Shown: one piece after another, positions 1 to 56,663 of the stretch | Layout: each line of letters begins with the position of its first letter | How positions within the stretch are numbered: the stretch's first letter is position 1 | Notes under the pieces: generated by a model | Databases searched by the model: none | The model's input: only the letters and a program-made list of their open reading frames with translations | What the model was told of the DNA's origin: nothing | Assembly: GCA_022446795.1 (NCBI GenBank) | Contig: JAKVBX010000009.1 | Coordinates: forward strand, 1 to 56,663 | Origin: Phycisphaerales bacterium | GTDB lineage: Bacteria; Planctomycetota; Phycisphaerae; Phycisphaerales; SM1A02 | Length of the DNA stretch: 56,663 nucleotides | Direction: 5' to 3' | Program-made: the position numbers and the translations under genes

Positions 1-43
1 CGTGGTGGATGGCTTGGTGGTCGCCGTTCAGCCAAGCGTGCGC

Positions 44-295
44 TCAAGGTTGGCCATTCCTTGAGTGTGGACGTGCAGCAGGCCCTTGCTCGTCCTGGCT
101 ACGCTTCAGAAGCTGAGGCGTTTGATCGAATACAGACATGGTGTAGGGCCAGCCTTCACAGGGACTCATGTCTGGGCCCCTCTTTCCAGCACTTCGATAT
201 TGACCATGATCCATGGACCGGTCCCAACTCGCACCTGCACTGACGACAACAAGGACGACTGCCGCAAAAGCAACGATAAAGACGTTCTGTTTCAT
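44..295 (-). CDS. small exported protein, function unknown
   Basis: 83 residues. The first ~22 residues (MKQNVFIVAFAAVVLVVVSAG) form a typical signal peptide or single membrane anchor; the rest is hydrophilic, has one Cys, and shows no motif I recognise. The start is supported by a purine-rich ribosome site (GGGAGAGA) about 6 nt upstream and by a leader that closely matches the one in front of the beta-helix gene starting at 13436. A promoter candidate lies at 328-356. Third codon positions are clearly less GC-rich than in neighbouring genes, so it may be young or transferred, or the reading frame may be poorly conserved. It could be a separately secreted peptide. I do not assign a function. 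Confidence 0.5.
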   Translation of the reverse strand: MKQNVFIVAFAAVVLVVVSAGASWDRSMDHGQYRSAGKRGPDMSPCEGWPYTMSVFDQTPQLLKRSQDEQGPAARPHSRNGQP

Positions 296-327
296 GGTGT
301 TCTCTCTCCCGATTGGAACCAGGCACC

Positions 328-356
328 ATTCTGGTGGATCACGCCCGATGGTTCAA
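328..356 (-). promoter_or_regulatory. putative sigma70-type promoter for the 83-aa exported gene
   Basis: Reading the minus strand, TTGAAC (351-356) and CAGAAT (328-333) are separated by 17 nt. The sequence around the -10-like box (GATCC.CCAGAATG) recurs upstream of the beta-helix gene that starts at 13436, which supports it as a functional element rather than chance. Confidence 0.4.
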
Positions 357-369
357 TGACCATGACCCC

Positions 370-408
370 AAAAAGAACACCAGCGGCCCCTGGAGCACCA
401 GGGACCGC
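370..408 (-). terminator. intrinsic terminator after the esterase gene
   Basis: On the minus strand an 11-bp stem (GCGGTCCCTGG with CCAGGGGCCGC, one G-T pair) closes a TGCT loop (stem arms 398-408 and 383-393) and is followed about 8 nt later by TTTTT (370-374). It sits 33 nt past the stop codon at 441. It is the best canonical terminator in the window. Confidence 0.75.
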
Positions 409-440
409 CGTGGATGATGTGGCGTGAGTGAAGCGCCGGC

Positions 441-2093
441 CTAGTCGTTGCACTCGATCAGCAGGGATCCATTGCCGACGTTGCCCGGCTCCCAGCCGCC
501 GACGCGAATCAGGTAGTCCTGGCCCGCAACAACCGAAAACTGCAGGTAGGACGTGAAGTCCGCACAGTTGTCGCTGTCGCCATTGCAGGACACCTGGTCC
601 AGGTTGAAGCAGTCACCCTGGTAGACCACCAGGTCCGTATCGAAGTTCACGATGTCGCACGTGCTGACCGTGAGCACTCCCGTGCAAGTCGCCTCGTAGA
701 TGAACCAGACATCAGCGTGCATCTGGCCCAGGTAGCTGCCGGGGCACTGGTTGTCGTTGTAGCCATCGGAGCTGTCCGTGGCATCGTAGGTCGTGAACAA
801 CGTCTGTCCGTCGCCAATGGGCCACGCATCATTGCACTCGTCGTTGTACCCCGGTTCAGAGCAATCAACGATCAGGCAATTGGTGCCGGCGCCGCGGAAC
901 GAGCCGCCATTGTTCAGGCAGTTGTCCGAAAGCGTGTACTCGCAACTGCCGTCATCCCAGCAACAGGCACCCAGCTGAGGGCAGGACACGGTCGTGCAGG
1001 AGCTGCCCGGGCCGTTCCACGTTCCGCCGAGATCGTCACATTGGTCCGAATCGATGTAGGCGCAGGTGCCGCCGTAACAGCAGGCCCCGGCGCAACGGTC
1101 ACCCCACCGCTCCAGGGCGGAGAGCAGATCGCCGACGTCGTACGGGTTCCCCCAGTCGCCGATGATCGTCAACACGTCCGAGACATCAATCAGGCCATCG
1201 CCCGTGACATCCGAAACCGTGCAACTGCCTGTTCGGGAATCGAAGAAGGTCCAGGCCTCGAGAGTGGCATCCATGTCCATGTTGCCCCACCGGCCAGGCC
1301 AGTCATGGCCGCCACCCAGGACCAGGTAGTACCAGAGCTCCAGGTCATGATCCGGCGACGTGTACACGTCGAGCCGGACCGTACTGCCGTCATTGGGGTT
1401 CGTGTCTTCCAGGTAGGTCCGGTCGATGTCCGGCGTATCCAGGATGTCCGCCCAGTACGCCATCATGTCGGGAATCGAGTGGTACGCACCCCAGCCGCCA
1501 CTGTTGTTCATGTCACCCTGGTACAAGGTGACATCATCAGCAGTTCCGTTCAACGAGAGGATGGGACGCTTGATGGCCGGGTCGCAGCTGTTCCACAATG
1601 AATCAAGCATCATTCCCACGATCGGCGCGAAGGCCATGAAGGTCTCCGACTCGCGGCAGGCCAGTTGGAAACACATCTCGGCGCCATTGGAAAAGCCGGT
1701 CACGTAGGTTCGATCGGGGTCAAGACCATGCAACCCCTGCAGGTGTACGGCCAGGGCCGACAGGAACCCGTCATCGTCGATGTCGAACGCCTGGTGGAAG
1801 TCATAGTCGACGTCCCAGAAACGGTTGTTCCATTGATCCCGGGTACCGTTGGGGAAGGCCACGACGAAGCCACGCTCGTCAGCCAGTTCCACCCAGCCGT
1901 AGTTCATCATCATGTCATTGTTGTTGCCGCTGTAGCCATGCAGGGCCAGCACCAGCGGCGCCTGGGCCGGAAGACCATCCGGAATATGAATCCGGTACTG
2001 ACGGGTCAGGCCGTCATGAAGAAAGTCGATGTTCTGCCCGATGGCCGGAGTGACCGCGAACAAGGCCATGACGATGATGATCAGGAGTCGCAT
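441..2093 (-). CDS. secreted PHB depolymerase/feruloyl esterase-like (LpqC-type) hydrolase with dockerin and Cys-rich modules
   Basis: 550 residues. A signal peptide (MRLLIIIVMALFAVTPAIGQ) is followed by an alpha/beta-hydrolase domain to ~285: oxyanion region LALHGYSGN, nucleophile elbow GFSNG (Ser ~135), an Asp in NGTADDVT and a His in LGGGHDWPG. This layout is that of the extracellular polyhydroxybutyrate depolymerase/feruloyl esterase family. Residues ~290-330 hold a dockerin-like pair (GDGLIDVSDVLTIIGDWG and a shorter second copy). Two GACC Cys modules (~335-412) and a ~135-residue beta-rich C-terminal domain resembling pre-peptidase C-terminal domains follow. I chose the second Met because it starts the signal peptide directly; a Met 7 codons upstream is possible. 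Substrate (polyester or aryl ester) is not decided by the sequence. Confidence 0.85.
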   Translation of the reverse strand: MRLLIIIVMALFAVTPAIGQNIDFLHDGLTRQYRIHIPDGLPAQAPLVLALHGYSGNNNDMMMNYGWVELADERGFVVAFPNGTRDQWNNRFWDVDYDFHQAFDIDDDGFLSALAVHLQGLHGLDPDRTYVTGFSNGAEMCFQLACRESETFMAFAPIVGMMLDSLWNSCDPAIKRPILSLNGTADDVTLYQGDMNNSGGWGAYHSIPDMMAYWADILDTPDIDRTYLEDTNPNDGSTVRLDVYTSPDHDLELWYYLVLGGGHDWPGRWGNMDMDATLEAWTFFDSRTGSCTVSDVTGDGLIDVSDVLTIIGDWGNPYDVGDLLSALERWGDRCAGACCYGGTCAYIDSDQCDDLGGTWNGPGSSCTTVSCPQLGACCWDDGSCEYTLSDNCLNNGGSFRGAGTNCLIVDCSEPGYNDECNDAWPIGDGQTLFTTYDATDSSDGYNDNQCPGSYLGQMHADVWFIYEATCTGVLTVSTCDIVNFDTDLVVYQGDCFNLDQVSCNGDSDNCADFTSYLQFSVVAGQDYLIRVGGWEPGNVGNGSLLIECND

Positions 2094-2281
2094 CTCTATA
2101 AGGTATTCAGCCACGGCCTCCAGTCCATGCCATTTGTCCCCCCAGGCCGACTTTCAGCGATCCGATTGCCAAATTGAGGCCATTTCGTCCAAAACGACCA
2201 CGCCATATCGGAACCCGGACCGGCCAGCCGATCGATCGCTCCCCCAGCCCTCCCCCGCGGACAACAGGCCAACTGCCGACC

Positions 2282-4096
2282 CTACGACCCCTCGGCCTCG
2301 CCCTTCTCCCCGCCGACGATCGTCACGGTCGGGTAGGCGAACTCGATGCCGGCACTGTTGAACTGGTCCAGGATGTCAAGGTTGACACACTGGGCGTTGT
2401 CGCGACTCTCGGCATAATCCGTCGTCGATTGCCAATAGCTGCAGTCGATGAGCAGCGAGGAATCCTCGAACCTGGTGAAGTGAACCAGCGGGCTGAACGA
2501 GGCCGGTGCCTGCGTTCGCTTGTCCAGGATGTCCCGGATGATCTGGATCGCCTGCTCGACCTTCTCCACGGGCGTCGAATAGACGATCCCGACCTTCAAC
2601 TCACTGCGGATATGCGGGCGGCGACTGATGTTCTCGATCCGGCCGTGCGCCACGGTCTCGTTGGGCAGGGACACCACGTTCCCGGCCCGGGTCCGGATGC
2701 TGGTCGATCGAAGACCGATCGTCTCCACGGTGCCCACGTCATCGCCGATCCGGATGCGCTCGCCCTCGCGGAACGGCCGCTCCATCAACAGCGTGATGCT
2801 GGCGAAGAAGTTCTTCAAGGCGTCCTGCGCACCCAGCGCGATGGCCAGGCCGGTCACGCCGGCACCGGCAAGCACCGTCGCCGGACTCAACCCCAGCTGA
2901 CCGAGGATCTTGAAGAACACCACCGCGGCCAGGAAGATCGAGATGGCCCGTGCCGCCACCCGGATCAGGGCCGCATCGAGACTCCGGGGATTGATGCGTG
3001 GCGAGGCGATGACAATTTCCGCCACCAGGACACCGAACACCAGCAGACCGAGGATGAAGGCCACCAGCATGATGGCCGAGAAGAAGAACGTGAGGACCTC
3101 CAGGACGGCGCCACTGAGAAAGACGTGCAACTGGAGGAAATCAATGAACGCGGAAGCCGTCACCCCGAGGAACAGGAGGAAGGCCAGGTGCGCGATCCGC
3201 CCCTTGATCGTCATCGGCCGCCGACACCTCTTGCGGAGCAGCAGGATGATCCCGATGACGACTGCTGAGACGACACCAAGCGAGGCGAGCGTGATCGCCC
3301 ACTGCCAGATCGCCTGTTCGAAGATCTCGTAGCCCGTCCACGTCGGGAGATGATTGATCAAGGACGAGGGGATCAGCCAGCCCGGCTCGAAGAAGTGTCG
3401 TCGATAGAGCTCGCCGACACCCGCGATGGGCTCGATGTGCTTGACATGGTCGTAGGCGGCCTGCGCGGTATCCCGCGTATCCGTCGTGATGACCCACTCG
3501 CCAGCCCGGTCACCCTCCGTGAGCAGCATGAGCTCGATGGGCACGTAGTCGAAGCGGTACCGGGTGATCTTCTCGTCATCCGGCATCGCTTCGATGTCCT
3601 GCTGATCGGGAATCGTCTCCCAGGCCGACATCGGAATGCGACGCATGATCTCCCGCAGGTAGACGGCCGCGTCCGTCGCCACGTCATTCTGGAACTGGGG
3701 GCCGACATCCGAGAGATCGAAGCACTGGGCGATTCGGCCCTGGATCCACCTCAAGCGAGGCTCCGACTTGTACGTCCGCCCCACCGTGCCGAGGATGTCG
3801 CGATAGGTATTGAGGGTCCGGCCCAGGCTCCACATCACGCTTCGGGGACTGTCCAGCCGCTCCGGCTTGACCGACTGCCTGGAGTTCTCAAACGGCGGCG
3901 TCTTCTCGACGATCGTCCAGGGGTGATCCTCCTTCGACTGCCGCTCAGGCAGCGGCGCCTCGCCCGGCGCGGAGATGTCCTTCGACGCGGCCGTGTCCGC
4001 CGGTGACGCCTCGTCCCAGGCCACCGAAAGGACCGGTGACACCAGGACGCAGAGAACGGCCAGGACCACCATGATCAGTTTGACTATCGAGTGCAT
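2282..4096 (-). CDS. MscS-family mechanosensitive ion channel
   Basis: 604 residues. A signal peptide or first membrane segment (MHSIVKLIMVVLAVLCVLVS) leads a ~230-residue periplasmic region, then four or five hydrophobic helices. The pore-lining TM3 region is Gly/Ala-rich (ATVLAGAGVTGLAIALGAQDALKNFFAS), which is diagnostic of MscS-like channels, and is followed by the beta domain (GERIRIGDDVGTVETIGLRSTSIRT, then VVSLPNETVAHG) and an alpha-beta C-terminal domain. Such channels release solutes under hypo-osmotic shock in the cytoplasmic membrane. The start at 4096 has AGGGGAT nine bases upstream; an in-frame Met 26 codons earlier lacks this and has no hydrophobic N-terminus. It lies downstream of a beta-helix gene on the same strand, about 100 nt away. 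Confidence 0.9.
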   Translation of the reverse strand: MHSIVKLIMVVLAVLCVLVSPVLSVAWDEASPADTAASKDISAPGEAPLPERQSKEDHPWTIVEKTPPFENSRQSVKPERLDSPRSVMWSLGRTLNTYRDILGTVGRTYKSEPRLRWIQGRIAQCFDLSDVGPQFQNDVATDAAVYLREIMRRIPMSAWETIPDQQDIEAMPDDEKITRYRFDYVPIELMLLTEGDRAGEWVITTDTRDTAQAAYDHVKHIEPIAGVGELYRRHFFEPGWLIPSSLINHLPTWTGYEIFEQAIWQWAITLASLGVVSAVVIGIILLLRKRCRRPMTIKGRIAHLAFLLFLGVTASAFIDFLQLHVFLSGAVLEVLTFFFSAIMLVAFILGLLVFGVLVAEIVIASPRINPRSLDAALIRVAARAISIFLAAVVFFKILGQLGLSPATVLAGAGVTGLAIALGAQDALKNFFASITLLMERPFREGERIRIGDDVGTVETIGLRSTSIRTRAGNVVSLPNETVAHGRIENISRRPHIRSELKVGIVYSTPVEKVEQAIQIIRDILDKRTQAPASFSPLVHFTRFEDSSLLIDCSYWQSTTDYAESRDNAQCVNLDILDQFNSAGIEFAYPTVTIVGGEKGEAEGS

Positions 4097-4196
4097 CGGT
4101 ATACATCCCCTGTGATTGCCATGCGGACAGGACCCGGATCTTAGCGAACCTGGCCCCGTGCTGAATGCCGGCATGGGCCCTCGTGGCCCGGCTCAC

Positions 4197-5129
4197 TCAG
4201 GGGCACGTCACCCCGAACCGAGCAATCACAAGCAGGATATCGTTGACGTCCACTGCACCGCTATTGTCACTATCACCCAGGCATGGAGCAACACAACCCG
4301 AATCTTCGCATGAGGCTCCCACGCCCATCCATTGGTGCCCGAAAAGCAGACAATCATCTTCCTCCGCAATCACACACACCAGATCGTTTCCGGTGCAACA
4401 AGCGCCGGGATTCGGACACGCATAGAAGTACTGATTGCCATTCTGGTCCTCTGACCCCGCCCATGGCACCACCGCATACGGGTAATTCTCACAGAACGTG
4501 TTGTTTGTATACGGACTGACCGCGGCTGAGACAACACCACCGCTTCCGCCGTAGTTGATGTTCCGACCCACATAACTGCTATCCAGCAGCACATCCGAGT
4601 AATCAGTCAAGATCGCTGCGGAGTAGTTCCCCGTGTTATCTGTAAGCCGACAGTGTCGTATCTCGACGCTGGACTTGTTTCTGGCCCATAGACCGCCACC
4701 GCCACCCGATTGATTACTGCCGAGGGTAAGCCAGCAGTTATACAACGTGACATTGTGATACCAAGTCTCGACATTCACAGGTCGCCCGCGAGTGAACGAA
4801 ATCCCCTCGATCGTCACCACGTCCGACCACTGGTTGCCGGCAAGCCGCAGCGGTACTCGCTGGGTCTCGCCATCCACAATGGTCGCCTCCGGACCATCCG
4901 ACGATCGCAATGTGAACGGTATCGTCGTATCAACTTCAACGACGTAATCAGACGTCGATGTGTAGGTCCCCGGCCCAACGATAATCTCGTCGCCACTGGT
5001 TGCAGCATTCACTGCAGCCTGGATTGTCGTGTAATCCCCACTCCCATCCTGGGCAACGTAGATGGTGTCTGCAGCGGCAGACCCGGCCAGCCCAAGGCAC
5101 GCGACAATCGTGACGATGATGGACTTCAT
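4197..5129 (-). CDS. secreted parallel beta-helix protein with GACC module and dockerin-like C-terminus
   Basis: 310 residues. A signal peptide (MKSIIVTIVACLGLAGSAAA) is followed by TIYVAQDGSGDYTTIQAAV, the usual opening of pectate-lyase-like right-handed beta-helix proteins. The middle has short beta-helix coils with runs of Gly (SGGGGGLWARN). One Cys module (GACC, ~243-280) and a dockerin-like tail (GDSDNSGAVDVNDILLVIARFG.TCP) close the protein. No catalytic residues of a known polysaccharide lyase are apparent, so binding or structural roles are equally possible. The start has TGGAGAT about 6 nt upstream, and the previous gene stops 30 nt before it, so both are probably one transcript. The middle is AT-richer than its neighbours, while the first ~86 nt nearly match the gene that starts at 8036. 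Confidence 0.8.
   Translation of the reverse strand: MKSIIVTIVACLGLAGSAAADTIYVAQDGSGDYTTIQAAVNAATSGDEIIVGPGTYTSTSDYVVEVDTTIPFTLRSSDGPEATIVDGETQRVPLRLAGNQWSDVVTIEGISFTRGRPVNVETWYHNVTLYNCWLTLGSNQSGGGGGLWARNKSSVEIRHCRLTDNTGNYSAAILTDYSDVLLDSSYVGRNINYGGSGGVVSAAVSPYTNNTFCENYPYAVVPWAGSEDQNGNQYFYACPNPGACCTGNDLVCVIAEEDDCLLFGHQWMGVGASCEDSGCVAPCLGDSDNSGAVDVNDILLVIARFGVTCP
5014..5099 (-). repeat. 86-nt direct repeat, copy A (signal-peptide/first-strand module)
   Basis: This stretch matches 7915-8000 at 81 of 86 positions by eye. It encodes most of the signal peptide and the first beta-helix motif (AADTIYVAQDG.GDYTTIQAA) of two otherwise strongly diverged proteins. It points to recent duplication or gene conversion limited to the secretion module. 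Confidence 0.8.
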
Positions 5130-5159
5130 GATGCGATCTCCATTTCCCTGGTTGGCTGA

Positions 5160-6614
5160 TCAGGGGCAGACGCCCCAGCCATCGATGATCGTCAGCAGGT
5201 CGACGATGCCGACCTGGCCATCGCCGCTGACGTCGCCGGGACAAGCCGACGGACAGCCAGCATCCTCGCAACTGACGCCCTGGCCAGCGAAGAGGCCCTC
5301 GACATTGAAGCAGTCCTCAGCCGTCAGTGGTGCACAAAGGCCATTGACACAACAGGCACCAGCAGCTTCGGGCTCGGGACACTGACCACAGTCCGAATTC
5401 TCGCCAAGCCATGTCCCCCCGTAGGCCAGGCAATCCATCTCGATCCGATTGGCCAGGCAGGAATCGCCGATGCAGCAGGCACCCATGACGGGGCAATCCA
5501 CCACGAAGTGGTTGCCGCCAAGATCCACGAACTGACCGCTGCCACCACTGGGCACCACGCAGTCCTCCGCCGCGCAATTGCCGCAGACGATCGAGGCGCC
5601 GATCGACGTGGTGCCAATGGTCTGCGAAACACTCCCCCCGTCACCGCAGTTGCCACTGATCAGGCAGCCGTTCAGTTCAACAGTGCTTCCACTTCCACAA
5701 TACAACGCACCGCCCTGGTTCCAGACCCCATTGCCGACGATGGCCGTACCGAAGACCGTGCCTGTCGACTGAGTCACGAAGAGGCCCCCACCCCAGCCAC
5801 AGCTGTTCTGGGAGACCTCACAGTGGTCGATTGAGAAGGTGCAGGCACGCATGAACATGCCTCCGCCATCGTCATTTCCCTCGTTGCCCGTAATGACACA
5901 GGACTCCAGGCTGACCGTGCTGTCATCGCACCACAGACCACACCCTTCCGCTATCGGGTTCCAGGTGATATTGCCGGATACTTCCGTACCGGAAAGCGTG
6001 ATCGCCCCACCACTGACATGAATGCCGCCACCATGCCAATCAGCGTTGTTCTGGGAGATCGTGCAATCGATGATCGTCGGACTGCTGAGGTAACAGTAGA
6101 TGCCGCCACCAGACTCGTCCGATGTGTTGCCTGAGATCGTACACCCGGTGATGACGGGCTCGCAGCCACTCCAGCACCAGATCCCGCCGCCGTTGTACTC
6201 CGTCTCGTTGTCTGTAATGACACAGTTCCTGATCGTTGGACTGCTGTTCTTGTAGCAGTCAATGCCACCACCTCCGCTGGAGCTCTGTCCGCCGCGAATG
6301 ATGAGATTCTCAATCGTCGTCGCGGGCCCTTCTCCGGACTGGAAGATGAAGACCACTCCGTTCTGCTGGGCGTCGATGGTGACGGCCGGCGTACCATCGC
6401 CATTGGTGTCACCCACGACGGAAATCGACCGACCGCCTGGATTGAGGCCGTCTTCGTAATAGACACCGCCGGCGACCTGGATCGTGTCGCCATCATTGGC
6501 GGCATCCATGGCCTGCTGGATGGACGTGTAGTCACCCGGCACGTTGATCGTTCCCGCGAGGGACACGCTTCCGCACATCAAGCCAGCGACAATCGCAGTA
6601 ATGATGGTTTTCAT
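5160..6614 (-). CDS. secreted parallel beta-helix protein with two GACC modules and dockerin-like C-terminus
   Basis: 484 residues. A signal peptide (MKTIITAIVAGLMCGSVSLAG) precedes TINVPGDYTSIQQAMDAANDGDTIQV, the N-terminal cap of a right-handed beta-helix. Residues ~100-350 are regular coils with the pattern SSPTI..C.I..N....GGGI, typical of right-handed parallel beta-helix repeats. Two Cys modules (GACCIGDSC and GACCVNGLC, ~380-455) and a dockerin-like motif (GDVSGDGQVGIVDLLTIIDGWGVCP) end the protein. GAGGAAGAGAGAG precedes the start, and the upstream gene stops only 27 nt away. It is probably an exported, calcium-binding surface or secreted protein; enzymatic activity is not evident. Confidence 0.85.
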   Translation of the reverse strand: MKTIITAIVAGLMCGSVSLAGTINVPGDYTSIQQAMDAANDGDTIQVAGGVYYEDGLNPGGRSISVVGDTNGDGTPAVTIDAQQNGVVFIFQSGEGPATTIENLIIRGGQSSSGGGGIDCYKNSSPTIRNCVITDNETEYNGGGIWCWSGCEPVITGCTISGNTSDESGGGIYCYLSSPTIIDCTISQNNADWHGGGIHVSGGAITLSGTEVSGNITWNPIAEGCGLWCDDSTVSLESCVITGNEGNDDGGGMFMRACTFSIDHCEVSQNSCGWGGGLFVTQSTGTVFGTAIVGNGVWNQGGALYCGSGSTVELNGCLISGNCGDGGSVSQTIGTTSIGASIVCGNCAAEDCVVPSGGSGQFVDLGGNHFVVDCPVMGACCIGDSCLANRIEMDCLAYGGTWLGENSDCGQCPEPEAAGACCVNGLCAPLTAEDCFNVEGLFAGQGVSCEDAGCPSACPGDVSGDGQVGIVDLLTIIDGWGVCP

Positions 6615-6641
6615 GGTTCTCTCTCTTCCTCGATTGGTTGA

Positions 6642-8036
6642 TCAGGGACAAGGTCCATAGTTGGCGATCAGGAGCAGGATGTCGTTGACATCGACCGTGT
6701 TGTCGAGGTTGACATCGCCTGAACACACCGATGGACAAGTGGTGTCGCCGCAGGTTGTCAACTCGCCCGCGAAGATGCCCTGGGCCTTGAAGCACGCGGC
6801 CTGCGTGACATCCAGGCAACTGGAACCCACGCAGCAGGCGCCCACGGCCGGCGGCAATGTGCAATCCGCATCCGCACAAGGGACCAGATCGCCCTGCCAG
6901 CGGCCATCAGCCTGGGCACAAGCATCCTCTGTTACTTGAATACAGGCCTCCACCACGCAGCATGACCCGAGTGCCGGGGGGACGGGGCAGGACACGGACT
7001 CACAAGGCACATAGTCGCCATGCCAATCACCACCCACTGCCTCGCATGCTGATTGACGCATGTAGCCACAGCCACCCGCGACACAACAAGCACCGTACGG
7101 ATCGTATGTCGTGCAATCAGGCGTATCGCACTGACTGCCAGGACCCCCGAATCGTGGGTGCAGCGAATATTGAAAGCAATCACGCTGAGTCATGACCTCA
7201 CAGCCGAACTCGTCTGCACAACAGGCGCCCATCGTGCCCTCTTCATCACAACTGAAGACATTCCCGAATCCAATGTACGTTCCAGATCCGCCACACATGA
7301 CAGAGTTGTAGAGGTAGTAGGTTCCGCTAACAGAATCTCTGAAATGGCAACTATCTATGATTGAATGCGTCGCGACATTGAATCCCGTACTGCCGGTATT
7401 GTTGTAGGCCCGACAGCTCGTGTATGTCCCCAGCTGAGTCGTATACACGGCAGCACCCGAAGCACTGCTATTGGCGCCTGCAATGGAACAGTTGTTAGCC
7501 ACAAACAGCACTCGCTCGAATTGAAACGTGCCACTACCTTCAAGTGCCACGCCCCCTCCTCGCATGACAATTGCATCGCTGTTATTTGCCGTCTTGGCGA
7601 GATAGTTCTTTTGCACCACGCTATCACGCATAGTCAAGGAACAATTTTCAACCCGAAGCCCACCGCCATAGTGGGTATTGCCGTCCGAAGAGTTGTTGTC
7701 AATAATTCTTCCACCTTGAATTGTCAGACCTTCAACAACAAGGTAATCACAGTCACTGATATCACACACACGCCCACCATCCTGACCATCAATGATGGTC
7801 ACATCACGGCCGGACAGGCCTATCAGCGAAAGTGACTTGCCACTGATGACTGGTCGCTCGTAGTAGGTTCCCGGGTAGATCAAGATCTCATCACCATCCT
7901 GCGCAGCATTCATCGCAGCCTGAATCGTCGTGTAATCCCCAGTCCCATCCTGGGCAACGTAGATGGTGTCCGCAGCGGCAGTCCCGGCCAGCCCAAGGCA
8001 GGCCCCGATGATGATGGCAACGCGCATCGCTCTCAT
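6642..8036 (-). CDS. secreted beta-helix protein with four GACC modules and dockerin-like C-terminus
   Basis: 464 residues. The start at 8036 is supported by GAGAGAGG six bases upstream and a signal peptide (RVAIIIGACLGLAGTAAA). The beta-helix part (~25-275) starts with TIYVAQDGTGDYTTIQAAM and contains coils such as NTHYGGGLRVENCSLTMRDS. Four consecutive Cys modules (GACCADEFG, GACCVAGG, GSCCVVEA, GACCVGSS; ~280-435) are the largest array in the window. The tail is GDVNLDNTVDVNDILLLIANYG.CP, dockerin-like. The central region (roughly 7200-7850) is visibly AT-richer than the ends, consistent with a mosaic gene. It is followed 27 nt later by the next beta-helix gene, so they are probably co-transcribed. 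Confidence 0.85.
   Translation of the reverse strand: MRAMRVAIIIGACLGLAGTAAADTIYVAQDGTGDYTTIQAAMNAAQDGDEILIYPGTYYERPVISGKSLSLIGLSGRDVTIIDGQDGGRVCDISDCDYLVVEGLTIQGGRIIDNNSSDGNTHYGGGLRVENCSLTMRDSVVQKNYLAKTANNSDAIVMRGGGVALEGSGTFQFERVLFVANNCSIAGANSSASGAAVYTTQLGTYTSCRAYNNTGSTGFNVATHSIIDSCHFRDSVSGTYYLYNSVMCGGSGTYIGFGNVFSCDEEGTMGACCADEFGCEVMTQRDCFQYSLHPRFGGPGSQCDTPDCTTYDPYGACCVAGGCGYMRQSACEAVGGDWHGDYVPCESVSCPVPPALGSCCVVEACIQVTEDACAQADGRWQGDLVPCADADCTLPPAVGACCVGSSCLDVTQAACFKAQGIFAGELTTCGDTTCPSVCSGDVNLDNTVDVNDILLLIANYGPCP
7915..8000 (-). repeat. 86-nt direct repeat, copy B (signal-peptide/first-strand module)
   Basis: Partner of 5014-5099 with 5 mismatches in 86 nt by eye. The similarity stops at both ends, so only the secretion and helix-cap module is shared at DNA level. 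Confidence 0.8.
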
Positions 8037-8121
8037 GATGTCCTCTCTCCCAATGACTGGATCGCCCGATCGGTCTCCGGCCCCACGGCCGCCTGGTCCA
8101 CGGCGGGCCCAGGGCCGGGCC

Positions 8122-8151
8122 ATTGTGGCAGCGTCCCCGGGCCAAGGGCAA
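8122..8151 (-). promoter_or_regulatory. putative promoter element, copy 1
   Basis: On the minus strand TTGCCC (8146-8151) and CACAAT (8122-8127) are 18 nt apart. The whole block TTGCCCTTGGC...GCTGCCACAATGG is repeated at the same relative place upstream of the next beta-helix gene (9675-9704). Conservation of this non-coding block between paralogs argues for a promoter or operator. Confidence 0.45.
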
Positions 8152-8163
8152 GAGCCAACCCCC

Positions 8164-8206
8164 AAAACGACCACGAGCGGCCCCTGGCACCACCAGGAGT
8201 CGCTCG
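8164..8206 (-). terminator. probable intrinsic terminator after the 451-aa beta-helix gene
   Basis: Minus-strand hairpin: outer arms CGAGCG/CGCTCG (8201-8206 with 8174-8179), a 3x3 internal loop, inner arms CCTGG/CCAGG (8193-8197 with 8183-8187), then TTTT at 8164-8167. It resembles the terminator at 370-408 in sequence (AGCGGCCCCTGG..CACCA), so the two are probably related by duplication. It lies about 49 nt past the stop at 8255. Confidence 0.55.
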
Positions 8207-8254
8207 GGCCATATCCCTACAGGAACTCCAGCAGCCCCAGCTACCGGAGGATGG

Positions 8255-9610
8255 TCACGGACACGCCACGTTGAAGCGGGCAATGACGAGCAGGATGTCG
8301 TTGACATCTACAACCCCGTCACCGTCTGCATCACCGAGGCACGGTGCCTGGCATCCCGCGTTTTCGCAGGACACGCCCTCGCCGATCCACGTGCCGCCGT
8401 ACACCAGGCAATCCAGCTGACTGGATTCGCTCACGCAGATCGTCCCATTTCCGGTGCAGCAGGCGCCGGCCAACGGACAGTTCGCCTGGATGATGTTGCC
8501 ACCACCGTCGTCGAACGGGCTGTCGACCTGGTCCTCCGCATTGTTGCAGATCGTGGTGTTGACGAGGCTCGGGTTCGAACCATCAAAGCCGAACAAGCCG
8601 CCGCCGTCCTGGGCCAGGTTGCCGGTGATCAGGCAGACCTCGATGGACGGACTGCTGGAATCCAGCGAGATCCCTCCGCCGAAGTTGGCCGAGATATTGC
8701 CGGAAATGCTGCAGCCCGAGATCTGGGCATTACTGCCTGCATTGGCATAGATCGCACCGCCGGCATTGATCACGGAGTTGCCCGCGAAACTGCAATCCTC
8801 GATCAGTGGGCTGCTCTGGAAGATGTGGAGCCCCCCGCCTTCCGACGTCGGGCCGAGGCTCGAGTTCCCCAGGAACGTGCACCCGCGGTACAGGCCCTTT
8901 GGCGCATTGGAAATGTACATGCCGGCGCCGTCATCCCCGGACTGGTTGTTCGAGATCAGCGTGCCAAGCACGAGTGGATCGACCAGGTCGATCAGGAGGC
9001 CGCCACCATCATCGCCAGCGGAGTTCTGCGTCACGACACAGTTGAGCATCGAGAGCTGGCCGGTCGTCACGTAGACGCCGCCGCCACTGCTTTCGGCCGT
9101 GTTCCCGGAGATCCGACAGCCCACCAGGACGGGATACGATCCATCGTTCGAGTACAGGCCGCCCCCGCCTGAAAGCGCCTCGCAGTTGCGAATGACACAG
9201 TTGACGAACCGGGCGCTGCTGCCATTGGAGAAGGCCACGCCACCGCCCAATGTCGCCCGACCACCGTCGAGAACAAGGTTCTCAAAGACGGTGTCGAAGG
9301 TCTCGCCTGACAGCACGTTGATGATGCGGGCGCTTTCCGGGCCCGAGCCATCAATGACCGTCACAGGATTGCCCTCGTCGTCAATCGTCCCCTTGACCCG
9401 GACTTCCTTGCCTTGGACCGACAGATCGTTCTCCATGTAGACACCCTCGGAAATGATGACCAGGTCACCATCATCCGCCGCATCCAAGGCCGGCTGGATC
9501 TCGGTGAAGTCACCACTTCCATCCTGGTTGACGAAAAACGTCTCCGCGGATGCGGCCCCGGCCAGTCCAAGACTGGCGCCGATGATGCCCATAACGACTC
9601 GACTGTTCAT
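8255..9610 (-). CDS. secreted parallel beta-helix protein with one GACC module and dockerin-like C-terminus
   Basis: 451 residues. A signal peptide (MNSRVVMGIIGASLGLAGAASA) precedes ETFFVNQDGSGDFTEIQPALDAADDGD, the family's helix-cap motif. About ten coils follow with the pattern GGG[IVL]...S.P.[IV].C.I.GN, giving a long right-handed beta-helix. One Cys module (GACCTGNGTICV, ~375-410) and the tail GDADGDGVVDVNDILLVIARFN.ACP end it. The start is preceded by GGGGAGAG; an in-frame Met 22 codons upstream gives no signal peptide. Its upstream block repeats the promoter-like element seen before the next gene. The likely role is at the cell surface or outside, but substrate or ligand is unknown. Confidence 0.85.
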   Translation of the reverse strand: MNSRVVMGIIGASLGLAGAASAETFFVNQDGSGDFTEIQPALDAADDGDLVIISEGVYMENDLSVQGKEVRVKGTIDDEGNPVTVIDGSGPESARIINVLSGETFDTVFENLVLDGGRATLGGGVAFSNGSSARFVNCVIRNCEALSGGGGLYSNDGSYPVLVGCRISGNTAESSGGGVYVTTGQLSMLNCVVTQNSAGDDGGGLLIDLVDPLVLGTLISNNQSGDDGAGMYISNAPKGLYRGCTFLGNSSLGPTSEGGGLHIFQSSPLIEDCSFAGNSVINAGGAIYANAGSNAQISGCSISGNISANFGGGISLDSSSPSIEVCLITGNLAQDGGGLFGFDGSNPSLVNTTICNNAEDQVDSPFDDGGGNIIQANCPLAGACCTGNGTICVSESSQLDCLVYGGTWIGEGVSCENAGCQAPCLGDADGDGVVDVNDILLVIARFNVACP

Positions 9611-9674
9611 CCTGCACTCTCCCCGGGGCCCAATGGCCCAACTTGCCCCGAACCCCCTCGGCCGAAGCTGGACC

Positions 9675-9704
9675 ATTGTGGCAGCCTCCCCCCGCCAAGG
9701 GCAA
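9675..9704 (-). promoter_or_regulatory. putative promoter element, copy 2
   Basis: Minus strand TTGCCC (9699-9704), 18 nt, CACAAT (9675-9680), 65 nt before the start codon at 9610. It is the second copy of the block at 8122-8151; the two agree over about 33 nt apart from a few substitutions. Confidence 0.45.
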
Positions 9705-9786
9705 GCCCCGACTTGGGGAAATGACCACGATCAGACCTCCAGCCCCAGTGGCCACCTCAAATCATCAAATGGCAACCCTCGGGGCA

Positions 9787-11424
9787 TCACCCCCCAACAC
9801 AGGAACCGAACTGGCCGAGGGCTTCCAGCAGATCATCCACCTCGACGACCTGGTCGCAATTGATGTCACCAACGCCAGCCCCCTGGCCCCAGGACCCGAT
9901 CAAACCCAGGAGATCATCGACGTCCACGTCACCGTCGCCGTCCAGGTCACCGACACACGACCGCCGCCTGGCCTCGCAGACTGCCTGGTACGCATTGATC
10001 CGGCCGTGGCCGAACAAGTCATCAAAGCCCGGCTCACCCAGGTCATCGGCCGTGGATTCGATGAGCTCCTTGACTTCCAGCGTGGAGAGTCCCGGGTTGG
10101 CCGATCGAACCAACCCCGCGACACCCGACACCATCGCCGTGGAGAACGAGGTGCCGCTGGCCACGCAGTACGGCACCGCCGGACAGAACGGGAACTGCTC
10201 ACCCACCTCATCATTCCACGTCATGAGGTAGTTGACGCCCGGCGCACAGACCGACAAATCGATTCCGGTGTGAGAGAAGCAGGGATGTTCGTCCGTCACC
10301 GTCGTCGCCCCGACCCCGATCACCCGGGAATCACTGGCGGGGTAATAGACGAATGAGTCATCGCCAAGGTTCCCCGCCGCCGCGACCAACACCACGCTGG
10401 ACAGGCGGGCATATTCCAGGGCCGGCGACAGTTCGATGACGGCACCCGGTTGGATCTCCGGATTGACTCCCCAGCTCATGTTGGCCACGTCGGCACCATT
10501 GTCGACTGCCCAGACAAGGGCCTCCGCGCAGGTCTGGATCGAGAAGTAGGACGCTTCCGCCCAGTCGCCGATCCGGATCGGCATCACCGGGCAGTTCCAG
10601 CAGACACCCGCCATGCCGATTCCATTGTTCGTTTCCGCTGCGATGATTCCGGCGATCGCCGTGCCATGACTCAGCGCAATGGAATCCTGCGTATCCAGGG
10701 GGTCCTCGCCGGGAATGAAGTTGTAGCCATCGACCAGTTTCGCCGCGAGCTCCGGATGATCAAGATCCGCGCCGGTATCGATGACCGCCACCAGCACATC
10801 GCCGGCGCCGACCTCCAGGGCCCAGGCCTCGGGAACATCCATGTCCGCATCAACCAGCCCCGGGGGAACCGTGCCCACCCCGTCACACTCGTAGAGCGAC
10901 TCGCCAAGGTCGTCGATCCCCTGGCCGACATTGTTCAATGGCCACTGCTGGGGATAGAGCGGATCATCCGGCTCGATCGCCAGGAACTGGGCCCGGGCCG
11001 GCTCGACCGCGTACTGGATCTCGCCTGGAAAGGTCGAAGCCAAGGACGCACAATGATCCGCGGTCACCACCGCGCCTGAGAAGACGATCCGATACATCCG
11101 ATCAAGGCCGACCTGCGCCGCCAATCCCGGGTTCCGTGGCGGAATGGACAGGTAGGGTTCGATGCGGATGGCGCCGTCAGCGAGCAGCTGCGCCGCCAGG
11201 CGTTGACCGGACTCGCAACCGTCTGATCTTGAACCGTTGATGGGCTGGTTGCAGAAGATCCCGAGGGCCTCACCTTCCCGGGAATCCAGGAACACGCCCT
11301 CGTTCACCATGACGATCATGCTTGAGGACCGCGATCCTGCTCCAGCAGCGCCAGCTTCAAATGCAGCACCATGCTCCGGGCACGCCACCAGCATGACCGC
11401 CGCCAACACCATCATTGCTCTCAT
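9787..11424 (-). CDS. secreted subtilisin-like serine protease (S8) with two dockerin-like repeats
   Basis: 545 residues. After a signal peptide (MRAMMVLAAVMLVACPEHGAA, with a possible lipobox Cys) comes a ~150-residue propeptide-like region. The S8 catalytic domain has all expected residues: Asp ~216 in AVIDTGADLDHPE, His ~253 in SHGTAIAGI, the oxyanion Asn ~352 in AAAGN, and Ser ~426 in ASGTSFSTAMVSGVAGL. The tail has two dockerin-like halves (GDLDGDGDVDVDDLLGLIGSWG and GDINCDQVVEVDDLLEALGQFG). It therefore differs from the single-copy tails of the beta-helix proteins. GGAG lies about 7 nt before the chosen start. It presumably degrades or processes proteins outside the cytoplasm. Confidence 0.92.
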   Translation of the reverse strand: MRAMMVLAAVMLVACPEHGAAFEAGAAGAGSRSSSMIVMVNEGVFLDSREGEALGIFCNQPINGSRSDGCESGQRLAAQLLADGAIRIEPYLSIPPRNPGLAAQVGLDRMYRIVFSGAVVTADHCASLASTFPGEIQYAVEPARAQFLAIEPDDPLYPQQWPLNNVGQGIDDLGESLYECDGVGTVPPGLVDADMDVPEAWALEVGAGDVLVAVIDTGADLDHPELAAKLVDGYNFIPGEDPLDTQDSIALSHGTAIAGIIAAETNNGIGMAGVCWNCPVMPIRIGDWAEASYFSIQTCAEALVWAVDNGADVANMSWGVNPEIQPGAVIELSPALEYARLSSVVLVAAAGNLGDDSFVYYPASDSRVIGVGATTVTDEHPCFSHTGIDLSVCAPGVNYLMTWNDEVGEQFPFCPAVPYCVASGTSFSTAMVSGVAGLVRSANPGLSTLEVKELIESTADDLGEPGFDDLFGHGRINAYQAVCEARRRSCVGDLDGDGDVDVDDLLGLIGSWGQGAGVGDINCDQVVEVDDLLEALGQFGSCVGG

Positions 11425-11479
11425 CCTGTGCTCCTTCGGCCACCCCCACGCCGTTGTTCCAGCACGCGACACTTCGGCA

Positions 11480-11504
11480 TTGTCCCCCGGTCCTGACCGG
11501 ACAA
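11480..11504. repeat. inverted repeat upstream of the subtilase gene
   Basis: TTGTC-ccc-CGGTC-ct-GACCG-GACAA forms an interrupted 10-bp inverted repeat between the promoter-like element (11531-11559) and the start codon of the protease gene at 11424. No T run follows it on either strand, so a 5'-leader hairpin or operator is more likely than a terminator. Confidence 0.4.
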
Positions 11505-11530
11505 CGAAGACGACGCCAAAGAGCAATGAG

Positions 11531-11559
11531 ATTTCAGTGCCACACAGTCATTAGTCCAA
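11531..11559 (-). promoter_or_regulatory. putative promoter of the subtilase gene
   Basis: Minus strand TTGGAC (11554-11559), 17-nt spacer, TGAAAT (11531-11536), about 107 nt before the start codon. The surrounding ~50 nt are AT-richer than the genome average. No experimental support. Confidence 0.35.
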
Positions 11560-11627
11560 ACGTCGAAGCGACATGGCCATTCTGCCGCCGAGTGACGAAG
11601 ACCAATCCGTCGACACAAGCCCTGGAC

Positions 11628-13436
11628 CTATGGACACAGTCCCCAGCGATCGATCACGGTCAGGATGTCCACGATGCCGACCTGGCCATCTCCATTGATG
11701 TCGCCGGAACAGTTCACCGGGCAACCCGCATCTTCACAGGTGACATCATCGCCCGCGTAACTCCCTGAAAGATCAAAACACTGATCCTCGGTCAGCAGAC
11801 TGCAGTACCCCTGCACGCAGCAGGCGCCCGTATCTTCCGGTTCCACGACGGGCGGACAGTCATCACAGCTGGAACCAGCGCCAAGCCAGTTGCCCAGGAA
11901 CCCGCTGCAGTCGTCCGCCTGAACCTGGACACAGCCGCCGTTGGTACAGCAGGCCCCCTCGTACACGGGACACGTTTCCGTGAACTGGTTGCCGTCGAGA
12001 TCCACCCAGTCCCCACCGATGTCATCGGGGCTGTTCGTGCAGAAATCATTGCCGACGAGCGACACATCCGAGTAACTCGTTCGCAGGCCACCACCATACG
12101 ACGTTGCCGTGTTCCCGGAAATCGTGCAGCCGACGATCATCGGCGCGCTGTTCTGAACAGCAATACCGCCGCCGACCTGGTCGGTGGAGTTGTCGAGTAC
12201 CTGCGTTCGCAGGATCGACACGGGCGAGTCATACAGGCTGATGCCGCCACCCCAGAAGGCGGCGTGATTGCCCTCGATGGTGCAATCACTGATGGTTCCA
12301 GCACTGAGGTACAACCGCATGGCACCGCCATAGGACTTGCTGCCGGTCACGGTGTTTCCTGAGAATTCGCACCCAGTGATGGTGGCTGTAAGGGCCAGGC
12401 AATCCAGGCCCCCACCCGAACCCAGTGCCGTGTTATCCGAAATCACCGTGTTGGCCAGGCTGATCAGCCTGCCTTCGGCCTTGATGCCACCACCGCCACT
12501 GATCAAGGCAGCATTGCCACTCACGGTGCACCCATCAAGGATTGCACCCGGCCCGTGGGGCGTATTCGCAACATGGATCGCACCACCTCGTGCCGCCTGG
12601 TTGTTCGTGAACTGGCAGCCCAGGAACTTGGATGCACTGGAATTAATGAAGACCGCACCACCATCCCCTGCCGCAATGTTGCCAACGAAGACGCAGTTGA
12701 TGAATTCCTGGGTACCGGAATCGATATTCACGGCACCACCCGTCTGGTCGCTGGTGTTGTTCGAGATGATGCAGTCCCGGATTGGAGGCAGGTTGATGCC
12801 CAATCTCATGCCACCTCCCGAGAGGGTCGCATGGTTTCCACTGATCAGGCAGTTCGAGATGACCGGAGCAGCCCCACCACCAAAAGCAGAAATACCCGCA
12901 CCGCAACCCCACTCCGTGATGCCGGTGTTGTTGGTGATGGTGCATCCAGAGATGATCGGTGCCGAGTTTTCATAGCAGCAGATTCCGGCGCCGTAGCCCG
13001 TTGCCACGTTCCCTGTAATGATGCAGTTCAGGATCGAAGGACTCCCGCCATGGCACCAGATCGCACCACCATTGACGGCATTTCCGATGGCATTGCAGTC
13101 ACGAATGGTGAACCCATCGAGAACCGTGGCATTCGTCTCTCCTGAAGTGAAGGAACAGCCTCGCCATTGCCCACCCCCGTCGATCACGGCGGCGCCATCA
13201 CCATTGATCGACTTGAGCGTGATCGCCTTGCCCTTGGTATTCACGATGAAGCCATCATGGGCATCGGTGTAGATACCGGCCTTGACCCGGATCTCGTCCC
13301 CATCCGATGAGGCGTCGATCGCGGCCTGGATCGAGGTGTACTCCTCCGATCCATCAAACGATACGTAGATGATCTCGGCCGATGCCGCAGTGGCGAGCAA
13401 CAGGCCGGAAACGAAGGCGGCAAGACGTGACTTCAT
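11628..13436 (-). CDS. large secreted beta-helix protein with two GACC modules and dockerin-like C-terminus
   Basis: 602 residues, the largest of the five beta-helix proteins. Signal peptide MKSRLAAFVSGLLLATAASA, helix cap EIIYVSFDGSEEYTSIQAAIDASSDGDEI, then some fifteen coils of the type SAPII.GCTI..NT....GGGI (~80-490). Two Cys modules (GACCTNGGC and GACCVQGYC, ~495-570) and GDINGDGQVGIVDILTVIDRWGLCP at the end. The tail is nearly the same as that of the protein at 5160-6614 (GQVGIVD.LT.ID.WG.CP), so these two are probably closest relatives. The start has GGGAGAGAGA just upstream. Function is likely adhesive or structural, or a carbohydrate-active beta-helix; no catalytic site was identified. 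Confidence 0.87.
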   Translation of the reverse strand: MKSRLAAFVSGLLLATAASAEIIYVSFDGSEEYTSIQAAIDASSDGDEIRVKAGIYTDAHDGFIVNTKGKAITLKSINGDGAAVIDGGGQWRGCSFTSGETNATVLDGFTIRDCNAIGNAVNGGAIWCHGGSPSILNCIITGNVATGYGAGICCYENSAPIISGCTITNNTGITEWGCGAGISAFGGGAAPVISNCLISGNHATLSGGGMRLGINLPPIRDCIISNNTSDQTGGAVNIDSGTQEFINCVFVGNIAAGDGGAVFINSSASKFLGCQFTNNQAARGGAIHVANTPHGPGAILDGCTVSGNAALISGGGGIKAEGRLISLANTVISDNTALGSGGGLDCLALTATITGCEFSGNTVTGSKSYGGAMRLYLSAGTISDCTIEGNHAAFWGGGISLYDSPVSILRTQVLDNSTDQVGGGIAVQNSAPMIVGCTISGNTATSYGGGLRTSYSDVSLVGNDFCTNSPDDIGGDWVDLDGNQFTETCPVYEGACCTNGGCVQVQADDCSGFLGNWLGAGSSCDDCPPVVEPEDTGACCVQGYCSLLTEDQCFDLSGSYAGDDVTCEDAGCPVNCSGDINGDGQVGIVDILTVIDRWGLCP

Positions 13437-13467
13437 GGTGTCTCTCTCCCGATTAGAAGCAGCCCGC

Positions 13468-13497
13468 ATTCTGGCGGATCAGGCCCGGACCATGCAA
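13468..13497 (-). promoter_or_regulatory. putative promoter of the 602-aa beta-helix gene
   Basis: Minus strand TTGCAT (13492-13497), 18-nt spacer, CAGAAT (13468-13473). The segment from GATCC through CAGAATG to the ribosome site AATCGGGAGAGAGA matches the leader at 296-345 closely, which supports shared regulation. Confidence 0.4.
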
Positions 13498-13602
13498 GGC
13501 TCAAGGCCTGGAATTCAGCCGTTCGGCCCCCGGCGGCCCGATTGGACTTCCCCTCGGCCGGCGAACACGAGGCAGACGAAGATCCGGCGAGCCTGCCACT
13601 TG

Positions 13603-13635
13603 GCCATTCGCAATGGCTGGAAGAGTCGCTATCTT
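13603..13635 (+). promoter_or_regulatory. putative promoter with perfect palindrome over the -35 box
   Basis: TTCGCA (13607-13612), 17 nt, TATCTT (13630-13635) upstream of the trypsin-like protease gene. GCCATTCGCAATGGC (13603-13617) is a perfect 6-3-6 inverted repeat covering the -35-like box, a layout often seen for repressor operators. A short GGGGC/GCCCC hairpin follows directly before the ribosome site. Confidence 0.35.
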
Positions 13636-13670
13636 GGACCCGAGGGGCGATCAGCCCCGGGGGAGGACCA

Positions 13671-15380
13671 ATGACCACAACGCCACGACCTGGCTTTCGG
13701 TACACCAACGGCGGAATGGGCCTGCTGACGCTCCTGGTCGCGACCGCCCTGGTGCTGCTCACGCCGGCATCCGCCTGCGCCGATTTCGCCACAAACCTGT
13801 TCATCACGACGGACGTGGAACTGGACACCGGCCCACTGGAACCCGAGGGGAGTTCCGTCGAGCTGCTGGCGAGCCACGAGATCGATATCCCACTTGGGCT
13901 GTCGATCATGGTGGTCTTCCGCGAGGAGACCCACTTGCCGATGGATCCCACCGACTCCACCATGCGGTCACGGATCGTGATGACCAATCTTGATGATGGC
14001 AAGTCGGTCACCTTTGACGGCAACACGATGCAGCAGTGGAACCACTTCAGCCCCTTCTTCAACTCCGGGAATGTACGACTTGATCTCTACGGCATCCCGG
14101 GAACAACAAGTCGAATGGCCATCGAAGGCGGCTGGTGCCAACGCAACACTGCGGTGTCAGGCGGAACATCACGATCCATCTGTGGCGACGAAGACAATCG
14201 CGTCCTGTCAGACCACCCCTACGTGGGACGGATCCAGCAGGCCATACGCCTGGATTTAAGCCAGGTCATTTTCTTCGGCACCATCTGCACGGCATTCACA
14301 ATCGCCGATGACCCCTTCACCCTGGCCACGGCCAGCCACTGCACCAAGTTGGAAATCAACAATACGCCGTACGAGGCACTGGCCTACGCCACGATCATCG
14401 GATTCAACTGGCCGCTCAATGCCCAGGATGAGAAGACCGGGCTCTGGCGGTTTGTGTACCCGGAACTGGAAGACCAGTACCGAGTCGATGTTCGATCCAC
14501 ACAACGAGCCACACCATCACTTGACGCCTGCAGTCATTCCATCTTCTCCAACGATCACGCCATCTTCACGGTCTATCCCAATCCCGTGACCGGCCTGACC
14601 CCATATGAGCAGCAGATGGGGGGACTTGAAATCGTGCCGCCCCCGGACACACCCGTGACCGTCGACGTGCCCGGCCATGGGCTTCGAGATACTGATCTTC
14701 CCGAGGTCCAGTTGATTCAGGCAACTGGAACCGGCACCCTGTTGAAACAATCGTGCTTCAACATCGGCTATGACGCGGACACGACAAGTGGCCAATCCGG
14801 CAGCCCTGTCATCGTGGCCGGAACGAACCAGGTGATCGGCATTCACTCCTCCGGCGGCTGCAACAACGATCTGAACCAATGCTCACTTCCCTACCAGACA
14901 TGGTGCCTCGGCGACATGTGGCAACTGAAGGATGGGCGGAAGAGATTCAATGCCATCGTTGATGTCAATGATCTCCTGGCCGTGCTTGACCACTGGGGCG
15001 AGCCCCAGGGCGAGGATGGCTTCCGTTCCGTCGACTGCGGCGACACCTGGGGCCAGCAGGATCTCATGGCCGTCCTGGACAACTGGGGCCCCTGCCCCGA
15101 GGTCAATCGACTGAACGCCGGGCAAGCACTCGTCGACCCCAAGATCGAGGCGGCGATCACAACCCGCACCGGTATCCGGGGCATCAGCCTGTGCACCGCC
15201 AGCGACGCGGGACGGTGTGACGACGCCAATGGCACCGCGGCCTGCTGCGATTGCGACTGTGCCCGCACCGTGTGCCTGTACGAGCAATACACCTACTGCT
15301 GCGATATCGGCTGGGACGAGTCCTGTGTCGAAGCCGCGCTGTACTTCGGGTGCGACCTGGGCGAGGACTGTCCGAAGTAG
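13671..15380 (+). CDS. secreted trypsin-like (S1-fold) serine protease with dockerin-like and Cys-rich tail
   Basis: 569 residues. The N-terminus has a positively charged stretch and a hydrophobic signal segment (GLLTLLVATALVLLTPASACA). The catalytic triad of a chymotrypsin-fold protease is visible: His ~223 in TASHC, Asp ~295 in SNDHAIF, Ser ~376 in SGQSGSPVI. It is followed by a dockerin-like segment (AIVDVNDLLAVLDHWGEP, then QQDLMAVLDNWGPCP) and a C-terminal Cys-rich stretch (CCDCDC..., YCCDIGWDESCVEAA). GGGGGAGGACCA directly precedes the ATG. An in-frame Met 43 codons upstream would add a non-hydrophobic N-terminus and is rejected. It is transcribed away from the beta-helix genes and converges with an MFS gene 25 nt further on. 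Confidence 0.88.
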   Translation: MTTTPRPGFRYTNGGMGLLTLLVATALVLLTPASACADFATNLFITTDVELDTGPLEPEGSSVELLASHEIDIPLGLSIMVVFREETHLPMDPTDSTMRSRIVMTNLDDGKSVTFDGNTMQQWNHFSPFFNSGNVRLDLYGIPGTTSRMAIEGGWCQRNTAVSGGTSRSICGDEDNRVLSDHPYVGRIQQAIRLDLSQVIFFGTICTAFTIADDPFTLATASHCTKLEINNTPYEALAYATIIGFNWPLNAQDEKTGLWRFVYPELEDQYRVDVRSTQRATPSLDACSHSIFSNDHAIFTVYPNPVTGLTPYEQQMGGLEIVPPPDTPVTVDVPGHGLRDTDLPEVQLIQATGTGTLLKQSCFNIGYDADTTSGQSGSPVIVAGTNQVIGIHSSGGCNNDLNQCSLPYQTWCLGDMWQLKDGRKRFNAIVDVNDLLAVLDHWGEPQGEDGFRSVDCGDTWGQQDLMAVLDNWGPCPEVNRLNAGQALVDPKIEAAITTRTGIRGISLCTASDAGRCDDANGTAACCDCDCARTVCLYEQYTYCCDIGWDESCVEAALYFGCDLGEDCPK

Positions 15381-15405
15381 CCGCGAGTCGCGCCGGGACA
15401 ACTGG

Positions 15406-16713
15406 TCAGCCCGAGGATTCCCGTGGCCGATGATGGGCCACCAGGATCGCGATGACGACCAGCATCATGATCCCGACCACGAAGGAACCAAGGTAGGGAA
15501 TCAGCGCGATGAGAACATGTGGCGCCGTCCAGTCCTGGTCCTTGGACAGATGCCACAACGGCGCACCGATCAGCAGTGAACGAACGACGCCCCGAACGCT
15601 CGTGACAACACCGAAGAACATCGCCGATGTCTCTGCGGCGAAGAAGCCCGCCACGTAGGGCATGATGAGCGTCGCTGTACCGAAACTCGATCCCAGCGTG
15701 AAGAGGCAGATGATCGCATACCAGAGTTGACCACGAAACGGCGTGACAAACAGGATGAGGGCGAACATGACCGTCCCCAGTGACAACCCGATGAAGATGA
15801 TGGCCATCGGATTGAAACGACCCGAGAGCCAACTCGCCAGGTACCCTCCGACGATCAAGCCCACGACAAACACCATGACCAGCATGTTGGCCGGAAGGTT
15901 CTCCCACCCCAGGGCGGTCTGGAGGTTGATGTTCCAGATGAAACCAAAGGAACTGCTCGTGGACAAGGTCAGGCCGGTGGCCACCCCGCAGAGCCAGACC
16001 AGGGGGCTCTTGAGCAATCGCCCCGTCATTGACAGCGTGCTCCGCATCGATCGCGACGCCTCGGTGCGTACGGGCTTGACCCACACCCATGCCAGAACCA
16101 CAAGCGGAACCAGCATCGCGGCAATCACACCATAGAGCACCCTCCAACCCACCGATTCATGAATCAGGCCACCGACGGTCAGTGAAATCGACTGCACGAC
16201 CCGGCCGACCACGAACACCATGGCCGTCGCCATGACAAAGGTCCGCGTCGAGAAGGTGTCACGCCCCACCTGGCCCAGCAGCGGAATCGCGATCGCGCCA
16301 CCAACCGCGATGATGACCCTGGACACCGAGAAGAACGTCATGTTCACACTGAAGACCATCATTCCCAGGCCGACGCAGAAGACCAATGTGCTCAACCATG
16401 CCAGTCGACCAGGACTGAATCGGGAGATCAGCAGGCCCGCTGGAATCACCGAGAATGCCGAGATGAACCCAGCCGTCATTTCCAGGTTCAACAGCGCCGA
16501 CATCGAGATGCCGATATCCGGCGCCATGATGTCCTTGACGGCACCGAAGAGCCCGTAGCTCGCTGTAATCAGGACGTAGACCGCTGACACGATGATGAAC
16601 GGCGCGACCGCCGGCCGATTTCCGCCGGTTTCATGGTCAATGGCCGCCGCCGTCGTGGTGTCATGCGTGCTGGAGATGCTGTCGCCGCCCGTGGTACGAG
16701 TTGAAGCGGACAT
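15406..16713 (-). CDS. MFS transporter, substrate unknown
   Basis: 435 residues with twelve hydrophobic helices and the major-facilitator layout of two six-helix halves with a central loop (~225-245, KPVRTEASRSMRS). The ISRFSPGR motif after TM2 corresponds to MFS motif A in degenerate form. The N-terminal ~35 residues before TM1 are Thr/Ser-rich and cytoplasmic. It overlaps nothing but faces a dockerin protein gene upstream, whose stop codon lies 28 nt from this start. The start at 16713 has only a weak ribosome site (GAGCGGGT); a Met 33 codons upstream would run into that neighbour and is less likely. Substrate cannot be inferred. Confidence 0.8.
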   Translation of the reverse strand: MSASTRTTGGDSISSTHDTTTAAAIDHETGGNRPAVAPFIIVSAVYVLITASYGLFGAVKDIMAPDIGISMSALLNLEMTAGFISAFSVIPAGLLISRFSPGRLAWLSTLVFCVGLGMMVFSVNMTFFSVSRVIIAVGGAIAIPLLGQVGRDTFSTRTFVMATAMVFVVGRVVQSISLTVGGLIHESVGWRVLYGVIAAMLVPLVVLAWVWVKPVRTEASRSMRSTLSMTGRLLKSPLVWLCGVATGLTLSTSSSFGFIWNINLQTALGWENLPANMLVMVFVVGLIVGGYLASWLSGRFNPMAIIFIGLSLGTVMFALILFVTPFRGQLWYAIICLFTLGSSFGTATLIMPYVAGFFAAETSAMFFGVVTSVRGVVRSLLIGAPLWHLSKDQDWTAPHVLIALIPYLGSFVVGIMMLVVIAILVAHHRPRESSG

Positions 16714-16741
16714 ACGGTACCCGCTCGACGGAACACCCGTG

Positions 16742-18133
16742 TCAATGACATACGCGGCCGTAGTGGTGAAGCACGTGCAGCAGGTCCTCGATGTCAGAGG
16801 TCCCGTCCGCATTCACATCACCACCGGACTGCCCGAAGACATCGATCAGGCCCAGGACATCGCCGACATCAACGGCGGAGTCACCGGACAGGTCGCCCGG
16901 ACAACTCGGGGCCGATCCCTTCCATGAGGCCGGCAGGAGCTCGAAGTCCCACAGTCCATAGCCTGGCATCTTCGAGGAATCGGCCGACCAGTACGTGCGA
17001 AAAGCATCGTCGAACTGGCCGACGAAGTCCTTGAAGGTGTCCACCGTCGCCGGCGTGGTCTCGCCATCCCAGGTTCCGAAGACCTTCGCCGAGAGCGCAC
17101 GGTCACACGAGAACAGGAACGTGATCCTGGACAGGTCCGCCCCGGTCATGCACAACGGTGGCTCGAGTCCCCCGGTGCATTGCGGCGCATTACCCGCGAG
17201 GAGGAATCCAAGCGTCGATGGCTGGGGCGGCGAGGCCGTTGGATCCGGACAGACCAGCGTGGGCGTGCCCAGCACCGTGCTGGCCGGGTCCGCGGCATGA
17301 CCGGCAGCCTCGTAGATCTGCATCCCCGAGAACGGCGGATAGAACGGCGGATCGTGCGGTGTGTTGGAGACATCCACCACGGTCTGCGTTCCACCGGCAT
17401 AGTCCGTGCAGTTCTCCTTGTAGATCTCGTAGCACTCGAGCATGCCCCCCACCAGCGGAATGTGGTCGAAGTAGCCATCGGCGTAGTCGGGGTACGGACC
17501 CTTGGTCGTCGTCGTCCAACGGAGCATGTTGGTCGCCGACTTGTTGTCCTTGCTGATGATGATCCCGACGAAGGCTGGATCCTGGTCCCAGGTGGGCCAG
17601 AGCCCCATGAGATAGGTCTGCCAGTCCCGCAACACCACGTCATCGATCACGATGTAGTCATTGCTGCCGAAGTTCTCGTAGTTGACCGCCGCGATTCCAT
17701 TGGTCACGCCATGAGCGGCCAGGGCCTGGTTTGCTTCCATGACCCAGTGAACCGGGCGGGCCCACTGCGGAATCGTCGAACTGCCTCCCGGCCATTGCCA
17801 ACCAGCCGCGGGATAATACGGAAGCATCGAGATCGAGCCCTGGAAGGACGCCCGGATCTCCTTCACGAAGGCCAGTGACGGCGGCAGTGGATCGGACGGG
17901 TCGGCGGGCAAAACGAAACCGGCACCGGCGCCACTGGCCGCCAGGGGATCGATCAGGCGGATGACCAGGTTGCCGGTGGGCAACTTGGCATCACCGCCCC
18001 CGGTGATCCATGCCTCAAGGGCCGACCAGTCCGGCGGATCGCCTTCCACCCACATGGTCCACGAGTCCGGCGTCGTCGCCATCGTCGTCCCGCAACCGGA
18101 CAGGATCGCGGCCATCACGGCATTTCGGTACAT
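16742..18133 (-). CDS. exported protein of unknown function with dockerin-like repeats
   Basis: 463 residues. The N-terminus (MYRNAVMAAILSGCGTT) looks like a short lipoprotein signal with the Cys at 14. The body (~25-395) has many Trp, Tyr and Asp residues and motifs such as AAVNYENFGSNDYIVIDD, IIISKDNKSATNMLRW and FLFSCDRALSAKVFGTWDG; this suggests an alpha/beta domain that may resemble glycoside hydrolase barrels, but I recognise no family. The C-terminus has two dockerin-like halves (GDLSGDSAVDVGDVLGLIDVFG and GDVNADGTSDIEDLLHVLHHYG). GGGGGACC precedes the start. It is likely anchored or secreted together with the neighbouring dockerin-bearing proteins. Confidence 0.75.
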   Translation of the reverse strand: MYRNAVMAAILSGCGTTMATTPDSWTMWVEGDPPDWSALEAWITGGGDAKLPTGNLVIRLIDPLAASGAGAGFVLPADPSDPLPPSLAFVKEIRASFQGSISMLPYYPAAGWQWPGGSSTIPQWARPVHWVMEANQALAAHGVTNGIAAVNYENFGSNDYIVIDDVVLRDWQTYLMGLWPTWDQDPAFVGIIISKDNKSATNMLRWTTTTKGPYPDYADGYFDHIPLVGGMLECYEIYKENCTDYAGGTQTVVDVSNTPHDPPFYPPFSGMQIYEAAGHAADPASTVLGTPTLVCPDPTASPPQPSTLGFLLAGNAPQCTGGLEPPLCMTGADLSRITFLFSCDRALSAKVFGTWDGETTPATVDTFKDFVGQFDDAFRTYWSADSSKMPGYGLWDFELLPASWKGSAPSCPGDLSGDSAVDVGDVLGLIDVFGQSGGDVNADGTSDIEDLLHVLHHYGRVCH

Positions 18134-18194
18134 CTGGTCCCCCTTCTCGATCCACGATCAGTGTAGACCGGGATCAGCGAGGGACAACCGGAAA

Positions 18195-19205
18195 TCAGGA
18201 ACCCGTCGACGAGTGGCCGTGATGGAAGTGATGGAAGGTCTTCTCCATCTGGAAGACCTCCGGATACACCTCGTTCAGTTGGATGATCACGATCGCGAGG
18301 GTGATGATCGACAGGATGGTCGTGCTGGCCACGATCGCAGCCGTGGGCTCCACGTAGATGTGCTTCTGCTTCGCGACGCCGTACTGGCACTTGGCGGCGG
18401 CCACCGAACTGCACAGCACCACGGCGACGGTCGCGATGGGATCAAGCCCCAGCCAGTGGCACATGAACCAGGCCAGGATCGGCATCAGGATCAGCTTGAA
18501 GATCGTGGCCCCCAGGATGGGAAGCAGGTGCTTCTTGAAGACGGAGAAGTCCAGGTCGATTCCAACCGCGAACAGCGCGACAGGCGCCACGGTTGCGCCG
18601 AAGAGACTCAAGGTCGTGTCGATGGTGTCGGGCAGCTGCCACCCCGTGATCGAGATGATCACACCGACGACCATGGCGACGAAGTACGGCTGGCAGGCGG
18701 TGCTCCACAGGGACTTGAGCAGATTCTTCGTCAGTGACTGGTCCGCCTCACCATGATGGAAGTCATAGAGGAAGGACATCACCTGGAGCCCGATGATCAG
18801 GTTGATGACGCCGAGAATGCCGTAGACCGCACCGGGGCGCCCCAGGAGCATCACCAGGATCGGCAGCGCGATCATGCAGGTATTGGACAGTGAACAGGTC
18901 GCGGAGAAGTAGGACCCCTCCAGCCAGGGCATGCGGAAGATCTTCGCACAGGCCAGGGCCGCAACGAAGATGATCGTGGTGATCAGGAGGAAGGTCAGGA
19001 AGAAGGCCGCGTACGGCGCGTAGTCTTCGACAGGCTCGTTCGCCAGCGCCACGATGATCATGCTCGGAATCGCGACCTTCATCGCATATCCGATCAGGTT
19101 GTTGCTTTCGCTCCGGTTGAACTTGCCCACCACGCGAAAGAGGTACCCCGCCACGACGAACAGGAAGATCGGCAGGACGACGTTGAAAATGACATCAGAT
19201 GACAA
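18195..19205 (-). CDS. AEC-family (auxin-efflux-carrier-like) permease
   Basis: 336 residues, about ten hydrophobic helices in two halves of five, as in the auxin efflux carrier/malate permease family. The half-way loop is charged (FHHGEADQSLTKN), and the tail is His-rich (HHFHHGH). The most probable start is a TTG at 19203-19205 with AAAGGGAGGG about 6 nt upstream; reading then begins MSSDVIFNVVLPIFLFVVAG, so TM1 starts at once. An ATG 24 codons upstream overlaps the divergent lipoprotein promoter region and gives a charged N-terminus. Family members move carboxylates or amino acids in bacteria; this substrate is unknown. The His-rich tail could bind metal. Confidence 0.8.
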   Translation of the reverse strand: MSSDVIFNVVLPIFLFVVAGYLFRVVGKFNRSESNNLIGYAMKVAIPSMIIVALANEPVEDYAPYAAFFLTFLLITTIIFVAALACAKIFRMPWLEGSYFSATCSLSNTCMIALPILVMLLGRPGAVYGILGVINLIIGLQVMSFLYDFHHGEADQSLTKNLLKSLWSTACQPYFVAMVVGVIISITGWQLPDTIDTTLSLFGATVAPVALFAVGIDLDFSVFKKHLLPILGATIFKLILMPILAWFMCHWLGLDPIATVAVVLCSSVAAAKCQYGVAKQKHIYVEPTAAIVASTTILSIITLAIVIIQLNEVYPEVFQMEKTFHHFHHGHSSTGS

Positions 19206-19309
19206 TGAAAACCCTCCCTTTGGCGGTCTTGTGGAGCACGATACCCCATCTTGGCGACGCTCGTCGCGGGCTGTCATCCCCTCGCGTCAGGGTCACATAC
19301 CATGGCCAC

Positions 19310-19771
19310 ATGAACATCACCGCACGCTTCATGGCGACCCTTGTCGCCATCACGCTTCTTGCCTGCTGCGACAACTCCGGCCCCGTCGAGCAGGATGCCG
19401 ATCCCGTCGAGGCCACGGTGGCGATCAACCCGATCGTCAACCAGGAGTGGCTCGTAGGAAGCTGGGGATGCGCCCTGCGACAGTCACTTGACTGGATGGG
19501 TGGCAGTTGGGTGTTCCGGGCGGACGGCACCTATGAATCGAGAATCGGCTCCCGCGGCGAACGTGGCTACCTGCGCATCGCCACCGGAACCTGGACCCTT
19601 GACGGCGATCGAATCACCGTCATACCGACCCAGGTCACCCCCACCCGGGAGGCCGACGCCGTCGGGCAGGCGGTATCGCTTCCGATCGAGGACGCGACCG
19701 AGCGAACATTCGTCAGCCGATGGGACAATGCCAGCATGACGATGTTGCGACAATCAACTCCGTCGCCCTAG
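19310..19771 (+). CDS. small lipoprotein, function unknown
   Basis: 153 residues. Signal peptide MNITARFMATLVAITLLACCDNSG with a lipobox (LLAC). The mature part has a beta-rich pattern of the lipocalin-like or META-like kind (LVGSWGCA... WVFRADGTYESR... GTWTLDGDRITVIP), as in short exported proteins that report a fit to SGTW repeats; this is resemblance only. The stop codon shares the palindrome CTAG with the stop of the convergent metalloprotease gene (4-nt overlap). No operon partner on the + strand. Confidence 0.7.
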   Translation: MNITARFMATLVAITLLACCDNSGPVEQDADPVEATVAINPIVNQEWLVGSWGCALRQSLDWMGGSWVFRADGTYESRIGSRGERGYLRIATGTWTLDGDRITVIPTQVTPTREADAVGQAVSLPIEDATERTFVSRWDNASMTMLRQSTPSP

Positions 19772-21930
19772 ACGGGCCACACGCCGACCACCGCCAGCAG
19801 GTCATTGATATCCACGACCTGGTTGCCATCGACATCACCCTGGCAAGGCGAGTCGCATGGACCCCAGACATTCAGGATCAACAGGATGTCATCCATGGTG
19901 ATGGCACCATCACCGTTGACGTCCTCGGGCACCTGCACCTCGTGAGACCATCGGTCAGCCGACACGACCTGCTTCTCCAGGCCATTGCCCGCGATGCTCA
20001 CGATGCACCCCGCCCCGCCGCCACGTTCAAAGAACTCGACGCGAACCTCATGCCGACCCGCTGCCAGCAGGATGCTCCCGCCGATCTCGACCATGCCATG
20101 CAGGCCGTCATTGTCCACGAGGAGTTCATCGCCGACATACAGCCGTGAACCATCATCGGAGTTGACGTACAACGTGTAGGTGCCCGTGACCGGGATCTCG
20201 ATGAACCCGTCGAAGACCGCTCCGACATCGTTGGACAGGCCCGAGCCGGCGAAGTTGCCACCCGTCGAGGGATAGTCCACCAGCCCGACGATCTCCTCCC
20301 CGATGGGATCGAGCAGATCGAAGTCCGGAAGGACCGAGGGATTGTCGAGCGCGTAGTACCGCGCCCGGGCGCCCGCCTCGACCCAGGACGGGGTATCGGC
20401 CGGGCGCGGATAGATGAACTGGACCACCACGCCGGCAAGATCCTCCTGCCCGCTGCCATCGACCATGATGTACTGGAACAGGTCGCCTGCCATGTCCCCA
20501 CCCGGCGGCGTGTACCGAAGAATCGCCTCCGAGGGGTCCGCTCCGATCATCTCGATCGTCCCGCCGTAATACGACAACGGATCGTGACTGACAATGGCCG
20601 GGACGGAACAGTCATTGGTGTAGTCATTCGCCAGCACATCGATGTCAATGACATCACCCGCGAACGCCGCCACCTGGTCGATGCCCGCCACCGGTGGCGA
20701 ACCATCGCCGCCCAGTTCACAGCCGACATTGGCCAGGTAGTTCTCGATCGTGATCTGGATGGTGGGATGAAAGGACATGACCATGTTGGAGAGACCACCA
20801 TCACAGAGATGGCAGTAGCTCATGATGGTCCCGCCCCAGGCATCGCTGCAGTCACCGTTGCCACATCCATCAATGGGCGGCGAATAGTCGTGGGTGTGAC
20901 CCGTGCCGCAGTTGTGACCGGTTTCATGCGAGACCACCATCAGGTCCCAGTTGTTGCCATTGTTGTCCTCGATGGGCAGGGGAAAGGACCCACCGAGGTT
21001 GCCCGAGACCGCGTAGCCATAGTCGCTGCACACGGCACCGACATAGGCGACACCGCCCCCGAGCCCCTGGCCGCTGAACATGTGCGCGAGATGGCGATCG
21101 ACGGTGTCCATGTTGGCATTCCAGTACGACTGGAACTCGACCAGCTGATCACTGGAACTGCCACCGCTCCAGGGATCTGTTGAATCCGCCCAGAGCGACA
21201 GGTAGCTGATCTGGGCACCGACATCGAGATCCTCGATGTAGATGCTCGCCATGGCCCCCACCAGGGTCGCCGCGTACTCGCCGCTGGCGTCGGTGTTGCC
21301 GCCGAAGAGATTGCCGGTGAACTGCCAGTCGGTCTCGATGGCCAGCCGAAGTCGCGGCGGACAGTCCTCGCTGATCCCGCGGCCGGCCGGGTTCGCCGCC
21401 GGCATACCGGGAACGGGGATCGCCTCGCAACCGACGTCCACCCAGTTCATCATCGCCGGATCGACCGCATCAAGGTCGTAGACGGCCGTCCAGCCATCGG
21501 TCATGTGCCGGGCCATGACATGCGTGCGGCCACGGTGACGAATGAGTCCGTTGGTGGTGTGCTGGCCAAAGGCCAGGAAGACCTGCGAAGTGGGGTCATC
21601 GACGATGGTCCCGCGCAACAGGACGACGTCGGGGCGATCGGCGTCCTCCTGGATTCGTTCACCATCGGGCCCGGTCCTGGAGATGACCACCCGGGCTTCC
21701 GGCGTGAAGGCATCGAAGCGGACGAGTTCCAGGTCGACGGCCTGGCCCGGGGCCAGGGGCATGTCCACGAATCGAATCGACTCCCCCATGCCCAGGTCGG
21801 GCAGACCCCCGCGGTCCATGGAGAGGGCCACGCCGTTGAATCGAGCCACGGCGGGCGGCGTCTCGTCCGCGACCTCGATGGAAAACTCGCCCGGAAAGGC
21901 AATCAGCAACGCCAGCACGCCGGTGAACAT
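19768..21930 (-). CDS. secreted metzincin-type metalloprotease with PA14-like domain and dockerin-like tail
   Basis: 720 residues. After a short signal peptide (MFTGVLALLIAFPGEFS), an N-terminal propeptide-like region (~20-190) leads to a protease domain with HETGHNCGTGH (335-345), i.e. the full HExxHxxGxxH zinc motif, followed by a Met-turn (TIMSYCH, Met ~370). Then comes an Ig/cadherin-like segment, a PA14-like domain (YVGDELLVDNDGLHG, carbohydrate-binding in other proteins), and two dockerin-like halves (VNGDGAITMDDILLILNVWG; VDGNQVVDINDLLAVVGVW). It is a close relative of the lipoprotein protease at 22782-24497. The order suggests an extracellular, matrix-directed protease. Confidence 0.88.
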   Translation of the reverse strand: MFTGVLALLIAFPGEFSIEVADETPPAVARFNGVALSMDRGGLPDLGMGESIRFVDMPLAPGQAVDLELVRFDAFTPEARVVISRTGPDGERIQEDADRPDVVLLRGTIVDDPTSQVFLAFGQHTTNGLIRHRGRTHVMARHMTDGWTAVYDLDAVDPAMMNWVDVGCEAIPVPGMPAANPAGRGISEDCPPRLRLAIETDWQFTGNLFGGNTDASGEYAATLVGAMASIYIEDLDVGAQISYLSLWADSTDPWSGGSSSDQLVEFQSYWNANMDTVDRHLAHMFSGQGLGGGVAYVGAVCSDYGYAVSGNLGGSFPLPIEDNNGNNWDLMVVSHETGHNCGTGHTHDYSPPIDGCGNGDCSDAWGGTIMSYCHLCDGGLSNMVMSFHPTIQITIENYLANVGCELGGDGSPPVAGIDQVAAFAGDVIDIDVLANDYTNDCSVPAIVSHDPLSYYGGTIEMIGADPSEAILRYTPPGGDMAGDLFQYIMVDGSGQEDLAGVVVQFIYPRPADTPSWVEAGARARYYALDNPSVLPDFDLLDPIGEEIVGLVDYPSTGGNFAGSGLSNDVGAVFDGFIEIPVTGTYTLYVNSDDGSRLYVGDELLVDNDGLHGMVEIGGSILLAAGRHEVRVEFFERGGGAGCIVSIAGNGLEKQVVSADRWSHEVQVPEDVNGDGAITMDDILLILNVWGPCDSPCQGDVDGNQVVDINDLLAVVGVWPV

Positions 21931-22134
21931 GGAATCGAAGACCTCCTGCGTTCATTCTAGAACAGGCAGGCAGGTGGTCAAACCGCAGGATGGTGTGAAA
22001 AATCGACTCGCCGACCCTTGATCGGACCCGCTGCACCGCCCCTGCTTCCATTCATGAAGGAACCCGGGCTCGGACGATGACCGTCAGGAACTGCCGCCGA
22101 AGTGAACACCCCCCGACCCCACGGAGCTTGAACC

Positions 22135-22287
22135 ATGGAAGCCTCAGGCAACAAGTCCTGCTCGTCACGCAAGGGCGTCTTCTGCTGGATCTTCGCCATC
22201 GCCCATATCGCTGCCCTGACCTGCATCGCCACGGCCCTCTGGCAGATCTGGCATGTCCTCAAGGACACGCCCACCGGCCTGAACTGA
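22135..22287 (+). CDS. 50-aa single-pass membrane protein, unknown function
   Basis: Too short to be picked up by usual length cut-offs. ATG at 22135 is preceded by CGGAG at about 6 nt; the 50 codons read MEASGNKSCSSRKG, then a hydrophobic stretch of about 25 residues (VFCWIFAIAHIAALTCIATALW), then a short charged tail ending TGLN. The codon third positions are mainly G or C, as for genuine genes here. It lies between the minus-strand metalloprotease promoter region and a small minus-strand ORF, with which it converges 21 nt apart. Function unknown. Confidence 0.55.
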   Translation: MEASGNKSCSSRKGVFCWIFAIAHIAALTCIATALWQIWHVLKDTPTGLN

Positions 22288-22308
22288 TATCGGCAGCAGC
22301 AGCGAGGC

Positions 22309-22512
22309 CTACGCTCGACCGAAGCGGTTGTCTCTCGGGGGCAACTCCGGGGTTCCCGGCTTCATGCTCACCGCGGGTTCAGTGCCCAACTTCAACGGCT
22401 CGGATTGAGCCAGGAGCGACAAGGGCTCCAGGACCGGACACCTCACGTCGCCGGTCTGGACCGACCACTTTCCTGCTGTCCGCGGCTTTCGGTCTCGAGT
22501 AACTCCATTCAT
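22309..22512 (-). CDS. 67-aa protein with strong ribosome site, unknown function
   Basis: A near-perfect Shine-Dalgarno (GAAGGAGG) stands about 7 nt before the ATG. The 67 codons are GC-rich in the third position. The product is soluble, Pro-rich (KPGTPELPPRDN) and has one Cys; no membrane segment or known motif. Three small hairpins are possible just upstream (22533-22591). It could be a leader peptide or small regulator, or a conserved hypothetical protein. Comparison with other Phycisphaerae would decide whether the frame is conserved. Confidence 0.4.
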   Translation of the reverse strand: MNGVTRDRKPRTAGKWSVQTGDVRCPVLEPLSLLAQSEPLKLGTEPAVSMKPGTPELPPRDNRFGRA

Positions 22513-22532
22513 CAGACTGCCTCCTTCGCCTC

Positions 22533-22591
22533 TCGCGTTGTCCAGCGCGACCCTATCACGGGTCGAGTCTCAAACCGCAAGAAACTGCGGT
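22533..22591 (-). promoter_or_regulatory. possible structured 5' leader of the 67-aa gene
   Basis: On the minus strand: ACCGCA gtttct TGCGGT (22574-22591), then CGACCC gtgata GGGTCG (22548-22565), then TCGCG ... CGCGA (22533-22550). The second and third helices share bases 22548-22550 and so exclude each other. The last helix ends about 9 nt before the Shine-Dalgarno. Stems are only 5-6 bp, so this is tentative. The remaining non-coding stretch up to 22781 (about 190 nt) shows only the promoter candidate below. Confidence 0.25.
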
Positions 22592-22693
22592 AAGTCCATG
22601 CTGCGACAGCCCGCAACCACAATCAGACACGGGCCACATCAACGCATCGCCAGACTCCGATGATCCAACGGATGTTGAACTGCGGCCAAATGG

Positions 22694-22721
22694 TTGTGCC
22701 AAGCCTGGACGGTCTTATTCT
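22694..22721 (+). promoter_or_regulatory. putative promoter of the lipoprotein metalloprotease gene
   Basis: TTGTGC (22694-22699), 16-nt spacer, TATTCT (22716-22721), 60 nt before the ATG at 22782. Plausible sigma70-like match (4 of 6 in the -10 box); no further support. Confidence 0.3.
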
Positions 22722-22781
22722 GTAGTTGCAACCTTGCACCCGAGCTCCTTGTGGGGATTCATCACGAGATAGGAGCCATCC

Positions 22782-24497
22782 ATGTCGAATGCGCGTTCCG
22801 CCGCGGCCCTGTTGCCGCTGACTCTTGCCCTGTGCGGTTGTGTCCCCGAGAACGAACCAAACGACTCCCCGTTCGAAGCCATGGAGAATCCACTGCACCA
22901 GGAACTGGTCGCTTCCAACCTCAATGGATTCAACGGCCTTCTTGGAACTTCATCAGATCGAGACTACTGGTGGGTGATGCCCGAGATCGGCCGCCAGCCC
23001 GACAACTCAGCCATGCTGGTCGTCACCACGCAACCATCGCCGCTCAAGGCCATGGATACCCGCGATGATCTTCCACCCGGCGCCGTACAGCTCTCCTTTG
23101 ATCGTGAGCAGTACGAACGAATCAAGCGACTGTCGGATCAGTTCGGCCAGGTTCACCTTACGGATTTCGCACTGGACCAGGACACTCGTGCTGAATTGCT
23201 CTTGAAACCGGCGCCGATACTGGCACCCGACGCGACCATCGTGGTCGCCAGGAGCACCAATGGCGTCGTGGAAGAACGAGAAGTCGCCACCCCGGACACG
23301 CTGCTGCTGAAGGGATGGGTCAAGGGATCAGAGGACTCCCAGGTCTTCCTGGCCATATCACCACTGGGAACAAACGGCTGGATCAATGCCGATGGCACCT
23401 CCTGGCTCGTCAGCACGGCCCATGGTGCCGAAGGTCCCCGGACGATCTGCAGAGCGCCGGCCGACAATCCTGACAAGAAGCCCATATCGAGCACCTTCGA
23501 GTGCAATGTCCGGCGTATCCCCGGGCAGGAGATCAAGACCACCATCCCTTCCCGCGGAGGAATGGGCACCCCTCGCCGATATGACGTCGCGATTGACACG
23601 GACACTCAATACCTCGACCTGTTCCAGGGGCAGGAGCAGGTGGCCATTGCCTATGCCATGGCCAATATCGGCGCCGCGAACATCGTCTTTGCGGACACGA
23701 ATGCGTCGCTCCAGATCAGCTACATGAGGCTCTGGGAAGACGAGGATCCATGGCCATTCGATGACACAGATGGAATGCTGGCTGGCATCCAGTATGTCTG
23801 GAACGCCTCGATGAGCCATATCGATCGGGACTTGACCGTGGCCCTGTGCGGACCCCTGACCGGAGGCGGAGTGGCCTGGCAAGACAGCATCTGCGACCAA
23901 CAGTACGCCTATGCCGTCATCGGCAACATCAACGGCTATTTCTCCTATGACGTCTTCCCTCAGTCACCGGACCAGGGCGGCGATGCCGCCAACTGGGACT
24001 GTTCAACCATCACGCATGAGATCGGACATGTGTTCGGCGCGATCCACACGCATGAGATAGATCCGCCGGTTGACGACTGTGGAAATGGAGACTGCAGTTC
24101 ACCCATCAGCACCGTCATGAGCTACTGCCATCTCTGCGAGGGCGGCGAGGCCAACCTGCAGATGCTCTTCTGCCAGGAGAACAGGGATAGCATCAACAAC
24201 TTTGTCTACAACTGGGGCCAGTGCGGCGACCCGGTCGCGGCACCGAAGACATACGTGGTCACCAGCTTCTTCATGGAGGACACCCGGTTCAGCTGGCAGT
24301 GGCAGCGCGTGCTCTATTACGACGGGTTCCAGGAGAACATCGTCACCGAGACGATCCAGCAGACGTCCATGGACTGCGCCAAGGAAGGCGGCTGCGTCGA
24401 GGTCGACTTCATCACGTATGACCCGCGGTATCCATACCTGTTCCGGGTTACCGGTACGACCCCGGGATACGCCCTGATGTACTCCGCCCCGGAGTAG
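22782..24497 (+). CDS. metzincin-type metalloprotease lipoprotein, no dockerin
   Basis: 571 residues. The N-terminus (LPLTLALCGC) gives a lipoprotein-type signal with Cys ~20, then an acidic EPNDSPFEAME linker. The N-terminal ~230 residues resemble the propeptide of its paralog at 19768-21930. The zinc site HEIGHVFGAIH (412-422) is a complete HExxHxxGxxH, and VMSYCH provides the Met-turn (Met ~446). The stretch GNGDCS...SYCHLC is almost shared with the paralog. Unlike the paralog, it ends after a ~110-residue beta-rich C-terminal part without PA14 or dockerin motifs. A ribosome site GATAGGAG precedes the start. Likely an outer-envelope-bound protease. Confidence 0.88.
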   Translation: MSNARSAAALLPLTLALCGCVPENEPNDSPFEAMENPLHQELVASNLNGFNGLLGTSSDRDYWWVMPEIGRQPDNSAMLVVTTQPSPLKAMDTRDDLPPGAVQLSFDREQYERIKRLSDQFGQVHLTDFALDQDTRAELLLKPAPILAPDATIVVARSTNGVVEEREVATPDTLLLKGWVKGSEDSQVFLAISPLGTNGWINADGTSWLVSTAHGAEGPRTICRAPADNPDKKPISSTFECNVRRIPGQEIKTTIPSRGGMGTPRRYDVAIDTDTQYLDLFQGQEQVAIAYAMANIGAANIVFADTNASLQISYMRLWEDEDPWPFDDTDGMLAGIQYVWNASMSHIDRDLTVALCGPLTGGGVAWQDSICDQQYAYAVIGNINGYFSYDVFPQSPDQGGDAANWDCSTITHEIGHVFGAIHTHEIDPPVDDCGNGDCSSPISTVMSYCHLCEGGEANLQMLFCQENRDSINNFVYNWGQCGDPVAAPKTYVVTSFFMEDTRFSWQWQRVLYYDGFQENIVTETIQQTSMDCAKEGGCVEVDFITYDPRYPYLFRVTGTTPGYALMYSAPE

Positions 24498-24509
24498 GAA
24501 CAGCAGCGA

Positions 24510-25883
24510 TCATGATGCTCCGGTGGTTCGCCGCCGGAGCATCCCGATCGTGATCGCCAGCCCCAGGGCGGCCGCGATCGCGGACAACAGGAATCCAAGC
24601 CGAACACCAGCAGACTCGCCCACCGTGGTCTTGGGATAGAGATCGATGAGCATGGCGATGATGACGATCATCGTGTTGCCACTCATGACGACCAGGGTCA
24701 GGATCGTGCCACTGGCCAACCCGACCTTCTCATCGGGCAACTCCTTGATGGCCCCGGCCTGGGGCATCGACCACGCCAGGGCACAGCCGATACCGGCCAC
24801 GATCATGCCGATCGCCAGCCCCACCGCCTGGTCCGTCACGACCAGGAGAACCAGCCCGATCGCCTGGAACCCAAGACCTGCCCAGGTCAGCACCACTGTT
24901 CCCAGCCGCCGCTCAGCCATCGGTGCGAGAAAACTCGTGACCGCGACTGAACCACTGAGGAACAGGAAGAAGAGCCCGGCATACAGGACGTCATAGCCCA
25001 GCACCAACTGCAACTGCAGCGTGGCGCCAAAGACCAGGCCGCACCAGGCCGCGTTTCCGAGCAGCCCACCTATGGAAAACCCGAGGTACCGGCGGTTCCG
25101 GAACAACCGCACATCGATGATCGGAGATTTCAGCCAGAGCTCCAGGATCACGAAGAGGATCATCAGGACGGCCCCGCCAGCGGTCATCAACACCCAGGCC
25201 CATGCCGGCCAGTGCGGTATTCGATCGATCCCGACGGACAACGTACTGATGCCCACCAGCAGCAGGATGATGCCACCGACATCAAGTCGCCCCGCGGCCT
25301 GGGGGTCCCGTGACTCCCGGGCAAAGACCAGGACCATCAGGAACGCGATGGCGCAGATGGGCACGTTCACGAAGAAGATCCACCGCCAACTCAGGACCTC
25401 GGTCAGGAATCCCCCCATGACCGGACCCAGCGCCGCGCCAAACATGGCGACTCCCGTCAGCAGGGCGATGTTGCGACCCAGGCGTTCCTTGCTGCTGGCA
25501 TTGCCCACGACGGCCGTGGCCAGCGGGAACAGCAGACCACCACCGATTCCCAGCACCACCCGGGCCACGACCACCATCGTCGCGGTGGTGGACAGCGCCA
25601 CCCAGACGGACACGCCCGCGAAGATGACGATCCCCGTGAGCAGCAACTTCTTGCGACCATACCGATCACCAAGTGGACCGGCGATCGCCAGGAAGGCACA
25701 GAACGTGAGGACGTAGCCGGTGATGACCCACTGGAGATCAATGGGCCGGACATCGAGGTCCTTGGCCATCGGTGGCAAGGCCACCGCAACCGACCACCAA
25801 TCCGCGGTGACGATGAACTGGGAAAGACCCGCGGCAATCAGCAGGAGCATTCCATGCCGCGGCGTTGATTTCGGTTCACTCAT
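24510..25883 (-). CDS. EmrB/QacA-type (DHA2) MFS drug/metabolite exporter
   Basis: 457 residues with about fourteen hydrophobic helices. Motif A is clear after TM2 (GPLGDRYGRKKLLLTG), and the TM5 region has the drug-antiporter signature G.VMGGFLTEVLSWRWIFFVNVPI. This places it in the 14-helix DHA2 (H+:drug antiporter) family of the inner membrane. It stands alone, convergent with the metalloprotease (12 nt apart) and upstream of a sugar epimerase gene on the same strand (34 nt). No MFP or outer-membrane partner gene is adjacent. The exported substrate is unknown. Confidence 0.88.
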   Translation of the reverse strand: MSEPKSTPRHGMLLLIAAGLSQFIVTADWWSVAVALPPMAKDLDVRPIDLQWVITGYVLTFCAFLAIAGPLGDRYGRKKLLLTGIVIFAGVSVWVALSTTATMVVVARVVLGIGGGLLFPLATAVVGNASSKERLGRNIALLTGVAMFGAALGPVMGGFLTEVLSWRWIFFVNVPICAIAFLMVLVFARESRDPQAAGRLDVGGIILLLVGISTLSVGIDRIPHWPAWAWVLMTAGGAVLMILFVILELWLKSPIIDVRLFRNRRYLGFSIGGLLGNAAWCGLVFGATLQLQLVLGYDVLYAGLFFLFLSGSVAVTSFLAPMAERRLGTVVLTWAGLGFQAIGLVLLVVTDQAVGLAIGMIVAGIGCALAWSMPQAGAIKELPDEKVGLASGTILTLVVMSGNTMIVIIAMLIDLYPKTTVGESAGVRLGFLLSAIAAALGLAITIGMLRRRTTGAS

Positions 25884-25917
25884 GACAGCTGTTCAGTACG
25901 CCTCACCCGGGCCCCGC

Positions 25918-27090
25918 TCAGGCGGACCCCACGCCCAGGTCCACGACAGTCTTGATTCTCAATCGGTCATCCAGCGGGCAGCTCGCGAGCACATCGACGA
26001 TGCGTTCCGCAGCGTGCCCATCTCCATAGGGATTCACCAGGCCCTCCAGTGACGATCGGAATCCCGGTGAGAGCACTTCTTCCAGGCCGGCGGTAATGGC
26101 ACGCTCGTCCGCGGGAACATCCATGACATTGGCCGCGCGGGTCCGGCCCTGCTGCCGAATTCCGACGTTCAGGGTCGGCAAGGCCAATGATGCGGTCTCC
26201 ATGATTCCACTGGAGGAGTTGCCCGCGAGCGCAGCCGCCTCCCGCAACAGGGCCCAGTAGACCAGGTGATCCAGGTTGACACGCAACACCGCATCCTCGC
26301 GGTCCGCACAGACACGCTCGGCCAGTTCGATCACCCGGCAATACCCCGCATCCGCGTTGGGAAAGCAGAAGACGATGGGCCGAGGCGACTGCGCCATGGC
26401 GGCAAAGAAGGCCTCGGCCTCGCCGGTGGTCTCCCGGTGCATCGTGACGGGATGGAACGCCACCACGACAGGGGCCGGATCCAGCGGCATTCCGATGGCG
26501 GCTTCGACCATGGAACGGTCGGGCAATTCGCTTCGACGCAAGTGGTCCAGTGATGGCGCCCCGGATACGGCCACCCGCCAGGACTCCTCGCCCATGGAGA
26601 CCACGCGAGCCGCCGCTTCCTCGGTCGGCACGAGGTGCAGGTGACTCATCTTGGTCAACGCATCACGGACCTGCTGGTCGATCGCCCCCTCGCTGATCTC
26701 TCCGCCCTCGATATGCGCGATGGGAATCCGAAGCGCCATGGCAGCGGCTGCCGGGGCGAGCATCTCGAACCGGTCGGCGATCAGCAGCAGCAGATCCGGC
26801 CGCAGGTCCGCCAGGGCCGCCGTGAACCCGGTGACGGCCCGGCCGATCCCCTCACCCATGCCCCGGTCGGAGTCGTCCGCGGCCAGGAATGGAACCCGGC
26901 CCGCGATCTCGAAGCCCGAACGCTCGATCGCCTCGATCGTGCTGCCGAACCTCGGATCCAGGTGAGCACCCCCCACCAGGAGCCGCAAGTCGACCCCCGG
27001 GTGCTCCTGCAACAGCCGCAGCGGCCACTCGAGATGACCCCAGTCGGCCCGGGAGGTGGTGACAGCGGCAATGGTCCTTCGAGTCGTCAT
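25918..27090 (-). CDS. UDP-N-acetylglucosamine 2-epimerase (hydrolysing), NeuC/LegG-like
   Basis: 390 residues with a GT-B-type two-domain fold expected for the family. TTSRADWGHLEWPLRLLQ corresponds to the N-terminal substrate loop, IADRFEMLAPAAAAMALRIPIAHIEGGE to the conserved metal-free catalytic region, and NSSSGIMETASLALPTLNVGIRQQGR to the C-terminal nucleotide-binding region. Members hydrolyse UDP-GlcNAc (or the diNAcBac derivative) to ManNAc (or 2,4-diacetamido-mannose) for sialic or legionaminic acid. No NeuB, NeuA or other nonulosonic-acid gene is within the window, so the pathway is not proven. Divergent from hmgA, 68 nt apart. Confidence 0.85.
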   Translation of the reverse strand: MTTRRTIAAVTTSRADWGHLEWPLRLLQEHPGVDLRLLVGGAHLDPRFGSTIEAIERSGFEIAGRVPFLAADDSDRGMGEGIGRAVTGFTAALADLRPDLLLLIADRFEMLAPAAAAMALRIPIAHIEGGEISEGAIDQQVRDALTKMSHLHLVPTEEAAARVVSMGEESWRVAVSGAPSLDHLRRSELPDRSMVEAAIGMPLDPAPVVVAFHPVTMHRETTGEAEAFFAAMAQSPRPIVFCFPNADAGYCRVIELAERVCADREDAVLRVNLDHLVYWALLREAAALAGNSSSGIMETASLALPTLNVGIRQQGRTRAANVMDVPADERAITAGLEEVLSPGFRSSLEGLVNPYGDGHAAERIVDVLASCPLDDRLRIKTVVDLGVGSA

Positions 27091-27158
27091 GTCCCATGAG
27101 CCTAGCCGTTTCGGTCCGATCCGGCGCGGCGTACAATGACGCCCCCGGAGATCCAGCG

Positions 27159-28394
27159 ATGGCCTACTACACCAAGCTCGGCGACCTTCCCCCCAAGCGA
27201 CACATCCAGTTCCGCCGCCCGGATGGCGCCCTGTACTCCGAAGAGGTCTTCGGGACCGAGGGCTTCGTGGGCCCCACCTCGACCATCTACCACATCCATC
27301 CGCCGACCCAGGTGGCCGGCTGGACCAAGCTCTACTCCACCAAGACGGAGTTCCTCGAGACCGAGGTCATGCGGATGCGGCACATCAAGACCAGTGATCG
27401 GGCGCCCAAGGGCGATCCCATCACGGGCCGAGTGGTCCTGCTCGGGAACGCCGACGTGGAGATGAGCATCTGCGTCCCGGCCGAACCCATGGACTACCAC
27501 TACAAGAATGGCAGTGGTGACGAGTGCCTGTTCATCCATTTCGGGTCGGGCACCATGCACACCAGCATGGGTACGCTGGAGTTCCGGGAGAAGGACTACA
27601 TCGTCATGCCCAAGGGCGTGATCTACCGGATGGTCTTCAATGAACAGCCCGAGGGCGAACCCCCGGCCCGGTTCATCTGCTTCGAGACGATGAACACCAG
27701 CCACATCCTCCCCCCGCCACGGTACCTCTCCCGCAAGACCAGCCAGTTCCTGGAACACGCGCCCTATTGCGAGCGGGACCTGCGCCTGCCGCAACTGCCG
27801 CTGACGGTCGATGAGCAGGGTGACTTCGAGGTCCGGATCAAGGCCCGTGACTCGATCCATTCCTATACCTACGACTACCACCCGCTGGACGTCGTCGGCT
27901 GGGACGGCTGCTACTACCCGTACTGCTTCAACATCGATGACTTCTCGCCGATCGTCGGAAAGCACCACATGCCGCCCCCCACGCACCAGACGTTCGAGGG
28001 CCACAACTTCGTGATCTGCTCGTTCTGCCCACGCGTGCTGGACTTCCACCCCGAGGCCATCCCGGTGCCCTACAACCACAGCAATCTCGACTCGGATGAG
28101 GTGCTGTACTACGTCGAGGGCAACTACAAGGCTCGCAAGGGTATCGAGCAGTGCTCGATCAGCCTGCATCCACAGGGCATTCCCCACGGACCACACCCGG
28201 GGACCGTCGAGAAGTCGCTGGGTGCCACCTGGACGGACGAACTGGCCGTGATGTGCGATACGTTCCGTCCACTGCATCCGACCAAGGCAGCCCTGGACAT
28301 GGACGATCCGAAGTATCCCGAGTCCTGGGCGTCATGGAAGCCCACGCCCGTACCGACACCGGACAACACTGACAAATCGGTGCCGACCTGGTGA
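27159..28394 (+). CDS. hmgA: homogentisate 1,2-dioxygenase
   Basis: 411 residues (start Met with CGGAG nine bases upstream; the longer frame begins 21 codons earlier without ribosome site). The protein shows the cupin-fold pattern of homogentisate dioxygenase: YHYKNGSGDECLFIHFGSG and KDYIVMPKGVIYR in the N-terminal part, KHHMPPPTHQTFEG (active-site His region) and YNHSNLDSDEVLYYVEG plus GIPHGPHPG (iron-binding His/Glu). It opens the aromatic ring of homogentisate to maleylacetoacetate in tyrosine and phenylalanine breakdown, in the cytoplasm. fah, the last step, is encoded on the other strand 1.8 kb downstream. Its TGA overlaps the GTG start of the next gene (GTGA). Confidence 0.93.
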   Translation: MAYYTKLGDLPPKRHIQFRRPDGALYSEEVFGTEGFVGPTSTIYHIHPPTQVAGWTKLYSTKTEFLETEVMRMRHIKTSDRAPKGDPITGRVVLLGNADVEMSICVPAEPMDYHYKNGSGDECLFIHFGSGTMHTSMGTLEFREKDYIVMPKGVIYRMVFNEQPEGEPPARFICFETMNTSHILPPPRYLSRKTSQFLEHAPYCERDLRLPQLPLTVDEQGDFEVRIKARDSIHSYTYDYHPLDVVGWDGCYYPYCFNIDDFSPIVGKHHMPPPTHQTFEGHNFVICSFCPRVLDFHPEAIPVPYNHSNLDSDEVLYYVEGNYKARKGIEQCSISLHPQGIPHGPHPGTVEKSLGATWTDELAVMCDTFRPLHPTKAALDMDDPKYPESWASWKPTPVPTPDNTDKSVPTW

Positions 28395-28927
28395 ACCGCG
28401 TCCTCGTTCTGATCTGCGCACTGCTCGCGGCGGGCTGCCAGGCCACGCCCAGGGCGGCCGATTCGTCTCCAGCGTCTACGACGGTGACGACCACCTTTGC
28501 CGTTCGAGGCCTGGAGTTCCAACCCGAGATCGTGCATGACGACGAAGACCGGGCCCTGGGACTGCAGAATCGAACCGCTCCCGACAACGGCCTGATGCTG
28601 GTCTTCCCGACCACCTCCCGACACTCGCTCTGGATGCCCAACTGCCCCGAGGACCTGGAGGCCTGGGTGATCTCCGACTCCGGCGTCATCCTGGAAGTGC
28701 TTCAGCTTCCCGCCGAGCCCGCCTGCCAACCCGGGGAGTCCACCTGGCAATACCACGCCCGGCTGCCACGCCACCGGGCCAGTTACCCCGCCCGGATCCT
28801 GTGGGAGTTCTCCGCCGGTACGGCCTCGCAACTGGAGATCCGACCCGGTGATCAGATCATCGGATCCTGGAGTGATGTGCTGGCTGGATCCCGCTATCGA
28901 AGCAGTGATCTGACCCAGTCCCGGTAG
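28391..28927 (+). CDS. DUF192-family lipoprotein
   Basis: 178 residues starting at GTG (28391), overlapping the hmgA stop as GTGA, so it is translationally coupled to hmgA. Signal peptide with lipobox (VLICALLAAGCQAT). The mature part shows the DUF192 pattern: RALGLQNRTAPDNGLMLVF (usually G.M.R..L..D.GMLF.F), then SLWMPNC (usually FWM.NT), then a region ending ...LLEIRPGDQI. DUF192 is a widely spread, uncharacterised exported family. It converges with the monooxygenase-like gene, whose end overlaps this one by 34 nt. Link to tyrosine catabolism is by position only. Confidence 0.8.
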   Translation: MNRVLVLICALLAAGCQATPRAADSSPASTTVTTTFAVRGLEFQPEIVHDDEDRALGLQNRTAPDNGLMLVFPTTSRHSLWMPNCPEDLEAWVISDSGVILEVLQLPAEPACQPGESTWQYHARLPRHRASYPARILWEFSAGTASQLEIRPGDQIIGSWSDVLAGSRYRSSDLTQSR

Positions 28928-30150
28928 TCCTCGTGATTCTCCACCGCAGCCGCGTGGATCAACACACCATCGACACCGGTGAATCGACCGAGCACGATGT
29001 CCTCCGCCGGGTAATTCAGGTTCCGCGGATTGTCGTCGGTGTTGTCGACATTCACTTCCAGGTCGAACCGGGTCCCGGCCGGCAGCCGCAGCGGCTGTTC
29101 CAGGACATGGGTTTCGCGCCAATGCATGTCCCAATCGGGGAAGTTCAGCAGGAGCCGGGGCTCACCCCCCGGTGGCGTCGCGGTCAACCGCATGCTGCGG
29201 AGATAGTGATCACCCCGCGGCGACATGGCCACCACGTCGATCGCCATGGGAAGCACCATGGTGGCGTTCTCGTTTCGTCGCTCCCCGGCGGCCAGTTTGA
29301 GCCACGGCTTCATCACGCCGAACGTATCGAGGATTCGAACCGCCTCCTCTGGATGGGCGGCATCCAGTTCGACCTCACCCAACAGCGGCAGTTCACGACC
29401 GGTCGGTCGATAGGACACCTGGCTGACGATCGATGATCCCGGCGGAATCTCGAAGGCAAACCCCTCCGGCAAGTTCAGTTCCCGGGCGCCGACACCGAGC
29501 ACACCCAGGGTGCCCGCGGGACGGGCCCCGACGTCACCGGACATCTGGTAGCCCGGATCATCCTCGAGGGCGTCCGCCCGGTCGGACTGGCCCGTCGGGT
29601 CGGCCGAGATCGCTACCGAGTGCACGGCGTTGACCAGCGGCGACCGCCACCGGAGGGCTCGAACCAGCATCGGTTCGTCATTGACCAATGGCAGTGCGAA
29701 CGTCCGCACGTCGTGGACATGGGAGTGAATCGTGACCTCGCTCTCGGCCGGAATGTCATAGCCCGCCTGCAGTGGAAGCGTGATGACATCGGCATCCGTC
29801 GGCGGCGTCTCCGCGGGCACCGCCGGCGCCGCATCGGCCGCATGGGGCGCCCCCGCGTCCAGCCAGGCGAGCAGGAGATCCCGATCCGCGTCCGAGAGCG
29901 GACCGCGACCATGGATCGGAACACTGCCGGGCCCGAGCAGCCACGGTGGCATCAGGCCCGCCCGGACCACTGCCGCGGAGAAGGTCCTCCGGGCGGCCAG
30001 GTCCGAGGCTCGATCCAGTCGAAACGGTGCTTCACCGCCAGCCTGGTGACAGGCGGCACAGTGCCGGGCGACGATGGGGCGAACGTCATCCCATGTCGGA
30101 GCAGACAGGTTGCCGTGTGAGCCCAGTGTGATGAGTGCCAGGACCAGCAT
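28894..30150 (-). CDS. c-type heme and copper monooxygenase-like protein
   Basis: 418 residues. A short hydrophobic N-terminus (MLVLALITLGSHG) is followed by a c-type heme site CAACH (31-35) and MPPW (~67, a likely axial Met region), then a domain with HSHVHD (142-147) and a Trp/His-rich stretch (WDMHWRETHVL...LPAGTRFDLEVNVDNTDDNPRN). This combination is seen in planctomycete and proteobacterial proteins annotated as cytochrome-c-fused, copper type II ascorbate-dependent monooxygenase-like. The two His clusters are the probable copper ligands. Oxidation of an unknown substrate in the periplasm is inferred. It follows fah by 25 nt, the last of the minus-strand run. Confidence 0.7.
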   Translation of the reverse strand: MLVLALITLGSHGNLSAPTWDDVRPIVARHCAACHQAGGEAPFRLDRASDLAARRTFSAAVVRAGLMPPWLLGPGSVPIHGRGPLSDADRDLLLAWLDAGAPHAADAAPAVPAETPPTDADVITLPLQAGYDIPAESEVTIHSHVHDVRTFALPLVNDEPMLVRALRWRSPLVNAVHSVAISADPTGQSDRADALEDDPGYQMSGDVGARPAGTLGVLGVGARELNLPEGFAFEIPPGSSIVSQVSYRPTGRELPLLGEVELDAAHPEEAVRILDTFGVMKPWLKLAAGERRNENATMVLPMAIDVVAMSPRGDHYLRSMRLTATPPGGEPRLLLNFPDWDMHWRETHVLEQPLRLPAGTRFDLEVNVDNTDDNPRNLNYPAEDIVLGRFTGVDGVLIHAAAVENHEDYRDWVRSLLR

Positions 30151-30175
30151 GCCGCCAGCATACCCCCGGAATTGA

Positions 30176-31468
30176 TCAGACCGCGGGGAGGATCACCGCT
30201 GAACACTGGCCGAGACCGATGCGAGTCGCACCATCCGCCTCGCAGAACGCGGCCATCGTGACCTCGTCACCATCCTGGAGGAACTTCCGCTGCGTGCCAT
30301 CCGGCAGGTCAATCGGCTCGGTGCCACGCCAACTCAGTTCCAGCAGGCTGCCCCGGTTGACCTTTTCCGGACCGCTGACCGTGCCCGAACCCAGGAGATC
30401 CCCTGGACGCATGGCACAACCGGTACTCGTGTGATGCGCCAGCATCTGGCTGAAGGTCCAGGTCAGTTCGCCCAGTGTGCCACGACTGAGGTGGAGCGGA
30501 TCCAGGCCCTGTTCGCGCATGGTCGCCGAGGACAGGTAGACCTCGCACGTGATGTCCAGCACGTCGTCGGTGACCGGCGAGAGGTAGTCCAGCATGGATG
30601 GATCTTCCGGCAGCCGAGGTGGACCCGCCTTCCGGAATGGGGAGAGCGCATCCATCGTGACGATCCAGGGCGAAATGCTGGTGGCGAAGTTCTTGGCGTT
30701 GAATGGCCCCAGGGGCTGGTACTCCCACTTCTGGGCATCCCGGGCGGACCAGTCATTGAGGATCACGACACCAAACAGATGATTCATGGCCGACGTCATG
30801 TCGATGGGATTTCCCTGGACATTGCCCGGACCGACGAAGGCCCCGAACTCCATCTCGTAGTCGAACAGTCGAATCGGCGCGTAGATCGGATCGGCATCAT
30901 CCGGCTTGAGCTGGCCATGTGGTCGACGGATGTCGGTACCCGAGACGACAACGGTACTGGCACGCCCGTGGTACCCCACCGGCAGGTGCAGGTAGTTGGG
31001 CAGCAGTGGCTCCGCATCTGGACGGAACATGCGACCGACGTTCGATGCATGGTCCCGCGAGGCATAGAAGTCCGTGTAGTCACCGATCGTCGCCGGCAGC
31101 CGCATCGCCACCTCGGACTGCGGCAGCAGCAGGTTCGGATGCGGATCAGCACCCTCGGACAGCATGGCAAAAATCGATCGACGAGCGGCTCGCCAGGACC
31201 GCGTGCCCTGTCCCATGAAGCCGTTGAGCGTCGTGCCGCACAGGCTGCAGGCCGTCTCCGGCGGCAGGTCCTGCAGCACCGTGTTCTCGATGGCGCGACG
31301 AACGTCCAGCACCTGGTCACCGATGGCCACGCCGATACGACCCTCGCCATCGGGTCCGGAGAACACGCCGTAGGGCAGGTTCTGGATCGGGAAGTCGGTC
31401 CCCGCATCGTTGGCGGAACTCACCCAGCTGCGAAGGGCAGGATCAAGCGTCGGGTCAGGCGTGGTCAC
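30176..31468 (-). CDS. fah: fumarylacetoacetase
   Basis: 430 residues, normal for the family. Recognisable: RDHASNVGRMFRP...NYLHLPVGYHGRAS (His of the catalytic dyad region), FDYEMEFGAFVG and VILNDWSARDAQKWEYQPLGPFNAKNF (metal-binding Glu/Asp). It hydrolyses fumarylacetoacetate to fumarate and acetoacetate, the last step after hmgA. The intermediate maleylacetoacetate isomerase is not seen in the window. Located 22 nt after the preceding gene of unknown function and 25 nt before the monooxygenase-like gene, so it is probably in the same transcript as gltX. Confidence 0.95.
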   Translation of the reverse strand: MTTPDPTLDPALRSWVSSANDAGTDFPIQNLPYGVFSGPDGEGRIGVAIGDQVLDVRRAIENTVLQDLPPETACSLCGTTLNGFMGQGTRSWRAARRSIFAMLSEGADPHPNLLLPQSEVAMRLPATIGDYTDFYASRDHASNVGRMFRPDAEPLLPNYLHLPVGYHGRASTVVVSGTDIRRPHGQLKPDDADPIYAPIRLFDYEMEFGAFVGPGNVQGNPIDMTSAMNHLFGVVILNDWSARDAQKWEYQPLGPFNAKNFATSISPWIVTMDALSPFRKAGPPRLPEDPSMLDYLSPVTDDVLDITCEVYLSSATMREQGLDPLHLSRGTLGELTWTFSQMLAHHTSTGCAMRPGDLLGSGTVSGPEKVNRGSLLELSWRGTEPIDLPDGTQRKFLQDGDEVTMAAFCEADGATRIGLGQCSAVILPAV

Positions 31469-31490
31469 GTGTCTGCTCCAGTGATCGGGT

Positions 31491-32417
31491 TCAGGATGAC
31501 TTCACCGCGCGGGGCAGGAACCCCAGGGCCGTGAGATCGTCGACAGGTTCTTCCCAACTGCAGGAGCCGAAGGAAATCGCCAGGCCGGCCCGGGTGTCCT
31601 CGATCTGCTCTCGCGTCAGGATGGTCTCCCCCACCCGCATCTGCTCGTCTTCGAAGTGGAAGCCCTCGATGAGATCCAGCATCGCCGCGATCTCCTGCTC
31701 ATCGATCCGCAGGTGCTGCGCCGCGGCCGCCGCGGCGAAGACATTGAGGAAGCCCTGCTGATGTGCCGGAATCGAGGGCTCATCATTGGGCAGTGGATGG
31801 TGCAGGCCGGCCGTCGCCTTGAAGGGCACGCCCGCCTGGGCACAGTTGAAGATGAACTTCGCCACCGCTTCCGTGGGCGGATTGAGCTCCGGCTTGATGC
31901 CGCCGGTACGGATCTTGGCTGCGGCATCGGACCCGGCCAGCGCGGCCAGCAGTCCCCGGCTGTCCTCGTCCGTGTCCACCTCGAAGAAGGGATAGAGATC
32001 ATCGGGCAGCAGATCAAGCGCGTCTTCCACGCCCTCGGCCGAGTCGGCACGCAGTTCCACGACGTCCGCCAGGGCCAGGCCGTGCTGCGCCTCGCAGTGC
32101 CGCTCGTTGAAACGAGCCAGGCACTCGATGTCACGCTCAAGCGTGTCACTACCCGCTGGTGAAACCAGCACGCTCAGGCACCACGGGTCCTCGGTATCGC
32201 TCCTGGGAAGCAGCCCATCAGCGGCCTGTTCAAACTCGTCCAGGCGATTGACCGGCACGATCACCCTCGCCAGCATCCAGCTCGTTGGTGCGGCCAGGCC
32301 CGCGGCATAGCGTCGCACCATCTCGTCCATGCCATGGTTCGCCGGGGGATACAGACCGGCATAGTCCACGACGCCTTCCAGCAGGCTCACGAGTGTCGGG
32401 GAACTGTCACTGACCAT
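31491..32417 (-). CDS. conserved hypothetical protein between gltX and fah
   Basis: 308 residues; the start has a perfect CGAGGAGAAC six bases upstream, while the Met 12 codons earlier overlaps gltX. The sequence has no signal or membrane segment and looks like an alpha/beta barrel (alternating VVELRADS..., FEVDTDEDSRGLLAALAGSD, AAKIRTGGIKPELNPPTEAVAKF, PFKATAGLHHPLP). Motif YAGLYPPA near the N-terminus and KTGG/KATAG loops resemble aldolase-like TIM barrels, but I cannot name the family. Gap to gltX 20 nt and to fah 22 nt: one operon. Its place next to fah suggests a role in aromatic amino acid breakdown, which is inference. Confidence 0.65.
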   Translation of the reverse strand: MVSDSSPTLVSLLEGVVDYAGLYPPANHGMDEMVRRYAAGLAAPTSWMLARVIVPVNRLDEFEQAADGLLPRSDTEDPWCLSVLVSPAGSDTLERDIECLARFNERHCEAQHGLALADVVELRADSAEGVEDALDLLPDDLYPFFEVDTDEDSRGLLAALAGSDAAAKIRTGGIKPELNPPTEAVAKFIFNCAQAGVPFKATAGLHHPLPNDEPSIPAHQQGFLNVFAAAAAAQHLRIDEQEIAAMLDLIEGFHFEDEQMRVGETILTREQIEDTRAGLAISFGSCSWEEPVDDLTALGFLPRAVKSS

Positions 32418-32437
32418 GGCGTTCTCCTCGGGGTCAC

Positions 32438-34096
32438 TCAGGCAGTCGGGCACAACGCTTCACGGTGCGACAGGCATCGTTCCATGCGACGAATCGAGGC
32501 GTCCTTGCCGAGGATCACCAGCGTGTCATAGATCGGCGGGCTCACGGGGCCCCCGCTGACCGCCACGCGGATCGGCTGGGCCACCTTGCCGAGATTGCCC
32601 TCGGCATGTGCCTCGGCCCAGGATTCGATCAACGACTCCAACCCCGCAACGGTCCAGTCCTCGGCCTCGCGGAGCGTCGGCAGGATGGCTTCCAGGCGGT
32701 CGTATCCACAGGGCTCCCCATTGCACAGGGCCTTGCGAACCGGCTTGATCGCCTCCCACGTGATCGACTCGTCGTCGGCGAGGAAGAAGCCCCCGGTCCG
32801 GATTGGATCAAGCAGGGTCTTGGATCGTTCCTTGTTGGCCACGGCGAAGCGACGGAAGTTCTCATCCGTGAAGTGGGCCAGGACCTCCGGGTGATGCACC
32901 TCGCAGAAGCCTCGGAACCGCTCGACGAAGTCATCCTCGCTCATGTCCTGCAGCGCATCGAGGTTGAAGGCCAGCAACTTGTCACGATCGAACTTGGCCG
33001 GCGACTTCACGATGCGGTCCAGGTCGAACTGCGAGACCAGGAAATCCTGGTCGAACTGCTCCTGGCCGTCACTGGGCGACCAGCCCAGGAGCGCCAGGTA
33101 ATTCACCAGTACATCGGGCAGGTAACCGGCCTGCTGGAAGTCCGCGACATCGATCTCCGGAAGATCAACATGCAGTTCACTGGCGAGCACCATGGCCTGG
33201 TCCGCCGACAGCTGCACCGTCTTGTCACCCAGCCACGTCGTCCAGGTCGCCTCGTCGATGCCACCGGGCGGCGACTCGATGCCCCGTTCCTTCACCTGGG
33301 CGCGGAGCAGCTTGTCCTTGTCACGCTTGGACATCTTCGAGCCGTCCGGGTTGAAGATCAGCGAGACGTGTGCGTACGCGGGATGCGGGAACCCCAGCGC
33401 CTCCTGCAGCAACACGTGCTTGGGCGTGTTGGCCAGGTGCTCCTGGCCGCGGATCACGTGCGAGACTTCCATCAACGCATCGTCGACGACCACCGCGAAG
33501 TGATAGGTCGGAAATCCATCCGCCTTCCGGATGACGAAGTCCTCCAGTTCACCCGGTGCCAGCCGGACGTCACCCAGGACCAGGTCATGAACGACGAGTT
33601 CCCGATCATCGGGCACCTTGAACCGCAGGACATGCGGTCGCCCCTCCTCGAGATACTGCTTGACGGTCTCCGGCGAGAGCGACAGCGACGCGCGGTCATA
33701 GCGATAGGCTTCCTTGCGGGCTCGCGCCTCGCGTCGGGCCTCCGCCAGTTCCTCCGTCGTCTCGAAGGCGGGATAGGCCGCACCCGATTCGATGAGCTTC
33801 TGGAAGTACTCCTCGTAGATCGGCAGACGCTTGGACTGGAAGTACGGCCCGCTGTCGCCACCACCGTGGCCGTCATGTTCCGGCCCCTCGTCCCAGTCGA
33901 TGCCCAGCCATTCCAGGTCCGCGAGGAACCCGAGGCCCGCCTCGGCACTGGATCGCTTCTGGTCGGTGTCCTCGATTCGGAGCAGGAACCGACCGCCGTG
34001 CCGCTTCGCAAACGCCCAGCAGAACAAGGCGCTTCGAGCACCGCCCACGTGGAGGTGTCCGGTGGGGCTCGGGGCGAATCGAGTTCGGACAGTCAT
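32438..34096 (-). CDS. gltX: glutamyl-tRNA synthetase
   Basis: 552 residues. Class I signature motifs are complete: HLHVGGARSALFCWAFAK (HIGH variant) and SKMSKRDKDKL (KMSKS). It charges tRNA-Glu, and in organisms lacking glutaminyl-tRNA synthetase may also charge tRNA-Gln. Typical enzymes are ~480 residues; here about 55 extra residues lie between KMSKR and the GYLPDVLVNYLALLGW motif. The ATG at 34096 has GAGGAA eight bases upstream; a GTG two codons earlier overlaps this and is less likely. The gene begins just inside or beside the pssA stop (TGA next to the start region), so the two are coupled. Confidence 0.95.
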   Translation of the reverse strand: MTVRTRFAPSPTGHLHVGGARSALFCWAFAKRHGGRFLLRIEDTDQKRSSAEAGLGFLADLEWLGIDWDEGPEHDGHGGGDSGPYFQSKRLPIYEEYFQKLIESGAAYPAFETTEELAEARREARARKEAYRYDRASLSLSPETVKQYLEEGRPHVLRFKVPDDRELVVHDLVLGDVRLAPGELEDFVIRKADGFPTYHFAVVVDDALMEVSHVIRGQEHLANTPKHVLLQEALGFPHPAYAHVSLIFNPDGSKMSKRDKDKLLRAQVKERGIESPPGGIDEATWTTWLGDKTVQLSADQAMVLASELHVDLPEIDVADFQQAGYLPDVLVNYLALLGWSPSDGQEQFDQDFLVSQFDLDRIVKSPAKFDRDKLLAFNLDALQDMSEDDFVERFRGFCEVHHPEVLAHFTDENFRRFAVANKERSKTLLDPIRTGGFFLADDESITWEAIKPVRKALCNGEPCGYDRLEAILPTLREAEDWTVAGLESLIESWAEAHAEGNLGKVAQPIRVAVSGGPVSPPIYDTLVILGKDASIRRMERCLSHREALCPTA

Positions 34097-34098
34097 GC

Positions 34099-35034
34099 TC
34101 ACAGTTCCTCGGCTTCCCCATGGTCCATGGAGGAACGCTCATTGATCAGGCCGACCGGTCCAGAGAGCACGTAGGCGAAGAAGACGATCGCGAGCGTCTC
34201 CTGGAAGAACCAGAGCATGAGGCACAGCAGCATGATCACACGAGCCGTGTAGCCGAAGCTCCGCCGGACACGCAGGTACTGGTTGGTCAGGTGGCGATAC
34301 GGAATCGTGGACACCATCACGACCGACGTCAGCAGGCTCATGGCCGGAATCAGCACGACAATCACCCCGGCCAGCCAGGTCATGGTGCCGGAGGCCCCAT
34401 CCGCCAGCTTGATGAGGTGCTCATGCAGGAGAACCAGGCCGACCAGCGCACCGGCCGCGCCCGGCGTGGGCAGGCCTCGGAAGAACAGGTGGTCACCCAA
34501 CTGTCCGCCCTTGGTCTCCACGGCGAAGCGAGCCAGCCGCAGCGCGGCACAGCACACGTAGATTGCGGCGATCGCCCAGCACAACTTGCCCAGTGAATGA
34601 CTGGTGTCGGGCGAGATGATCACGATCGTGTTGTCGGGTCCGACATACTGGCTCAGGAGATTGAGCACGATGAAGGCCGGAGCGATCCCGAACGTGACCA
34701 TGTCCACGACGGCGTCCAGCATGCCGCCGAAGTCCGTCACCGAGTTGGTCAGCCGGGCCACCGAGCCGTCCACCGAGTCCAGGAACATCCCGATCAGGAC
34801 CAGGGCGCCGGCGACGGTCAGGCTGGACCAGCCCCAGGGGCCTTCGTAGTCCAGCGGTTTGGCTGCAAAATAGATCGCCGCGAAGCCGGCAATCAAATTC
34901 CCCAGCGTGAACAAGGTTGGCCAGACGCCCATGGGGCCCACCCGATTCCGTCGACCGAAGCCACGGAAACCGGGGGTGCGTGGAGTCTCCGGGGACCGGG
35001 GCTCGACCAGGGTGTCTTCCTCGCTCAGGCGCAT
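34099..35034 (-). CDS. pssA: CDP-diacylglycerol-serine O-phosphatidyltransferase
   Basis: 311 residues, six or more hydrophobic helices. The CDP-alcohol phosphatidyltransferase motif is complete: DGSVARLTNSVTDFGGMLDAVVD (DGxxAR-x8-GxxxD-xxxD, residues ~87-110). It makes phosphatidylserine from CDP-diacylglycerol and serine in the cytoplasmic membrane; a CDP-alcohol transferase for other head groups cannot be excluded from the motif alone, but the GIAPAFIVLNL segment agrees with PssA. The first ~40 residues are hydrophilic and precede TM1. Same strand as gltX, overlapping its start region, and followed after 29 nt by the lipoprotein gene upstream. Confidence 0.88.
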   Translation of the reverse strand: MRLSEEDTLVEPRSPETPRTPGFRGFGRRNRVGPMGVWPTLFTLGNLIAGFAAIYFAAKPLDYEGPWGWSSLTVAGALVLIGMFLDSVDGSVARLTNSVTDFGGMLDAVVDMVTFGIAPAFIVLNLLSQYVGPDNTIVIISPDTSHSLGKLCWAIAAIYVCCAALRLARFAVETKGGQLGDHLFFRGLPTPGAAGALVGLVLLHEHLIKLADGASGTMTWLAGVIVVLIPAMSLLTSVVMVSTIPYRHLTNQYLRVRRSFGYTARVIMLLCLMLWFFQETLAIVFFAYVLSGPVGLINERSSMDHGEAEEL

Positions 35035-35063
35035 CGAGGCAGTCTACCGCGCAGGCCAATCCC

Positions 35064-35885
35064 CTACCGCCCTGCCGACTCCTGGCGAATCGACCCGGGA
35101 CCTCGCAATCGCTCGTCCCACTCTCCAAACCGCGGTGCGAGGATCACCAGCCGTTGCCGCGGCCCCTCCTCCGAATCGATATCCAGCAGCAACTGCCCCA
35201 TGGTGCCGACCTGCCTGGCTGCCTGCAGGCCCTCGACGCTCGTATCCTCCGGTGGCGGATGCGGCCACTTCCCCGAGCCGGCAACCAACAGCAGGACATC
35301 ACCCGGGCCGATCGTGAACTCCCGTCGCAGGGTCTCGAATCGCTCGGGACACTGCCCCTGAACCTCTACTCGTGGCGCCAGTTCCACCAGCACCCGAGGT
35401 CCATCCAGGGTCATCAATGACCACCCCCGACCAGCAAGCCCGACCGTTCCACCCGGGAAGGTGTCGACACGTTCGCCCGTGACCATCTCTCGATCTCCGA
35501 TGGGAACGGCCGGCGGAAGGATGTTGCGCCAGGTCACCGCCTGGCCGTGCCACACCAGTCCAGGCGTCTGCGATGCGGGCAACGGCTCCCACAGTCCCAC
35601 GAGGTCCGTCTCCCGCAGGCGGATGACCTCGAGTCCATGCGCCGCCCAGCCATCGTCCGTCAACCGTTCCGCCGGCAGACGCTCGATGACCTCATGCACA
35701 CGCTCCAACGGCTCAGCCGTGTCGTGATGACGAACGGCCAACCCGTGCCCCTCTACCTCGGGCAACTCGAAGCTCATCTTGTCCAGCACCGGCCCGGAAG
35801 AACTCTTCGTCCGGCAGGCCGGTACGACCAGGCTCCCCGCGACCAGGACGATCAAGGCGATCGTCCTCGCGTCAGGGAAGGTCAT
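35064..35885 (-). CDS. lipoprotein, function unknown
   Basis: 273 residues starting at Met 35885 (MTFPDARTIALIVLVAGSLVVPAC), a lipoprotein signal with Cys ~24; the longer frame 31 codons upstream lies fully in the LOG gene. The body is beta-rich with no familiar motif (MSFELPEVEGHGLAVRHHDTAEP, LLLVAGSGKWPHPPPED). Start and the LOG gene stop overlap by 14 nt, so the two are translationally linked. It resembles lipoproteins common in planctomycete genomes that have no described role. Confidence concerns only the gene, not the function. Confidence 0.65.
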   Translation of the reverse strand: MTFPDARTIALIVLVAGSLVVPACRTKSSSGPVLDKMSFELPEVEGHGLAVRHHDTAEPLERVHEVIERLPAERLTDDGWAAHGLEVIRLRETDLVGLWEPLPASQTPGLVWHGQAVTWRNILPPAVPIGDREMVTGERVDTFPGGTVGLAGRGWSLMTLDGPRVLVELAPRVEVQGQCPERFETLRREFTIGPGDVLLLVAGSGKWPHPPPEDTSVEGLQAARQVGTMGQLLLDIDSEEGPRQRLVILAPRFGEWDERLRGPGSIRQESAGR

Positions 35886-36900
35886 TGATCCGATCCACGA
35901 GCTGCCGCATCCGGCCCCAGTCCCGCCGGGTGTGCACGAATCCGAGCCGCGGCAGGTCGAGATGATCCGTCTCGCCACGGAGCGGCCCGGAGAGACTCAT
36001 GCGTCCCGCGTCGACCACGTCCGCGAACTCCGTATTGAGGGCTTCAACCTGCTCATCCGTCAGCGGTCGGCTGAGTCGGATCACGAAGGTGCCGCCCACG
36101 TACCGGCTGGAGTGGAACCGCCGATAGAACTTCAGGATGTGCTGCTGGGCATCGCGAGGACTTGACGCCAGGTGGACCAGCGACAGATCCTCCCCGGAGA
36201 TGAAGCCCTTGTCATTCAGTTCCTCGCGAATGAAGGACATCCAGTTCGGCCAGTAGGTGCCATCGACACCTTCCACCAGGACGATGGGAACCATGTTCGA
36301 CTTGCCCGTCTGGATGAGCGTCAACGCCTCGAACAACTCATCCATGGTTCCGAATCCGCCGGGGAAGACCGCGACGGCGTCGGCATGCGCCATGAACATC
36401 AGCTTGCGAGTGAAGAAGTAGCGGAAGCTCACGAGTTTCGGATCACCTTCGATCACCTCGTTCGCTGACGTTTCGAACGGCAACCGAATGCGAAGACCGA
36501 AGCTGGCTTCTCTCTTTGGGCCCTCGTGACCGGCTTTCATGATGCCGTCGCCGGCGCCGGTGATGGCCATCCATCCCTCGTCGGCCATCTGTCGACCGAA
36601 CTCGCGGGCGGACTCGTAATCCGGATGATCCTCCGGCGTCCGGGCCGATCCGTAGATGGTCACCTTGCGAACGCCCCGGTAGTGATTGAACACCTGCCAG
36701 GACCGGCGCATCTCCTTGACCGCCTTGCTCATCAGCTTGATCTGCCCGGAGTCGCAACCGTCATGCAGCAGCATGACCGCCGAGCGAAGCACGTCCGCCA
36801 CGAAGGCCCGCTGATCGGTTGGCGCCTCGGGGGCCAGCCGGTCGAGGAGGGTCTCCATTTCGAGCCTGATCTGTTCGATGCTGCCTGGTCTGGTCGTCAT
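35872..36900 (-). CDS. LOG-family protein (TIGR00730-like)
   Basis: 342 residues. Rossmann-like core with the LOG signature PGGFGTMDELFEALTLIQTGK (~180-200), preceded by VTIYGSART and GAGDGIMKAGHEG. The LOG family hydrolyses nucleoside 5'-monophosphates at the N-glycosidic bond (cytokinin riboside monophosphate in plants, or AMP-type nucleotides in bacteria). The N-terminal ~75 residues and C-terminal ~110 residues extend the short core and are seen in longer bacterial members. Starts 40 nt after the AsmA-like gene on the same strand. Substrate not determined. Confidence 0.88.
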   Translation of the reverse strand: MTTRPGSIEQIRLEMETLLDRLAPEAPTDQRAFVADVLRSAVMLLHDGCDSGQIKLMSKAVKEMRRSWQVFNHYRGVRKVTIYGSARTPEDHPDYESAREFGRQMADEGWMAITGAGDGIMKAGHEGPKREASFGLRIRLPFETSANEVIEGDPKLVSFRYFFTRKLMFMAHADAVAVFPGGFGTMDELFEALTLIQTGKSNMVPIVLVEGVDGTYWPNWMSFIREELNDKGFISGEDLSLVHLASSPRDAQQHILKFYRRFHSSRYVGGTFVIRLSRPLTDEQVEALNTEFADVVDAGRMSLSGPLRGETDHLDLPRLGFVHTRRDWGRMRQLVDRINDLP

Positions 36901-36939
36901 GGTCGTGCGGTATCCCGTGGGTCTGTTGAGCCACGCATG

Positions 36940-39900
36940 CTACCGGAGCCCGGGGAATGGCACGACCCCGACCTCGGGATCTTCGACCGGACCACTGATT
37001 CCCACCGCATAGAGCTGGTCCTGGAAGAGACCGATGAGGTCATCGACGACCAGCAAGCCCCCCCGGGGATACAGCACGGCATCGATCTCACCCTCGACCC
37101 AGTCGAAGGTGCCGGTCCCCGTCATGCTGAAGGGTGAGATTTCGCCAAGGCTGCTCTCGATGAGGATGTCCTCGAGCACGATCTGTTCACCGCTGACGTA
37201 GTAGGCAATGTCGACGAAGTCGGGCCGAGACAGTGTCGGCACGGTCAACTGGAGCATCTGCTGGATGCCGACAATGACCGGCACGTCTCCCAGCACCGCG
37301 TCCGTGATCCGAAGGTGCCCCCGGCCCCGCCGGGACAGCGGCTCGCCATACTGCCCCCCAAGGAAGAGGCTCATGAAGACCCGACCCTCGACCGTCGTGT
37401 CCTCCATCTCCTCCGCGGCTGCCGGTTCAACCGGTTCTGCGCCCGGCATCTTCTCCCCACCGAACAATCGAAGCAGGTCAGCGTTGGCGATCAGCAACTC
37501 CATTGACCAGTCATCAAGGTCGGTCGACCGACCGGGATCGTCCGGTTCAACAGCCAGCTGTGCGTCGACCGTGATGCCGCCGTCGGCAATCGTTCCCCTG
37601 ACATCCGAAATCTGAAGGACGCGGCCGTCATCAGAGAGCGACATCCGCCCCTGGACACCGAACACCGGTCGCTCCGCCGCCGCCAGTTGCGGCGACTCGA
37701 AGCGGACATCAAGCGTCGGCGGCTGACCTTCCGGAACCTCGTATCGCCCCAGCAGCGTGGCATCGATGTGCGTCACCTCAAGCCCGACGTCCATCGCCGC
37801 CTGACGGGTCTGTACCGCCCCCTCCACCAGGACCGACACGGGCTCACCATCCTCTCCGACATGCATCCGCAGGACGCCGTCGGTGATCCTGGTCCCCTCG
37901 CCATCGCTCCAGTGCAGTTCCGCCAGCGTATCGCCGACGGAGCTCGGCAGGATCGCCTGCGCCCCCGGCTCTTCCAGTCGGCCGTCGAACTCGAAGTCCA
38001 CGCTGACACGGGTGCCGTCGTCCTGGACGGCCGAACCGGTGACATCGAAATCACCGATCGTCGACTGGCCGACCACGTGACCACTGGCATGCCCGCGGGA
38101 GTCCATGTCCACGCGAGCGGACTCGAACGTAGCGGCAATCACTTCGCCACGATGGGTGACGCTGACCTCCCGGGGCTCCAGCCAAAGCTCCCACTCCGGC
38201 TCGCGGAGCGTGTCGATCGCAAACTGGCCTGCGAACCACCCGTCGAGTTTCATGTCCAGCCAGGTCTGCCGGACATCCTCGGGCATCACGATGGCCATGA
38301 CCCCAGAGAGAAAGGGCGACCCGAAACGCCCGAGATCGGTTCCGATGCCGATGCGGTCCACCCCGCCGAGGCCGCGCTCCATCCGGCCCTCGACGCTCAT
38401 CACCCATCCCGCGTCGCCGGGGATGTCGTCCCCGGGTTCGTCAAAGGCGAGTTCAACGCCACTGAGCCCCAGTGCCTCCTGGTCGAACGTGATTTCACCT
38501 TCCTTGAGCCGGCAGACATGACCATCGCCGGTCTCGAGACGAATCGCCGTGATGGTTCCATTGATGCGGGAGGCGTTCGCCCCCGCCACATCGAGCAGGA
38601 TGGACACATGGCCGTCTCCGTCCCATTCCTCCCAGATGCCCAGCAGCGTCCCCCGCTCGTTCTCGGGAAAGACGACCGCCACACGATCCGTGATCGGAAG
38701 CCCGTCGATGACCAGGGACAGCGAGAGGTCCGGCTCGGGCGATGCCGTGATCACGCCCTCGAGGTCGAGATTGGTGCGATCGTTGTGACCATGGAGACGC
38801 TCGATGACGGTCCGCTGCGGCGTAGCCAGGAGCGTGGCCTCCACTTCGTACAACTCGAAGTCCTCGGGCCAGACCGGCCCGGGCAACCCCAGGACATTCG
38901 ACAGGCCACCGGCCGGATCGACTCGCCCATCGACAAGCTTCAGGTACATGTCGTAATCCGCCGATCCGCCGGGCACGATCTGCACCGTCCCCTGGTAGTC
39001 GACCGTTCCCGTGATACCGAGTTTGTCGAGGACCTCCGCGTCCTGCGGCGCGATCGTATTCATGGCATCCATCAACTCGCGAGTAATCCGGTCTCCCGAG
39101 ACGACGATCTCCAGTGCGCCCGACGCGGGGCGATCCTGTTCCGGCAGCACGATCCGGCCCGCAACCGTGCCAGTGCCCCCGCCGGCCGTCGAGATCGCCA
39201 CCGGACCATCACCCGACGCCGACTCGATGTCCAGGTGGTCGCCATGCCAGTTCAGGCGGCCGCGGCCCAGTTCAATCGGATAGGGAAAGCCATCCCAGGT
39301 GAGATTGAGCTGATCGAAGCTGATGATGCCCGACAGCGTCGTGTACTGGTCCGGACCCACTGGCCGGGTGATATCCAGGTTGAGCCCGACGTGTTCATGG
39401 TCCGTGGATTCCGCGCCACTGGCGACGACCGTCGTGGCGCCATGTCGTCCGAAGAGGGACCGCATCATCGAGGTCGCCTCGGGCGGCATGGCATTGATCA
39501 AGGCTGCGTCGAGCGGAAGGTCCGACGCCGTCAGCTTGATGTTGACACTGGGCTGCCCATCGGCCGACACCTGGCCATGCATGGCCACGGTGCTTGTCCC
39601 CGACCCCCGGGACACCAGGTCCTCCAGGTGGATCATCTTGCTGTCGAAGGCGATCTCGGCACTCAACTGATGCAGGGGATACGGGAATCGCTTGAAGGCT
39701 CCGGAAGCATCGCGGATGTTCATTCGCCCTTCGAAGTCAACGGGACGATCCGCCGGGCTGTCGGCATCCCGCCAGAAGTGCAGGCTGATGTTGACCGTGC
39801 ATGACTGGACACCAAAGAGCTCGAAGATGTCCGCGACATCGATCGGCAGGTCGGCTGATGCCCCCTGGTCGAATCGGAAGTTGGACGTCTCCAGGCGAAG

Positions 39901-41004
39901 ATCGAATGAGGCACCTTCCAGGACCGAGTCGATGTCGTCATCCGGTCCAAGGGAGTCCAGTTGCAGATCGCCGATGTCGAGATTGATCACGTACGGCACG
40001 GCCGCGACCTCGCCGGCCCCCTCGCCCACCACGGAGCCATCCAGTTGCTCAAGGTGGAGTGAATCGCCCGAGAACCGGATGAGGCCGCTGTAGACATGAA
40101 GCAGCGGGTCCTCCGTGACCGGTGTGATCGTTCCCTGGTGATAGTGCGCCCACAGGTCCTCGGCACCCAGCGATGGCGGCAGCACCATGCTGATGTCATC
40201 GAGCGTCAGCACGATCTCGGGAGGTTGCCCCCGGCGGAACGCCGCCACGATCAACTCGACCGAACCGTTGAGTTCGAACTCGTCCCAGGCCTGGCGGACA
40301 TTGAAGGCCGGCATCATGGCCTGCAGTTCCCGATCAAGCGAGACACCGGTCAACGTGACCAGCGTCTCCTCGCCGGCTGAATCGATCCGACCCTGGAGTT
40401 CCATCGGGTCGTCCATGTCACCAAGCTGGCTCAACTGGAATCGGTAGTCACCATCCTCGTCCTCGGCTCGACCCGAGAAGATCGCGCTGCCCGAGAGCGT
40501 CCACATCCCCGGGGTTTCCGGATCGAACGTGCCGGTCTCCAGGCGCAGTCCACTGACCATGATCGTCGGCAACGTGCCGCCACCACCCCCGGTCTCGGGA
40601 ACCAGGCGATTGATGTTGTAGGTCCAGAGATCCGTTTCATCCTCCGCCAGCCGCAAGGTGGCACCATCAATGGAAACGCCGTGCAGCACATCGCCCCAGA
40701 CGAGCCCGGTCAAGGCCAGGTCGACCACGAGCGAGTCGATCTTCGCGACCTGGCCGGCCGGACCCTCGATCCCGGGCGCCCGCAACTGGAACCCGCGGAT
40801 CTCCAGTCGCCCGGAGTCGATCCACTCCGCCGACTCGAACGACCCTTCGCCACCAAGCATCGAGGAGATCCGCCCGACGGCAAAGGACGCCACCACCGAT
40901 GGCTGGATCATGATCCACCCAGCGAGCCAACTCAGCAGCAGGATGACGCACACGACCAGCAGGATGGTGAGTCGGCGTCGGGGATGGCGACGAGCCTTGG
41001 TCAC
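36940..41004 (-). CDS. large AsmA/YhdP-like envelope protein
   Basis: 1354 residues. One N-terminal membrane helix (LTILLVVCVILLLSWLAGWIMI) after a basic start (VTKARRHPRRR), then a very long periplasmic, beta-rich region with repeats such as GVSIDGATLRLAED and LSVVIDGL, the pattern of AsmA, TamB and YhdP proteins that act in lipid transfer between membranes. The C-terminal part (~1230-1350) has YYVSGEQIVLEDILIESSLGEISPFSMTGTGTFDW, typical of the AsmA C-terminal domain. I prefer the GTG at 41004 with TGGAG nine nt upstream to the ATG at 41061, which has no ribosome site. It could share a transcript with the LOG gene 39 nt downstream. Confidence 0.78.
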   Translation of the reverse strand: MTKARRHPRRRLTILLVVCVILLLSWLAGWIMIQPSVVASFAVGRISSMLGGEGSFESAEWIDSGRLEIRGFQLRAPGIEGPAGQVAKIDSLVVDLALTGLVWGDVLHGVSIDGATLRLAEDETDLWTYNINRLVPETGGGGGTLPTIMVSGLRLETGTFDPETPGMWTLSGSAIFSGRAEDEDGDYRFQLSQLGDMDDPMELQGRIDSAGEETLVTLTGVSLDRELQAMMPAFNVRQAWDEFELNGSVELIVAAFRRGQPPEIVLTLDDISMVLPPSLGAEDLWAHYHQGTITPVTEDPLLHVYSGLIRFSGDSLHLEQLDGSVVGEGAGEVAAVPYVINLDIGDLQLDSLGPDDDIDSVLEGASFDLRLETSNFRFDQGASADLPIDVADIFELFGVQSCTVNISLHFWRDADSPADRPVDFEGRMNIRDASGAFKRFPYPLHQLSAEIAFDSKMIHLEDLVSRGSGTSTVAMHGQVSADGQPSVNIKLTASDLPLDAALINAMPPEATSMMRSLFGRHGATTVVASGAESTDHEHVGLNLDITRPVGPDQYTTLSGIISFDQLNLTWDGFPYPIELGRGRLNWHGDHLDIESASGDGPVAISTAGGGTGTVAGRIVLPEQDRPASGALEIVVSGDRITRELMDAMNTIAPQDAEVLDKLGITGTVDYQGTVQIVPGGSADYDMYLKLVDGRVDPAGGLSNVLGLPGPVWPEDFELYEVEATLLATPQRTVIERLHGHNDRTNLDLEGVITASPEPDLSLSLVIDGLPITDRVAVVFPENERGTLLGIWEEWDGDGHVSILLDVAGANASRINGTITAIRLETGDGHVCRLKEGEITFDQEALGLSGVELAFDEPGDDIPGDAGWVMSVEGRMERGLGGVDRIGIGTDLGRFGSPFLSGVMAIVMPEDVRQTWLDMKLDGWFAGQFAIDTLREPEWELWLEPREVSVTHRGEVIAATFESARVDMDSRGHASGHVVGQSTIGDFDVTGSAVQDDGTRVSVDFEFDGRLEEPGAQAILPSSVGDTLAELHWSDGEGTRITDGVLRMHVGEDGEPVSVLVEGAVQTRQAAMDVGLEVTHIDATLLGRYEVPEGQPPTLDVRFESPQLAAAERPVFGVQGRMSLSDDGRVLQISDVRGTIADGGITVDAQLAVEPDDPGRSTDLDDWSMELLIANADLLRLFGGEKMPGAEPVEPAAAEEMEDTTVEGRVFMSLFLGGQYGEPLSRRGRGHLRITDAVLGDVPVIVGIQQMLQLTVPTLSRPDFVDIAYYVSGEQIVLEDILIESSLGEISPFSMTGTGTFDWVEGEIDAVLYPRGGLLVVDDLIGLFQDQLYAVGISGPVEDPEVGVVPFPGLR

Positions 41005-41120
41005 GCGGGGGACTCCAGGGAAGAAATTGACGGGGCCTCCCGCCAGCCAGCGTGCGGACATTGTAGATGGCGTGCACCGGGCCCGAAGAAACCGGCCCCT
41101 CGACCGGCTACAGTGCCATC

Positions 41121-42044
41121 ATGAGAGTTGCATTGACCGGAGCATCCGGATTCATCGGAGCCGCCATCGCCCGACGCCTCCAGGCGGACGGCCACCTCGT
41201 TCATGGCCTTGTTCGATCGTCCAGCCGCCGGGACCACGTCGACCCCCATCTTGACCGGGTCGTCGTCGGCGTCCAGGAGCAGGCCGATCACCAGGATGAC
41301 CTGCTGGCCGACGCCGATGCGCTGGTCCACAACAGCGTCGACTGGTCGGTCCTGAAGAATGAGTCGCTCCAACGACACATCGAGGTCAACCTGACCCCCT
41401 CCCTCCGGCTCTTCCAGGCGGCAGCGGATCGCTCCCTCCCGGTGGTCTTCATCAGTTCCGTCGCCGTCCACCACCAGATGCGTGATCGCTGGGCCGGTGA
41501 TATCGACGAGGATCACCCCACGCGACCCGGCAACATGTACGGCGCCCTGAAGGCCAGTCTCGAAGCGCACCTGTGGGCGCTCCATGCGAGCAAGGGCCTG
41601 CGGTTCTCCGCTCTCCGACCCGCCGCGGTGTACGGCATCGACCCGCGACTGAAGCGATCGATCGGCTATCCCATCGTGACGGCCATCGCCGAGAACCACG
41701 CCTACGACCGTGCCGGTGGCGGCAAGTTCATCCATGTTGAAGATGTAGCGGCCTGCACCGCCGCGGCCCTGGAGCGGTCATCAGAAACGCCCGGCATCTA
41801 CCACCTCGCCGACTGCTACGCCCGCTGGGGCGACCTGGCGGGCATGATTGCCGAGCACCTTGGCATCGAGGCGACGATCAACCTCGACAGCCCGACGGCG
41901 CCACGAAACATGTTCACCCGCCGTGAAGTCCAGGAGGAACTGGGTGTCGGCATGGATCGGGGACACGAGGGCATCCGGGCCCACCTCACGGAGTTGACCG
42001 AGATCATGGTCGCGGACGGCATCGTCTCTGCCCCGGCCCGCTGA
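41121..42044 (+). CDS. NAD-dependent epimerase/dehydratase-like protein
   Basis: 307 residues, extended SDR. TGASGFIG (NAD-binding Gly motif) starts at residue 6, and SSVAVHH...YGALKASLE gives the Ser-Tyr-Lys catalytic residues (YxxxK). The C-terminal substrate domain has FIHVEDVAACTAAAL. Members use nucleotide sugars, hydroxysteroids or dihydroflavonols; the substrate is not readable here. ATG at 41121 is the first Met right before the Gly motif; the Met 18 codons upstream lacks this logic. Divergent from the AsmA-like gene, convergent with trpE. Confidence 0.85.
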   Translation: MRVALTGASGFIGAAIARRLQADGHLVHGLVRSSSRRDHVDPHLDRVVVGVQEQADHQDDLLADADALVHNSVDWSVLKNESLQRHIEVNLTPSLRLFQAAADRSLPVVFISSVAVHHQMRDRWAGDIDEDHPTRPGNMYGALKASLEAHLWALHASKGLRFSALRPAAVYGIDPRLKRSIGYPIVTAIAENHAYDRAGGGKFIHVEDVAACTAAALERSSETPGIYHLADCYARWGDLAGMIAEHLGIEATINLDSPTAPRNMFTRREVQEELGVGMDRGHEGIRAHLTELTEIMVADGIVSAPAR

Positions 42045-42051
42045 AACCGGT

Positions 42052-43650
42052 TCAGTCACCGAGCACTCGACCCTCACCGGGCACATCGGAGTCACCGAAG
42101 GCAACCTCGGCCAGGTCAATGGCACGACCAAGTGCCGCGGCCTTGCCCAGGGTTTCCTCGTACTCGCGGGCCGGCTCCGAGTCCAGGACGATCCCGGCCC
42201 CGGCCTGGAGATGAACCCGCCAGCCCGACATCCCCTCCTCGGGAGTCGGGATCACCATCGTGCGCAGCGCGATGGCCATGTCCAGGTCCCCATGAAAATC
42301 GATGAAGCCCATGCCCCCGGCATAGGGACCGCGGCGGACCGCCTCGACCTCATCGATGATCTGCATCGCCCGGATCTTGGGGGCGCCACTCACCGTCCCG
42401 ACCGGCAGGACGTGATGAAGCGCATCCCAGGCGTCACGGCCATCCGCCAGGGTGCCCTCGACCGTCGAACTCAGGTGCATCACGTGGCTGTATCGCTCGA
42501 CTTCCATCAACCGGGTGACCTCGACGCTCCCGGTGACGCAGACCGTTCCCAGGTCGTTACGAGCCAGGTCCACGAGCATCGCATGCTCGGCACGTTCCTT
42601 GTCATCGGCCAACAGATCCACTTCGAGCGCATCATCCTCCGCCACATCACGCCCCCGCCGACGCGTGCCAGCGAGGGGGCGGCTCGTCACGCGATCGCCC
42701 TCAACCCGGCAGAGGATCTCCGGTGACGACGCCACCAGCACTACTTCCGGGCTCTGCATGTAGATCATGTATGGACTGGGATTGACGATCCGAAGCGCGC
42801 GGTAGATCGCGAATGGATCCGCATCGGTGATCCGCTCCAGTCGCTGGGACGGCACCACCTGGAAGATGTCACCGGCCCGGATGTAGTCCTTGCACGTCTC
42901 GACGATGGACTCGAACTCCGACTGCGTCACGGTGGACTGCATCTCACCCGTGGGCCGCGCGGACGGATCCAGGTCGACCGAACCGGCCGGAAGCCGCACC
43001 GAGGCCGACTGCAATCGCTCCACGAGATGGTCCATCCGTTCGCCCCCGGCGGACCAGGCGGCCTCGGCCGAGTCATGCTCGCGAACATCCACATGGACAA
43101 CGACGTGCACCACCTTCGCCACGTGGTCGATGACGACGACCTCGCGATACAGGCCCAGGTGCATGTCCGGCAAACCGCGATCATCATCGGGCGCCGAGGT
43201 CCACGGCAGTGACGAGGGCTCCAGCCATCGAGCCGCGTCATAGCCCACGTGACCACACCATCCGCCCAGGAAGCGAGGCAGTTCCTCACCGGCCGCCGCC
43301 ACCAGCGGTGCCACCCGCCAGCCCTCGGTCAATCGCCGGGGGATCTCCAGCGGATTCTCAACGGTCTCGACGCTCGGCGTGCCCCCGCCGCCGGACGAGA
43401 TCTTCACCTCGTTCCCGTGCACGACCACCTCGACCGCCGGACGGGCCCCCATGAGGGAAAAGCGGCCGACCTGGCCTCCCACCTCGACCGATTCCAGCAG
43501 GAAGCTGGAGTCCAGGCGGTCATCACTGGCCACCAGCCTCCGGTAGGCCAGTACCGGCGTGAGCTGATCGGTCATCAGCCGCCTGGCAATCGGGACCACG
43601 TCATGGTCGCGGGCCGATTCGATGAATGCCTCACGGGACGGGCGGATCAT
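42052..43650 (-). CDS. trpE: anthranilate synthase component I
   Basis: 532 residues. Begins at Met 43650 (MIRPSREAFIESA), since a longer frame would cross the divergent ABC gene. N-terminal domain with the tryptophan-feedback motif SFLLES (near residue ~48), then the chorismate-binding core: IRAGDIFQVVPSQR, SRPLAGTRRRG, LLADDKERAEHAMLVDLARND, PVGTVSGAPKIRAM, GPYAGGMGF, and the closing LQAGAGIVLDSEPA. It makes anthranilate from chorismate with glutamine-derived ammonia. No trpG-like glutaminase is adjacent, so the subunit partner must be elsewhere. Feedback inhibition by tryptophan is expected from the LLES motif. Confidence 0.95.
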   Translation of the reverse strand: MIRPSREAFIESARDHDVVPIARRLMTDQLTPVLAYRRLVASDDRLDSSFLLESVEVGGQVGRFSLMGARPAVEVVVHGNEVKISSGGGGTPSVETVENPLEIPRRLTEGWRVAPLVAAAGEELPRFLGGWCGHVGYDAARWLEPSSLPWTSAPDDDRGLPDMHLGLYREVVVIDHVAKVVHVVVHVDVREHDSAEAAWSAGGERMDHLVERLQSASVRLPAGSVDLDPSARPTGEMQSTVTQSEFESIVETCKDYIRAGDIFQVVPSQRLERITDADPFAIYRALRIVNPSPYMIYMQSPEVVLVASSPEILCRVEGDRVTSRPLAGTRRRGRDVAEDDALEVDLLADDKERAEHAMLVDLARNDLGTVCVTGSVEVTRLMEVERYSHVMHLSSTVEGTLADGRDAWDALHHVLPVGTVSGAPKIRAMQIIDEVEAVRRGPYAGGMGFIDFHGDLDMAIALRTMVIPTPEEGMSGWRVHLQAGAGIVLDSEPAREYEETLGKAAALGRAIDLAEVAFGDSDVPGEGRVLGD

Positions 43651-43695
43651 GGCGGGCAGTGTAGGTCCGGCGGACGCAGGTCGTATCATGTCAGC

Positions 43696-44436
43696 ATGAA
43701 GGAAGCGGCGGAAACAGACCACGTCATCGAACTGCGAGGCCTGGAGAAGACCTATTTCACCTCCGACGGGGATGTGCTGGTCGCGGCCCTCAAGCCCCTG
43801 GACCTGGATATCCCCAGGGGCCAGTACCTGGGCATCATGGGCGCCTCGGGCTCCGGCAAGAGCACCCTGATGAACCTGATCGGAGCCCTGGACCGGCCCA
43901 CCTCCGGGCGGTACATCCTCGACGGCCACGATATCGCCGACCTGGATGATGAGCAGCTCAGCCAGGCGCGTGGCCGAAAGATCGGCTTCGTCTTCCAGTC
44001 ATTCAACCTGATCCCTGAGTTGAACATCGGGGAGAACGTCGAGGTCCCGCTGTTCTACCGCGGGGTCCCGCGCATGGAACGGCACCGTCGCGCCATCGAG
44101 ATGCTGGAGCGTGTCGGACTGGGCGACCGGCTCGGTCATCGCCCCAGCCAGTTGTCCGGTGGCCAGCAGCAACGCGTGGCCGTCGCCCGATCCCTGGTCG
44201 GCCAGCCGTCCCTGCTGCTCGCCGACGAACCGACGGGCAACCTGGATACCGCGACCGGCCGGGCCATACTCGATCTCTTCGACGAACTTCATGCCGAAGG
44301 CCTGACAATCATCATGGTCACCCATGATCCACGGGTGGCCAAGCGATGCGATCGCATCATCACCCTCTCCGACGGCCTCGTGGAATCCGACGAAGTCATG
44401 TCACAAGTTGAGCCCGCCGCCCCGGCGAACCGATAG
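43696..44436 (+). CDS. ABC transporter ATP-binding protein, LolD/MacB-type
   Basis: 246 residues. Walker [11 protein letters not shown]-loop FVFQSFNL, signature [15 protein letters not shown], Walker [13 protein letters not shown], and a switch His in VTHDP. The DEPTGNLD and [17 protein letters not shown] motifs place it near LolD/MacB/FtsE-type ATPases that power lipoprotein release or macrolide efflux. No permease gene is adjacent; the next gene is ruvC 8 nt away. Divergent from trpE with 45 nt between. The partner permease is therefore unknown. Confidence 0.93.
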
Positions 44437-44444
44437 CGCTACTG

Positions 44445-44945
44445 ATGCGATTCCTCGGCATTGATCCCGGACTGCGACTGACCGGGTATGGGTGCGTCGA
44501 CCTGGACCCGTCACATCCTGAACCACGGCTCGTGGAAGGCGGGGTCTTCCGGCTGACCCCGGGCCACTCGCTGCCATCGCGACTGGCGGATCTCGACCGG
44601 GACCTGGCCGCGGTCATCGAAGAACTTCGCCCCGACCAACTCGTGGTGGAGCAGGTCTTCTCCCATGTGCACCGGGCCCGAACGGCGATCCTGATGGGTC
44701 ATGCCCGAGGCGTGATTCTCCTGGCCGCCGGCCGAAACGGCCTGCCCGTCATCGAGTTCGCGGCGACCGAGGTCAAGAAGGCCGTGACCGGCCGCGGACA
44801 TGCCCGCAAGAGCCAGGTCCAGAAGAGCGTTGCCATGCAACTGGGACTGGATGGCATTCCCGACCCGCCGGATGTCGCTGACGCCATCGCGCTGGCCCTG
44901 TGCGCCGCTCGTCGAGAGGCTCCCGCCACCTCAGTCGTCAGCTGA
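44445..44945 (+). CDS. ruvC: Holliday junction resolvase RuvC
   Basis: 166 residues, family-typical length. GIDPGL (Asp 7), LVVEQVF (Glu ~68), VKKAVTGRGHARKSQVQ (DNA contact) and DVADAIALALC (two acidic residues) give the four-carboxylate site for two metal ions. It resolves Holliday junctions during recombination. It follows the ABC ATPase by 8 nt and overlaps the end of the convergent YdjY-like gene by 15 nt. ruvA and ruvB are not in the window. Confidence 0.95.
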   Translation: MRFLGIDPGLRLTGYGCVDLDPSHPEPRLVEGGVFRLTPGHSLPSRLADLDRDLAAVIEELRPDQLVVEQVFSHVHRARTAILMGHARGVILLAAGRNGLPVIEFAATEVKKAVTGRGHARKSQVQKSVAMQLGLDGIPDPPDVADAIALALCAARREAPATSVVS

Positions 44946-45716
44946 TCGGACGAGAACGCGAATCACCGTTCCCACCGGCGGCACGCTGCCGACCCGCCAC
45001 TCCTCCGGATGGATGTCCACCAGGTCAGGAATGACCTCCTGGAATCCGATCGTCTCATCACCGAACGTCACCAGGCCCACGATCGATCCACTCAGGTCCG
45101 CCTCGTACAGGGACACGCCCTCGGGCACGCTGCCCTCGGGTCGCATCAACGACCCACCAAAGACCCAGCCCCCCTCGGGCATTTCACCATCGACACCGCG
45201 TATCCACGTTCGAACCGGGATTTGTTCGTCCGACCCGGCAGCGGAGACCTGGATATCCAGCGGGCTGCCCGACGGCGGCACCCGGATCCCGGATGCCCAG
45301 CGACCCGGGACACCCGGCTCGAATCCCGCGGCCAGCAGGGCCGCGTGAATCGACGATGCCGGGATTCGGGTCACCATGATCGACTCGTGTTCACGAGTGC
45401 CTGGCCCGCAGATGATCTGCTCCAGCCAGCCATCGTCCAGGCAGATCTCCGCCTCGAACTCGACCTCACGTCGCTGTCGCGACACCCGAAGTCCCGGCTG
45501 AAGTTCCAGCCAGTCCTCGATGACCACCTCGCTCTGCACGAGCTCAGGCTCGGCCTTCGCCTCGGCGGGAACCGCGATCGGCTCGGCGGTCACCTCGGGC
45601 GACGGATTCGAGATCCGGGGCTGATGACACCCCACCAGCAACAGGACCGACAGGGCCAGCCACCCGGAGCGGGCGACGGCATCGGGCAAGCAGGGAATGG
45701 AGACCAGGCCAGCCAT
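44931..45716 (-). CDS. YdjY-domain lipoprotein
   Basis: 261 residues. Signal with lipobox (LSVLLLVGCHQP), then a Glu/Ala-rich spacer and the YdjY domain: ICLDDGWLEQIICGPGTREHESIMVTRIPASSIHAALLAAGFEPG and WVFGGSLM (usually ..G..EHESIL..... HAALL..G..PG and WVF.GS). The family is exported and very common in Planctomycetota, with no proven function. The convergent overlap with ruvC involves only the last 15 nt. No operon partner. Confidence 0.8.
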   Translation of the reverse strand: MAGLVSIPCLPDAVARSGWLALSVLLLVGCHQPRISNPSPEVTAEPIAVPAEAKAEPELVQSEVVIEDWLELQPGLRVSRQRREVEFEAEICLDDGWLEQIICGPGTREHESIMVTRIPASSIHAALLAAGFEPGVPGRWASGIRVPPSGSPLDIQVSAAGSDEQIPVRTWIRGVDGEMPEGGWVFGGSLMRPEGSVPEGVSLYEADLSGSIVGLVTFGDETIGFQEVIPDLVDIHPEEWRVGSVPPVGTVIRVLVRSADD

Positions 45717-45758
45717 GACAGGGCGCGAGTATAGCTGCGGGGGTATGGTGAACAGGCC

Positions 45759-46568
45759 ATGGCGTCACTCGACCACCCCATCATGCTGTCACGCTCGGTT
45801 CGGATCCTGGTTGGCTCCGGCCAGCCGGACATGACCACGAGCCCCAACAGCTTCGCCGCCGTTCTCGCCACGAACCGACTCGGCGCGTTCTACGAATTCA
45901 CGATGCACTGCGAGGGGCCCCTTGAAGCCAGGACGGGATTCGTCGAGAACATCTACGAGGTCGACCGGGCCGTCCAGGCCATCCTCGGGCCACGGCTGGC
46001 CGATGGCCTGCAGCACGGCGACACGGACCCCGTCATCCTCCTCCGTGATTCCATGGGGCCCCTGTCGGAGCATCTCGACTCCCGCCTCGTTGGAGTGGAT
46101 TGGAGCCTCAGCCCGACCTACCGTATCAGTATGGAAACCGCCGACATGTCAACCGTCATCCTGTCGCAGCAGTACCAGTTCGCCGCCTCCCACCGGCTCT
46201 ACAACCCGGACCTGGACGAGCCCACCAATCGGTCCCTCTTCGGCAAGTGCTGCAACGCCAACGGCCATGGCCACAACTATCGACTTGAGGTCGAGGTCGA
46301 GGTCCCGGTCGACGCTGCGGAGCCGCGATTCTCCGTGCTGGACCTGGATTCAATCGTGCATGACACGGTGGTCGACCGATACGACCACACCTATCTCAAC
46401 ATGGACGTCGACGAGTTCCAGACCTGCAACCCGACGGTGGAGAACATCACCATCACCTGCCATGACCGCCTGGCCGAACCGCTGGCCTCCGCCGGCGCCC
46501 GACTTCGACGCGTCCGACTCTGGGAAACGGAAAAGACATGCTGCACTTATCCCGCCACCACGGATTGA
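45759..46568 (+). CDS. 6-carboxytetrahydropterin/6-pyruvoyl-tetrahydropterin synthase-like, tandem domain (QueD-like)
   Basis: 269 residues, about twice the usual ~120-140. The C-terminal half (~135-269) has the family's full site: zinc His in FAASHRL (145) and GHGHNYRLEVEVEV (170, 172), Cys pair CC (164-165), DHTYLN (Asp-His), and WETEKT (Glu). The N-terminal half (~40-110) shows TGFVENIYEVDRAV as in the family but lacks the zinc His pair and catalytic Cys, so it is probably structural. QueD makes the 7-deazaguanine (queuosine) precursor from dihydroneopterin triphosphate; pyruvoyl-pterin synthesis is the alternative. The start Met has no clear ribosome site; another Met 8 codons in is possible. 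The end overlaps the next gene by 31 nt. Confidence 0.85.
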   Translation: MASLDHPIMLSRSVRILVGSGQPDMTTSPNSFAAVLATNRLGAFYEFTMHCEGPLEARTGFVENIYEVDRAVQAILGPRLADGLQHGDTDPVILLRDSMGPLSEHLDSRLVGVDWSLSPTYRISMETADMSTVILSQQYQFAASHRLYNPDLDEPTNRSLFGKCCNANGHGHNYRLEVEVEVPVDAAEPRFSVLDLDSIVHDTVVDRYDHTYLNMDVDEFQTCNPTVENITITCHDRLAEPLASAGARLRRVRLWETEKTCCTYPATTD

Positions 46569-48109
46569 TTCCGTCGCTGATCATTGCCTCGACTGCGGCC
46601 CTGGCCACCATCGCCATCGCGGGACTGCAGACCGAACCGCAAGATGGCACCGCCTCCACTGCGGCTTCACCCCTTCTGCTGGGCGATGACGAACGCTGGT
46701 TGGTCCTGGCCCGGGAAGCACAGGAGCTTCGAACCAATCTGGCGGCGGACATGACCCCGGATGAGATCGATGAAGCCCTGCGAGATCTCCGCGCCAAGAC
46801 CGACATCTATCTTGAGGACCACCCCGACGACTACCGCGCCTGGAACCTGATCGTGAACCTCAGTGGCCAGTTGCAGGATGACGAGGGTGTTGATGACGCC
46901 GTCGCCAATCTCCGCCGCATCCAGCCCGACAACATCCAGGTCGGACTGATGTGGGTTGTGCATTACAGCCAGACCAATGCCACCAAGTCACTGGCGATCT
47001 GCGATCTGCTCCTCGAGGAGAAGCCCACGAGCCTGATGTACCACAATGCCTGGATCGTCACCCAGCGGACGGTCGATCCCGCCGGGGTCCCCGCCCGCTT
47101 CAAGACGTTGGCGGACAATCCAGAGACGCTTGACCAGGCCATTGCCTTCGGCCGCGCCGTTCAGCAGTCCGACGCCTGGGAAGCCGTGCCCATGGGCCTC
47201 CGACTGGCGGAACTGGCACCCGACAATCCCGCCGCCGTGGAAGTCGCCGGACGGGCCTATCGATTCTCCAACCAGTTCGACAAGGGACGGGAGATCCTCT
47301 CCACCCTGAGCGACGAACAACTGGCCACCCCACAGTTGGCCTACCTGTATTCAGACTGCCACTACGCAGACCATCACTTCGATGAAGCGTACGAGATCAT
47401 GTCGGCCATCGACCTCGACGCGATCGAAAACGAAGGTCTCGCCAATCGGTTGAGGTTCATGCTTCCCCTTCGGGCGCAGGCCAGGACCGCATGGGCAGAG
47501 GAACAGGCCATCCAAACCGAGCAGGCCAAGACGGAGAACCTCCCCCGGGTCCGGCTGACCATCAATGGCGAGCCCGTCGAGGTCGAGCTCTTCGCCAAGG
47601 AGGCCCCCAACACGGTGGCCGCGTTCCTGGCCCTGGCTCGCCGTGGCGATTTCGACAACACGCCTTTCGGCCAGGTCCAGACCGGCTTCCGGTCCATCGG
47701 CGGCACGATTCCCGGCCGAGTGCCATACACGCTGCCGGGCGAATTCAAGCGAGAAGATGCCCGCGACTTCTTCAGCGGAACGCTCGCCATGTATCTCCCA
47801 CGGGCAGGCGACCCTGATTCCGCTCATTGCGAATGGTGCATCTACCACTTCCCAGCACCGCATCTCAACGGCGAACGAACCGTGTTCGGACGGGTCGTCA
47901 GTGGACTGGAAGACGTCCGCGCGATGCGCGAAGGCCAGTCGACACTGGACCGAGTCGAGATCATCCGGGATGCCGATCCCGAACTGGCCGGCTACAACCC
48001 GGATCCGAATGTCATTGACACCGCCGGACGGACCAGGCCGTTCAGCGAGGTCATGGCCGAATCGGATGCCAGGGCCGCCAACACCAATGGCACACCAACC
48101 TCGCCCTGA
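46538..48109 (+). CDS. exported TPR-like protein with C-terminal cyclophilin-type peptidyl-prolyl isomerase domain
   Basis: 523 residues. A signal or anchor segment (LIIASTAALATIAIAGL) is followed by ~290 residues of helical repeats resembling TPRs (DLLLEEKPTSLMYHNAWIVTQ, LRLAELAPDNPAAVEVAGRAYRFSNQFDKGREIL). From ~345, a cyclophilin domain: VELFAKEAPNTVAAFLALARRGDFDNTPFGQVQTGFRSIGG (like KTAP.TV.NF..L...G.Y....FHRV..GF..QGG), then LAMYLPRAGDPDSAHCEWCIYHFPAPHLNGERTVFGRVVSG. The usual catalytic Arg in FHRV is replaced by Gln (FGQVQ), so isomerase activity is doubtful. It begins inside the preceding gene (31 nt) and is thus coupled. Confidence 0.78.
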   Translation: MLHLSRHHGLIPSLIIASTAALATIAIAGLQTEPQDGTASTAASPLLLGDDERWLVLAREAQELRTNLAADMTPDEIDEALRDLRAKTDIYLEDHPDDYRAWNLIVNLSGQLQDDEGVDDAVANLRRIQPDNIQVGLMWVVHYSQTNATKSLAICDLLLEEKPTSLMYHNAWIVTQRTVDPAGVPARFKTLADNPETLDQAIAFGRAVQQSDAWEAVPMGLRLAELAPDNPAAVEVAGRAYRFSNQFDKGREILSTLSDEQLATPQLAYLYSDCHYADHHFDEAYEIMSAIDLDAIENEGLANRLRFMLPLRAQARTAWAEEQAIQTEQAKTENLPRVRLTINGEPVEVELFAKEAPNTVAAFLALARRGDFDNTPFGQVQTGFRSIGGTIPGRVPYTLPGEFKREDARDFFSGTLAMYLPRAGDPDSAHCEWCIYHFPAPHLNGERTVFGRVVSGLEDVRAMREGQSTLDRVEIIRDADPELAGYNPDPNVIDTAGRTRPFSEVMAESDARAANTNGTPTSP

Positions 48110-48129
48110 CGCGGCGTGGCCTGTTCAAT

Positions 48130-48603
48130 TCACCGAAGGTCATCACCGCCGTACAGGCGATAGCCCTTGCGAAGCAGGATCTGTCCGGCGAACTCGTTCT
48201 CATCGACACAGAGTGCCAGCCGCGACCCGTCCGACATCGGGCTGTCGGTCATGATCGGGTACATGAACAGGATGTTGATCTCCGCCCCCAGCAGATGCTG
48301 GCACAGCAGTGACAACGGCCGATCATCAGTCGTCTCGACGACCAGCAGATCGGTCTCCGAGAAGTTCAGTTCCGCACTTCGCAGGAGGAGCCGTGCCGCA
48401 TCCGCGTTATCGGGAATGGTCCGCACGACGGCGTAATCCGATGCCTCCATGACGGCGATCGAGTGCAACTGGACATCGACTGCGTCGTCAAAGGCATGCA
48501 GCACTTCCAGCAGCCGACCGACCCGGTTCTCCAGGAAGATGCTGAACTGCCGCACGGCTGGAACGCGATAGCCCTGCGCCGTCTCTGGTGACAGTTCGCT
48601 CAT
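48130..48603 (-). CDS. tandem ACT-domain protein
   Basis: 157 residues. Two ACT-like beta-alpha-beta-beta-alpha-beta folds: RQFSIFLENRVGRLLEVLHAFDDAVDVQLHSIAVME and a second beginning TTDDRPLSLLCQHLLGAEINILFMY. Such free-standing tandem ACT proteins are thought to sense amino acids or nucleotides. GGAG precedes the start at about 10 nt. It follows mqnD by 75 nt on the same strand, so regulation or a link to menaquinone synthesis is possible; there is no direct evidence. Confidence 0.7.
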   Translation of the reverse strand: MSELSPETAQGYRVPAVRQFSIFLENRVGRLLEVLHAFDDAVDVQLHSIAVMEASDYAVVRTIPDNADAARLLLRSAELNFSETDLLVVETTDDRPLSLLCQHLLGAEINILFMYPIMTDSPMSDGSRLALCVDENEFAGQILLRKGYRLYGGDDLR

Positions 48604-48678
48604 GCCTTGAACTCCATGGCCGATCGTGACGGGAACGCCCCGCGGCGGTCGTACCGACGCCGCCTACTGTATCGACTG

Positions 48679-49593
48679 TCAGGACTCCTGTCCGCTGCCG
48701 CCGGCGATGCCAGCCAACCCGACGATATCCACCGAGCCAGCATCAGGAAGCACGCCCAGCCGAGTCGCTTCCGTGAAGAACGTGCGAAGCGCCTGCCCAC
48801 CGGTCTCCCCGACATCGATGGTCCAACGGTTTACGTACATCTCCACGAAGGTCTCCGCCGTCTGCCGGTCGATCCCCCGTCCCCAGTTCAAGGCCCAGTC
48901 AACGGCCCGATCCTTGTGAGCCATGGCCCAGTCGACCGAGGACCGCAGGATGCCGGCGACCTCTTCCAGGGAGCCGGGACCACCGATCTCCTCGACGTCC
49001 CGGCGGATCGCATTGCCGCCCAGGGGCAGCGGCAGCCCGGTCCGGTCCCGCCACCACCGCCCGAGATCCGCAACCAGGTGCAGCCCGGCATCCGCATAGG
49101 TGAGCTGTCCCTCGTGAATGACCAGCCCGACTTCAAAGTCACCGGCGACGACGCGATCGATGATCGTCTCGAAGGGCACCACCTCGCAGGGCAGCGCCGC
49201 TCCATCGAGCATCATCCGGCAGGTCGCCACTGCGGACGTACGTGCACCGGGCACGGCGGTCACGGGTGGAGACTGGCAGAAGCGATCCAGGTCCAGCGGC
49301 TCCCGCGACACCAGGCGCGGACCGTAGCCATCTCCCAGCGAGGCCCCACAGGCCGTCAGCGCGTACTGCTGACGGACCCGCGGATACTGCGCGCAGCTGA
49401 TGGCCGTGATCTCATACGCCCCTGTCTCGGCCTGGCCATTCAGGGTCTCGATGTCCTCGGCAATCAGTTCGAAACGCCATCGGCCGGTGTCCACTTCCGG
49501 CGCTCCGCCATCGAGCCCGACCAACGGCCACCACATGAAGGCGTCATCGGGGTCCGGGCTATGTGCCAGTCGAAGCAGGTGTTGATCGGTCAC
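48679..49593 (-). CDS. mqnD: 1,4-dihydroxy-6-naphthoate synthase (menaquinone futalosine pathway)
   Basis: 304 residues. The N-terminus RLAHSPDPDDAFMWWPL is the MqnA/MqnD signature (SPxPxDxF), and the central GLVIHEGQLTYADAGLHLVADLGRWWRDRTGLPLPLGG agrees with the MqnD family (periplasmic-binding-protein fold). It converts cyclic dehypoxanthine futalosine to 1,4-dihydroxy-6-naphthoate. The GTG start overlaps the acyl-CoA ligase stop by 4 nt (GTGA), so the two are coupled. A step of menaquinone biosynthesis in place of the Men pathway is thereby suggested. mqnA, mqnB and mqnC are not in the window. Confidence 0.87.
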   Translation of the reverse strand: MTDQHLLRLAHSPDPDDAFMWWPLVGLDGGAPEVDTGRWRFELIAEDIETLNGQAETGAYEITAISCAQYPRVRQQYALTACGASLGDGYGPRLVSREPLDLDRFCQSPPVTAVPGARTSAVATCRMMLDGAALPCEVVPFETIIDRVVAGDFEVGLVIHEGQLTYADAGLHLVADLGRWWRDRTGLPLPLGGNAIRRDVEEIGGPGSLEEVAGILRSSVDWAMAHKDRAVDWALNWGRGIDRQTAETFVEMYVNRWTIDVGETGGQALRTFFTEATRLGVLPDAGSVDIVGLAGIAGGSGQES

Positions 49594-51062
49594 GTGATGC
49601 CCGCCATTTCCGGGCTCAGCTCACGACGCATGACCTTCCCTACCGGGTTCCGGGGCAACGCCTCCACGTGGCGGATCTCGCGGGGCACCTTGTATCCCGC
49701 GAGCGACTCACGACACCAACTCCGGAGCGCCTGATCATCAAAGGTCTCGCCCTCGATCGTCTCCACGAACGCCAGGGCGACCTCGCCTCGGGACGGGTCC
49801 TCCATTCCGATGACGGCGGCCTCGGACACGCTGGGATGTCGCACGAGGACCTCCTCGATCTCGCGGGGGAAGACATTCTCCCCGCCGATGATCAGCATCT
49901 CCTTGATCCGCCCGGTGATGGACAGGAAGCCATCCTTGTCGATGCGGGCCATGTCGCCCGTCTTGAGGAACCCCTCTTCGTCGAACGCCGCGGCTGTTTC
50001 TTCCGGCAACTTGTAGTAGCCCTTCATGACATTGCCACCGCGGATTCGAAGTTCACCATCCTGGTCGGGCCCAAGCCGAGTGCCATCGTCCCCGACGATG
50101 ATCTCCTCGACACCATCGAGCGAGCGGCCGACGGTGCCTCGCCGTTCCTCGTGCGGCAGCGTCCAGTTGGTGACGGGCGACGTCTCGGTCATCCCGAATC
50201 CCTCGCAGATGCGCATCTTGAATCGCTCGGCGAATCCGTCATAGACGGCGTCAGGCAGCGGCTCGCCACCCGACACCAGGAAACGCAGCGACGTGAAGTC
50301 ATCGGCCGAAGCGGACTTGGCCTGGAGCAACGCGTTGTGCATCGACGGGATCGCCATGAAGATCGTGGGCCGCAGCGAACGCATCAGCTCCAGTACCCGG
50401 ACGACCTTGAACTGCGCGGTATAGGCGACGCGGCAGCCGAGGCTGAAGGGCAGGATGGTGCCGACACACAACCCGAAGCTGTGGAATTGCGGCAGCACAC
50501 CCAGGAAGCGATCTCGTCGCGTGAAATCCGCCCAACGGGCACACTGGGCCACGTTGGTCGCCAGGTTGTCGACCGTCAACATCACGCCCTTGGGCCGGCC
50601 TGATGTCCCGGAGGTGTACAGGATGACGGCCACCGAGTCGTCCGGCCGGCGGACCGGTCGCATCATCGGCGGAAGTCCCCTGGCGTTCATCTGATCCATC
50701 CGCAGCGACGTCACCCCCGAGGGCATGTCCCCGAACCGATCCAGCATCTTTGATGCGGTGATGACCGTGTCCACTTCGGCGTGGTCAATGATGTAGTCCA
50801 GTTCGTCGCGCGCCAGCAGGTAATTCAGCGGAACGATCGTACGGCCACAGAGCCAGGACGCCGCCATGGCCACCGGGAAGGCGCCGGAGGTCGGCAGGAA
50901 GACACCCACGTGCGGCGCATCGGTCGTGGAGGCGACCCAGCGAGCCAGGTGCCGTGCCGCAACCCACATGGTGGCGCCACGCCACTTCCGGTGGTCATCC
51001 TCGCAGACCACGCGAAGCGGGGCATTTCGCCAGTGCCGGAGAATCGGTGACAGAAGACGCAT
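49590..51062 (-). CDS. acyl-CoA ligase/AMP-dependent synthetase
   Basis: 490 residues. AMP-binding motifs: YTSGTSGRPKGVML (P-loop, near 160), EGFGMTETSPV (A4-A5), and GDMARIDKDGFLSITGRIKEMLIIGGENVFPREIE with PRNPVGKVMRREL (catalytic Lys near the C-terminus). It activates a carboxylic acid with ATP and CoA; fatty-acid and aryl acids are both possible. It ends inside mqnD (4-nt overlap), so a role in the same operon is possible, for example in menaquinone-related or lipid metabolism, but the substrate is not readable. The start at 51062 is the first Met with a family-like N-terminus. Confidence 0.87.
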   Translation of the reverse strand: MRLLSPILRHWRNAPLRVVCEDDHRKWRGATMWVAARHLARWVASTTDAPHVGVFLPTSGAFPVAMAASWLCGRTIVPLNYLLARDELDYIIDHAEVDTVITASKMLDRFGDMPSGVTSLRMDQMNARGLPPMMRPVRRPDDSVAVILYTSGTSGRPKGVMLTVDNLATNVAQCARWADFTRRDRFLGVLPQFHSFGLCVGTILPFSLGCRVAYTAQFKVVRVLELMRSLRPTIFMAIPSMHNALLQAKSASADDFTSLRFLVSGGEPLPDAVYDGFAERFKMRICEGFGMTETSPVTNWTLPHEERRGTVGRSLDGVEEIIVGDDGTRLGPDQDGELRIRGGNVMKGYYKLPEETAAAFDEEGFLKTGDMARIDKDGFLSITGRIKEMLIIGGENVFPREIEEVLVRHPSVSEAAVIGMEDPSRGEVALAFVETIEGETFDDQALRSWCRESLAGYKVPREIRHVEALPRNPVGKVMRRELSPEMAGIT

Positions 51063-51115
51063 GGGGTACGCCCGTAGTGTACCCTTGCCGGCATCCACGG
51101 ATGGAGACGCACCTG

Positions 51116-51865
51116 ATGCCACGCCACCTCGTTGCACTGATCGCAATCCTGCTCCTGGCCGCCGGCTGCGAGACGACTCCCACGGCCACCACCTCCCTGT
51201 CGAATGCCACCGCCCGCTACCAGGCCGGCGATCTCGATGCCGCACGATCCATCGCCACGCCGCTTGTCCGGCACGACGGCACCGAGTCCGACGAGGCCGC
51301 CTGGATCATCGGCCTGTGCGACTACCGGCAGGACCGGATGACCGCGGCCCGTGAGCGTTTCCGATACGTGACGACCGGACCCAACACCTCCCTGGCCGCC
51401 CAGGCCCGGGTCATGCTGGCCCAGATGGAACTGGCCGATGGCGATGCCTCCGCCTGCCTGGCCAGCCTCGCCCGCGCCTGGCCGGACCTGCCCCCGGATC
51501 ATCGCCGACGGACCGCCGAACTGGCCGTTGGTGCCGCACAGTCACTCGACGACACGGCGGCCGTGAACCTCTGGCTCGCGAGAATGCCATCGGCGCCCAG
51601 CCGAACGACACCGGAGATGGCCGCGGCTCGCGATCGCTTCACCCTCCAGGCCGGGGCCTACCGCAACCGATCCGGCGCCGAGAAGGCACGATCCGCATTG
51701 GGGCAACAGACCACCACGCTGGGGCAGGCGACCATCCGCACGCGCACTGACCGCCGTGGCGAGACGCTTTACCTCGTGCAGATCGGCTCATTCTCGACAC
51801 GAGCGGCCGCTGACAGCGCCAAGCAGTTGCTGCCACGAACGAACCTGGTCGTCGTTGCCCGCTAG
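51116..51865 (+). CDS. SPOR-domain lipoprotein
   Basis: 249 residues. Lipoprotein signal (HLVALIAILLLAAGCETT), a helical TPR-like middle (ARYQAGDLDAARSIATPLV..., ARVMLAQMELADGDASACL), and a C-terminal SPOR domain (FTLQAGAYRNRSGAEKARSALG...LYLVQIGSFSTRAAADSAKQLL). SPOR domains bind denuded peptidoglycan at division sites, so it is probably an envelope or septation protein. GGAG is about 9 nt upstream of the chosen ATG; a Met 5 codons earlier is possible. The stop shares CTAG with the convergent aminotransferase (4-nt overlap). Confidence 0.85.
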   Translation: MPRHLVALIAILLLAAGCETTPTATTSLSNATARYQAGDLDAARSIATPLVRHDGTESDEAAWIIGLCDYRQDRMTAARERFRYVTTGPNTSLAAQARVMLAQMELADGDASACLASLARAWPDLPPDHRRRTAELAVGAAQSLDDTAAVNLWLARMPSAPSRTTPEMAAARDRFTLQAGAYRNRSGAEKARSALGQQTTTLGQATIRTRTDRRGETLYLVQIGSFSTRAAADSAKQLLPRTNLVVVAR

Positions 51866-53067
51866 CGGCTGTCGAACGAAAGTCCCACGTCGATGAGACG
51901 CTGGTAATCCTCCGGCCGGTTGTAGATGTGCGCGGACAGCCGCACCCACCACTGCCCCGCCCAGTCATGCACGGCGACATCGAGGCGATGATCCCGTCGC
52001 AGCCAGTCACGCCAGTCTTCCACCTCGTTGAAGGTGGCCTGAAGCGAACCGGGCAACGCGATGGTCCGCATCGAGCAGGCGGCACTGGACTCAGGCACAT
52101 CGAGTGGTTCCACCTGCCAGGCGTCACAGAGCACCCCGGTGGCCCAGGACACCAACTGGCGGTTGTGGGACTGCACGGCCTCCCAACTGAAGTTCGTCCG
52201 GAACCAGTCGATGGCCATGGGTGCCGCGAGGAATGCCGTCGTATCCCGCGTTCCGAGCCAGCGGAATTCCGGCTGGAACCCTTCGCTGTAGTAATGACTG
52301 ATGATGGTCGGGTGAATCGAGGATTGGTGCTCCGGTGAGACATGCAGGAAGGCGGCACCAGTCGGCGCCGACACCCACTTGTGCAGGTTCCCGGTATAGA
52401 AGTCCGCACCGATGGCCTCGACGTCCAGGTCGAACATGCCAGGCGCGTGCGCGCCATCGACCATGACCGGCACCCCACGGGAGCGACACATCCGGACGAT
52501 CTCCTCAACGGGAAACAGCATCGCCGTCGGCGAGCTGACATGGTCAACCATGACGAAGGCGGTGGTGTCGTCGATGGCCTTCGCAAAGGCCTCGACCAGG
52601 CCGGCCTCATCAGGCAACGGCGGATGCAGATCGATCACCCGAAGTTCGGCCCCGGCCCGATTGGCCACGTGCCGAAGCGTCTGGGTGACGGCGTTGTATC
52701 CATGCCCGGTCGTGACTACCGACTGCCCCTTGTCCAGCGACAGCGACCGGGCCACGGCGTTGATCGCGTCGGTAGCGTTGACCACGTTCACCAGGTCACC
52801 GGGATCAGCCCCAACGAAGGAGGCGACCGCGGTCCGGGCCGCCAGGAGCTGCTCCTCTGAATGCAGCCAGATCGAGACGAAGGGATCGCTGTCCAGCGTC
52901 TCCTTGAGACGTTGCTGAGCCTCCGCGACAGCCCGGGGACGGCCCCCGAAGCTCCCATGGTTCAGGAACGTGATCTCCTCGCTGAGCGTCCACGATTCGA
53001 TACCCGACCCGGGCAGTGGCTTGGGGGGACGATCAGCGATCAGTGCGGAAGCGCTCGAGGAGGTCAT
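51862..53067 (-). CDS. class V PLP aminotransferase (isopenicillin-N-epimerase-like)
   Basis: 401 residues. Class V pattern: FLNHGSFGGRPRAV near the N-terminus, VMVDHVSSPTAMLFPVEEI, PVMVDGAHAPG (PLP pyridine Asp region), and NLHKWVSAPTG (Lys that binds PLP). NHG, HKW and VDGAHAPG are characteristic of isopenicillin N epimerase-like and related cysteine-desulfurase-like aminotransferases. The substrate is unknown. Divergent from the lexA region with a 381-nt gap that holds a 35-bp dyad and a structured RNA candidate. Confidence 0.88.
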   Translation of the reverse strand: MTSSSASALIADRPPKPLPGSGIESWTLSEEITFLNHGSFGGRPRAVAEAQQRLKETLDSDPFVSIWLHSEEQLLAARTAVASFVGADPGDLVNVVNATDAINAVARSLSLDKGQSVVTTGHGYNAVTQTLRHVANRAGAELRVIDLHPPLPDEAGLVEAFAKAIDDTTAFVMVDHVSSPTAMLFPVEEIVRMCRSRGVPVMVDGAHAPGMFDLDVEAIGADFYTGNLHKWVSAPTGAAFLHVSPEHQSSIHPTIISHYYSEGFQPEFRWLGTRDTTAFLAAPMAIDWFRTNFSWEAVQSHNRQLVSWATGVLCDAWQVEPLDVPESSAACSMRTIALPGSLQATFNEVEDWRDWLRRDHRLDVAVHDWAGQWWVRLSAHIYNRPEDYQRLIDVGLSFDSR

Positions 53068-53174
53068 ACCCAGAGCGTACCGAACGCCGGAACCGGTGCC
53101 AAAGCCCGATCATCCGGCCCAAGGCCGCCGGGACCGAGAAATTCCCGCGTCGTGACCAGTTGGCCGCCATTTTC

Positions 53175-53209
53175 CGTACGGTTGGTGTTATGCTAACGAA
53201 TACCGAACG
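53175..53209. promoter_or_regulatory. 35-bp interrupted dyad, probable operator upstream of lexA
   Basis: The 35 bp are mirror-symmetric by block: CGTACGGT-N4-GTTA-N3-TAAC-N4-ACCGAACG. The outer arms match at 7 of 8 positions and the inner GTTA/TAAC at 4 of 4. The segment is AT-richer than its surroundings. It lies 108 bp from the aminotransferase start on the other strand and about 28 bp before the RNA candidate. Auto-repression by LexA is plausible because lexA is usually SOS-controlled, but the LexA box of Phycisphaerae is not known to me. Confidence 0.5.
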
Positions 53210-53236
53210 CTCCAGTCGATAGGAAGTTCAAGCCCA

Positions 53237-53396
53237 CGACCGGTTCTGGTCGAGATGTACCCGGCCTGAGGTAACTCAGCCAACCCGGACCACAAGATCT
53301 TGTGGAAAGCCCACAGGATCGGCTCCGGGGAACGCTGAGGGGTCAGGCGGGTCCGACAAGAGGGAAGAGGCGGACCCGCCGACCCCCGATCTCGAC
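53237..53396 (+). ncRNA. candidate structured RNA (multi-helix, upstream of lexA)
   Basis: No known RNA family was recognised. Helices visible: P1 GTCGAGAT/ATCTCGAC (53249-53256 with 53389-53396, 8 bp) closes the whole; P2 CTGAG/CTCAG around a GTAA loop (GNRA type, 53266-53279); P3 CCCGGA/TCCGGG (53284-53289 with 53324-53329) closing on a perfect 16-nt palindrome (53290-53305); P4 of 16 bp with one bulged A (53339-53355 with 53371-53386; 15-nt loop). A further stem CGACC/GGTCG (53237-53252) would exclude P1, a switch-like alternative. The GNRA loop favours the + strand. It could be a stand-alone RNA or a riboswitch-type leader of the downstream ORF and lexA. Confidence 0.55.
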
Positions 53397-53448
53397 AGGC
53401 CGGCTTCACGGGCGAAGGAACCGAGAAACGACGAGGGAGTGATTCACG

Positions 53449-53931
53449 ATGGAACAGCCACTTGTACAACTGGGACCAGGAGGAGACTACCGAACGGCAT
53501 TCGTGATCCAGCAGAACCGTGGGACGGCCCGACTCATTGCCCAGACAGGGCATGATCTCAAGGCAGACCGGCGAGTCTTCGCCCTCCCCACCGCCATCCT
53601 GCGGGCACCCCGGACACTCCTCGATCGCCTCCTGGGCATCGATCGTCCGCTGCCCCCGGCTCACGAGGCCCCGACTCCTCCCTCCCCCTTCGCTCACGCC
53701 CTCCACCACTCCGACGAGGACACCTTCCATGAATCTCACGCCCAAGCAACTTCGCATCGTGCAGTTGATTCGCGAAAGCCGGCTGACGAACGGCTATTCA
53801 CCGACGATGCAGGAGCTGGCAGAAGCCACCGGCGTCAGCAAGGTGACCGCCTTCGAACACGTACAAGCACTCATCAAAAAGGGTGTGCTCGAGCGGGAAG
53901 CACACAAGGCACGCTCTTTGTCAATCGTTGA
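53449..53931 (+). CDS. uncharacterised ORF overlapping lexA in another frame
   Basis: 160 codons with a ribosome site (GGGAG, 10 nt) following the structured RNA. The first ~95 residues have a protein-like composition (AFVIQQNRGTARLIAQTGHDLKADRRVF...LLDRLLGIDR) and GC-rich third positions. The last ~65 codons (from 53729) run inside lexA in another frame, so the true gene may be shorter or the frame not real; an upstream SOS-linked gene would be one interpretation. No known motif. Conservation in relatives would decide. Confidence 0.35.
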   Translation: MEQPLVQLGPGGDYRTAFVIQQNRGTARLIAQTGHDLKADRRVFALPTAILRAPRTLLDRLLGIDRPLPPAHEAPTPPSPFAHALHHSDEDTFHESHAQATSHRAVDSRKPADERLFTDDAGAGRSHRRQQGDRLRTRTSTHQKGCARAGSTQGTLFVNR

Positions 53932-54349
53932 AGACGCTCCGCTTCCCGATGAGGCAGCGCCCCTGCAGTTTCCGTTGGTGGGAAGAATTGCAGCGGGCAT
54001 GCCCATCGAGAAGTGCGCCCAGGAGGACATGCTGGATGTCGAGAACCTGGTCGGCCCCCGACTGGGATCCAACTCCGGGACCTTCGCACTCCGAGTCGAG
54101 GGCGACTCGATGCAGGACGAGGGCATCCTCGATGGCGACTATGTCCTCGTGGAACGACGGAACACGGCCCGCAACGGCGAACGCGTCGTCGCATTGCTGC
54201 CCGATGGCGAAACGACGCTGAAGACCCTGTTCCGGGAAAGCGACGGCCGCATCCGGCTGCAGCCCGCCAACGAAGCCTACGAGCCGATCATCGTCGATGA
54301 CTGCCAGATCCAGGGCGTGGTCACCGCCGTCCTCCGCTCCTATCGGTAA
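53729..54349 (+). CDS. lexA: LexA SOS repressor
   Basis: 206 residues, the usual length. N-terminal winged helix-turn-helix (LTPKQLRIVQLIRESRLTNGYSPTMQELAEATGVSKVTAFEHVQALIKKGVL); then the self-cleavage site Ala89-Gly90 (GRIAAGMP), catalytic Ser 127 (EGDSMQDEGI) and Lys 165 (TTLKTLF). It represses DNA-damage genes until RecA filaments trigger cleavage. The ATG at 53729 is the one matching the conserved N-terminus; longer frames do not. Start upstream sequence shows no strong Shine-Dalgarno. Followed 12 nt later by a two-helix membrane protein. Confidence 0.95.
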   Translation: MNLTPKQLRIVQLIRESRLTNGYSPTMQELAEATGVSKVTAFEHVQALIKKGVLEREAHKARSLSIVEDAPLPDEAAPLQFPLVGRIAAGMPIEKCAQEDMLDVENLVGPRLGSNSGTFALRVEGDSMQDEGILDGDYVLVERRNTARNGERVVALLPDGETTLKTLFRESDGRIRLQPANEAYEPIIVDDCQIQGVVTAVLRSYR

Positions 54350-54361
54350 CATGCCGCCCAC

Positions 54362-54709
54362 ATGGGCCCCACCAGCTACAGCATGGCCTGGCCAAACAGC
54401 CTGGCAACAGCCGGCAGCGGCGCCCTGGACGGCTCCGGAAGCTCCGGCGAATTCCTCATCATCATCTCGATCATCATCGGCGGCATCCTGACGTCGCTGC
54501 TGTGGATACCGATCGGCCCGCGCCTCAAGCGTGGTCATGATCAGTTCGACAAGATGATGGAGGGCGCAGACGAGCGAACGCAGGCTGCGGCAAACTTCAA
54601 CCGACCGCCGGCCTGGATCCGCAACAGCAAGGTCGGTGTGGTCCTCCAATTCGTCCTGATCATGCTGCTCGTCACGATCCTGGTCTACTACGTGCTCTCG
54701 AAGATCTGA
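54362..54709 (+). CDS. two-helix membrane protein downstream of lexA
   Basis: 115 residues with two hydrophobic helices (EFLIIISIIIGGILTSLLWIPIG, ~30-52, and VGVVLQFVLIMLLVTILVYYVL, ~90-112) separated by a charged loop with HDQFDKMMEGADERTQ. No known family. The gap of 12 nt to lexA suggests co-transcription, so it may be SOS-responsive; that is inference. The start (54362) has no strong ribosome site and a Met 7 codons later is an alternative. Confidence 0.65.
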   Translation: MGPTSYSMAWPNSLATAGSGALDGSGSSGEFLIIISIIIGGILTSLLWIPIGPRLKRGHDQFDKMMEGADERTQAAANFNRPPAWIRNSKVGVVLQFVLIMLLVTILVYYVLSKI

Positions 54710-54715
54710 TCTTCG
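54699..54715. terminator. inverted repeat at convergent junction
   Basis: CGAAGATC-T-GATCTTCG, a perfect 8-1-8 inverted repeat over the stop codon of the two-helix gene (54707-54709), between it and dprA on the other strand. A T run is missing on both sides, so a bidirectional terminator is possible but not certain. Confidence 0.3.
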
Positions 54716-54729
54716 CGACTGGACCGAGT

Positions 54730-55644
54730 TCACGACGACCGAAACCACCCGGCATCATCGATCCACTGCAGAAGATCATCCGGCGACTGCACGAGTGCCG
54801 CCCAGCCCTCGGCAATGGCCTGGTGACCACCGGCCGAGTGGTGGTGTTCGACTGAACCGGGAATCGCCCACGCCTCGCGCCCCTGGTCCTCGATGGCCAG
54901 CCGAGCCGTGATCATGGCGCCGCTTCGTCGGGGCGCCTCCACGACGAGCACGCCGATGGAGAGCCCTGAGACAATCCGGTTGCGCCGAGGAAACTGCCCG
55001 GGTCGTGGCGGTTGTCGAACAGGCAGATCACTCACGATCGTCCCACCGCAAGCCACGACCTCGTCAAAGAGACCCTCGTGCTCAGGCGGATAGGGACGGG
55101 CCAGCCCACTGCCCAGGACCACGACCGTCCGACCGTTGGCCCGCACGGCCGCCCGGTGAGCCTCAGCATCAATCCCCCTGGCGCCACCCGAGATGATCGT
55201 GATACCTGCCGAGGCCAACGCTGAAGCAAATCTCCAGGCTTGCCGACGACCGTATGCCGAAGCCCGCCGAGTCCCGACGACGGCCAGGGCCGGGCCCAGG
55301 TTGGCCAGTGGCTTGCCACGGATCCTGAGGACCGCTGGCGGATCCGGGATATCACACAGCATTGGTGGAAACTCCGCATCGGTGAAGGCCACGAAACGAG
55401 CACCGATGGCCTGCAGCGCACGGCGCTCCGCCTCGGGATCACTGGCCGCAATCGACTTCACGATCGCCGTGGCCGCCCGAGGGGTCAGACCATCGACCTG
55501 CGTGACGGCGTCGATGGACGCTCGCAGCACGGCCGATGGCGAACCCAGGTGATCTATCAATCGCCTGGCGGTCGCTGGGCCGATTCCGTCCGCCAGCAAC
55601 AACCGCAGCATGGCAGTCGATTCATGACAGGAGTCAACGTTCAT
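54730..55644 (-). CDS. dprA: DNA-processing protein DprA
   Basis: 304 residues. Starts at Met 55644 (MNVDSCHESTAMLRLLLADGIGP), giving the HhH-type N-terminal region (GIGPATARRLIDHLGS...VDGLTPRAATAIV). The Rossmann-like core shows AVVGTRRASAYGRRQAWRFASALASAGITIISGGARGIDAEAHRAA, VVVLGSGLARPYPPEHEGLFDEV and FPRRNRIVSGLS, diagnostic of DprA/Smf. It loads RecA on incoming single-stranded DNA in natural transformation. A C-terminal winged helix domain, found in many DprA proteins, seems short or absent. The longer frame upstream (153 codons) runs through the neighbouring membrane protein gene and is rejected. Confidence 0.93.
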   Translation of the reverse strand: MNVDSCHESTAMLRLLLADGIGPATARRLIDHLGSPSAVLRASIDAVTQVDGLTPRAATAIVKSIAASDPEAERRALQAIGARFVAFTDAEFPPMLCDIPDPPAVLRIRGKPLANLGPALAVVGTRRASAYGRRQAWRFASALASAGITIISGGARGIDAEAHRAAVRANGRTVVVLGSGLARPYPPEHEGLFDEVVACGGTIVSDLPVRQPPRPGQFPRRNRIVSGLSIGVLVVEAPRRSGAMITARLAIEDQGREAWAIPGSVEHHHSAGGHQAIAEGWAALVQSPDDLLQWIDDAGWFRSS

Positions 55645-55729
55645 TCGGCCGAAGCTAACCACGCCCGGAAGCCGATCGACAGATTCCGCCCAATCGAGGG
55701 TGGCAGCCTTCCCGCAGGTGGCGAGTGAA

Positions 55730-56260
55730 TCAGCCCGCCCAAGGGCGTGTGGATGATGGGCCCAGTACCAAGCCAAGGCAGAGGCACATGGCCCCGGCTG
55801 CCAGGAACCACAGCCGACTTGGCCCCGTGGCCACGGCCTCGAGGCTTGAGATCGCCTGGGCTGAGACAACCGTCCCACCATGGATCTGATCGGCCTGATC
55901 AACCGAGGCGTCCAGCCACTGCAGGACTTCAGCCGGAGCGCCGAGATCCCGCAGCACGAGTTCATCCCCGGGCTGAACTTCGTTCCGCTCCGCCATGGAC
56001 ACGCGGCGATGGACTTCTCCCTCGCCGCTGGTGAGTTGGTCCAGCATCGAGACTGTCCGGTCCAGGCGATGAACCGCCCGGGACTCGGCCTGGCGGGCGT
56101 CACTCAACTGATCCTGGAGCCCCTGGTTCTGACGCCAGGCCGGTACGAGAATGCCAGCCACCAGCACCGCCAGCCCCACCAGCACGAAGAGCCAGCCCGG
56201 GTCGATTCGGGCGGCAAGTGGCCTGCTGGGCCGCTGGTCCTGTTGAGAAGTGGCGGACAC
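55730..56260 (-). CDS. membrane protein with coiled coil, unknown function
   Basis: 176 residues starting at GTG (56258-56260) with TAGGAGAAGC immediately upstream, the best ribosome site nearby; a Met 19 codons earlier lacks one. Two membrane helices (WLFVLVGLAVLVAGILVPAW, ~22-41, and LWFLAAGAMCLCLGLVLG, near the C-terminus) enclose a helical, charged segment (LQDQLSDARQAESRAVHRLDRTVSMLDQL) and a beta-rich part (ERNEVQPGDELVLRDLGAPAEVL). The layout suggests a small membrane-anchored periplasmic protein. No family recognised. 85 nt upstream of dprA on the same strand. Confidence 0.65.
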   Translation of the reverse strand: MSATSQQDQRPSRPLAARIDPGWLFVLVGLAVLVAGILVPAWRQNQGLQDQLSDARQAESRAVHRLDRTVSMLDQLTSGEGEVHRRVSMAERNEVQPGDELVLRDLGAPAEVLQWLDASVDQADQIHGGTVVSAQAISSLEAVATGPSRLWFLAAGAMCLCLGLVLGPSSTRPWAG

Positions 56261-56340
56261 GCTTCTCCTATCGGCCCTCCACGGCCGATGCGGCCACACA
56301 AGAAGAGATGGCAACACTGCCCAACGAGGCTATCGTGGGG

Positions 56341-56663
56341 ATGATGTTCCGCCGACCTCCGCTCATCCCATGCGTGACGATCCTGCTGGCATTGCACTCT
56401 CCGGTGCAGGCCCAGCAAGGTGATCGAGCCGGCGAGAAGCAAGCCCCGCTTCCGGACTCCCTGCAGATCCCGCCGAGCCCCGTCTATTCCCCCAGCGAGG
56501 CCCTGGCGTCCTTCCGGGTTCCCGAGGGACTCCGGGTGGAACTTGTGGCCGCCGAACCACTGGTCATCGCCCCGGTCGCCATGCAGATCGCCGCTGACGG
56601 CCGGCTCTGGGTCGTCGAGATGCCCGACTACATGAGCGATGTCGATGGCACCCGGGAGTTGGA
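56341..56663 (+). CDS. PVC-type membrane-bound dehydrogenase-like protein, partial (N-terminus)
   Basis: Runs off the right end of the window. 107 codons read a signal peptide (MMFRRPPLIPCVTILLALHSPVQA), a Pro-rich linker and then PEGLRVELVAAEPLVIAPVAM..ADGRLWVVEMPDYMSD, which matches the start of the PVC-type heme-binding dehydrogenase family (TIGR02604-like; glucose/sorbosone-dehydrogenase-like beta-propeller). Such genes are typical of Planctomycetota and Verrucomicrobiota. Starts ATGATG; either Met may be used. Divergent from the membrane protein gene at 55730-56260. Only the N-terminus is visible, so heme site and end cannot be judged. Confidence 0.8.
   Translation, partial: MMFRRPPLIPCVTILLALHSPVQAQQGDRAGEKQAPLPDSLQIPPSPVYSPSEALASFRVPEGLRVELVAAEPLVIAPVAMQIAADGRLWVVEMPDYMSDVDGTREL

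Follow-up and report, generated by a model that had tools for sequence, protein, structure and literature searches.

The lexA locus and its leader

The window, that is, the whole stretch of 56,663 nucleotides that was analysed, carries near its end a lexA gene, a 160-aa open reading frame (ORF) in front of it and, upstream of this ORF, a conserved stretch that we refer to as the lexA leader (Table 1). The leader extends from a promoter-like element up to the ORF start and is adjoined on its other side by a minus-strand ORF, labelled an aminotransferase in the original prediction. The 160-nt segment singled out by that prediction proved to be part of this longer leader, which begins approximately 45 nt further 5', at the promoter-like element; the promoter-proximal start and the overlap of the ORF with lexA were both absent from the earlier description. 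A coding function of the segment was considered and rejected, since genus members differ in the leader by insertions and deletions and the leader comes to an end ahead of the ORF. Upstream of the segment, where the original prediction placed a 35-bp dyad, a search for inverted repeats that covered positions from 53100 onwards gave no long one before 53234.

Table 1 Features of the lexA locus in the window.
Feature	Position	Strand	Remarks
Adjoining ORF	51862-53067	-	next to the leader
lexA leader	from 53194 (TAACGA) to the ORF start at 53449	+	
Promoter-like element GTTATGCTAACGAATACCGAAC	53187-53208	+	putative -10 TAACGA (53194-53199), dyad GTT...CCGAAC; conserved in relatives
Match to covariance model R2	53194-53309	+	E 2.5e-16; the sequences used to build R2 include the window
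Sequence-conserved 5' block	53203-53257	+	CCGAAC 53203-53208, GTCGAT 53215-53220, TTCAAG 53227-53232, N18, CGAG
CGAG of the 5' block	within CTGGTCGAGATG, 53246-53257	+	
Segment of the original prediction	53237-53396		160 nt
5' hairpin	53237-53252		present in the window sequence, as is the GTAA-loop stem
Closing helix GTCGAGAT / ATCTCGAC	53249-53256 / 53389-53396		100% complementary in the window
Conserved hairpin CCAC-AAGATCTT-GTGG	53290-53305	+	loop consensus AA[G/C]AUNU; covariation
Palindrome CCACAAGATCTTGTGG	53290-53305		16 nt; same site as the conserved hairpin
Long helix	53339-53355 / 53371-53387		present in the window
Lower hairpin, loop ACAAGAGGGAAGAGG	53346-53380	+	10-bp core of the 16-bp helix of the original prediction; 6/6 genus members
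Core arms of the lower hairpin	53346-53355 / 53371-53380		10 bp
First ORF after the leader, MEQPLVQLGPGGDY...QGTLFVNR	53449-53931	+	160 aa; 203-nt overlap with lexA, other frame
lexA	53729-54349	+	Pfam PF01726 and PF00717 above their cut-offs

Conservation of the leader upstream of lexA

With positions 53180-53460 as the query, BLASTN returned one match in the genome of origin (at E 0.001) and found the leader upstream of lexA in all five other genomes sampled from the genus (E 2.7e-27 or better). Those relatives of the genus that bear a name (L145-L149) are MAGs assigned to Phycisphaerae or Phycisphaerales. Its place before lexA is the same in 6/6 genus genomes, window included. Related leaders in other genera were recognised by reading further lexA loci of the family, and a sequence-only model built on 17 leaders (R1) had a match with an E-value of at most 0.1 in 49 of 181 genomes from the family. 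The 30 best family matches (E 8.7e-4 or better) all lay upstream of lexA, as judged by coordinates or tblastn, and some weaker ones, e.g., G013:C132, did not. Among 80 named lexA loci, 21 matched at E 1 or better, 18 nearly over the full length and three partially.

A second model (R2), which was built on 31 leaders and includes the hairpin described below, was run at a threshold of E 0.01 or better over 400 whole genomes of the order, blind to the position of lexA. It matched 79 genomes, each of them once, with 37 in the family of the window and 42 across three other families; the remaining 321 gave no match at this threshold. Forty-four of the hits were fetched (all 42 outside the family plus two inside), and lexA was located downstream on the same strand in 43 of them, the exception being a 300-base piece without lexA (L294). 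A phylum-wide draw of 294 genomes yielded five R2 matches, all within the order. Because a scan that is blind to lexA lands before lexA, we consider this strong evidence for a lexA leader: the homologues share one genomic place and one strand upstream of the same gene.

A covarying hairpin with a conserved loop

The 16-nt palindrome highlighted in the original prediction coincides with a hairpin that is backed by comparison, as its stem covaries: around the loop AA[G/C]AUNU we found CCAC/GUGG, CCCC/GGGG, UACCA/UGGUA, GUCCU/AGGAC, GGGCCCAC/GUGGGCCU and other stems. When the hairpin was picked by pairing alone, it fell on the same spot in 58 of 75 leaders (one leader, present as L208 and L254, is counted twice), with a mean z of 1.28 and 67/75 values above zero. 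The alignment used for covariation (A6) was fitted to the structure. For the 43 sequences outside the model, 79.2% of the hairpin cells were paired compared to 69.5% in shuffles, double-change cells numbered 26 compared to 9.5, and the covariation score was 0.268 compared to 0.115 (0/500 shuffles in each case), and slid registers were all lower than the native one; neither the number of pairs showing double changes nor that of pair types showing them exceeded shuffles in this set. The signal was modest in the first 31 leaders at a fixed register (0.157 vs. 0.085 shuffled, 1/500), where two measures were not above shuffles. Homologues with compensatory changes, a check suggested together with the original prediction, hence exist, most clearly in the 43 sequences and less so in the first 31 leaders. 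Two early tests are not relied on, one (103/124 pairs, 0/5000 permutations) because its registers were set by hand and the other (66/66) because its stems were chosen for pairing.

The conserved paired part comprises only 3-6 bp in most leaders, and the stem enclosing the hairpin gave a weak result when native and swapped partners were compared (mean z -0.51 over 31 leaders). Across leaders the distance from the hairpin to a start codon ranges from roughly 30 to 220 nt, the lower value being that of the short leaders. In three leaders that have lost the AA[G/C]AUNU loop (L289, L290, L295), the conserved position is occupied by variant hairpins, GUCCUG/CAGGAC and GCUCUG/CAGAGC.

The 5' block and the promoter-like element

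The core sequence shared by the leaders consists of CCGAAC, CGAT and UCAAG-N18-CGA. The CGA is invariant (31/31 leaders), and T[CG]A[AT]G precedes it by exactly 18 nt in 28/31 leaders and in 34/44 order-level leaders. No covarying pairs and no covarying helix were seen in the 5' block among the 31 leaders. A TAACGT-type -10 together with the GTT...CCGAAC dyad recurs across relatives from the family and the order, and the promoter-like pattern has a single exact match in the genome of the window. Since a sigma-70 consensus scan of the window reported no promoter at this position, we infer the promoter-like element from comparison; transcription would accordingly begin near 53203-53206. A scan of the window found no terminator-like site. 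In genus g18 the lexA promoter shows CCGAACAAAAGTTCGG instead, which we take to resemble a Bacillus-type SOS box, and the LexA operator of the lineage may be readable from the promoter dyad and this g18 element. Two further candidates were discarded because each, when several leaders were judged by eye, fits some genera only, namely a leader peptide starting at the AUG in CGAGAUG and a pairing of the hairpin loop with the CGAGAUG linker.

Folding energy and the predicted helices

The 160-nt segment folds at -83.6 kcal/mol compared to -60.8 +/- 4.2 kcal/mol for shuffled sequences (z -5.45; 0/200 shuffles as good). As the opposite strand also folds well (z -4.24), folding alone cannot fix the strand. 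For the whole leader, the window reached a z value of -8.2 and five relatives from the genus values between -3.4 and -5.8, compared to only +0.3 to -1.8 in 11 leaders from other genera; because the latter are near shuffles, the excess folding energy is a feature of the genus. The lowest-energy fold of the window leaves out the conserved hairpin, whose 3' arm pairs downstream instead (-17.9 kcal/mol vs. -4.7 kcal/mol for the conserved hairpin in a 40-nt piece). Comparable alternative pairings were noticed in some relatives, by eye only, and we therefore do not claim a switch.

The helices named in the original prediction are all present in the window as described, but they are not conserved as the fold that was proposed. 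The longest native duplexes of the closing helix measured 8, 4, 4, 6, 7 and 5 bp in the six genus members, overall no better than swapped partners, which leaves the four nested helices unsupported as one conserved whole. The 5' hairpin that was thought to compete with the closing helix reached a mean z of -0.37 (17/31 below zero); with both elements failing, the suggested two-state switch is not supported. The stem with the GTAA loop sits in a stretch missing from most other genera. The long helix fared better, as its 10-bp core is kept in 6/6 genus members, C-G to U-A changes included (p 0.001-0.015).

The loop of this lower hairpin, GGGAAG, also occurs on unrelated stems in five leaders from two other genera (p 0.004, 0.026, 0.11, 0.18 and 0.22). 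Overall, 11 of the 31 leaders have a GGGAAG hairpin, 12 have GGGAAG without a supported stem and eight have no GGGAAG, so that, judged by the GGGAAG motif, a GGA hairpin loop is not found throughout the leader family. A GGGAAG hairpin considered for the g61 and g53 leaders was unsupported in 12/12.

The first ORF overlaps lexA

The first ORF has no stop before lexA and shares about 200 nt with it, read in a different frame. From 75 leader loci, 69 could be scored (four lacked lexA in the stretch and two the ORF motif); the frame extends 198-232 nt into lexA in 69/69 and has an identical offset in 68/69. In a set of 152 lexA loci, no two of which are identical over the first 330 nt, the overlap frame is open for at least 62 codons in 151 and is closed by codon 76 in all. 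A QxxLF motif lies near the ORF end in 147 of these loci (QG[S/T/A]LF in 117), 130 of which also have a GPGG motif upstream; QxxLF is absent in L172, L179, L186, L194 and L217. Over codons 0-65 of 70 genes, only 13 of the 4622 codons in the overlap frame are stops, each of them at codon 65, compared to 241 in the other off-frame. Codon identity in lexA codons 20-66 was 0.52-0.72, whereas 0.31-0.51 was expected from pooled usage; codons 0-20 were not conserved beyond expectation and those past 67 were at or slightly above it. At the lexA wobble positions on which Q, L and F of the ORF depend, the bases do not vary (C before K, CGC, TCT) in 69/69 genes with K-A-R-S-L, out of 70. The overlap combines an open frame with synonymous constraint, as is characteristic of an overlapping coding gene.

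Judged by these patterns, the first ORF resembles an overlapping gene that has not been described before and whose tail may bind the beta clamp. The consensus beta-clamp motif given in PMC4549789 is Q-L-x-L-F at the C-terminus, to which the Q, the L at position 4 and the F at position 5 of the ORF tail fit, while position 2 is G or S and does not. Because of this departure, clamp binding is put forward as a hypothesis. The window ORF matched no Pfam and no NCBIfam family, and of 28 relatives only four gave a hit, in each case a single weak one (E 0.045-0.071). In three more distant lexA loci (L213, L216, L224), the upstream ORF seems to carry a PL..GPGG motif twice.

A probable cis-acting leader of the lexA operon

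We consider it most probable, at roughly 0.6, that the lexA operon has a cis-acting 5' leader, which would constitute a new RNA family of the order Phycisphaerales and probably acts on translation. The transcript would begin immediately downstream of the -10-like element and would present fixed, sequence-conserved elements over its first ~45 nt, then the short hairpin with its AA[G/C]AUNU loop and, in the genus of the window and two others, a second hairpin with the GGGAAG loop. The single-stranded conserved segments and the loop would most likely be bound by a trans-acting factor, either an RNA-binding protein or the 30S subunit, which would set the translation of the first ORF and, via the 200-nt out-of-frame overlap, the access of ribosomes to the lexA start. 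Translation is favoured over attenuation because there is no terminator-like site; this, the distance from the hairpin to the start codon and the crossing of the lexA start by the ORF are the reasons why we favour control of first-ORF translation with an indirect effect on LexA. Two observations in particular speak against the sequence acting as an mRNA leader, as we suppose it does: the 5' block could work as DNA, given that it does not covary, and leaders from other genera fold little better than shuffles. Further counterpoints are the lowest-energy fold of the window, which omits the conserved hairpin, the modest hairpin signal in the first 31 leaders, the fitting of the alignment to the structure, the weak enclosing stem, the negative sigma-70 scan and the 321 genomes of the order that R2 did not match.

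The possible action of the 5' block as DNA leads to an alternative that we regard as unlikely, in which LexA or another regulator binds this block as double-stranded DNA, across the promoter and the early transcribed region, and only the hairpins act as RNA. The fixed spacing and letters of the block and the dyad surrounding the -10-like element would be accounted for, but a covarying stem with a kept loop is unexplained by DNA binding, and leaders of differing length retain both the 5' block and the hairpin. The near-chance folding of leaders outside the genus, together with the high G+C and the good folding of both strands, would suit a chance folding of GC-rich DNA without function, an idea that order-wide conservation at one locus and covariation contradict and to which we give almost no credence. 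A riboswitch, whose conserved loop and single strands would recognise a small-molecule signal of DNA damage, seems improbable from the sequences: unpaired conserved letters around a covarying stem resemble aptamers in general and the window does contain mutually exclusive pairings, but neither a terminator-like site nor a conserved alternative pairing provides an expression platform, and the paired part is very short in most leaders.

Still less probable is a repression of the operon via the purine-rich loops by CsrA or another protein that binds GGA in a similar way. The CsrA family (PF02599) was matched in 36/37 genomes, and twice in that of the window, and 11/31 leaders offer the GGGAAG loop, which has to be set against the eight that lack GGGAAG and the 12 in which it lies outside a supported hairpin. 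The original prediction left the choice between a leader and a non-coding RNA at an SOS locus; its first option agrees with the constant position and orientation upstream of lexA. A small RNA of its own, whose processing or transcription does not depend on lexA, might draw on the promoter-like element and on the very stable 3' hairpin of the genus, but we think it highly unlikely, since no terminator-like site is present, the hairpin of short leaders lies so close to the ORF start, and the same ORF and lexA always follow where checked.

Relation to known systems and implications

The original view that the segment matches no known family was borne out: of the 4227 models of Rfam 15, none matched the window at its gathering score. 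Sub-threshold matches to the long hairpin or the segment (mir-1228, 24.2 bits; mir-H20, 18.4; Scr3920, 18.0) were far below the gathering scores of 88 or 99 bits, that of mir-1228 being 88. Rfam 15 includes leader and sRNA families which, like the lexA leader, have several hairpins, and none of them matches. Ribosomal-protein leaders are structured and regulate how the operon behind them is translated, and the lexA leader is like them in combining a small conserved hairpin, a conserved loop and conserved single-stranded letters in a 5' UTR without a terminator; unlike them, it precedes an operon that encodes LexA and a putative ORF. LexA autoregulates at SOS boxes, and control of lexA is usually described as transcriptional. 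The overlap of a conserved dyad with the promoter-like element is in line with such autoregulation, whereas the leader hairpin, with its RNA-type covariation, is found beyond the operator on the downstream side. The Rhodopirellula-1 motif is a candidate structured RNA listed for Planctomycetes (PMC2864571); the comparison with it covered text only, and the word lexA is absent from the main text of that source. Our literature search found no lexA leader among the matches listed, which is weak evidence of novelty as few subscription papers were covered.

The position of the leader before lexA suggests an undescribed layer of SOS-response control in many Phycisphaerales, a diverse and mostly uncultured lineage. 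Tentatively, and with less than even confidence, we propose that leader and ORF form an undescribed SOS module, in which the leader controls the gene of a putative beta-clamp-binding protein whose last ~66 codons lie, out of frame, inside the LexA DNA-binding domain. If this is true, ribosomes on the first ORF would cross the lexA start, the leader would balance a replication-clamp effector against the SOS repressor from one mRNA, and leader and overlapping gene would together add a translational layer and possibly a new SOS effector. The clamp-like motif of this gene is kept through lexA wobble positions, and both leader and gene can be tested directly by means of the covariance model and the motif. 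As a minor observation, the two CsrA-family genes in the genome of the window lie at G000:C23:168405-168560 and G000:C1:211056-211223, and two such genes also occur in most of the 37 relatives searched.
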